DNA of 35,629 nt. Source: Alphaproteobacteria bacterium (GTDB lineage: Bacteria > Pseudomonadota > Alphaproteobacteria > UBA9219). The number at the start of each line of letters is the position of its first letter. Within the stretch, counting starts at the first letter, position 1. The notes under the pieces were generated by a model, which had not been told where the DNA came from, did not search any database, and saw nothing but the letters and a program-made list of their open reading frames with translations. Location of the stretch: assembly GCA_028708035.1 (NCBI GenBank), contig JAQVZU010000010.1, positions 1-35,629 on the forward strand, in the 5' to 3' direction. Made by a program: the position numbers and the translations under genes. This document shows positions 1 through 35,629 of this stretch, piece after piece.

Positions 1-125
1 AGCGCCGCGCCTTCGGCCTCCGCGACGAGGAATATCTCAAACTCAAAATCCTGACAATGAGCTTGCCGGAACTGTAAAAATCCCCAAAATTACCAAAATT
101 CACCCACCAACTCTGCAAAAGAGCC
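1..125 (+). mobile_element. Right end of an ISL3-type insertion sequence
   Basis: The window opens inside an insertion sequence. It shows the last codons of a transposase (3-77), a short AT-rich tail, and a terminus at 105-125 that on the minus strand begins GGCTCTTTTGCAGAG. ISL3-family inverted repeats typically start GG(C/G)TCTT, and the family usually makes 8-bp target duplications. The next 8 bases (126-133, AACAAAAA) would then be one copy of the duplication, but the other end lies outside the window. The element sits just beyond the 3' end of infB. The family call rests on the terminus and the transposase tail together. Confidence 0.6.
3..77 (+). CDS. Transposase C-terminus, ISL3 family (cut by window edge)
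   Basis: An open frame enters from the window edge and ends at TAA 75-77. It encodes 24 residues beginning RRAFGLRDEEYLKLKILT. A basic-aromatic stretch of this kind near the C-terminus is typical of ISL3-type DDE transposases. The catalytic residues lie upstream, outside the window, so I cannot say whether the gene is intact. It runs convergently towards infB. Confidence 0.55.
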   Translation, partial: RRAFGLRDEEYLKLKILTMSLPEL

Positions 126-140
126 AACAAAAAGAACCGC

Positions 141-166
141 TTAGGGTTAAAATATATTAGCCCTAA
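141..166 (-). terminator. Possible terminator hairpin downstream of infB
   Basis: TTAGGGTTAA (141-150) pairs with TTAGCCCTAA (157-166) across a 6-nt loop, giving ten base pairs with one G-T wobble. Read on the minus strand, the stem is followed after a few bases by GTTCTTTTTG, a short T-run. It lies between the IS end and the infB stop. The T-run is not immediately adjacent to the stem, so this is only a possible terminator for the infB transcript. Confidence 0.3.
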
Positions 167-289
167 CAACAGGGATTAAGGCGCTGGCCTAAATTCGATC
201 TATTAGCTATCGCCCAATACCTACCTCAGGAGGATTACCTCATAGCTTCTGAAGGTTTTAAGTTTATGGGTTAAGATGCCGCTCGACTA

Positions 290-2905
290 TTAAAGCTGCC
301 TTGCGATCTCTTCGACTTCGAAGCACTCAATGCTGTCACCGGGCTGGAGGTTGTCGTAGTTCTCGAAGGCCATGCCGCATTCGAAACCTTCGCGGACTTC
401 CTTGACTTCGTCCTTCATGCGCTTGAGCGTCTTGAGCGAGCCTTCGTGGATCACGACATTGTCACGCAACAGGCGCACCTTCGCGCCGCGCTTAACGATG
501 CCTTCAGTGACCTTGCAGCCCGCAACTTTGCCGACTTTGCTGATGTTGAACACCTGAAGGATTTCGGCGTTGCCAAGGAACTTCTCGCGCAACGTCGGAG
601 CCAGCATGCCCGAAAGGGCCTGCTTCACATCGTCGATTACGTTGTAGATGATCGAGTAATAACGCAACTCGACCGCATCGCGCTTGGCCATTTCGCGGGC
701 TTGCGCATTGGCGCGGACGTTGAAGCCGATAATCATCGCGTTGGACGCTTTTGCAAGAGTCACGTCCGACTCGGTAATGCCCCCGACGGCAGCGTCCAGA
801 ACATGCACCTTCACTTCGGTGTTTTCGTCCGTCAGCTTCACGAGCGCATTCTTGATCGCTTCGACAGAGCCGTGCACGTCACCCTTGATGAGGACGGCAA
901 GTTCCTTGATCTGGCCAGCCTTGATGTTCTGCATCATTTGCTCAAAATTGCCGCGCGGCGTCGAGGCAGCGGCCGCTTTCGCGCGTTTACGGCGCAGGCG
1001 GAATTCGGCAATTTCGCGAGCCTTGGCTTCATCGGGAACGACCAGTAATTCGTCGCCCGCGCTTGGCGTGCTGTTGAGACCCAAGACTTCGACCGGCATC
1101 GACGGCACTGCGGAAACCACGTTCTTTCCATGGTCGTCGATGAGCGCCCGGACCTTGCCCCATTCGCTGCCCGCCACGAAAATGTCGCCCACTTTGAGCG
1201 TTCCGCGCTTGACCAACACCGTCGCGACCGAGCCCCTGCCCTTTTCGAGCTTGGCTTCAACAACGGCGCCTTCCGCCGTGCGGTCGGGGTTCGCCTTAAG
1301 ATCGAGTATTTCAGCTTGCAGCAGAATGGCATCAAGAAGCTTGTCGAGGCCCATCTTCGTCTTGGCCGAAATTTCGACCGAAAGCACTTCGCCGCCCATT
1401 TCTTCGACTTGCACGTCATGCTGGAGCAACTCTTGGCGCACGCGACTGGGGTTTGCGCTGGGAAGATCCATCTTGTTGATAGCGACGACAATCGGGACTT
1501 CCGCCGCTTTCGCGTGGCGGATCGCTTCGATGGTTTGCGGCTTGATGCCGTCGTCAGCGGCGACGACCAGAACCACAATGTCTGTGATCTGCGCGCCGCG
1601 CGATCGCATTTCTGTAAACGCCGCGTGGCCCGGAGTATCGATGAACGTTACGCGGTCAAAGCCATGGGACTGTTCGGGCAGAACGACCTGATACGCACCG
1701 ATGTGTTGCGTGATGCCTCCCGCCTCACCCGCCACGACGTCCGCATGACGCAGCGCGTCAAGCAATGATGTTTTGCCGTGATCTACATGGCCCATAACAG
1801 TGACCACAGGAGGACGGGCTTTCAGGTTTTCGGACGTGTCTTCAATTCCACCGAGACCGGCTTCGATATCGGATTCCTGCACCCGGTGCACGCGATGGCC
1901 GAACTCGGTCGCAACCAGTTCCGCCGTGTCGGCATCGATTGTCTGCGTAATCGTCGCCATGACGCCGAGCTTCATAAGAATCTTGATGACATCAACCCCA
2001 CGCTCGGCCATGCGGTTCGCAAGTTCCTGAACCGAGATGGCTTCGGGAATCGTCACATCGCGCGTGACTTTCGTCGGCTCGGCATGAGTTTGCTCCATTG
2101 CTTCGCGGCGGTGGCGCTCGGCGCGACGGCGCATTGACGCCACCGAACGGCGGCGGCCCGTGCCTTCATCGTCGGAAAGCGCCTGAGAGACATTAACTTT
2201 GTGGCTACTGCGGCGTTCATCGCCCATGCCCCGGCGCGGAACGAGCGTGGCTCTGCCGGGTTTGCGGCGCGTGCCTTCGTCCTCCTCCTCGCGAGCGACG
2301 GGCGTGCGGCCTGGACGGCCCGACAGACTTTCGCCGGGACGCGCCGTGGCGCTGCGGCCCCGATCTTCGGCGGTCGAGGCTGTGCCCCGGCGCGAGGCTT
2401 GCAGGTCGCGCTGGCGAGTTTCGTCTTCCTGTTTCTTGCGGGCGCTTTCGGCTTTTTCCTGCTCCTGGATGCGGCGCATTTCCTCAAGCTCGCGTTGGCG
2501 AAGCGCGTCGCGGCCCAATGGCGTGGAAGGCGTTTCCGGCTCGGGGGGACGGACGACTTCGGCTTGGAAATATTCCGGTTCGGCGCGAGGGGTTTCGGTC
2601 GCAGCGCCACGGAGCGCGCGAGCGCGCGCTTCGCGTTCCTCGCTTGTTAGCGTGTGCAAAACCGCGCTGGTCGAGCGGCCGCTTTTGCTGACGCTTGTTC
2701 CTGTTTTCGGTTGGACGCTCTTCACAGCGTCGCTTTCTCCGCGCTTGATCGGCTTCTTCGCTTCGACCACGACCGCTTTTGATCGGCCATGCGAAAAGCT
2801 CTGGCGCACCGTTTCGGACGCTCCGCCGGACGTAACTGGCTTTTTCAGCTCCAGCTTGGGCCGATTGCCGAGGCTCAATACCGTTTTTTTCTTTTCTTCC
2901 GTCAT
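290..2905 (-). CDS. infB: Translation initiation factor IF-2
   Basis: GTPase that delivers initiator fMet-tRNA to the 30S subunit and promotes subunit joining. The 871-residue product has a short IF2-associated motif at the N-terminus and a long charged, low-complexity Arg/Glu/Ala linker (about 60-290). The IF2-N domain follows ([19 protein letters not shown], about 290). The G domain shows G1 GHVDHGKTS (about 370), DTPGHAAF (about 421) and NKMD (about 475), and the usual C-terminal domains complete the protein. I chose the ATG at 2905 ([12 protein letters not shown]) because GGGAAGGAAC lies just upstream; the open frame extends to a TTG at 2929 that would overlap the ylxR stop. It is the last visible gene of rimP-nusA-ylxR-infB. 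rbfA, the common next gene, is absent and an IS end is present instead. Confidence 0.98.
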
Positions 2906-2925
2906 CTTGTTCTTCGTTCCTTCCC

Positions 2926-3531
2926 TCAATCGACCATCATAAGTCGGAGGCGGTTGATTTCCATCTTTAATTTTTCAGCTAATCTGTGGGGTCCGAGCCC
3001 CGCGTACACAATCTGGCCAAACCCAAAAGCCGCGCCTAATTCCTCTCGGGAGAAAATACCACATTCCGGCGCCAATTTCCCGTTATCGAGCAATCGAGAG
3101 GCATCGGCTGCATGTAGATATAAGGTGATTTTTCCGCAACGCAATGCCGCCTCGGTCTGAGTTTCGCCAAGAACCGCTATTCCCGCTCCTTTGGCGAGGC
3201 CCATAAAATCAAGGCATCTCTTGCGCAGCAGCTTTGTCACGTCCTCCGCAAGCGTGGCGGACGGACGCGCGGAAGCTTGCGCGGCTTTGGCGAACAGGTT
3301 CTTTTTGGCGGCAGCGCCAATAGCGTCACGCGAGGCCGTCACCCACAGGCCGTGGCCCGGCAGGTTTTCGGGCAAGTCGGGAACGACCGCGCTTTCAGGC
3401 CCAATGACAAAGCGGATCAGTTCCGCGCGCGGCTTTAGCTCGCCCGTCACAAGGCAACGGCGCGCGCCGTCGGGAGCCGTTGCTCCCGAGGCGGACCTGT
3501 CGTTCCGAGTTCGCTTTAAAGTCGCTTTCAT
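2926..3531 (-). CDS. YlxR-type RNA-binding protein with L7Ae-like domain
   Basis: A 201-residue protein between nusA and infB. The N-terminal part (about 20-95) matches the YlxR/DUF448 pattern: [19 protein letters not shown] followed by PGHGLWV. The C-terminal part (about 100-190) resembles the ribosomal L7Ae/L30e fold, with [13 protein letters not shown] and a [13 protein letters not shown] segment. This two-domain form is usual in alphaproteobacteria. The protein is presumed to bind RNA or RNase P/ribosomal factors; its exact role is not established. The stop lies 20 nt before the preferred infB start and the start lies 19 nt after nusA, consistent with one transcript. Confidence 0.9.
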
Positions 3532-3550
3532 TGGTCCTTTCGTACCTCAT

Positions 3551-5047
3551 TTACGACTGAGGAGCTTCGGCTTCGGAGAACCAATGGGCTCGAGCAGCCA
3601 TGATGATCTCGTTAGCTTTGCTTTCCGTCAATTCATCGGGACCTACGATCTCACGAAGTTCGTCGCTCGCAAGGTCGGCCACGTCGTCAAGGGTTTTGAC
3701 GCCTTTTTCACCCAGCTTAACCGCCATTTCGCCCGTCAGGCCTTCGAGAGACACGACTTCATCAGCCACACCGATTTCCTTGCGCTGAGCTTCCAGCTTC
3801 GCCGCATTTTCTGCAAGCCAGTTGCGAGCGCGCTCCTGAAGCTCTCCGGCGACCTCGGCATCGAAGCCTTCGATCTCGGCCAGTTCGTCAACGGGCGTGT
3901 CTGCAATCTGCTCAACCTTTGTGAAGCCTTCGGTCACAAGAAGATGGGCGATCACGTCATCCACGGCCAGAGCCTCAGTGAACAACGCCGTGCGTGTCGA
4001 AAGTTCCTGCTGGCGGCGATCGGATTCTTCCTTCTCGGTCAAAATGTCGATGTCCCAGCCGGTCAGCATAGATGCCAAGCGAACGTTTTGTCCGCGGCGA
4101 CCTATGGCGAGGGAAAGCTGTTCATCGGGAACGACAACATCCATGCGGTTGTTTTCCTCGTCGAGCACGACCTTGGCGACTTCCGCCGGGGCCAACGCAT
4201 TGACCACGAACGTCGCGGGATCGGACGACCACGGAATAATGTCGATTTTTTCGCCTTGCAGTTCGCCGACAACCGCCTGAACGCGGCTGCCGCGCATGCC
4301 GACGCACGCGCCGACCGGATCGATGCTGCTGTCGTTCGACACCACGGCGATCTTCGCGCGGCTTCCGGGATCGCGCGCGACAGCCTTGATTTCAATCACG
4401 CCGTCATAAATTTCCGGAACCTCCTGCGTAAATAACTTCGCCATGAACAATGGATGCGTACGCGACAAGAAAATCTGCGGGCCGCGCTGCTCTTCGCGCA
4501 CGTCGCAAATATAAGCGCGAACACGGTCGCCATTTTTAAAATGCTCGCGCGGCAAGCTTTCATCGCGTCGGAGCATCGCCTCGGCGCGGCCAAGGTCGAT
4601 AGTAATGTTTCCGTATTCCACGCGCTTGACGATGCCACTGACGACTTCGCCCATGCGGTCCTTAAATTCCTCGAACTGGCGATGGCGCTCGGCCTCGCGC
4701 ACCTTCTGCACGATAACCTGCTTTGCCGTCTGCGCCGCGATGCGGCCCATTTCAATTGGGGGAAGGTCGTCAACAATGTAATCGCCTACCTGAGCATCGG
4801 GTTTCGTCTTTTTCGCGGCCTTCACCGAGATTTGGGTAAATTCATTTTCAATCGGGTCGGCAACTTGAAGCCAGCGCTGCAACTTCACTTCGCCCGTCTT
4901 GCGATCGATTTCCGCACGGATGTCGTTCTCGTGCCCATATTTGGCGCGCCCCGCCTTCTGGATGGCTTGCTCCATCGCATTCAATACTTCGTCGCGCTCG
5001 ATTCCTTTTTCGCGGGACACGACTTCGGCAACCTGCAGCAATTCCAT
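3551..5047 (-). CDS. nusA: Transcription termination/antitermination factor NusA
   Basis: Binds RNA polymerase and nascent RNA, and modulates pausing, termination and antitermination. The 498-residue product shows the N-terminal polymerase-binding domain ([16 protein letters not shown] onward, about 1-125), an S1 domain (about 130-200, [20 protein letters not shown]) and two KH domains (about 230-345, [18 protein letters not shown] and [14 protein letters not shown]). Two C-terminal helix-hairpin repeats follow (about 360-490), as in proteobacterial NusA. The start has a strong AGGAGAGG ribosome-binding site. It lies 21 nt after rimP. Confidence 0.98.
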
Positions 5048-5068
5048 TTTACCTCTCCTCTCTTTACC

Positions 5069-5569
5069 TTAACCTTCTTGGCCGCTTGCAGCGGCTTTCA
5101 ACAACTCGTCAGTCAACACCAGCTTGGCGCGGTCAATATTCTCAAAGGAAATGTTCACAACAGACTTATCGGCGATAAGTTCTATCTCCTCTCCCGAGAT
5201 TTTCCCAATCTGGCCCTGAAAGCGACGTTGGCCGCTAACCGGGATTTTCACTTCCACCTTTGCGAGGTAGCCTTTGAAACGCTCAAAATCCTTAAGCTTC
5301 ACCAGCGGACGGTCAATGCCGGGAGAACTGACTTCAAGGCCGTAGCGCTCAGTCAACTCGGGATCGGCTTCGATAAGCGGCGAGACTTTTTCGCTAATCG
5401 AGGCGCAATCATCCACCGTCATACCCTTGCCGTCCTTGCGCTCGGCCATAATCTGGAGCGTCGCGTATTTTGCGTCTCCGGTGATCTGCACGCGCACGAG
5501 GTCATAGCCCGAGGCTTCGAGGTCGCCCGAGATCAGACCCGCTATCTTCTTTTCTACCGCCTTCGACAT
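5069..5569 (-). CDS. rimP: Ribosome maturation factor RimP
   Basis: Small 30S assembly factor, first gene of the nusA-infB operon. The product is 166 residues if it starts at ATG 5569 (MSKAVEKKIAGL). The N-terminal alpha/beta domain carries the family motif VSSPGIDRPL near residue 90; an SH3-like C-terminal domain follows. The frame stays open upstream to 5623, but those 18 codons would read through the leader terminator hairpin region and look non-native (MLLVPMFFFLRGW). The transcript leader upstream contains an attenuator-like structure. Confidence 0.95.
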   Translation of the reverse strand: MSKAVEKKIAGLISGDLEASGYDLVRVQITGDAKYATLQIMAERKDGKGMTVDDCASISEKVSPLIEADPELTERYGLEVSSPGIDRPLVKLKDFERFKGYLAKVEVKIPVSGQRRFQGQIGKISGEEIELIADKSVVNISFENIDRAKLVLTDELLKAAASGQEG

Positions 5570-5621
5570 TCGCGTTCTTACTGCCCATCCCCGCAAGAAA
5601 AAAAACATTGGCACAAGCAAC

Positions 5622-5669
5622 AAAAAAGGCGGGCTTTTGGCCCACCTCCCCTCTTGTCCCTATGACAAG
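5622..5669 (-). terminator. Attenuator-like terminator in the rimP-nusA-infB leader
   Basis: Read on the minus strand, a small hairpin CTTGTC-ATAGGG-GACAAG (5669-5653) is followed by GGTGGGC-CAAAA-GCCCGCC and TTTTTT (5646-5622). That is a textbook intrinsic terminator with one T-G wobble. It lies 50-100 nt upstream of the rimP start and downstream of a plausible promoter, with no gene before it on this strand. It is therefore a premature terminator in the leader rather than the end of another unit. From memory, premature terminators ahead of rimP are described in enterobacteria; regulation here is inference. Confidence 0.65.
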
Positions 5670-5674
5670 GAAAG

Positions 5675-5702
5675 AGATTAGCGTTCCAGACCAAAAATGC
5701 AA
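5675..5702 (-). promoter_or_regulatory. Candidate sigma-70 promoter for rimP-nusA-infB
   Basis: On the minus strand TTGCAT (5702-5697), a 16-nt spacer and TAATCT (5680-5675) fit a housekeeping promoter. The predicted transcription start near 5668 falls exactly at the first leader hairpin, which supports the call. It is unverified. Confidence 0.5.
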
Positions 5703-5852
5703 GGGAAAATCTTGGTTTTGCAAAGGAACGACAGCCTCAAGCTTTAAAAGCTGGGAGAAGAGGAGGCCTCGCCAACAAAAAGATATGCAAAAAAAGTGCC
5801 AAGATGTAAAATCTCAATGATTCGTTAAGGTTCTCCTCTTAGCCTCCCCCTT

Positions 5853-7304
5853 ATGACTCTCTCTCAGCGCCTCGACACCCGGCAAAGCCAAACCCTTATT
5901 ATGACGCCTCAATTGCAGCAGGCAATCAAGCTGCTGCAATTGACCAATCTTGAGCTTGGCGATTATGTCGAGCAGGAACTTGAAAAAAACCCTCTTTTGG
6001 AACGCACGGAATTTTCCGGACTTACGGCGGTGGAGGCAAATTCTGCACCGGAGGGGGAGGTAAAAGCTTCCCCTTCCGAACCGGAGTTTGGCAGCGAGTA
6101 TGTTCCGAGCGATGGGGATGACAGTTGGAGCGACGGGCTTGGGAGTTTTCGTTCTCAAGGGACGGGCTCGTCCAACGATGACGACTTTCTTGCCGCCAAC
6201 AACGTCGCTGTAAAACCGAGCCTGAGGACACACCTCTTTGAGCAGATCAATGTCGATTTCCAAAAACCTGCCGAACGTATGGTGGCGGCCTCGCTTGTGG
6301 AGCTTTTGGACGAAGCGGGGTACCTTCCGGCGGGCCTCGATTTCCTATGCGGTCGGCTGAGGGTTTCACAGGCGGATCTCGAGTCTGTCATCGGGCGGCT
6401 CCAACGGTTCGATCCATGCGGTATCTTCGCGCGGTCGCTTCATGAATGCCTGGCGCTTCAGCTCCATGAAAAGGGACGGTTGGACCCCGCCATGGGGCTG
6501 CTTCTGCAACATCTGGATTTGCTGGCAAGACGCGAAAACACAGCGCTTATGCGCATCTGTAATGTAAGCGCAGAAGACCTCACCGATATGATCGCTGAAA
6601 TCCGCCGTCTTAACCCAAAACCCGCGACTGCATTCGGGGCTGAACTGGTTCAGCCTATTGTTCCCGATGTTTTTTTGCGTTCGCAACCCGGCGCTGGCTG
6701 GCACGTGGAACTGAATACGGATACCCTGCCCCGCGTTCTTGCCAACGAACGTTATTATTCAAGAATTCAAGCGGTGGCTTCGACGAAGGCCGAGAAAGAG
6801 TTCATCGCCGATCATTGGCAACAGGCTAACTGGCTAATCAAGGCCATGCATCAACGTGCCGTGACCATTCTTAAAGTCTCGACCGAGATCGTCAGGCAGC
6901 AAAACGCCTTCTTCACCAAGGGAGTCCACCACCTTAAGCCTTTAATCCTTAGGGATATTGCCGAAGCCGTGGATATGCATGAGTCCACCGTAAGTCGGGT
7001 GACCCAGCACAAGTACATCGCAACTCCACGCGGCATTTTTGAACTCAAGTATTTCTTCACAACGGCGCTCGCGCGAAGCGACGGTGGGGCGGATATGTCC
7101 TCGGAAGCGGTAAGAGCTCGCATCCGTGCGTTAATAGACGCTGAGGACCCCATGTCGATCCTTTCGGACGATCACCTCTCGATGCGTCTCCGTGGCGAAG
7201 GCATAGACATTGCGCGAAGAACCGTCGCCAAGTACCGGGAATCAATGAGAATTCAGACTTCGTCCCAGCGGCGGAGGGAGAAGAAAGCACAACATCGGAC
7301 TTAG
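5853..7304 (+). CDS. rpoN: RNA polymerase sigma-54 factor
   Basis: Alternative sigma factor that recognises -24/-12 promoters and needs AAA+ activators. The 483-residue product has the Gln/Leu-rich activator-interacting region (1-50, SQTLIMTPQLQQAIKLLQL), an acidic variable linker (about 55-115) and the core-binding domain. The helix-turn-helix (LRDIAEAVDMHESTVSRV) and the diagnostic RpoN box ARRTVAKYRE at 454-463 follow. It stands alone: neither the lptB-type ABC gene nor the hibernation-factor gene that often flank it is present. No enhancer-binding protein gene is visible in the window. Confidence 0.97.
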   Translation: MTLSQRLDTRQSQTLIMTPQLQQAIKLLQLTNLELGDYVEQELEKNPLLERTEFSGLTAVEANSAPEGEVKASPSEPEFGSEYVPSDGDDSWSDGLGSFRSQGTGSSNDDDFLAANNVAVKPSLRTHLFEQINVDFQKPAERMVAASLVELLDEAGYLPAGLDFLCGRLRVSQADLESVIGRLQRFDPCGIFARSLHECLALQLHEKGRLDPAMGLLLQHLDLLARRENTALMRICNVSAEDLTDMIAEIRRLNPKPATAFGAELVQPIVPDVFLRSQPGAGWHVELNTDTLPRVLANERYYSRIQAVASTKAEKEFIADHWQQANWLIKAMHQRAVTILKVSTEIVRQQNAFFTKGVHHLKPLILRDIAEAVDMHESTVSRVTQHKYIATPRGIFELKYFFTTALARSDGGADMSSEAVRARIRALIDAEDPMSILSDDHLSMRLRGEGIDIARRTVAKYRESMRIQTSSQRRREKKAQHRT

Positions 7305-7399
7305 GTTCTTTTTAATTCAACAGCTTATTGCCCAAGCCTGAACAAACAGATGAGCAACGCTCCACGAGACAGTGCGGGCTTTCGGAAAAGAACGTGGGT

Positions 7400-8881
7400 T
7401 TACTTGGTAACTGTCGAAGGCGTAGTCGCCGAGACCTTTAAGGGTTGCGGCTGCGAAGAATCCTTCTTCTTTATCAGGCTCGCGTATTCTTCATATATAT
7501 GCGCCTGGCCACTTTTGAACTGGGCGAGCTGAGCTCCTTCAAGAACGCGGCCCACCGGCATCTTGATACTCAGCGGATTGACCTGACGACCGTTTTGGTG
7601 GACTTCGAAGTGCAAATGGGGCCCTGTCGAACGGCCTGAACTGCCGACGTAAGCGATAACCTCGCCCTGATTGACGCGCGCGCCTCGATACAGGCGCGTG
7701 TTGAAGCGGCTCATGTGCCCGTACGCCGTTTCCATACCATTCGAGTGCTTGATAAGGATATAACGGCCAAAACCGCCTTTAAAGCCGATTTTCTCGACGA
7801 TGCCTGAACCGGCAGCAAAAATAGGTGTGCCCGTCGACGCGCCGAAATCGACTCCTTTATGCATTTTGCTGTATCCGAGTAAAGGATGCATGCGCATGCC
7901 AAAACCTGATGTTACGTGGGCAGCAGCAACGGGCGTGCGCAAAAGGGCCCGACGGACGCTGCGGCCAGCGGCGTCAAAATAATCAACTGTCTTGTCGATG
8001 AAGGTGACGCGATAGATCGGCTTGACCTCGCCACCGATGCGCATAGCAGCATATATAATCGCGCCCTCGCCTACTGGCTTACCATGAACCGTCTTAGGCT
8101 GATCGTAGAGGATTTCAAACGTATCGCCAGGATGGATGTCACGCTGGAAATCAATGCTGTGCGCATAGACGCGGATCATCGCAGCCATAACCGCGCGGGG
8201 CACTCCTGCACGATCTCCCGCTTCAAAGACGCTGGAACGGATTTTCCCCTCTGAGGCAAGGCGCTCGCGGATAATGGGGATCATCTTGATGTTTGCAACA
8301 TACGCACCGTCTGCTTGGCGCGTTACTGTTATTTCCTTAGTGTCTTCGGGTTGGAAAACGGCGCTGGTGAAGGTTTCGTCCGTCGGGGTGCGACTGAATG
8401 TTAACGTTACATCCTGCCCAGCGCGAAGCTTTTGCATATTGAACACTTTGGCCACAGCATTCATGGCCGCCATCGCGTCGGCGTCCGCCACGCCAGCATC
8501 GCCAAGCATTTCGGAAAAGTTCTGGCCCTCCGCAACTTCCGCCTCGCGAGTCACGGATTCAGGTGGTACAATCACCTGAGCCACTGCTTTATTTACTTTA
8601 GCGACGGCTTGCCCAGGCACAGATGTTTCGACGGCGCGGACCGCGTTTTGAACCGCAGGCACCGCGCTAGCCGTAAGGACGGCAGCCTGACGCTTCCAGT
8701 AATGTCCGCTAAGCCCCACGCTGAGGGCTAAAGCACTTACCGCAAGCATCCGAAAAACTGACACGGTGCACAAAGAATCCGCGCGCACCAAACCTAGTGG
8801 AGATTTCAGCAAGACGTACCTTTTGCTGGTTTCCGTTAATATCTTGGCGCGAAGGGTGTCGGTAAGAAGCCTTTCTGTCAA
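7400..8881 (-). CDS. M23 family zinc metallopeptidase, membrane-anchored
   Basis: Predicted peptidoglycan endopeptidase or a regulator of one, acting in the periplasm. About 45 cytoplasmic residues precede one membrane segment (about 45-58, MLAVSALALSVGLSG). A LysM/OapA-like region (about 115-210) and the LytM/M23 domain (about 320-440) follow. The zinc site is complete: H341 and D345 in HKGVD, catalytic H389 in YGHM, and H422/H424 in HLHFE. The frame begins at a TTG (8881) and stays open upstream without an ATG; Met45 is another possible start that would give a plain N-terminal anchor. The gene is convergent with rpoN and divergent from lepB. It resembles MepM/DipM-type proteins; the exact substrate is unknown. 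Confidence 0.85.
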   Translation of the reverse strand: MTERLLTDTLRAKILTETSKRYVLLKSPLGLVRADSLCTVSVFRMLAVSALALSVGLSGHYWKRQAAVLTASAVPAVQNAVRAVETSVPGQAVAKVNKAVAQVIVPPESVTREAEVAEGQNFSEMLGDAGVADADAMAAMNAVAKVFNMQKLRAGQDVTLTFSRTPTDETFTSAVFQPEDTKEITVTRQADGAYVANIKMIPIIRERLASEGKIRSSVFEAGDRAGVPRAVMAAMIRVYAHSIDFQRDIHPGDTFEILYDQPKTVHGKPVGEGAIIYAAMRIGGEVKPIYRVTFIDKTVDYFDAAGRSVRRALLRTPVAAAHVTSGFGMRMHPLLGYSKMHKGVDFGASTGTPIFAAGSGIVEKIGFKGGFGRYILIKHSNGMETAYGHMSRFNTRLYRGARVNQGEVIAYVGSSGRSTGPHLHFEVHQNGRQVNPLSIKMPVGRVLEGAQLAQFKSGQAHIYEEYASLIKKKDSSQPQPLKVSATTPSTVTK

Positions 8882-9232
8882 TGTCCATTTTGCTGCCTTT
8901 TGGCGAATTCTGTTGCCTTTTTTAGGTAAGGAGTGCGTCGTTTTTGGTATTTGCTTTTGAAATAAATGAATTTTTTGTTAATAGCACAATCAGGAAAGGA
9001 AAAAGATGATGAGTAATAATGTTTCTAAATACTATTAATTTGCAAAATAATCTTTCCTTTTGGAAACCAGTCTTCTGGAATTTTTTCGTTTGCACCGCCA
9101 TAATGCAATCAAAATTTTGAAGAAATTTAGTGAGAAGATACTCATGGTAAGGCTTTTGATACTATGGTTGACTTCCCTGTCCAGCAATCCTTTACTGCGG
9201 CTTCGTATTCTCTATTTTCCGGACATGACCTA
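8882..9232. other. AT-rich divergent intergenic region, peptidase/lepB
   Basis: About 350 bases between the divergent M23 peptidase and lepB genes, so promoters for both are expected here. Visible structures are TTTCC-TTTT-GGAAA (9054-9066), CCAG-TCTT-CTGG followed by AATTTTTT (9067-9086), and the perfect palindrome TCAAAATTTTGA (9109-9120). I see no convincing promoter pair and no gene. Confidence 0.4.
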
Positions 9233-10000
9233 ATGACCGAAACTGATAAATCTACAACAATGCAAGAGCCCTCGAAGGCTGAAAACAATAAAGAGACCTT
9301 GCGCATGATCATCCTTGCGCTGCTAATTGCGCTTGTCGTCCGGACTTTTGCCTACGAGCCCTTCAACATCCCTTCAGGATCCATGATCCCCAATCTCCTC
9401 GTCGGAGATTTCCTGTTTGTGTCAAAATTCTCGTATGGATATGGGTCGCGAGGGACATTCTTAGGGTTTATTCCATTTTCGGGGCGTATCGGGGGCAGCC
9501 CACCAAAACGGGGAGATATTATTGTCTTCAAGTGGCCGAAAGATCCTTCCGTGGACTATATAAAACGGCTGATTGGGCTTCCGGGGGATACTATCCAGGT
9601 AAGAAAAGGCCTTCTTTATATCAACGGGAGTCCCGTCGAACGCGAAAGGATGCCTTCTCTTGCCGAAGAAGAGTACACTATCCCACCTCCCGATGCCGTA
9701 GACTATACGGAACATTTGCCCCAAAACGGGTCACATATTATCCGGGAGATGGGCGATAACATGCCGTTGGATAACACCGACGTGTTTATCGTTCCTCCGC
9801 ACCATTACTTCTTTATGGGCGACAACAGGGATAACTCTCAGGATAGCCGCACAAAAAATGTCGGCTTCGTTCCTGAAGAGAACCTTGTGGGGAAAGCCGA
9901 ACTTCTATTCTTCTCAATCGACGAACATACGCGCTTCTGGGAATTCTGGACTTGGCCTTGGTCCGTCAGGTGGTCGAGGCTTTTTATGAAGATCAATTAA
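9233..10000 (+). CDS. lepB: Type I signal peptidase
   Basis: Inner-membrane serine protease that removes signal peptides from exported proteins. Numbered from ATG 9233, a single N-terminal membrane segment (about 24-40) leads to the catalytic Ser50 in FNIPSGSM. Lys111 in DYIKRLIGLPGD completes the Ser-Lys dyad, and box E reads GDNRDNSQDSR. The frame opens at ATG 9164; I prefer 9233 because the extra 23 residues do not resemble LepB, but AAGG upstream of 9164 leaves this open. It is the first gene of lepB-rnc-era, a common proteobacterial order, and its stop lies 2 nt before the rnc start. Confidence 0.95.
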   Translation: MTETDKSTTMQEPSKAENNKETLRMIILALLIALVVRTFAYEPFNIPSGSMIPNLLVGDFLFVSKFSYGYGSRGTFLGFIPFSGRIGGSPPKRGDIIVFKWPKDPSVDYIKRLIGLPGDTIQVRKGLLYINGSPVERERMPSLAEEEYTIPPPDAVDYTEHLPQNGSHIIREMGDNMPLDNTDVFIVPPHHYFFMGDNRDNSQDSRTKNVGFVPEENLVGKAELLFFSIDEHTRFWEFWTWPWSVRWSRLFMKIN

Positions 10001-10002
10001 CG

Positions 10003-10704
10003 ATGGCGCTTGTTCAAGAAAAACCGAACCCTACCGCATTGGCCGAAAAACTTGGCCATACTTTTGCATCTCTACGTCTGTTGGAAGACGCGCTTACGCA
10101 TCCCTCCCTTGCGGGGGCGCGTCAGAGAAAAAAAGGCGCGCCCTACGAAAGGCTGGAATTTTTGGGCGACCGGGTCTTGGGGCTTGCCATTGCCGAATGG
10201 CTTTATGAGACCTACCCCAACGCAAACGAAGGCGAGATGGCCAAACGCCATGCAGCCTTGGTGAACCGCGACGCCTTGCGCGCGGTGGCAATCGACATTG
10301 GACTCGCGAAATTCGTGCGATTGGCGCATGGCGAAGACGCACAGGCCGCAAGGAAGAACCTCGCCACCCTGCCCGACGCGATGGAGGCGGTGATCGGCGC
10401 TTTATACCTGGATGGCGGGTTCGAAGCGGCTCGCAAGTTCATTCATGCTTACTGGCAGCGCGATATTGCCGTTTCCGAAGCTCCGGCGGACCCGAAAACC
10501 ACGCTTCAGGAATGGGCGCAGGGACAAAGCCTTCCTTTGCCGACCTATCGCGTAATCGAAAACTCGGGTCCTGCGCATGCGCCTAAATTTGTCGTCGAGG
10601 CAAGCGTAAAAGGATTTCCGCCCATGGAGGCCGAGGGGAATTCGAAACGCGCGGCTCAAAAGGCTGCGGCAGCAAAGCTTCTTGAAATTGTGTTTAAGAA
10701 ATAA
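10003..10704 (+). CDS. rnc: Ribonuclease III
   Basis: Double-strand-specific endoribonuclease that processes rRNA precursors and some mRNAs. From ATG 10003 the product is 233 residues. The nuclease domain has the signature ERLEFLGDRVLGLAIA near residue 49 and the second acidic motif DAMEAVIGALYLDGG. A double-stranded-RNA-binding domain occupies about 155-230 (DPKTTLQEWAQGQ to AQKAAAAKLLE). The frame extends upstream to a TTG inside lepB, which I reject. It is followed by era after 2 nt. Confidence 0.97.
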   Translation: MALVQEKPNPTALAEKLGHTFASLRLLEDALTHPSLAGARQRKKGAPYERLEFLGDRVLGLAIAEWLYETYPNANEGEMAKRHAALVNRDALRAVAIDIGLAKFVRLAHGEDAQAARKNLATLPDAMEAVIGALYLDGGFEAARKFIHAYWQRDIAVSEAPADPKTTLQEWAQGQSLPLPTYRVIENSGPAHAPKFVVEASVKGFPPMEAEGNSKRAAQKAAAAKLLEIVFKK

Positions 10705-10706
10705 CC

Positions 10707-11651
10707 ATGACCGCAAAGAAAAAAGAGCCTTCGAAGAAACAGTCCGTAAAGAAGTCGTCGCGGGCAGGATTTGTCGCCATTCTTGGCGCGCCGAATGCGG
10801 GGAAGTCTACGCTTCTGAACAGGCTGGTGGGACATAAGGTCTCGATCGTCAGCCCCAAAGCCCAGACCACACGCATTCGCACGCTTGGGATTATGACCGA
10901 GGACGAAGTCCAGATCGGATTTATCGATACGCCGGGTATCTTCGAGCCAAAGCGGCGGCTTGATCGTTCGATGATTCAAGCCGCATGGAACAGCCTTGAG
11001 GATGCCGACGCCATTGTTTTGATTGTCGATGCGTCGGGGCGCAACGCCTTTGAGAACGTCGAACCGATTGTCAAGGAATTCAAGAACAGGAAACGCTCCG
11101 TTATTCTCGCTCTCAACAAGGTCGATGCAATGGCTCCGGCACGACTTTTGCCTCTGGCGAAGTCGTTCAACGACACGGGCGTTTTTTCTGACATCTTTAT
11201 GATCTCGGCGCTTACCGGTGACGGCGTTGACGATGTGAAAGACAATCTCAAGAAGCTTATGCCCGAAAGCCCATGGTTCTTTGCGGAGGATCAGGTCAGC
11301 GATCTTCCATCGGGGGTTCTTGCCTCTGAAATGACGCGTGAACAGCTTTATTTCCAGCTCCAGCAGGAACTTCCCTATGCTGCCGCCGTGGTTCCTGAAA
11401 GTCTTGAGGAAAAGCGCGACGGTTCGCTGGTCGTTCGTCAGACGATTCTGGTCATGCGGGAAAGCCACCGGCCGATTGTTCTGGGAAAAGGCGGCGCGCG
11501 CATTAAATCCATCGGAGAAAAAGCCCGCGTCGCTCTTGCAAAGCTGTTCGACCGAAAAGTTCACCTTTTCCTCGAGGTCAAAGTCGATGAGAAATGGCAG
11601 GAGAATCCGGATTTCTATAAGACCTTCGGGCTGGAGTTCGGGAAAAAGTAA
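10707..11651 (+). CDS. era: GTPase Era
   Basis: Essential GTPase that binds the 3' end of 16S rRNA during 30S maturation. The 314-residue product has a lysine-rich N-terminal tail, G1 GAPNAGKST (27-35), the G2-region TTR, G3 DTPG, NKVD, and a C-terminal KH domain (LGKGGARIKSIGEKAR). It follows rnc in the conserved lepB-rnc-era order. recO, often the next gene, is replaced by a thioredoxin-like gene that may overlap the era 3' end. Confidence 0.97.
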   Translation: MTAKKKEPSKKQSVKKSSRAGFVAILGAPNAGKSTLLNRLVGHKVSIVSPKAQTTRIRTLGIMTEDEVQIGFIDTPGIFEPKRRLDRSMIQAAWNSLEDADAIVLIVDASGRNAFENVEPIVKEFKNRKRSVILALNKVDAMAPARLLPLAKSFNDTGVFSDIFMISALTGDGVDDVKDNLKKLMPESPWFFAEDQVSDLPSGVLASEMTREQLYFQLQQELPYAAAVVPESLEEKRDGSLVVRQTILVMRESHRPIVLGKGGARIKSIGEKARVALAKLFDRKVHLFLEVKVDEKWQENPDFYKTFGLEFGKK

Positions 11652-12177
11652 CATCCTTAAAACCGTCGCCATCGGCTTTTTGCTATGGTGGGGCTTGGGC
11701 GTATCGGCTCAAGCTTCAAGCGCGCCTATCGGCATGATCAGCTATGCCAGATCTCCGCGCGCGGCCCCGCCCCTCGTCTTCCACGATGCCGACGGAGGCC
11801 AACGCGCTCTTGCGGATTACAAAGGGCGGTATGTGCTTTTGCATGTTTGGGCGACGTGGTGCGCGCATTGCGTAAAAGAGCTTCCATCGCTCGATTTATT
11901 ACAGGGAAGATTCGATCCGCAAACGCTTGTCGTTCTGCCCGTTTCCGAAGATCACGACGATGCAAGCGTGCAAGTCTTTTACAATTCGCTGAAAATTTCA
12001 CGCCTCCCGGTCTTGATGGATGCGGCAGGACGTGCTCCATCGGCATACAAACTGAGCGGAGTTCCTTCAAGCATACTGATTGACCCGGCAGGAAAAGAAG
12101 TGGCGCGTATTGAAGGCGCGACGGATTGGAATTCCCCCGAGGCAGAGGATTTTTTACGAACGGCAATGAAAAGATAG
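11587..12177 (+). CDS. TlpA-like thiol-disulfide protein, secreted
   Basis: Thioredoxin-fold protein predicted to act in the periplasm. A hydrophobic signal segment (ILKTVAIGFLLWWGLGVSAQ) precedes a TlpA/AhpC-TSA-type domain with active site WATWCAHC, then VSSILIDPAG with the cis-proline region SGVPS. The start is uncertain. ATG 11587 overlaps the era 3' end by 65 nt and adds an arginine-rich tail. The signal peptide itself would start near 11653 (ATC) or at TTG 11680. It may reduce cytochrome c maturation or DsbC-type partners; the substrate cannot be told. It is convergent with the ketoacyl synthase gene, 10 nt away. Confidence 0.8.
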   Translation: MRNGRRIRISIRPSGWSSGKSNILKTVAIGFLLWWGLGVSAQASSAPIGMISYARSPRAAPPLVFHDADGGQRALADYKGRYVLLHVWATWCAHCVKELPSLDLLQGRFDPQTLVVLPVSEDHDDASVQVFYNSLKISRLPVLMDAAGRAPSAYKLSGVPSSILIDPAGKEVARIEGATDWNSPEAEDFLRTAMKR

Positions 12178-12187
12178 GGTACGCTAT

Positions 12188-13405
12188 TTAACCCTTATAT
12201 TTCCGCACCGCGACGGAAGCGTTGAGTCCACCGAAGGCGAAGGAGTTGTTGAGAGCGACATCGATATTTATGGGCTTCGCTTGGTTCGGAACGCAGTCGA
12301 TGTCGCATTCGGGGTCCGGCTCCTGATAATTGATCGTCGGAGGTGCGACGTTTTCGCGGACCGCAAGGATGGTCGCGAGCATTTCCAAAGCTCCTGCTGC
12401 GCCAAGCGCATGGCCAAAGAGCGATTTGCTGGACGATACAGGGATTTTTGTGGCTCTTTCGCCTAAAGCTACTTTAAGAGCCGCCGTTTCGGTCACATCA
12501 TTGATGCGAGTGCCCGTGCCGTGCGCGTTGATGTAATCGATATCGTTCGGGGATAAACCCGCGTCGCGCAAGCAGTTAGCGACAGCCCGTGACGCTCCGC
12601 CAACATCGGGCGTCGTGATGTCCTTGGCGTCGGAACTCATGCCAAAACCCGCAAATTCTGCATAGATTTTTGCGCCGCGTTTTTTCGCGGCTTCCTCCGT
12701 CTCAAGAACGAACATCGCGGCGCCCTCGCCTATGACCATTCCCGCGCGGCCCAGCGAAAACGGGCGGCATGTGTCGGGAGACATCACGCGCAAGGCTTCC
12801 CAGCCTTTCAGCGTGCCAAAAGTCAGGCAGGATTCCGCTCCGCCTGTTATGGCGCGATCAAACAACCCTGAGCGAAGCATAGATACTGTCACGCCCATCG
12901 CATGAATTGCGGACGCGCATGCGCTTGCTACCGTAAAGCCGGGTCCCGTCAGGCCAAGGGTCATGCTGATATGGCTTGCCGCCGCGTTGACCATGAGGCG
13001 CGGAATTGTAAAAGGGTGGACGCGGCCCGAACTACCCTCATCAAGCAATTTGTGATAGGAGTCTTCAAGCGTATTCTGACCGCCAACGCCTGTGCCTATG
13101 ATCGTCGCGGTGCGTTCGGCTTCTTCGGAATTGAGAGTCAGTCCGGAATCCACAAATGCTTGGCGGGCAGCGCCCACCGCGAGTTGAGAGAAACGGTCGA
13201 GAAGCGCAGCTTTTTTCGGTTCGATGACATCTTCGATCCTGAAGCCTTTGACCTCGGCGGCGGGAAAGAGCACATCCTGTCCGCGAAAAGGAAACGAGAG
13301 AAAACCTATCCCGCCCCTGCCCTCGAACAGATTGGATTTATACGCTTCGACAGTGTTGCCTATCGGAGAAACGACTCCGAGGCCGGTGATGACTATGCGC
13401 TGCAT
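12188..13405 (-). CDS. Beta-ketoacyl-ACP synthase II-like (FabF family)
   Basis: Condensing enzyme that elongates acyl-ACP with malonyl-ACP. The 405-residue product has the complete Cys-His-His triad: C163 in SACAS, H295 in AHGTGT and H332 in GHALGAAG, with the conserved Lys in SSSKSLFGH. The length is typical of FabF. It is not beside acpP, fabG or fabD, so it may be a second, specialised synthase (for lipid A acyl chains or a long acyl product) rather than the main FabF. No good Shine-Dalgarno is seen before ATG 13405. Confidence 0.88.
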   Translation of the reverse strand: MQRIVITGLGVVSPIGNTVEAYKSNLFEGRGGIGFLSFPFRGQDVLFPAAEVKGFRIEDVIEPKKAALLDRFSQLAVGAARQAFVDSGLTLNSEEAERTATIIGTGVGGQNTLEDSYHKLLDEGSSGRVHPFTIPRLMVNAAASHISMTLGLTGPGFTVASACASAIHAMGVTVSMLRSGLFDRAITGGAESCLTFGTLKGWEALRVMSPDTCRPFSLGRAGMVIGEGAAMFVLETEEAAKKRGAKIYAEFAGFGMSSDAKDITTPDVGGASRAVANCLRDAGLSPNDIDYINAHGTGTRINDVTETAALKVALGERATKIPVSSSKSLFGHALGAAGALEMLATILAVRENVAPPTINYQEPDPECDIDCVPNQAKPINIDVALNNSFAFGGLNASVAVRKYKG

Positions 13406-13509
13406 TACGGCTCGACAAATTAATAAATACTGCCATCTTATAACTTGGCGAAAACGAAAAAGAAACTATCGCGTTTTTTGCGCGGCGTTTCCTTTAGATT
13501 GCAGTCAAA

Positions 13510-13761
13510 TTAGTATCTCGACGAGTTCGACTTCTTCATTCGGTCTATGACGTAGCCCGTTCCCGTACCGACCACGCCGCCGATCGCAGCGCCGCATGCC
13601 ACACAACCGCCCGTCATGACTGTCCCTGCAGCGCCGATAGCTGTGCCTGCAGCAGCGCCTGTCAGCATGCGCTGTTCCGTCGATGTTAGATCCGAGCATC
13701 CCGTCAATCCCACCAAGCCAAGCACCAAAGCGGTTTTTCCAAAATTCTTTATAGTAAACAT
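13510..13761 (-). CDS. Small glycine-zipper lipoprotein
   Basis: An 83-residue lipoprotein with a signal peptide ending in the lipobox LTGC (Cys22). A glycine/alanine-rich zipper (GAAAGTAIGAAGTVMTGG and AAIGGVVGTGTGYVID) resembles the Rick_17kDa/OmpA-like glycine-zipper families of alphaproteobacteria. It carries a strong GGAG ribosome-binding site and its own candidate promoter, so it is monocistronic. It probably sits in the outer membrane; its function is unknown. Confidence 0.8.
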   Translation of the reverse strand: MFTIKNFGKTALVLGLVGLTGCSDLTSTEQRMLTGAAAGTAIGAAGTVMTGGCVACGAAIGGVVGTGTGYVIDRMKKSNSSRY

Positions 13762-13793
13762 AGGGTTCTCCTCACCACCTCAAACTCAGATCA

Positions 13794-13821
13794 TATATAA
13801 CAGTGCATCAAGGAGTGTAAA
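13794..13821 (-). promoter_or_regulatory. Candidate promoter for the glycine-zipper lipoprotein
   Basis: On the minus strand TTTACA (13821-13816), a 16-nt spacer and TATATA (13799-13794) precede the lipoprotein start by about 33 nt. This is a reasonable housekeeping promoter by sequence only. Confidence 0.45.
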
Positions 13822-14025
13822 GAATTTGTGAATATTAAGAGGCTTTTTTAAGGCAAATCAGGCTTGTGCCTCGCGCAAAGAGTATAAAAGAAACCTTATG
13901 TAACTCGTGAGGCGCGAACGTAACAAACGGTAAGAATGCTTGTCTTTTGTTACCTTTGCCCGGGGCGTAGATCTACGATGCGAAGCTGGTTATTTGCATT
14001 TTATCACGTTTCAGGAAAAGCGCCT

Positions 14026-14985
14026 ATGTTCGATGCCGCTCAACGAGTTTGCACTGAAAGTCCATTGCCGCCGACGCTCTTTGGCCGCACGCGCTCGTCG
14101 ATGCAAAAAACTCTTGCGAAGGCAGTCGAGTGTTCAGGTGTGGGTGTTCATACGGGCAGCCCTGTCAATTTGCGCTTGTGCCCCGCCGATGAAAATACCG
14201 GGATCGTTTTCGTTCGCACCGACCTTATGAACGGCGCGCGCAGAATCAGGGCGCGATGGGATAATGTTGTCGATACACGTATGTGCACGGTTATTGGCAA
14301 CGACCACGGAGGCAAAGTCGGCACCATTGAGCATTTGATGTCCGCGATCTCCGCTTGGGGCATTGATAACGTTACGGTCGAGATCGATGGGCCTGAAGTT
14401 CCTGTCATGGACGGCAGCGCGGATGCGTTCGTGTTTCTGATCGAAGTGGCGGGGATCATCGAACAAAGCGCGCCTAAGCGCGAAATTGAAATTTTAAAAC
14501 CTGTCGAAGTGCAGCATAAGGGGAAGATGGCGCGTCTCACTCCCTGCAGTGCGGTACGGTACAGCGTAACCATCGACTTTGACCGCGCTCCGATCAAGAA
14601 GCAAAGCTATGATGTTTTTCTATCGGCGGATTCTTTTAAAGCCGAAGTCTGCCGGGCACGAACGTTTGGCTTCTTTGAAGAAGTCGATCAATTGCAGAAG
14701 CTTGGGCTTGCGCGCGGCGGGTCGCTCGATAATTCGATCATCATCAAGGGCGAAGAGATTTTGAACGAAGGGGGGCTTCGCTACAGCGATGAGTTCGTCC
14801 GACATAAGCTTCTCGACGCCATCGGCGATATGGCTTTAACTGGAATGAACATTCGCGGGCATTTCCAAGGACACTGCACCGGCCACGCGCTGAACAACAA
14901 GCTCTTGAAGGCTTTGTTCGATGCGCCCGAGGCTTGGCGCATAAGCGAAGCGCTTCCCGAATCTTCAGAAGCTCTTGCTCAATAA
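14026..14985 (+). CDS. lpxC: UDP-3-O-acyl-N-acetylglucosamine deacetylase
   Basis: Zinc deacetylase, the committed step of lipid A synthesis. Family motifs are all visible: CSGVGVHTG near the N-terminus, EHLMSA (zinc His), RHKLLDAIGD (zinc His and Asp) and the catalytic GHCTGHALNN. From ATG 14026 the product is 319 residues, with AGGA 8 nt upstream of the start. The frame extends to 13936, but those 30 residues look non-coding. About 25 extra N-terminal residues precede the usual LpxC start. It is followed by bamD after 49 nt; both serve the outer membrane. ftsZ, its usual alphaproteobacterial neighbour, is absent. Confidence 0.97.
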   Translation: MFDAAQRVCTESPLPPTLFGRTRSSMQKTLAKAVECSGVGVHTGSPVNLRLCPADENTGIVFVRTDLMNGARRIRARWDNVVDTRMCTVIGNDHGGKVGTIEHLMSAISAWGIDNVTVEIDGPEVPVMDGSADAFVFLIEVAGIIEQSAPKREIEILKPVEVQHKGKMARLTPCSAVRYSVTIDFDRAPIKKQSYDVFLSADSFKAEVCRARTFGFFEEVDQLQKLGLARGGSLDNSIIIKGEEILNEGGLRYSDEFVRHKLLDAIGDMALTGMNIRGHFQGHCTGHALNNKLLKALFDAPEAWRISEALPESSEALAQ

Positions 14986-15034
14986 ACGGGAATCCATGCT
15001 ATAAAGCGGTGAAACAACAGCCTCGGTTGAATCC

Positions 15035-15829
15035 ATGCGCTTTTCTTTTTTCACTTTTTCTTTTAAACCCCTGTCCGTTCTTGTTCTTTTGGGAGCGCTT
15101 TCTGCTTGCGCCGCGCCGGACAAAGAAGCCGACCTTCCGCCGGACGAGCCTGTTGATGTTTTGTATAACCGTGGCGCCGACGCTCTGGAACGCGGCGAAT
15201 ACAAAGCTGCCGCCAAAGCGTTCTCCGAGGTGGACAGACAACATCCCTACTCGCAATGGGCGACGCGCGCGCAGCTTATGGAAGCCTATGCGTATCATGC
15301 CAATATGGATTACGACGACGCGATCAATACGCTGACGAAATTCATCGAACTCCATCCGGGGAACAAAGATATCGCCTATGCTTATTATTTAAAGGCTCTA
15401 TGCAACTATGAGCGCATTTCGGATGTACGGCGCGACCAGACCGCCGCTAAAGAGGCGTTGAAGGGCTTGCAGGATATCTTGGCGCGGTTTCCCGAAACCG
15501 AGTTCTCAAGAGACTCTGCGCTTAAAATTGCGCTAATCAACGATCACCTCGCAGGCGCGGAGATGGAGGTTGGGCGCTATTACCTCAGGCAGAATCTTTA
15601 TATCGCTGCCGTGGGACGTTTTAAGACCGTGATTGACAAATACCAGACGACAAGCCATGTCCCCGAGGCGTTAGAACGCTTGGTAGAATGTTATTCCGCT
15701 TTGGGCATGGTGGCTGAGGCAAAAAAGAATGCCGCTGTCCTGGGGCATAATTTTCCCGGAAGCCAGTGGTATCAGGACGCTTACACTCTTATGAAAAGCA
15801 AGGGCGTGCCTTTGGAAGGCAAAGAATAG
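15035..15829 (+). CDS. bamD: Outer membrane assembly lipoprotein BamD
   Basis: Essential lipoprotein of the BAM complex that folds beta-barrel proteins into the outer membrane. The 264-residue product has a signal peptide with lipobox LSAC and five TPR-like repeats, including LYNRGADALERGEYKAAAKAF and AYAYYLKALCNYER, in the BamD/YfiO pattern. It follows lpxC, a frequent alphaproteobacterial arrangement. recN and ligA, which often come next, are absent; a minus-strand pilin gene follows instead. Confidence 0.95.
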   Translation: MRFSFFTFSFKPLSVLVLLGALSACAAPDKEADLPPDEPVDVLYNRGADALERGEYKAAAKAFSEVDRQHPYSQWATRAQLMEAYAYHANMDYDDAINTLTKFIELHPGNKDIAYAYYLKALCNYERISDVRRDQTAAKEALKGLQDILARFPETEFSRDSALKIALINDHLAGAEMEVGRYYLRQNLYIAAVGRFKTVIDKYQTTSHVPEALERLVECYSALGMVAEAKKNAAVLGHNFPGSQWYQDAYTLMKSKGVPLEGKE

Positions 15830-15830
15830 G

Positions 15831-15862
15831 CAAAAAAAGAAATGCCGACATAAAAGTCGGCA
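15831..15862 (-). terminator. Intrinsic terminator of the Flp pilin gene
   Basis: On the minus strand TGCCGAC-TTTTAT-GTCGGCA (15862-15843) is followed by TTTCTTTTTTT (15842-15831). It lies 27 nt beyond the pilin stop. It may also slow transcription leaving bamD on the other strand, but the T-run is on the pilin side. Confidence 0.8.
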
Positions 15863-15888
15863 CCCCTTCATAGCACCTAAGCGCGGGA

Positions 15889-16050
15889 TTAGTTGGTCGG
15901 AGCAACTTCGGTGGCAACCGAGTTGAAGGTATCGGACAGGTTTCCGCCCAAAGTTCTTAGCGCGCCGATAATGACGACCGCTATGAGGGCCGCGATCAGA
16001 CCGTATTCAATGGCCGTCGCTCCCTTTTCGCTTCTTAGAAACTTACGCAT
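15889..16050 (-). CDS. Flp-type (type IVb) pilin
   Basis: A 53-residue prepilin: a short basic leader, then KGATAIEYGLIAALIAVVII, the Flp pilin signature with Glu at +5 after the processing site, and a short polar tail. Start ATG 16050 has a perfect AAGGAGG ribosome-binding site, and a strong terminator follows the stop. No tad assembly genes (prepilin peptidase, secretin, ATPase) are in the window, so this is an orphan pilin locus served from elsewhere. The longer 89-residue reading frame is rejected. Confidence 0.92.
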   Translation of the reverse strand: MRKFLRSEKGATAIEYGLIAALIAVVIIGALRTLGGNLSDTFNSVATEVAPTN

Positions 16051-16238
16051 TCGTGTCCTCCTTAAAGAGAAATTCTTGAACCCTTTTGGTTCGGGATGAT
16101 TACAGGATAAAAGACAACGTTTAAGGAAGTATGAACGCCTTTGATATTTGCGAGACAAAACAATGGGATATTATGTAAATAAACTCCATACAGATTGATT
16201 CGATTTTTGAACTATCGACAACACCTTGATTTGCATTT

Positions 16239-16694
16239 CTATTCCTCTCCGCCGTCAAGCATTTGCCGCCGGGCCTCGCTAAGCGCAATCGCCGCGCTGA
16301 TAGCGACATTAAGAGAGCGCATGGGCGATTTGATAGGGATGACAAGGCGCGCATCGGCTCTTTTATGGACAAAATCAGGAACGCCCGCACTCTCTCGCCC
16401 CACCATCACCACATCGTTGGAAAGAAACGAAAATTCGGCGTAGTCCACCGCCGCCTTTGTGGTCAAAAGGACAAGTCTTCTCGGCTTGATTTGCGGCTCG
16501 AAACTTTCCCATGAAGCGTAGCGCACAAAATCCAGATGGTCGATGTAGTCCATCGCCGCACGCCTGAGGCGAGCGTCATCGAGAGGAAAGCCGCATGGTT
16601 CGACAATGTCCATGCCGACGCCGAGGCATGCGCAAAGGCGCATCATCGTTCCGGCGTTCGAAGGCATGTCGGGTTGGAAAAGGGCCAGGCGCAC
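16239..16694 (-). CDS. trmL: tRNA (cytidine/uridine(34)-2'-O)-methyltransferase TrmL
   Basis: SPOUT-fold methyltransferase for the wobble ribose of tRNA-Leu. Characteristic segments are RLALFQPDMPSNAGTMMRLCACLG, GRESAGVPDFVH and IPIKSPMRSLNVAISAAIALSEARRQ (the SAM-binding knot). From GTG 16694 the product is 151 residues, the usual length, and starts 8 nt after the upstream stop. An ATG at 16739 would add 15 residues and overlap the prenyl synthase gene by 35 nt. The gene is co-directional with the prenyl synthase and probably co-transcribed. Confidence 0.92.
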   Translation of the reverse strand: MRLALFQPDMPSNAGTMMRLCACLGVGMDIVEPCGFPLDDARLRRAAMDYIDHLDFVRYASWESFEPQIKPRRLVLLTTKAAVDYAEFSFLSNDVVMVGRESAGVPDFVHKRADARLVIPIKSPMRSLNVAISAAIALSEARRQMLDGGEE

Positions 16695-16704
16695 GATTAT
16701 CCGA

Positions 16705-17727
16705 TCAGTATTCTCGTTCGATGGTAAAATTGACGACATCAAGCAATGCGTCCTTGATGGGCGATTCCGGAAAGACGCCAAGAGCATCCCGCGCGATTGC
16801 GCCATAGTGGCGAGCGCGGCCTATGGAATCCCGCAGAGCCCCATGCCTCAAAAGCAAGTTTTGAGCATAGGTGAAATCGCCTTCGCGCGGATTGCTGTCG
16901 TCCAGCGCGCGCTTCCAGAACGCGCGTTCTGCTTCGTTGCCCCTGTGGATCGCAAGAATCACAGGCAGCGTAACCTTGCCTTCGCGAAGATCGGTTCCGA
17001 CGGTTTTGCCGAGCCTTTCCTGCTTGGCCGAGTAGTCAAGAACGTCGTCAACGATCTGGAATGCGATGCCAAGGTTTAGGCCGAAAGTGCGCAAGGCTTC
17101 TTCTTCGGAGGACGTCCTTCCGGCGACGACCGCGCCGATGCGGCAGGCCGCGGCGAAAAGCTCTGCCGTTTTGTCGCGCACGACTTCGAGATAAGCCTGC
17201 TCGCTCGTTCCGCTGTCATTGGAAGTAAGGAGCTGATGTACTTCGCCTTCTGAAATGACCGCCGAGGCGTGAGCCAGTATCCGGAGCACATCGATAGAAC
17301 CATCCTCAACCATAAGCTCGAACGCGCGGCTGAAAAGGAAATCTCCGACAAGCACGCTTGCCTCGTTGCCGAAGAGCGCGTTTGCGGATGCGTTGCCGCG
17401 GCGGAGTTCGCTTTCGTCCACCACGTCGTCGTGCAAAAGTGTCGCGGTGTGGATGAATTCGACGCTCGCGGCCAGTTTGCGGTGCCGCTGGCCTTGATAG
17501 CCGCAGAGCCTTGTCGAGGCCAGTGTTAGGAGCGGACGGAGCCGTTTGCCTCCCGAGGCAATAATGTGCCCTGCGAGGCGCGGGATCATTTCAACCCGGC
17601 TTTCCATGCGCTGGACGATCAACTGATTGACGGCGGCGATGTCCTCTGCGACCAAGGCTGTCAGGTTTTCGAGCGCGGACGTTTCTTTGCGCTTGGAGAG
17701 CGCTTCGAGGGGGATAACGGTTGCCAT
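16705..17727 (-). CDS. Long-chain polyprenyl diphosphate synthase
   Basis: Trans-prenyltransferase that extends FPP/GGPP with IPP, most likely making the ubiquinone side chain (octaprenyl or decaprenyl). The 340-residue product contains the first Asp-rich motif LLHDDVVDE (98-106), the second motif FQIVDDVLDY, and the GGKRLRP IPP-binding segment (59-65). Chain length cannot be read with confidence from the sequence. It is the IspB/DdsA type. It lies between DUF1192 (14 nt upstream) and trmL. Confidence 0.94.
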   Translation of the reverse strand: MATVIPLEALSKRKETSALENLTALVAEDIAAVNQLIVQRMESRVEMIPRLAGHIIASGGKRLRPLLTLASTRLCGYQGQRHRKLAASVEFIHTATLLHDDVVDESELRRGNASANALFGNEASVLVGDFLFSRAFELMVEDGSIDVLRILAHASAVISEGEVHQLLTSNDSGTSEQAYLEVVRDKTAELFAAACRIGAVVAGRTSSEEEALRTFGLNLGIAFQIVDDVLDYSAKQERLGKTVGTDLREGKVTLPVILAIHRGNEAERAFWKRALDDSNPREGDFTYAQNLLLRHGALRDSIGRARHYGAIARDALGVFPESPIKDALLDVVNFTIEREY

Positions 17728-17741
17728 GGTGCTTCCTGAAC

Positions 17742-17933
17742 TTATTCCTTCTTGCCGAAGAGCGCTTCGATGTCGCTTCGGTGGGCCTGTTTTTGCACGA
17801 TCATCGCAGTGGCGCGCGCGATTTCCTCTTCGAGCGATGCGATGTAGTCCTCAAGCTCGCGGATAGACATGGCTTGCAAATCGCGCGGCTTTGGTTTTGT
17901 GGTTTGGGGTTCAAGCTCGTCGGGGTTAATCAT
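17742..17933 (-). CDS. DUF1192 family small protein
   Basis: A 63-residue protein (MINPDELEPQTTKPK...) with the DUF1192 core SIRELEDYIASLEEEIARATAMI, a short coiled coil, ending in IEALFGKKE. DUF1192 proteins are small, alphaproteobacterial and of unknown function. The ATG overlaps the stop of the HemY-like gene by 8 nt, so translation is probably coupled. The longer frame upstream is the antisense or out-of-frame shadow of that gene. Confidence 0.85.
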   Translation of the reverse strand: MINPDELEPQTTKPKPRDLQAMSIRELEDYIASLEEEIARATAMIVQKQAHRSDIEALFGKKE

Positions 17934-19257
17934 CGCTGAGAAAGTCCTTTTTGCAGGAAAGCGCTTTGCTGCTTTTGCCAGGGCTGCGCCAATCGAGGCT
18001 GTCGAAAGATCCACAGTCGCCGCATACCGGGTCCCAGTTTTCATGCGAACCGCAGCAGACGCGGCAGAGCCAAACGGGGTCTGGCGGAGCTTCGGAGGCT
18101 CTGGCGAACCAGAGGGTGGCGGCGCGCTCGTCGCGACGTTCAAGGCGTTCGAGACGCACGAGCATTTTGTAGACGCCTTGCGTCGCCGTGCCATCGTTGA
18201 CAGTTGCGGTAAGTTGGCGGCGCGCTTCGCCCCAGACGTCGGCGGCCAGCGCGGCCTCGGCGAGCGCCAGGCGGCTTTCGACGGCTAACTCGTTGATGCG
18301 GCAAAGGCGCTCGGTTTGCCTAAAGCCGTCGAGCGGCGTGTCGGCCATCCGCAACAGGAGTTGTGCGAGGTGCGGATGGGGATTGGTTTTCCATGCGCGC
18401 TCAATCGCCCGGGTCGCAGCGCGCTTGTGGCCTGTCGTTGAGAGCGTTTCGACCAGATTGATTTGCGCGGGAAGCCAGGTGGGCGCTTGCTTGACCGCCT
18501 GCTCGGCGGCTTGCAGCGCGCTGTCCTCATTTCCCGCGATGGCGGCAGTTCGAGATGCCGCAATGCGCAATGCAGCGCGGGCGCGCCTTCCCGATTCCGT
18601 GTCCATGAGCCGCGCCGACGCTGCGTGCGAGAGGGAGGATTCGGCTTCTTCCCATTGGCGGCGGCGCGCGGCGCTTTCCATGCGCATCAGACTTAGCCAC
18701 GGCGGGACAGGCTTGATCCGGTTCATTTCGGTCAGGAGCCGGTCAATTTCGCCCCAGTCACCATCGCGTTTGGCTTGGGAGATCAATCCTCGGTAGCCAA
18801 GGATTGCGGTTTCGTCGCTTGAGGCAAGGGAGCGGAAAATTTCTTGAGCCGAGCGGCTGTCTCCGGCCAATTGCGCGGCTTGCGCTTGAAGCCATTGGGC
18901 CGCGGCCCCGTTGCCGATGTTCTTGCGGGCAGCCACCGCCAAGCGCCCTGCTTCGGACGAATTTCCGGACGCAATCGCGACAAGGCCCTTGGTCAACTGT
19001 TCTTGCCCCGAGCGTATTTTGTCGAGCTTGCGTTGCATGCGCCAGAGAGCGGGCCCGTGGCGCAGAAAATGCCAGACGCGGAAAAGAAGATGCAGGATAT
19101 AAGCGAGCGCAACGGCTCCCATCGCCAGAAACGCCGCAGAGGTTTCGATGACTCTGCCGTGCCATTCGATCCGCGCAATTCCGGGAGAATCGGCAAGCCA
19201 AAAGGCAAGAACCGCCAAAACCGTGATTTGGAGCACGAAGCGGATAATGCCTATCAT
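17926..19257 (-). CDS. HemY-like TPR membrane protein with C-terminal zinc ribbon
   Basis: A 443-residue inner-membrane protein. Two N-terminal membrane segments (about 5-22 and 42-62) form the HemY_N pattern, with ADSPGIARIEWHGRVIE between them. TPR-like helical repeats follow to about 390. A zinc ribbon closes the protein, with C398-x2-C401 and C412-x2-C415 (an additional C402). HemY proteins in proteobacteria are linked to heme or envelope functions without a defined activity; they are not protoporphyrinogen oxidase. The layout (membrane anchor, TPRs, rubredoxin-like ribbon) is that of LapB. The start codon overlaps the mitofilin stop by ATGA. Confidence 0.85.
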   Translation of the reverse strand: MIGIIRFVLQITVLAVLAFWLADSPGIARIEWHGRVIETSAAFLAMGAVALAYILHLLFRVWHFLRHGPALWRMQRKLDKIRSGQEQLTKGLVAIASGNSSEAGRLAVAARKNIGNGAAAQWLQAQAAQLAGDSRSAQEIFRSLASSDETAILGYRGLISQAKRDGDWGEIDRLLTEMNRIKPVPPWLSLMRMESAARRRQWEEAESSLSHAASARLMDTESGRRARAALRIAASRTAAIAGNEDSALQAAEQAVKQAPTWLPAQINLVETLSTTGHKRAATRAIERAWKTNPHPHLAQLLLRMADTPLDGFRQTERLCRINELAVESRLALAEAALAADVWGEARRQLTATVNDGTATQGVYKMLVRLERLERRDERAATLWFARASEAPPDPVWLCRVCCGSHENWDPVCGDCGSFDSLDWRSPGKSSKALSCKKDFLSDD

Positions 19258-20093
19258 GAGGCGCTCCGTTGCGCGGGCACCGTCATAAAATACGTCGTTA
19301 GCGCCTTGATCGTCGAATCGAGATCCGCGCGTTCTTCCATGTGCTTCTTGAGCTTATCGAGGCCCGGTTGAAGCTCTTGCGGCAGAACGCGAAGAGCTTC
19401 AAGCGATCCAGCGACGTCTCCCCTTTCAAGCGCAATTTCCACTTCCGAAAAGCGCGGATCGTGCACGAGCTTTACCGAAATGAGCGGTTCGAGAAGTTTC
19501 TTGAGTTTCGCAACGATGGAGTTGGTTTCTCCTTCAGACGGCGACGGCGCATTCTTCTCGGCGATCAGAAGCTCTTCGCGCAATTGAGGGAGGGTTAGCG
19601 TGCCTCCGGCGGCGTAGGGCACGAGACGCAACGCCATTTCTTCCACCTTTGGATCATCCGAGGCTTCGCGCAGAGCGGCGAGTTGCACGTCGAACGATCC
19701 GCCACGTTGCGCTTCGTCGCGCAAGTCCCAACAGGCAAAGGCCGCCGCAATCTCTTTATGCGCGGCTCGCATTTCCTGGCCCTCGACGCTTTCGACCATC
19801 TCCTTCAGTTTTCTCAATTCGTCGTCCAGCGGGACAGCCATGTTTTGCGCTTGCTGAGCAGGCGCAAGTTGCACCAAGGCGTTGAACTGCCGCTCAAGTG
19901 CATCGACGCGCTGTTTCAGCTTGGCGACTTCTTGCGCATCGGTGCGCAGAAAAGACGCGATCTTTACGTGGTTAAAAGACCAGAGAAAGGCCGCGATTGT
20001 CATCAAAAGGATGCCCGAGAGGAACCAAAGAAACGGCTTTCTTTTTTCACAAGCGCGCTGTGGTGAGGGAAGAGGTTTTTCTGTTTCTGTCAT
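19254..20093 (-). CDS. Mitofilin/HemX-like inner membrane protein
   Basis: A 279-residue protein with one N-terminal membrane segment (about 20-40, FLWFLSGILLMTIAAFLW), a coiled coil (about 52-75) and an alpha-helical C-terminal domain. In alphaproteobacteria such COG4223-type proteins sit directly before hemY, as here, and are the bacterial relatives of mitochondrial mitofilin/Mic60. In many genomes hemC and hemD precede it; they are absent here, with an AT-rich spacer upstream instead. A role in membrane organisation or porphyrin-related envelope function is inferred from relatives only. Confidence 0.8.
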   Translation of the reverse strand: MTETEKPLPSPQRACEKRKPFLWFLSGILLMTIAAFLWSFNHVKIASFLRTDAQEVAKLKQRVDALERQFNALVQLAPAQQAQNMAVPLDDELRKLKEMVESVEGQEMRAAHKEIAAAFACWDLRDEAQRGGSFDVQLAALREASDDPKVEEMALRLVPYAAGGTLTLPQLREELLIAEKNAPSPSEGETNSIVAKLKKLLEPLISVKLVHDPRFSEVEIALERGDVAGSLEALRVLPQELQPGLDKLKKHMEERADLDSTIKALTTYFMTVPAQRSAS

Positions 20094-20320
20094 GGGTTTC
20101 CGGGATGACTTGTGCCGAAGATGTGAGTCGAAAAAATAACATGAGTTGCGCTTTGGGGCACGATTTTAAATACTCCGAGTTACTGGTCGATGGAATTGAA
20201 GGAAAATCAACTGGATATCCACACGTCCTTATTGCTCTTTAAAAAACGATCATTAGAGCCGTTATGAGTCAATGATTATAGATGAGCTGTTTTTTTCACA
20301 TTCTTTTTTATAATTTGAAT

Positions 20321-20391
20321 TTAAATAAGGAAATTTTTTTCTGGAAATGGTTAATATCGAATCCCTCTCTTTTTCAAAAAAGGAGGGTTTT
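20321..20391 (+). ncRNA. Candidate small RNA (weak)
   Basis: A TATAAT at 20309-20314 would start a plus-strand transcript near 20321. About 40 nt later comes a hairpin (CCCTC 20363-20367 with GAGGG 20383-20387, plus an inner C/T-A/G helix) and TTTT at 20388. No plus-strand gene precedes this terminator, which is why a roughly 70-nt RNA is suggested. The -35 region is poor and the sequence matches no RNA family I know. Confidence 0.22.
20363..20391 (+). terminator. Orphan terminator-like hairpin
   Basis: CCCTC-T-CTTTTT-CA-AAAAAG-GAGGG forms a long stem with one bulge, followed by TTTT on the plus strand. On the minus strand there is no T-run after the stem, so it does not serve the small gene at 20578-20829. 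Confidence 0.4.
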
Positions 20392-20517
20392 CAATCGTTA
20401 TTCGAACGATTTCGTTAACAAAGCAGAGAAAATGCTTTAGTCAAACATGGTAAATGCTTTTTTACCAAAAAAATCAAGTATTTAGTTTCATAAAAATTGG
20501 CTATAATGTGAAATATA

Positions 20518-20534
20518 GGATCAAGAGATGATCC
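20518..20534 (-). terminator. Possible terminator hairpin of the small proline-rich gene
   Basis: GGATCA-AGAGA-TGATCC is a perfect 6-bp hairpin lying about 43 nt beyond the stop of the minus-strand gene. It is followed on that strand by TATATTTC, a weak T-rich tail. It may instead be a dyad operator. Confidence 0.3.
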
Positions 20535-20577
20535 TGTGCGAAATAAAAGGAAAAGAGAACCGATGATTCCGAATAAT

Positions 20578-20829
20578 CTATATACTCATGTTGATGGAAT
20601 GGCCGCCCTTCTTTTCGTCTTCATCGTCGGTGAGCTTTCCTTTTTCTTCGCGACTTTGTTTCGAACTCCGGTCGCGTCGAGCATCAAGGAATTTTTCAGC
20701 TTTGGGGGTAGGCGTGATTGCTGTTTGGATCAAAGGCGCTACAGCTTGCGGACTAGAAACAGCTTTTGTCGCAATGTCTTGAGGCAACATGTTGGTGATA
20801 ACAGGGGGGGGAATCGAAGGTATTTGCAT
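20578..20829 (-). CDS. Small proline-rich hypothetical protein
   Basis: An 83-residue protein with a Pro/Ile-rich N-terminus (MQIPSIPPPVITNMLPQD), a highly charged, probably disordered middle (about 45-75, Lys/Arg/Asp/Glu) and the tail GGHSINMSI. GGAG lies 8 nt before ATG 20829. It is divergent from the DUF2336 gene, and the two may share a control region. A plus-strand frame from 20563 has a fair ribosome-binding site but an odd, antisense-looking product; I prefer the minus-strand gene. No domain recognised. Confidence 0.55.
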   Translation of the reverse strand: MQIPSIPPPVITNMLPQDIATKAVSSPQAVAPLIQTAITPTPKAEKFLDARRDRSSKQSREEKGKLTDDEDEKKGGHSINMSI

Positions 20830-20941
20830 TAACGAGCTCCGGTTGGCAAGTCGATATTATTACACAACCGCAATAAACAAACATTTAATTATTTCGTGCG
20901 ATTGAATTTTTAAGTCTTCGGCGATGTAAGGGATGGTAGCG

Positions 20942-22090
20942 ATGGTTATGTCGATTAAAGAAAGTCTTCCGAAGATGCTTGCATTAGCCCGCGAGCGAAC
21001 CGAGCTTTCGCGCATTCAGCTTGCAGGCATGCTGGCCGATGTTTTTTTGACCGGCAATGTTAAGCTTTCCATGCGTGAAGAAGAGCAGCTTAACGAGCTT
21101 ATCAATCAACTTATGTTCAACTCTTCTCCACAGGTGCGAAGCCATCTTGTCAAAAAATTTGTTGACCTCTCGAAGATGCCTCGGCTGATCGCCGCCAATG
21201 TTGCACAGGATTCCATTGATATTGCTCGCCCTATTCTTGTTGCATCACCTGCTCTTTCTGACGACGATCTCGTTCGTATCGTTGAGGGAAAAGGCAGAGA
21301 ACATGCTGAAGCAATCGCCATGCGCGTTGAGATCAGCGAAGCTGTAGCGGATGCTCTGGTCACAACAGGCGACTTGAGAGTCATGCAGGTTGTTGTCGAG
21401 AATCTTGGAGCTCATCTCAGTTCTGTCGCAGTCGAAGTTGTTTCAGACGCGGCTCGATACAGCTCCGGATTGCGGAAACCGCTTCTTTTTCGCCCCGAGA
21501 TCAAGATAGACTGCGCATTAAAACTTTACTGGTGGGTCGAGCAGGATTTGCGCCGTCATGTAATGGGCCGCTTCGGAATCACCTCGGGACAAATCGACCA
21601 GGCTTTAGCAAAAACTATCGGCGTTTTCCTTGATGAACACGCCAAAGAAAGATCAAACGACGACGTGATGTCCCAAGTTGCGGTATGGATTGTCGAACAT
21701 AATGCTTTGACGCCGCAAATCCTTCCGCAAGTATTGCGCATGGGACACTTCCGGTTATTTAACATGCTGCTTGCGAAGCTTGCGCATTTGCCTTTGACAT
21801 TAATCGACACGATCATGGATGAAGTTGGCGGACGTGGGCTTGCCGCCATCTGCCGCGCCATCGGCGTCGAAAAGGCGGAATTCGTTTCTCTGTTCCTTCT
21901 CTCCAGAGGTGGACGCCCCGGAGAGCAAATCGTTCATCCTCGCGAGCTTTCCGTCGCACTGGGGGCTTTTGACAGGATGGCGCCTTCCATTGCTAAGGAT
22001 CTCCTGCACACATGGAGTGAGGATCCGTCCTACTTCCTTAAACGCCAAGAAGAGCAGAGCGACGATATCGGCATGTTTTCGCACGGATAG
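20942..22090 (+). CDS. DUF2336 domain protein
   Basis: A roughly 380-residue all-helical protein of the DUF2336 family, which is almost confined to alphaproteobacteria. HEAT-like helical pairs are visible, such as LSDDDLVRIVEGKGREHAEAIAMR and ISEAVADALVTTGDLRVMQVVVEN, then VMSQVAVWIVEHNALTPQILPQVLRMGHFRLFNMLLAKL. There is no membrane segment or signal peptide. AAGGG about 9 nt upstream favours ATG 20942; ATG 20933 and 20948 are alternatives. The molecular function is unknown. The gene is followed by dapA with its own promoter. Confidence 0.85.
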   Translation: MVMSIKESLPKMLALARERTELSRIQLAGMLADVFLTGNVKLSMREEEQLNELINQLMFNSSPQVRSHLVKKFVDLSKMPRLIAANVAQDSIDIARPILVASPALSDDDLVRIVEGKGREHAEAIAMRVEISEAVADALVTTGDLRVMQVVVENLGAHLSSVAVEVVSDAARYSSGLRKPLLFRPEIKIDCALKLYWWVEQDLRRHVMGRFGITSGQIDQALAKTIGVFLDEHAKERSNDDVMSQVAVWIVEHNALTPQILPQVLRMGHFRLFNMLLAKLAHLPLTLIDTIMDEVGGRGLAAICRAIGVEKAEFVSLFLLSRGGRPGEQIVHPRELSVALGAFDRMAPSIAKDLLHTWSEDPSYFLKRQEEQSDDIGMFSHG

Positions 22091-22116
22091 ACGGCCTTCG
22101 AATATTTTCGTGCTTG

Positions 22117-22145
22117 TTGACCCAAGCCCTTGGGCGTGGAATTAT
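22117..22145 (+). promoter_or_regulatory. Candidate promoter of dapA
   Basis: TTGACC (22117-22122), a 17-nt spacer and AATTAT (22140-22145) lie about 50 nt before the dapA start. The spacing is ideal and -35 matches five of six consensus bases. The spacer contains the small dyad GCCCTTGGGC. Confidence 0.6.
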
Positions 22146-22199
22146 CGCGACACGCATTGATTTTTCGCGCCTGTTTTTGCAACCTAAACGGAGGAATTT

Positions 22200-23084
22200 A
22201 TGACTACCCTTGAAGGTACCTGGACCGCCTTGGCCACCCCATTCAAAAACGGCGCGGTTGACGAAGCCAAGATCCGGGAACTTACAAAGTGGCAGATTAA
22301 GAATGGCGTAAACGGTATCATCGCCTGTGGCACAACCGGCGAAGCGCCCACGCTAAGCGAGGAAGAGCATTCCGCCGTCGTCAGAAACATTGTCGAGGCC
22401 GCCGAAAAAAAGGTCCCTGTTTATGCTGGGGTCGGGACTAACAACACTAAGCACGTGATCGAGAACGCCAAGCGCGTTGAGAAGGAAGGCGCGAATGGGC
22501 TTCTGGTCGTCAGTCCCTATTACAACAAGCCCACGCAGAAAGGGCTTTACGAGCATTTCCGCGCCGTGGCAGAAGCAACGCCTCTTCCTATCATCGTCTA
22601 CAATATCCAGGGACGCACGGCAGTTAACGTCGAGACGGCGACGCTGGCGAAGCTGAGCGAAGACTGCAAAAACATCGTTGGCGTGAAGGAAGCTTCCGGG
22701 TCTTTGGATCAAATGTCGCAGGTCATGCGGATGTGCCGCAAAGGATTTGCGATGCTCTCAGGCGACGACGGGCTGACTTTGCCATGCATGGCTGTAGGTG
22801 GAACGGGTGTGATTTCGACCTCCTCCAACGTCGTGCCGAAGGAGATGTCGGAGATGACTAGTGCGGCGCTTGCGGGAGATTTTGCCAAGGCACGCGAAAT
22901 ACATTTCAAGCTTTATCCGCTTTTCAAGGTCCTGTTTATCGAATCCAATCCGCAGCCGCTTAAAGAAGCCATGGCTATGATGAAGCTGATCAATGCGCCG
23001 GAATTGCGGCTTCCGATGGTAAGGATGGAAGAGGCCAACAGACAGAAGCTTGCAGCAGCACTGAAGGATTATGGATTGATATAA
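22200..23084 (+). CDS. dapA: 4-hydroxy-tetrahydrodipicolinate synthase
   Basis: Condenses aspartate semialdehyde with pyruvate, the first committed step to diaminopimelate and lysine. The 294-residue TIM-barrel protein shows GTTGE (44-48), the catalytic Tyr134 in YNIQGRT with Arg139, and the Schiff-base Lys163 in GVKEASG. The usual motif is YNVPGRT, so Ile-Gln for Val-Pro is a small variation. A strong GGAGG ribosome-binding site and flanking promoter and terminator make this a single-gene unit. Confidence 0.97.
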   Translation: MTTLEGTWTALATPFKNGAVDEAKIRELTKWQIKNGVNGIIACGTTGEAPTLSEEEHSAVVRNIVEAAEKKVPVYAGVGTNNTKHVIENAKRVEKEGANGLLVVSPYYNKPTQKGLYEHFRAVAEATPLPIIVYNIQGRTAVNVETATLAKLSEDCKNIVGVKEASGSLDQMSQVMRMCRKGFAMLSGDDGLTLPCMAVGGTGVISTSSNVVPKEMSEMTSAALAGDFAKAREIHFKLYPLFKVLFIESNPQPLKEAMAMMKLINAPELRLPMVRMEEANRQKLAAALKDYGLI

Positions 23085-23109
23085 TTCCTCATTGAAGAGC
23101 CACTTTAAG

Positions 23110-23139
23110 TGGGCCCCTGTGCAGGGGCCCATTTTTGTT
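23110..23139 (+). terminator. Strong intrinsic terminator of dapA
   Basis: TGGGCCCCTG (23110-23119) pairs with CAGGGGCCCA (23122-23131), followed by TTTTTGTTT. It begins 25 nt beyond the dapA stop. The IS630 fragment begins about 30 nt further on. Confidence 0.9.
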
Positions 23140-23171
23140 TCAGGCGCAGAACACTCCGGAAACCTGATCCT

Positions 23172-23495
23172 CCGGCCCTCAGCAAACATGTGCAACAGGA
23201 CGCACATGCGGTCGTCCTTATCGATGGTGCAGGCTGGCACAAAGAGGACAATATGCTACGCGTACCAGAAAACATTACTTTGGTTCGATTCCCTCCCTAT
23301 TCTCCTGAGCTCAATGCTCAGAAGAATATCTGGGAATATCTCAGGCCAAACTTCCCCGCAGCAAAAGTCTGCGATACCTGTAATGACATCGTCGACGCCT
23401 GTTGCATCGCATGGAACGAACTTTTGGCCATCCTGGGCAAAACCAAATCCATCGCCTTGCCATCTTGGCTCCAGATCGAACAGATCATTACTTAG
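23172..23495 (+). pseudogene. IS630-family transposase, C-terminal fragment
   Basis: Only the C-terminal part of the transposase remains: HAVVLIDGAGWH (with the second catalytic Asp), then ITLVRFPPYSPELN and the family tail SIALPSW, ending at TAG 23495. The N-terminal half and first Asp are missing. The position of the third catalytic residue reads NAQKNIW where the family has NPxENIW or NPIEKVW, so the Glu appears to be Lys. The copy is truncated and probably catalytically dead. The region directly abuts the dapA terminator. Confidence 0.85.
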
Positions 23496-23498
23496 AGC

Positions 23499-23508
23499 CG
23501 TTGGTAAT
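23499..23508 (+). repeat. IS630-associated inverted repeat, left copy
   Basis: GCCGTTGGTA occurs directly after the transposase fragment stop. Its reverse complement TACCAACGGC recurs at 24413-24422, on the other side of the DUF5765 gene. Similarity is perfect over 10 bp and partial for a few more (ATAGAAG against TCAGATG). Confidence 0.55.
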
Positions 23509-23526
23509 AGAAGCAGTCGTCGCGCT

Positions 23527-24306
23527 TTAGTCTCTTGGCCGACCGGTTTTCACCCACTGCTGCGGCCAGAGGAACCACTGCCGAACGAAAAGAATTTTTC
23601 TCAGCGGCGTTTTCACAACCAGCAACAACAAACCAATTGACAACAGGCACCACACCGCCGGTCTCTCGTTAAGATTGTTGGTCAACAGAGCCGCCAGAAA
23701 AGGCCCCATAAGAATATGATAGACAGTGAAGCGCCACGATCCATAAAGAACCGGAAGCATAAAACCCGCAAAAACATATGTTGGAAAAGTCCCAAGCATA
23801 TATTTGTATATCCACGTGAGCCAGGGGATTCCGAAAAGATCGGGATTTTCACAAAGGCCGTTCAAGGGAACAAGCCAAGCAATGTGCCAGTTTCCATGAA
23901 CGGAACAGAGCTTTTGACCACATAGCGAGCGAGGGGCGGTGCAATGCCCAGCCCAATCGAATGGGTACAACTGCAACAGCATAAAAATCGCCGAGAAAAA
24001 GCAAAACGCATACACAGCGGGGGCGATGCGCTTACTAATGCCTTTCGGCACAAAATACATCGATATGGCGTTAATGAAGAAGGGCTGGAAACTGATGTGA
24101 AGATAACCGAAAAGCGTTGCTATCTGGTTGGACGCCGCACCACATTGGTCAATGACACTATAGGTAAAAGCCTGCAACAGCTCCATAAGCGAGAAGTAAC
24201 CCAAGCATATCCATAAAGAAACGGGCTCTTTTTTATAAGCCGCCCATGCTACACCACAAAAACCAGCGGTCGCCAACGCCGCAGACGCTTCACCGCTCCA
24301 GCACAT
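23527..24306 (-). CDS. DUF5765 family integral membrane protein
   Basis: A 259-residue polytopic membrane protein with about seven hydrophobic segments. The N-terminus MCWSGEASAALATAGF and the stretch FSLMELLQAFTYSVIDQCG...IATLFGYLHISFQPFFIN are the hallmark of this uncharacterised family, as I remember it. Conserved Cys, His and Trp residues are spread through it, but no enzymatic motif is recognised. It lies alone between two pieces of IS630-type sequence pointing away from it, and its cysteine-rich loop (HCTAPRSLCGQKLC) is noteworthy. Function unknown. Confidence 0.75.
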   Translation of the reverse strand: MCWSGEASAALATAGFCGVAWAAYKKEPVSLWICLGYFSLMELLQAFTYSVIDQCGAASNQIATLFGYLHISFQPFFINAISMYFVPKGISKRIAPAVYAFCFFSAIFMLLQLYPFDWAGHCTAPRSLCGQKLCSVHGNWHIAWLVPLNGLCENPDLFGIPWLTWIYKYMLGTFPTYVFAGFMLPVLYGSWRFTVYHILMGPFLAALLTNNLNERPAVWCLLSIGLLLLVVKTPLRKILFVRQWFLWPQQWVKTGRPRD

Positions 24307-24359
24307 ACAGCCCTCGTTATTTGCATACCCAATAATTTGTCTATTATCTTACAAAAGAG

Positions 24360-24469
24360 GAATGCATTTCCCAAGCGATTCGGCATAAGCGAATGATCTT
24401 CCTGTCATCTGATACCAACGGCATGATGAACTGACACTTAAGGGGATTTCCAAAAGCCGCAATCTGTGA
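24360..24469. mobile_element. Probable remnant of an IS630-type element end
   Basis: This stretch carries TACCAACGGC (24413-24422), the inverted copy of the sequence bordering the transposase fragment at 23499. No transposase coding sequence follows before the arsR-like fragment begins. It looks like an IS end whose body has been deleted or replaced. The limits are approximate, and I base the call only on the shared inverted repeat and the location. Confidence 0.4.
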
Positions 24470-24658
24470 TTTATAGAGTCCCACCTGAAGAAGGGGGGGG
24501 CGATGAGGAAAACCGGGATTGAGGTTCGGCGGAACAGCCGCCAAATTGTATATCATGCGCTATCGGCGCAAGTCCATGCTTTGGCGAAGTTCCTTTTAAA
24601 GGACTGCTGCCTCGCCTCTGGCAAAAAGTGTGATGCGGTAAAAAAGGAGACGCCATGA
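24470..24658 (+). pseudogene. 3' fragment of an ArsR/SmtB-type repressor gene
   Basis: An open frame from 24470 (after TGA 24467-24469) encodes SHLKKGGAMRKTG, then EVRRNSRQIVYHAL, and ends ALAKFLLKDCCLASGKKCD...TP. This is the pattern of the recognition helix, beta-wing and C-terminal helix of ArsR/SmtB winged-helix repressors, with a Cys pair in the tail. The N-terminal dimerisation half is missing. The first ATG is at 24503, just after a run of eight G. The stop TGA overlaps the permease ATG (ATGA), as a genuine first operon gene would. The IS-like sequence upstream is the likely cause of truncation. Confidence 0.55.
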
Positions 24659-25719
24659 AGTGCTGCGCTGAATGCGGGTGCAAACCGAAAGCTGCATCTC
24701 GAAATACAACTTTATGGATCGGCGGAACGATCTTTGGGCTTATCGTGTGGACTGCTGTCTATAGCCAGCTTCTCCCCTTTGCCGAATGGGCTGTATCTGT
24801 TTTGCCCATTCCCGTAAGCGGCAAGCTTCATGAGGCGGTTCTTTTCTTCCTTTATGATACGCCGAAAGTTTTTCTCCTGCTAACCCTTGTTGTCTTCCTC
24901 ATGGGGATCGTGCGGAGCTTCTTTTCGCCGGAGCGTACGCGCGCCCTACTGGCTGGAAACCGCGAAGGACTGGGGAACGTCGCAGCTGCGCTTTTAGGCG
25001 TTGTCACGCCTTTTTGCTCATGTTCGGCTGTCCCGTTGTTCATCGGGTTTTTGTCTGCCGGGGTTCCTCTTGGAATCACCTTTTCCTTCCTTATCTCAGC
25101 CCCCATGATTAACGAAGTTGCTCTTGGGCTTCTTTTCGGCCTTGTGGGATGGAAAGTTGCTTTGGCTTATCTAGTGCTTGGCTTGGGAATTGCGATAGCC
25201 TCAGGGCTGGTTCTCGGGCGGATGCACCTCGAAAATGGTCTTGAAGACTGGGTTCGGAAGACACAAGTAGCGCCGCCTCTTCAAGATGGCGCAAAAATGA
25301 CCGCGATTGACCGCATCGAGGCCGGAGTTGACGCCGTTCAGGACATTATTGGTAAAGTCTGGCCTTGGATGATCGCAGGCATAGGCATCGGGGCTTTCAT
25401 TCACGGATACGTCCCTTCGGAACTCCTTGGCTCATTAATGAGCAAGGACACATGGTGGTCGGTTCCCGCCGTGGTCGCTCTGGGGGTTCCGATGTACTCG
25501 AATGCTGCGGGCATTATCCCCGTCGCGGAGGCCCTGTTGGAGAAGGGAGCTGCGCTTGGCACTGTACTAGCCTTCATGATGGCGGTGATTGCTCTTTCGC
25601 TTCCCGAAATGATCATTCTCCGAAAGGTGCTAAAACCGCAGTTGCTGGCGGTGTTTTTCGGCATCGTAGCGGTCGGCATTTTGATTGTCGGCTACCTGTT
25701 CAACGCTCTGTTTACGTAA
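24655..25719 (+). CDS. DUF318/ArsP-type permease
   Basis: A 354-residue inner-membrane protein of the DUF318 family (YraQ, ArsP), with about eight to ten hydrophobic segments. The family signature TPFCSCSAVPLFIGFLSAGV (119-138) contains the C121/C123 pair; ArsP members export trivalent organoarsenicals. A second half-repeat has ALGVPMYSNAAGIIP. Unusual is the cytoplasmic N-terminus MKCCAECGCK, with four cysteines in the first nine residues. AAGGAG precedes the ATG. It heads a tight run with ArsE-, ArsF- and ArsG-like genes (gaps of 9, 3 and 0 nt). The substrate is inferred from context; other DUF318 members are uncharacterised. Confidence 0.85.
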   Translation: MKCCAECGCKPKAASRNTTLWIGGTIFGLIVWTAVYSQLLPFAEWAVSVLPIPVSGKLHEAVLFFLYDTPKVFLLLTLVVFLMGIVRSFFSPERTRALLAGNREGLGNVAAALLGVVTPFCSCSAVPLFIGFLSAGVPLGITFSFLISAPMINEVALGLLFGLVGWKVALAYLVLGLGIAIASGLVLGRMHLENGLEDWVRKTQVAPPLQDGAKMTAIDRIEAGVDAVQDIIGKVWPWMIAGIGIGAFIHGYVPSELLGSLMSKDTWWSVPAVVALGVPMYSNAAGIIPVAEALLEKGAALGTVLAFMMAVIALSLPEMIILRKVLKPQLLAVFFGIVAVGILIVGYLFNALFT

Positions 25720-25728
25720 AGGAAAGTT

Positions 25729-25965
25729 ATGAAGATTCAAATTCTCGGCACGGGTTGCTCCAAATGCAAAACGCTTGGCGAGCGAACAATTGCTGCGGCA
25801 GAAGAGCTGAACCTTTCATGCGAAATCGAGAAAGTTACGGACATTGCCAAGATAATGAGCTTCGGCGTCATGGCAACTCCGGCGCTTGTCGTCGATGGCA
25901 AGGTCAAATGCGTTGGGAAGGTTCCAGCTCTGAACGAACTCAAAGATATTCTTACAGAGGTGTGA
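25729..25965 (+). CDS. arsE: Small thioredoxin-fold protein, ArsE-like
   Basis: A 78-residue cytoplasmic redox protein of the MTH895/TM0996 type: MKIQILGTGCSKCKTLG with the CxxC at Cys10-Cys13, and MATPALVVDGKV with the cis-proline. Two more cysteines (33 and 62) are present. In organoarsenical operons a protein of this kind is called ArsE, reported to work with ArsF on nitro-aromatic arsenicals. The same family also follows DUF318 permeases in other bacteria without ArsF/G, so family membership is certain but the specific role is inferred from neighbours. Confidence 0.8.
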   Translation: MKIQILGTGCSKCKTLGERTIAAAEELNLSCEIEKVTDIAKIMSFGVMATPALVVDGKVKCVGKVPALNELKDILTEV

Positions 25966-25968
25966 TTC

Positions 25969-26373
25969 ATGAAGAAAATCCTGATCGTTCTGATGCTCTT
26001 TTCCTTGTCCTTTATTGGCGTTCCAAAAGCGGAAGCTACCGGACCCAAAGTTATTGCGTACTATTTCCACGGTAACTTCCGCTGCCCCACGTGCCGGAAG
26101 TTTGAGGCCTATACAACGGAAGCCCTTCAATCCGGTTTTGCCAAAGAGTTGGCCGATGGAACGCTTAGGCTAGCCGTAATCAACATAGACAAGTCCGAAA
26201 ACGAGCATTTTGTAAAGGACTTTCAACTAACCACAAGGTCCGTTGTAGTCGCCAGCGCCGACGGAAAGCACTGGAAGCGCCTTGACGAAATCTGGCAGCG
26301 CGTGGGCAATCACGACGACTTTGTAAAGTATATACAGGCTGAAACGGCGGCACTCCTCGACAAGGCGCAATAG
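25969..26373 (+). CDS. arsF: Secreted CxxC protein, ArsF family
   Basis: A 134-residue protein with a signal peptide (MKKILIVLMLFSLSFIGVPKAEA). A thioredoxin-like domain follows, YYFHGNFRCPTCRKFE, with Cys39-x2-Cys42, then VINIDKSENEHFVKDF and TTRSVVVAS. This matches the family annotated as nitrophenyl-compound nitroreductase subunit ArsF. It has no flavin or cofactor motif that I can see; a thiol-redox role is what the sequence itself supports. It would act outside the inner membrane. Its stop is immediately followed by the arsG ATG. Confidence 0.8.
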   Translation: MKKILIVLMLFSLSFIGVPKAEATGPKVIAYYFHGNFRCPTCRKFEAYTTEALQSGFAKELADGTLRLAVINIDKSENEHFVKDFQLTTRSVVVASADGKHWKRLDEIWQRVGNHDDFVKYIQAETAALLDKAQ

Positions 26374-27072
26374 ATGGAAAACGCCGCAGCCCTCGCTGGT
26401 TATGCCTTTTGGCTCGGCATCCTTACATCGATAAGCCCTTGCCCGCTTACGACCAATATAGCTGCGATCTCCTTTGTAGGAAACCGTGTGGGAAATCCAA
26501 AGGCGGTCTTTCTTGCGGGGCTTTTGTACACATTTGGCAGGGCACTTGCCTATGCCTCTATGGGCATGGTGTTGGTCTCCAGCTTACTCTCAGCCCCAAC
26601 TTTGTCGCACATCCTTCAGAAGTATATGGATTTGGCAATGGGGCCGCTCATGATCCTTGTCGGCCTGGTGCTGATCGGGCTCATAACGCTTCCAACAGGA
26701 AACGGGGGGCTTTCCGAGACCATTCGGCTGAAGATTGAAAAAATGGGTCTCCTGGGCTCTTTCGTGCTTGGCGTTTTATTCGCGTTGTCTCTTTGCCCGA
26801 CATCGGCTGCGCTGTTTTTCGGAAGTCTGATCCCCATGGCTGTGAAGCGGGCCGACGGCATCGGACTTCCTCTCATCTATGGTATCGGAACGGGATTTCC
26901 AGTTCTTCTGTTTGCCTTTTTGATCGCACTGGGTGCAAATAAAGTTGCGCGTGCCTTCAATAAGATTACGCTGTTTGAGCGTTGGGCGAGAAAAGGGACA
27001 GGTATAGTCTTTATTTTGGCAGGCCTGTACTACAGCGCAACGGTTCTCTTCGGTATGACGCTTTGGTTTTGA
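26374..27072 (+). CDS. arsG: ArsG-like membrane protein (CcdA/DsbD-related)
   Basis: A 232-residue membrane protein with six predicted segments. It corresponds to the ArsG family, annotated as an aminobenzylarsenical efflux permease. Two conserved-type cysteines stand out: Cys23 in SISPCPL in the first membrane segment and Cys141 in SLCPTSA in the fourth. These are in the positions of the redox cysteines of CcdA/DsbD thiol transporters. The sequence therefore supports either efflux or electron transfer between cytoplasmic ArsE and exported ArsF. It ends with TGATG, overlapping the start of a short decayed frame. Confidence 0.8.
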   Translation: MENAAALAGYAFWLGILTSISPCPLTTNIAAISFVGNRVGNPKAVFLAGLLYTFGRALAYASMGMVLVSSLLSAPTLSHILQKYMDLAMGPLMILVGLVLIGLITLPTGNGGLSETIRLKIEKMGLLGSFVLGVLFALSLCPTSAALFFGSLIPMAVKRADGIGLPLIYGIGTGFPVLLFAFLIALGANKVARAFNKITLFERWARKGTGIVFILAGLYYSATVLFGMTLWF

Positions 27073-27262
27073 TGGAGATTTCGATGTCAGGAGTGCCGCT
27101 CGTTTTCAAGGACTGGAAATTTCTGAGCCAAAATAATGACGTTCAAAATATAACCGCTGCGATGAGGTGGCCACAGAATTTTACAAAAAGGCGCGTTATC
27201 CCGGACAATCGTTGAGTCTGGCCGCAACGTCTTGCAAAGCATGTCGCGCGCCTAGTTGTTGA
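27072..27262 (+). pseudogene. Possible decayed fifth gene of the ars operon
   Basis: An ATG overlaps the arsG stop (TGATG) and opens 47 codons (MEISMSGVPLVFKDWKF...) to TGA at 27213-27215. In another frame, an overlapping open stretch reads DEVATEFYKKARYPGQSLSL and ends TSCKACRAPSC at TGA 27260-27262. The two would join into one roughly 60-residue product through a single frameshift near 27160. The Cys-rich tail fits a thiol context. I recognise no family; it may equally be non-coding. Confidence 0.25.
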
Positions 27263-27387
27263 CAAGTGGGGCATCGGCGGTTCCTGGGAACGGCAAGGTC
27301 GCAAAAAAGTCCTTTCCGCGCCGTGCGGCGATAAGGCTCGCCCTTGGGCGGCGGTTTCTATAATGATCGTCATAGATTTTCTGTCCT

Positions 27388-27434
27388 CTGTCGTTCCAGC
27401 CATAACGACGACAGATTCCCGCGTACACGGGAAT
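27388..27434. repeat. REP-like double hairpin
   Basis: CTGTCGT (27388-27394) pairs with ACGACAG (27408-27414), and directly after it ATTCCCG (27415-27421) pairs with CGGGAAT (27428-27434). Adjacent hairpins with an ATTCCC...GGGAAT core are typical of repetitive extragenic palindromes dispersed in many proteobacterial genomes. It lies between the ars cluster and the lptG 3' end. No second copy is in the window, so repetition is inferred. Confidence 0.55.
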
Positions 27435-27511
27435 GACTAACAATTGTTATGCCTGCGGAGCATCCGCGCTAAGGGGGCATGACGATATAAGAGAATGGAG
27501 AAAAGCTGACT

Positions 27512-28603
27512 CTACCCTTCCTCCATATGAAGCAATGCTGCATTGCTCAGTGCGAGCGCCACGATGGGGATGGCCCAAGCCGCAAGAATGACCGGCAAAG
27601 TTTGGTTGGTTCCCAAGGCATTGACGACGTTATTTAAAGTATAAATGAAACTGCCGATGACGATCCCGGCTATAATCATCGACGTGACCCCGCCTCTGCG
27701 GTTCATACGGAGCGCGAACGCCGCCGCGAAAAACACCATCGAGCACAAAAGAAGCGGCTGCGAAAGCATGCTCTGAAAAGCCAGCCGATGCCGTGTCTGA
27801 GGCAGGCCGATGGTTTTGAGTGCCCGGATAAACCGCGGCATCTCCCAAATTGAAATGGTGTTTGGTGCTGCCATGCTCTCCTGAATCTTTCCGACCGTCA
27901 AAACCGTCGGAAGTTTCCATTCCTCAGCATGTTGGGCGGGATACTGGTCCATATTGATCCAAACGTCGCGAAACGCCCACGCACCCTCTTGCAACTCGGC
28001 TCGGGGCGCATCGACGCGCCCCAAATATCTTTCCTCGTTGTCGTAAATGAAAACGGTTACCGGAGCCAACACCATCGGCGACATCTCGACATGATCGGCA
28101 TGAAGCAAATACCATTTATCGCCATCGCTTTGCCGAAGCCATAGCCCCGCGCCCGTCAGCTCGAACGTAGGCGTCCGCTCAAAATACCGCATCTCAAGCG
28201 CCTTGAATTTCGCATTCATGCTCGCGCCCAAAGGATTAATGACCGCCACGTTTAAAATGGCGAAGCAAAGCGTGATAAAAAGCGCGGGCCGCATGAACTG
28301 CCAAGCCGAAATCCCGAATGAACGCGCCACGATAAGCTCCTGGCTGCGCGTCAACCTCCAGAACGTAAACAACCCTGAAAACAGCACGACGAAAGCAAGA
28401 ATGCGCTCAATCGTCTGGGGAAGCTTATAAAGACCCATCGTCAAAACAAGATCTAAACCGATTTCCCGGTGGCCGACCGCCCGGCGCATCAGTTCGGCCA
28501 CCTCGAACAGAAAAACAATCCCGGCAAGACCCCCAAGAAAAACAAGGAACCACAAAAGGAACTGCCGCCCGAAATAGCGCTCCATTACCCAGCGGTCGCT
28601 CAT
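27512..28603 (-). CDS. lptG: LPS export ABC permease LptG
   Basis: One of two membrane subunits of the LptB2FG transporter that extracts LPS from the inner membrane. The 363-residue product has the YjgP/YjgQ layout: three N-terminal membrane segments (MERYFGRQFLLWFLVFLGGLAGIVFLFE), a periplasmic beta-jellyroll (about 125-265) and three C-terminal segments ending in ALSNAALLHMEEG. The FRLTRSQE-type coupling segment reads FWRLTRSQELIVARSFGIS. Its start overlaps the lptF stop by ATGA. lptB is not in the window. Confidence 0.94.
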   Translation of the reverse strand: MSDRWVMERYFGRQFLLWFLVFLGGLAGIVFLFEVAELMRRAVGHREIGLDLVLTMGLYKLPQTIERILAFVVLFSGLFTFWRLTRSQELIVARSFGISAWQFMRPALFITLCFAILNVAVINPLGASMNAKFKALEMRYFERTPTFELTGAGLWLRQSDGDKWYLLHADHVEMSPMVLAPVTVFIYDNEERYLGRVDAPRAELQEGAWAFRDVWINMDQYPAQHAEEWKLPTVLTVGKIQESMAAPNTISIWEMPRFIRALKTIGLPQTRHRLAFQSMLSQPLLLCSMVFFAAAFALRMNRRGGVTSMIIAGIVIGSFIYTLNNVVNALGTNQTLPVILAAWAIPIVALALSNAALLHMEEG

Positions 28604-29751
28604 GAGAAAACCCTCCGCAAAATGCGGGGCCAGATCCGCATGCGCCGGACGAATACGCGCCGCGAAATGAAGTCTCCGCCTACAAACGCCACCCCGAAGG
28701 GAACCGGCAGCAACGCCGTCACATACAGAAGAACCGTCAACCCGCTGTTGCGCGCAATAAGGCTGTTGATTGTCATATAAGCCGCCTGAGAAACGACCAT
28801 CGCGAGCGCTGCAGCCAAGATCCGGCGGGCCATCCCGCGCCTGTTAAAGCCCGGAGAAACAACGGCGGCCAGCGCGATGAAAGCGTACGAAAAAGACAAA
28901 AGAGGCGTCGCAAGTCTTGAGTTCAGTTCTCCTTTGAAGCGCGAGATAGGCCCGCGCGCGCGAATCAGGTCCGGCGAGGGGTTGATGAGTTCCGCAACCG
29001 TAAGTTCGCGCGGATCGGGATACCTTTTTGTTGGCGCATTTCGCAGCGCTTCGAGATCGAGCACATATTGGTCGAATGCAAGCTCGGATAGTTTTCCTGT
29101 CGCCCGGTCGAATTCCTGCCTGCGCCCATTGAAGATCATCATACGCGAATTTCCTTCGCTGCCAACGACTTCGCCCGTGTCCGCCATCGTCGTGATCGTT
29201 TTGTCCGGCTCTCTTACGTCCTGAATCAGAATGCCTTGCAGCGTGCTCCCCTGCCCACGCTTGTTGGCATAGAAAGTCAGCCCGTCCGACAAATCGTTAA
29301 AGCTTCCGGGATGCGACAGGAAAACGGCATAACTGTCGCGCATTTTACGTTGAAGCAGCACGGCGTCTCGGCTGGCCGCCGGGGTGATCCATAGCGTAAG
29401 CGATCCGCAAAGAAGGGCCACAAACAACGCAAGCAGGACTGCGGGCTGGATCAGCCTGAAAGGGCTTACCCCCGCCGTGCGCATGACAACCAGCTCACTG
29501 TCCATGGCCAGCTTGTTATAAATGAAAACGACCGCGATCCCCAAGCCGAGCGGCATAATCAGCGGCAAAACCGCAAGCGCTGAGAGCCCTAAAAGTTCGA
29601 AGAAAATCAACATGGTCGCCGAATTCTCAATCACGAGCGACAGCAAATGGAAGGATTGCGCGAACAGCACCACAAACGTTACCGCGCCCGTGGCAAAGAC
29701 GAAGGCGGTCGCAAGCTGGCGAAGGAGGTATATCGTCAGAATTCTGTTCAT
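28600..29751 (-). CDS. lptF: LPS export ABC permease LptF
   Basis: Partner of LptG in the LPS exporter. From ATG 29751 (MNRILTIYLLRQL) the product is 383 residues. It has N-terminal membrane segments, the coupling segment IYNKLAMDSELVVMRTAGVSPFRL, a periplasmic domain (about 125-270) and C-terminal membrane segments. The frame opens six codons earlier, but GGAGG lies upstream of 29751 only at a distance and MNR is the family-like start. It is divergent from pepA, as in many proteobacteria. Confidence 0.94.
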   Translation of the reverse strand: MNRILTIYLLRQLATAFVFATGAVTFVVLFAQSFHLLSLVIENSATMLIFFELLGLSALAVLPLIMPLGLGIAVVFIYNKLAMDSELVVMRTAGVSPFRLIQPAVLLALFVALLCGSLTLWITPAASRDAVLLQRKMRDSYAVFLSHPGSFNDLSDGLTFYANKRGQGSTLQGILIQDVREPDKTITTMADTGEVVGSEGNSRMMIFNGRRQEFDRATGKLSELAFDQYVLDLEALRNAPTKRYPDPRELTVAELINPSPDLIRARGPISRFKGELNSRLATPLLSFSYAFIALAAVVSPGFNRRGMARRILAAALAMVVSQAAYMTINSLIARNSGLTVLLYVTALLPVPFGVAFVGGDFISRRVFVRRMRIWPRILRRVFS

Positions 29752-29868
29752 TGTGTAAGCATATAGCAATGCCCGCCCAAATACTCTATACCTATCGCGC
29801 TTCCCAAGAGTTGGGATTGCGGATTAAAGCCTCCGCTCTTGAAGTATGAAAAGTATATACCCAGTTAG

Positions 29869-29901
29869 CAGTTATCGCATTATTTTGCTTTCTGATAACT
29901 G
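29869..29901. promoter_or_regulatory. Inverted repeat in the lptF-pepA divergent region
   Basis: CAGTTATC (29869-29876) and GATAACTG (29894-29901) form a perfect 8-bp inverted repeat with a 17-nt AT-rich centre, 22 nt before the pepA start. The spacing between half-site centres is about 25 nt. It could be an operator for a dimeric regulator or an mRNA leader hairpin. The remaining intergenic space (29752-29868) should hold the divergent promoters, which I cannot place with confidence. Confidence 0.4.
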
Positions 29902-29923
29902 ACGGCTGTTTAAGGAAACAATC

Positions 29924-31426
29924 ATGCTTAAAATCAGTTTCGCTCCGGACTCTCTTCCAACCCAAAACACGCTTGTCCTCACGGTGGCGTCCAAAGGCGC
30001 GCTGGGCGAACAAGGTAAAAAACTGGACAAGAAAACCGGTGGCGTTTTGTCGCGCGCCATGAAAGCGGGCGCGTTCGACGGCGCGAAGGAAAAGATTCTT
30101 TCAGTCCTTTGCCCCGCAAAAACAAATCTGTCCAAAGTGCTGCTCGTTGGCATCGGCGACCCTGCCGAAGCGGATGCGCCGCTTTTCGCTTGCATCGGAG
30201 GCGCAATCTTTGCCGCGCTGGGCAAAGACGCTCAGGCCACGGTGCTTATCGACAAATTCGCCGATCTTGGCATTACGGAAGCGGAAGCGACCGCTCATAC
30301 AGCCTTTGGCGCGCGTCTGAGATCCTATGGCTTCGACAAATACCACACAAAGCAAAATGCCGAAGATAAGCCCCATCTCAAGTCTCTCGCCCTCGCATGC
30401 AAGGACCCCGCCGCCGCGAAGACGCTGTTTGCGCCGCTCGACAAAGTCGCCGATGGCATTATGTTCGCGCGCGATTTGGTGAGCGAGCCCGCGAATGTTC
30501 TTTATCCCGAAACGCTGGCACAGCATGCTTTTGCGCTGACCGCACTTGGCGTGAAGGTGGATATCCTTGACGAAGACCAGATGAAAAAGCTCGGTATGGG
30601 CGCGCTTTTGGGCGTGGCGCAGGGAAGCGTCAACCCGCCGCGCCTTGTCAGCATGCAATGGATGGGAGACAAGAACCCAAAGAACAAAGCCCCCGTCGCT
30701 TTCGTCGGCAAGGGCGTGACGTTCGACTCCGGCGGCATCTCGCTCAAGCCAGGCTCAGGCATGGAGAAAATGAAGTACGACATGGCCGGAGCCGCCGCCG
30801 TCATTGGCGCAATCAAGGCACTTGCGAGCCGCAAGGCGAAAGCGAACGTTGTCGGCGTTGTGGCGCTTGTCGAGAACATGCCTTCGGGCATGGCGCAGCG
30901 TCCCGGAGATGTCGTCGTCTCGGCCTCCAAACAAACCATCGAAGTCGTTAACACCGACGCCGAAGGACGATTGGTCCTCGCCGACGCGCTATGGTATGCG
31001 CAGGAAACCTTCAACCCCAGTTGCGTGATTGACCTCGCGACGTTGACGGGCGCGATTTCCGTCGCTTTAGGCCACGAATACGCGGGGCTTTTCAGCAATA
31101 ACGATACCCTGTGCGACCAGCTTTCCAAAGCGGGCAAGAATGTCTCTGAACCCCTATGGCGCTTCCCGATGGGCGAGGCTTACGACAAGATGATCGACAG
31201 CCCCATAGCCGACATGAAAAATATGGGCGATGGGCGCGGCGCGGGCAGCATCGCCGCCGCTCAATTTCTTCAGCGCTTCGTCAAAAAGAACGCCCCGTGG
31301 GCACATATCGACATCGCGGGCATGGCGTGGCTCGACAAAGACGTCTCGTATTGCCCGAAAGGGGCTTCGGCGTTCGGCGTCAGGCTTTTGGATCGGTTTA
31401 TATCGGATAACTACGAGGCTGAATGA
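29924..31426 (+). CDS. pepA: Leucyl aminopeptidase (M17)
   Basis: Cytosolic dizinc/dimanganese aminopeptidase releasing N-terminal residues. The 500-residue product has a macro-like N-terminal domain and the M17 catalytic domain. The latter includes GKGVTFDSGGISLKPG (about 261-276, catalytic Lys and metal Asp), the signature NTDAEGRLVLADAL (about 343-356, metal Asp/Glu and catalytic Arg) and DLATLTGA. AAGGAAA precedes ATG 29924. It is the first gene of pepA-holC-folC; the stop overlaps the holC start by ATGA. Confidence 0.97.
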   Translation: MLKISFAPDSLPTQNTLVLTVASKGALGEQGKKLDKKTGGVLSRAMKAGAFDGAKEKILSVLCPAKTNLSKVLLVGIGDPAEADAPLFACIGGAIFAALGKDAQATVLIDKFADLGITEAEATAHTAFGARLRSYGFDKYHTKQNAEDKPHLKSLALACKDPAAAKTLFAPLDKVADGIMFARDLVSEPANVLYPETLAQHAFALTALGVKVDILDEDQMKKLGMGALLGVAQGSVNPPRLVSMQWMGDKNPKNKAPVAFVGKGVTFDSGGISLKPGSGMEKMKYDMAGAAAVIGAIKALASRKAKANVVGVVALVENMPSGMAQRPGDVVVSASKQTIEVVNTDAEGRLVLADALWYAQETFNPSCVIDLATLTGAISVALGHEYAGLFSNNDTLCDQLSKAGKNVSEPLWRFPMGEAYDKMIDSPIADMKNMGDGRGAGSIAAAQFLQRFVKKNAPWAHIDIAGMAWLDKDVSYCPKGASAFGVRLLDRFISDNYEAE

Positions 31427-31878
31427 CCGAGATCCGGTTCTATCACCTGACGAGGAAAACGCTGGAACAGGCGTTGCCGGAACTGCTTGAAAAAACGCTC
31501 GCGCGGGGATTAAAAGCCGTCGTCATGACCGGCTCTGCTGAGCGCGCTGAGGCGCTGGCTCAATTATTATGGACTTATAATCCGAACAGCTTTCTCCCCC
31601 ACGGCAACGCAAAAGATGGCAATGCCGAGATGCAGCCGGTCTGGCTGACTCCCCAAGACGAGAGACCGAACGGCGCGGAATTTCTGTTTCTGACTGACGG
31701 AGCGGAAAGCGGGCGTTTGAGCGAGTACAATCGAGTTTGCGACCTTTTTGACGGAAACAACGCCGAAGCCGTAGCGTCCGCGCGCGCACGTTGGACTTCC
31801 GCCAGAAAACTTGGCCACGCCCTCTCCTACTGGCAGCAAACGGACAAAGGCTGGATCGACGCGACGCCAAAAGAATGA
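31423..31878 (+). CDS. holC: DNA polymerase III chi subunit
   Basis: Clamp-loader accessory subunit that links the psi subunit to single-strand-binding protein. The 151-residue product has the chi fold pattern: IRFYHLTRKTLEQALPELLEKTLARGLKAVV, then LWTYNPNSFLPHG and FLFLTDGAE, with the C-terminal VCDLFDGNNAEAVASARARW. The pepA-holC order is conserved across proteobacteria. Its stop overlaps the folC start (ATGA), so the three genes are translationally coupled. Confidence 0.93.
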   Translation: MTEIRFYHLTRKTLEQALPELLEKTLARGLKAVVMTGSAERAEALAQLLWTYNPNSFLPHGNAKDGNAEMQPVWLTPQDERPNGAEFLFLTDGAESGRLSEYNRVCDLFDGNNAEAVASARARWTSARKLGHALSYWQQTDKGWIDATPKE

Positions 31879-33212
31879 ACAAACTCTCACAAAAAATGCC
31901 TGACTCTTCGCAAACGATTATCGAGCGCTTTCGCACGTCTTACGGCAAGGATATCGACTTGTCGCTCCGCCCCGCCTACCACGATTTGCTGGAGAAGCTC
32001 GGCAATCCCCAAAATCGCCTGCCCCCCGTTTTCCACGTCGCAGGAACCAACGGCAAAGGCTCCACCTGCGCTTTCATGAGGGCGATGTTCGAAGCCGCGG
32101 GCTATAAAGTCCACGTCTATACTTCGCCCCATCTTGTAAACTTTCATGAACGCATTCGCATTGCGGGACGCCTCATTTCCGAGGAAGAACTCGCAGCGCT
32201 ACTTGCGAAGGCTGAACGACTCGCAATTCCTCACGGGGTCAGCTACTTCGAAGCTTCCACCGCTGTGGCGCTCGACGCGTTCGCGCAGCACCCCGCCGAT
32301 TTTACGATCCTCGAAACGGGACTCGGCGGACGCCTCGATGCGACGAATGTCGTTCCGAAGCCTCTCGCGACCATTATCACGCGCCTGTCTTATGACCACC
32401 GCGAATATTTGGGAGACACCCTTTCCGACATCGCGCGCGAAAAAGCGGGCATCATGCGCGCCGAAACGCCGTGCTATGTTGCGCGCCAGCCGGAACCCGA
32501 AGCCATTCAAAGCCTGCGCCAAGCCGCCGCCGACATTCATGCTCCGTTGTTTGTCGAAGGCAAAGACTGGACAATCGACAAACATCCCGACGGGGCATTC
32601 CGCTTTGCCGATGCGACGCGAACGCTCGATCTTCCGCCACCGGGATTGATCGGCATTCACCAGTACCAAAACGCAAGCCTCGCCATCGCGGCGCTTTCGG
32701 TCTTGCGCAAGCCGTTGCCCATCGACTGCTTTGCGAAAGGCCTGCGCAACGTCGAATGGCCCGCGCGCCTCGAGCGCCTGAAAGGAGGACGCCTTGATGC
32801 GATGCTGCCCGAAGGAGCCGAACTCTGGCTTGACGGAGGCCACAACGACTCTGCGGGCGAAGTCCTTGCCGCGCAGATCGCGCGTTGGCGGACCGAAGAC
32901 GGTCCGAGCCCCAAACCTCTTTATATCGTCCTCGGAATGCTCACAACAAAGCGGCCTGCCGAATTTCTCGGTCCGTTTGCGAAAGAGATCGCGCTTCTAC
33001 GCACCGTTCCCGTTCCCCACGAACCCCTGAGCTTCACAAACGAAATTCTCGCCGGAGAAGCTTGCGCTTTGGGCATCTCCGCAGCCCCGTCGAAAAACGC
33101 GGCGGAGGCATTGCGCGACTTGGCCAGCCATCCTTTGCGCCTCCCGCCGCGCGTCCTGATCTGCGGCTCGCTTTATTTGGCGGGAGATGTTCTGGCTGAA
33201 CAAACGTTATAG
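31875..33212 (+). CDS. folC: Bifunctional folylpolyglutamate/dihydrofolate synthase
   Basis: Mur-ligase-family ATPase that adds glutamate to dihydropteroate and to folates. From ATG 31875 the product is 445 residues. The P-loop GTNGKGST lies near 58-65, followed by YTSPHLVNFHERIRIAG, ETGLGGRLDATN and SYDHREYLGDTLSDIAREKAGI; the C-terminal ligase domain contains WLDGGHND. All key elements are intact. In many alphaproteobacteria folC follows accD; here it ends the pepA-holC unit. It overlaps the convergent unknown gene by 6 nt. Confidence 0.95.
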   Translation: MNKLSQKMPDSSQTIIERFRTSYGKDIDLSLRPAYHDLLEKLGNPQNRLPPVFHVAGTNGKGSTCAFMRAMFEAAGYKVHVYTSPHLVNFHERIRIAGRLISEEELAALLAKAERLAIPHGVSYFEASTAVALDAFAQHPADFTILETGLGGRLDATNVVPKPLATIITRLSYDHREYLGDTLSDIAREKAGIMRAETPCYVARQPEPEAIQSLRQAAADIHAPLFVEGKDWTIDKHPDGAFRFADATRTLDLPPPGLIGIHQYQNASLAIAALSVLRKPLPIDCFAKGLRNVEWPARLERLKGGRLDAMLPEGAELWLDGGHNDSAGEVLAAQIARWRTEDGPSPKPLYIVLGMLTTKRPAEFLGPFAKEIALLRTVPVPHEPLSFTNEILAGEACALGISAAPSKNAAEALRDLASHPLRLPPRVLICGSLYLAGDVLAEQTL

Positions 33213-34067
33213 CATAATCGGAAAATGATAGATCGGCGTCTTGAGCCGAAGCTGGCGATTGGGCACGCCAGGAATGGTTAATTTTCTACACCCGTTTTTA
33301 AACCAAGCTCCGCCCTTCCCAATATCCTCTAGTTCCAAAGCCTTGCTGCCCACCATAACGTAAATCTTTTTTTCCGTATCGCCCGGTTTCTGATCGTGAC
33401 GAAAACTAATGTGCTGCTTGTTTTTCCCAACCTGCATATACACGGGATCATCGATATAACCGGACGAGCCATATATATTATACTTGGAAATGTCTATAAG
33501 GGACACTTCCTCGCCTCGATGATCATGCGGCACAAAAAAACCACGAAGACATTCCTTGCGTCCTGCATTGATATACGCAGGCGTCGTTACAACAAGGATA
33601 CCCTTCCGATCAAGCCTCCCAAGGCTGTATTGCTCCGGAAGATCGATCGCAAAAACGATCTTGCGTTCGTTGGGCAAACCAAACACTTCAATCTCATTGT
33701 TTCTTATCCTGCTCTGTACGTTATCGGCAGCTTCCAAAGAGAAGCTTTCAGCTTTGCCGCGATATTGGACGCTCGCGAAGTTGCCGAAAGATGTAATGTG
33801 GAAAAGCCTGTCATAGTCGTTACCGGTTGCAACTTGATAATGAGCGATGCCGGATTCGCGTTCGACCAATTCCGCCGCGAGTTGATAAAACTTATTAGGG
33901 GACTTAGCATCCGAGTAAAAAATGGTCTCATTAAAGAAAGCTAGCTTTCCCCAACCTTCTTTAGAATAAACCTCCTCAACCACGACATTGTTGGGAGAAC
34001 TGCGAATTCCATCATACAGCGGGCAGAAATAAGCGGGAAATCCTGTTTGCTTTTTTTTCCTGACCAT
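33207..34067 (-). CDS. Hypothetical protein, 286 residues
   Basis: I do not recognise this protein. It has a basic start (MVRKKKQTGFPAYFCPLYDG), no signal peptide or membrane segment, and many alternating hydrophobic-polar stretches suggesting a beta-rich fold. Recurrent Gly/Tyr/Asn motifs occur (SKYNIYGSSGYIDDPVYMQVGKNKQ). The start has a strong GGAGG ribosome-binding site. The gene looks more AT-rich than pepA-folC, which hints at transfer. It ends inside the folC stop region (6-nt convergent overlap) and is divergent from the riboswitch-controlled gene, with 113 bp between them. Confidence 0.6.
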   Translation of the reverse strand: MVRKKKQTGFPAYFCPLYDGIRSSPNNVVVEEVYSKEGWGKLAFFNETIFYSDAKSPNKFYQLAAELVERESGIAHYQVATGNDYDRLFHITSFGNFASVQYRGKAESFSLEAADNVQSRIRNNEIEVFGLPNERKIVFAIDLPEQYSLGRLDRKGILVVTTPAYINAGRKECLRGFFVPHDHRGEEVSLIDISKYNIYGSSGYIDDPVYMQVGKNKQHISFRHDQKPGDTEKKIYVMVGSKALELEDIGKGGAWFKNGCRKLTIPGVPNRQLRLKTPIYHFPIML

Positions 34068-34148
34068 TTACTCCTCCGGCAAAAAATTTAAAAAAATCAG
34101 CGTATTGGTTACCTTCTTTAAAACGGAATGTAAATATTGATTCGATAA

Positions 34149-34177
34149 GTGACAATTATTTCTGTTTCTGCTTAATT
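34149..34177 (+). promoter_or_regulatory. Candidate promoter of the TPP riboswitch transcript
   Basis: GTGACA (34149-34154), a 17-nt spacer and TTAATT (34172-34177) place the transcription start near 34184, at the 5' edge of the riboswitch. This agreement supports the call. Confidence 0.5.
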
Positions 34178-34180
34178 ATT

Positions 34181-34252
34181 CCAAACCGGGGTGCCCGAAG
34201 GGGCTGAGATCATACCCGTAGAACCTGATCTGGATCATGCCAGCGAAGGGAG
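34181..34252 (+). promoter_or_regulatory. TPP riboswitch (THI element)
   Basis: The conserved aptamer core is complete: GGGGTGCCC, then GGGGCTGAGATCATACCC (pyrimidine-sensing arm with CTGAGA), GAACCTGATCTGGATCATGCC (diphosphate-sensing arm) and CAGCGAAGGGAG. These bind thiamine diphosphate. The ribosome-binding site AAGGGAG (34246-34252) is itself the conserved 3' strand, and the ATG follows 6 nt later. Control is therefore most simply at translation: ligand binding would hide the site. No terminator hairpin lies between aptamer and start. The downstream gene is not a known thiamine gene. Confidence 0.93.
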
Positions 34253-34258
34253 TTAACC

Positions 34259-35230
34259 ATGAGCATTCTTGCGCCCGCGCGCGGCGATCCGCACGCATTG
34301 ATGGCGTCTTTTCCGCGAAGTTTGTTCGAGGCTCCGTACATGGCGGGCCGAAAAATCACCGCTGGGTTTTCCTACCTTCAACGCATCGGAAAGTCCGGCG
34401 CTTACGATGTATGGTTTCCCGAAGACTTCAAAGCCGAAATTCGGCTGCTTGAAGAAGCAGGCATCCCCCTCGGCCCCGAACGCTTCGGCGCGGAATGGGC
34501 CGCCGTCCGCCAGTTTGAGCTTCTGCATGAGGCGGGCAACTATAAGATTTACGATCTTAAAGCTGAAACGCTTCTGCGGTCTTTTCGAGACCTGACGCGA
34601 AGCATGCGCGCGGGGGGCTACCGCATAACCGTCGCGACACTGGGCCGCTATGAAGATGAGAGTCCGAGAGACGAGCTTGAAATTCTGGACCGCCGCTTGC
34701 AAGAGGGCATCGCCCAGATGATCCATATGTTGTACCTTGAGGAATCAAGCGAGCAAGCGAACGCCGAAAGCGATGAGCGCCTGGAATCCGGCCAATGGGA
34801 TTACCGCCAGGATCTGCCCCATATCGGGATAGCCCTTGGCTCGCGAGACCTTTTCAGGCGTCCTCCGAAAGATGGCTCGATACCGCCCTCCATGCGCAAA
34901 AACAGGCTTGCGAAGCAATTTTTTGAAATCATTAACAAGCTTCCGCAAACCCACATCGTGCACGATACAGCCGTAGGCCTTCAGCTTCCCGAACTGATTG
35001 GAGAGAACCATTGGATATATCTGCCAGATTCGGATGAAACTTTTAGCTCCTTCAACCGCCTTCTCACGAACCTGTTCGAAAAATTCGACAACATATCCCT
35101 GTCGCGCCTGCATGGACGCGAAGATGCGCACGACGAAATAAAAGCCGCGTCCCTGCATCTGCGAGGCTACGGCGACCGGCTGAACGAGAGCAACCGATTC
35201 TATCGTTCCGCTTCTCTGGCGTTAAACTAG
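34259..35230 (+). CDS. Unknown 323-residue protein under TPP riboswitch control
   Basis: I do not recognise a family. The product is soluble, with no signal peptide or membrane segment, and is rich in charged helices. Notable stretches are YMAGRKITAGFSYLQRIGKSGAYDVWFPEDFKAEIRLLEE, an Arg/Glu-rich middle (about 130-190), QTHIVHDTAVGLQLPELIGENHWIYLPDSDETF, and a C-terminal LLTNLFEKFDNISLSRLHGR. It is not ThiC, ThiE, ThiD, a tenA-type salvage enzyme or a transporter. The start is fixed by the riboswitch ribosome-binding site 6 nt upstream. It is monocistronic as far as visible, with 110 bp to the next start. A link to thiamine metabolism or a TPP enzyme is inferred only from the riboswitch. Confidence 0.8.
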   Translation: MSILAPARGDPHALMASFPRSLFEAPYMAGRKITAGFSYLQRIGKSGAYDVWFPEDFKAEIRLLEEAGIPLGPERFGAEWAAVRQFELLHEAGNYKIYDLKAETLLRSFRDLTRSMRAGGYRITVATLGRYEDESPRDELEILDRRLQEGIAQMIHMLYLEESSEQANAESDERLESGQWDYRQDLPHIGIALGSRDLFRRPPKDGSIPPSMRKNRLAKQFFEIINKLPQTHIVHDTAVGLQLPELIGENHWIYLPDSDETFSSFNRLLTNLFEKFDNISLSRLHGREDAHDEIKAASLHLRGYGDRLNESNRFYRSASLALN

Positions 35231-35340
35231 CGCGCGATCCTTTCCGACAAACGCCTATCCCATTCAATTCCGCGTCTGCCCGGTTTACTCCTGCGACTGA
35301 AAATGGTAGAAGCAGTCCCGGGGTTGGAAATGGAAAGTTC

Positions 35341-35629
35341 ATGTCTCTGGTTTCATCATCCGTAAGCCTGCTCGCCCCATTGGCGACCTATACCAATGAA
35401 GCCGCGTTCAAGAAGAACGCAACCGAGGACGACGCCGTCGCAATCGGCAATCTCGACAGCCAGGCCTCCGTTATTACGATCAGCGAAGCGGGCGAGAACG
35501 CCGCCACTTCCGTGACAGCGACGTTTAAAGTTACAACGGGCGGCATAACAAGCCTTTCGTCAACTATCCGTAACGTCGTGACAGCCGCATGCGCCACGTT
35601 CCAGCTTATGGACAGCGACGGAAATGTGG
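35341..35629 (+). CDS. Hypothetical protein, 5' part (cut by window edge)
   Basis: An open frame starts at ATG 35341 with GGAAAG 4 nt before the start and runs 96 codons to the window end without a stop. It begins MSLVSSSVSLLAPLATYTNEAAFKKN and continues with Ala/Thr/Ser-rich sequence (ISEAGENAATSVTATFKVTTGG). There is no clear signal peptide. Codon use fits the neighbouring genes. The N-terminal phrase MSLVSSSVSLLAP could suit a secreted or filament-like protein, but I see no family match. Confidence 0.6.
   Translation, partial: MSLVSSSVSLLAPLATYTNEAAFKKNATEDDAVAIGNLDSQASVITISEAGENAATSVTATFKVTTGGITSLSSTIRNVVTAACATFQLMDSDGNV

Follow-up and report, generated by a model that had tools for sequence, protein, structure and literature searches.

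Genes under the control of TPP riboswitches usually serve thiamine synthesis or uptake. One described type buries the ribosome-binding site (RBS) in the conserved aptamer, so that the ligand attenuates translation directly (Barrick and Breaker, 2007; PMC2258182). Among uptake genes, a TPP riboswitch on thiT controls thiamine uptake (PMC8862789), and in Candida a TPP riboswitch is found on a thiamin transporter (PMC5997356). Herein, we analysed a stretch of alphaproteobacterial DNA of 35,629 nucleotides (the window), in which a TPP riboswitch stands directly before a gene that belongs to none of the known thiamine families and is here called Q. Three features make up the locus:

34177–34268, forward strand: TPP riboswitch aptamer (RF00059; cmscan, 70.5 bits, E 4.1e-12)
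34247–34252, forward strand: ribosome-binding site AGGGAG, read from the sequence, within the conserved 3' strand of the aptamer
34259–35230, forward strand: gene Q, a soluble protein of 323 aa from an undescribed, lineage-restricted family, supported by its open reading frame (ORF), homologues and codon-position pattern

When the whole window was scanned against Rfam, the TPP riboswitch was the single match; it covers the RF00059 model at full length (positions 1–105), scores 70.5 vs a gathering score of 54.3 bits, and the model end runs into the first codons of Q. The aptamer carries the motifs CUGAGA, ACCC, GAACCUGAU and GCGAAGGGAG, and the sequence around it reads ...CCAAACCGGGGTGCCCGAAGGGGCTGAGATCATACCCGTAGAACCTGATCTGGATCATGCCAGCGAAGGGAGTTAACCATG. 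AGGGAG is followed after 6 nt by the ATG at 34259, a layout in which the RBS lies within the aptamer and the start codon comes right after, as direct attenuation of translation demands. The original prediction, made from the sequence, had proposed a THI element with all core motifs before a 323-residue protein and an RBS in the aptamer 3' strand, 6 nt from the ATG; its suggested check against the Rfam TPP covariance model gave this strong match above the gathering score, and both proposals hold, the start coordinate given at the time (34149) lying 28 nt upstream of the aptamer. A whole-genome search found no second TPP riboswitch in the genome to which the window belongs. Upstream of the riboswitch, a divergent ORF of 286 aa (33207–34067, reverse strand) has no Pfam match and is not kept beside Q in relatives. 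Elsewhere in the window, a short ORF (23109–23495, forward strand) resembles, by eye, a fragment of an IS630-type transposase (VVLIDGAGWHKE...FPPYSPELNA).

The core of the Q aptamer, GGGGUGCCC...ACCC...CUGGAU.AUGCCAGCG.AGG, may resemble the E. coli thiM-type TPP aptamer, a likeness that serves as a lead only; thiM, unlike the Q aptamer, has a separate expression platform. The closer parallel is the type of Barrick and Breaker (2007; PMC2258182): the Q aptamer belongs to the same RNA family, has no separate expression platform, and supplies the RBS from its purine-rich conserved 3' end, with the start codon a few nucleotides on. The two differ in the target, as Q is not a known thiamine gene and is the only TPP target found in its genome. 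As with thiT and the Candida gene, the proposed role of Q would place vitamin acquisition under a TPP riboswitch, but those targets are membrane transporters, whereas Q is a soluble protein without a known family.

When TPP is abundant, the aptamer would fold, the AGGGAG in its 3' strand would be hidden, and Q would be turned off; when TPP is scarce, Q would be translated and, in the cytosol, would help to obtain or manage TPP for cells that lack the known pathway. We infer this OFF logic from the layout and from known TPP riboswitches. For the RNA without ligand, the minimum-energy fold is a different structure, from which the aptamer is absent; it neither proves nor excludes switching, which rests on precedent.

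The ORF at 34259–35230 is taken to be a real gene because homologues of similar length exist and because divergence follows codon position. Within the genus, differences amount to about 0.23–0.34 at first, 0.17–0.25 at second and 0.44–0.61 at third positions, a pattern that indicates purifying selection on the Q protein. No significant match to Q was found in Pfam (best E 0.14), NCBIfam, PHROGs or PADLOC, and the Pfam, PHROG and PDB negatives are to be read against the content of those libraries. A few single homologues gave weak Pfam scores that were mutually inconsistent (best E 0.002). Q contains no membrane-spanning or signal-peptide-like hydrophobic segment, and the top 19-residue hydropathy among 23 Q homologues is 1.15, short of what a membrane segment of a thiamine transporter should reach. 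These results agree with the original description of Q as a soluble 323-residue protein outside the thiamine families. Invariant columns of the family include R31, W80, R84, R122, D138, D144, W180, G240 and P244, and the conserved arginines fall on predicted strands. Of two structure models for the family (pLDDT 69.9 and 79.5), the better AlphaFold model is that of a compact homologue (pLDDT 79.5, pTM 0.73), with five main strands and several helices; among the compact homologues, one at locus L063 has 260 aa. The structure search that had been recommended with the original prediction yielded no fold match: Foldseek returned nothing below E 0.1 in the PDB or in BFVD (viral). In addition, neither its fold nor any residue pattern connects Q with kinases or with TPP-binding proteins. 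In two homologues (L056:1504-2826 and L057:5672-6922), the site of a short loop in other members is taken up by an insertion of several tens of residues.

Several identities were considered for Q and rejected. A divergent version of a known thi enzyme (ThiC, ThiE, ThiL, TPK or another) found no family or profile match, and the hhalign probability against an E. coli ThiL profile was only 0.3%. One PDB chain of FolD matched over 55 residues at E 5e-4, which was read as chance because the match is short and isolated, with no other FolD chain up to E 1 and no Foldseek match.

The family is confined to a narrow lineage. Families f1, to which the window belongs, and f3 are part of one alphaproteobacterial order; 26 of their 28 genomes have homologues, at 26–60% identity, and thus 26 of the 33 genomes compared across that order, most or all of which are MAGs. 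Q was not found in the five genomes of the sister family f2 from the same order, nor in 381 other Alphaproteobacteria, a class-wide draw of 385 genomes having matched only four f1/f3 members. Furthermore, a pattern search across about 85,000 species genomes returned 16 Q loci, all from uncultured MAGs labelled as Alphaproteobacteria, Rhodospirillales, Rhodospirillaceae or uncultured proteobacterium, and no credible relatives were found in viral contigs, phage records or plasmids. The genomes G004 (98% complete, with DXS) and G012 (63%) have neither Q nor the riboswitch.

Within this lineage, the pairing of riboswitch and gene is conserved. In 23 genomes, comprising 22 of f1 and one of f3 (G025), the TPP aptamer runs right up to the start of Q, and so the linkage of homologues to THI elements, the test on which the original prediction had been staked, was observed. 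The riboswitch scan of the f1 genomes G000–G018 gave 17 TPP matches, all of which lie directly before Q, as does the single match in f3. The related loci score above the RF00059 gathering score in 18 of 19 scanned, and the remaining one (L051 in G013) falls just under it at 53.2. AGGGAG or close variants are followed within about 4–9 nt by ATG or TTG at the homologous loci. In the alignment of 23 aptamers, CUGAGA, ACCC and neighbouring core columns are invariant or nearly so, the P3-side stems vary, and compensatory double changes, one or more per pair, are seen in 7 of 17 predicted stem pairs. Compared pairwise, the aptamers are on average 72% identical, vs 41% for the 90 nt upstream, the latter figure standing without a measured chance level. 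The genes flanking Q differ in most genomes, with recX nearby in three loci, and TPP sensing on Q itself is most likely what selection preserves, since the aptamer and Q are kept while flanks and neighbours change.

Copies of Q without the riboswitch also exist. Diverged homologues in the f3 genomes G029 and G031 are riboswitch-free with their upstream DNA visible, while in G027 a contig end cuts the 5' end of Q. G016 carries a second copy (L055:7111-8151, contig C43) from whose upstream region the TPP riboswitch is absent, and this paralogue has apparently escaped TPP control. As for operon partners, downstream genes on the same strand vary between loci (PEPCK, an M23 peptidase and others) and therefore offer no guilt by association. 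The most frequent neighbour is a cytidine/dCMP-deaminase-like gene, seen in six loci of four genera, which may be there by chance or through a functional link to Q:

L048:5363-5884, L049:11722-12270, L056:3530-4096, L060:6595-7221, L063:1858-2412 and L073:837-1346, strand opposite to Q: deaminase-like gene near Q

Thiamine metabolism in the Q-bearing families was searched in the f1 and f3 genomes other than G019–G023. In this set, ThiC and TPK_catalytic had no match, and nothing scored above the cut-off for ThiE/TenI or ThiL. Sub-threshold ThiL scores in five f1 genomes came from HypE where typed, beside hypD where checked, and other weak ThiL scores lay in frames of about 740 aa that were read as PurL. 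The five Q-bearing genomes with hypE (L239, L240, L241, L242 and L243), in which hypD adjoins in three of three checked, carry genes implying hydrogenase maturation. DXS, a TPP enzyme, was matched by the E. coli query in every genome searched, at full length or nearly so in most. G002, a near-complete f1 genome covered almost whole from ten contigs, was also searched by tblastn with E. coli proteins: DXS, IspA, RibD and RibE were found, and ThiB, P, C, D, E, F, G, L, M and K gave no match. Relatives yielded no PnuC/PnuT-family transporter and no ThiB homologue (the latter in a search without a positive control); these negatives cover PnuC/PnuT and ThiB, other transporter families being possible. 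As judged from gene content, Q-bearing bacteria use TPP without recognisable TPP synthesis or thiamine phosphorylation; because DXS is present and thi genes were not found, TPP import or unknown proteins would be required. Family f2, which lacks Q, has ThiC, ThiE and ThiL above cut-off, and among the genomes searched Q and the thiamine pathway genes are complementary within the order, although as few as one or two evolutionary events may lie behind this distribution.

Taken with the predicted derepression under TPP scarcity, the absence of the known pathway argues for a role in TPP supply, and Q probably serves TPP acquisition or homeostasis and is made when TPP is scarce. What it would do biochemically is much less certain. 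To read Q as a non-orthologous TPP-forming kinase or as a salvage enzyme is a guess to which we give low weight. Similarly, it seems unlikely that Q is a new enzyme that turns imported thiamine or thiamine phosphate into TPP and replaces TPK and ThiL family-wide, its predicted fold having no counterpart in the PDB. The same gene absences can be read otherwise, with Q as a soluble partner of an importer of TPP or thiamine that has escaped recognition, whether as cytosolic adaptor, chaperone or trap, in cells that live on imported TPP. Direct TPP uptake is the simplest lifestyle where TPK and ThiL are not found, Q has no membrane segment, and thiamine auxotrophs carry their riboswitches mostly on uptake genes; against such a partner, no transporter gene recurs beside Q, and PnuC/PnuT and ThiB, the latter searched without a positive control, are unmatched in relatives, which leaves this reading doubtful. 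It also appears improbable that Q lies outside TPP supply and acts in regulation or stress, with TPP as a proxy signal for the state of nutrients or host. Such a protein would fit the lack of an enzyme-like family or fold match, the conserved strand arginines, which could bind nucleic acid or phosphates alike, and the existence of copies without the riboswitch, but riboswitch-controlled genes nearly always belong to the metabolism of their own ligand, and within the order the presence of Q tracks the absence of the thiamine pathway.

By far the least probable account is chance capture, in which an unrelated gene came to stand behind an old leader of thiC or of a transporter, with no selected role for that leader. 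The original prediction had named a captured thiC leader as its alternative. In its favour, TPP elements occur on thiC in the sister family, and no further thi target is present in the genome of the window. However, the aptamer core is kept in 23 genomes despite strongly diverged neutral sites while the flanks are not, the stems have changed in a compensatory manner, and the short spacing to the start codon is kept across Q loci. The thiC riboswitches of f2, from the same order, and of f6 belong to the same RNA family as the Q aptamer but differ from it in stem sequence, and the distance from their aptamer end to the likely ThiC start codon ranges from some tens of nucleotides to about 140 nt, as against about 4–9 nt from AGGGAG to the start codon of Q; the leader of the sister thiC is of another subtype and has the longer spacer. 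Capture of a thiC leader is disfavoured, as the pairing is old and maintained, as the sister thiC riboswitch is built differently, and as thiC was not found in the Q-bearing families. The Q aptamer may instead have originated from a lost transporter or salvage gene, or by horizontal transfer.

Altogether, the preferred reading of Q as a gene for TPP acquisition or homeostasis retains the original idea that a riboswitch-controlled orphan points to a missing step in cofactor supply, as an inference rather than a demonstration. The conserved and exclusive pairing of the riboswitch with Q, in genomes without the pathway genes tested, is a pointer to a new step in vitamin B1 acquisition or homeostasis. 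It provides one concrete candidate for how these bacteria, which evidently use the cofactor, may obtain or activate it.
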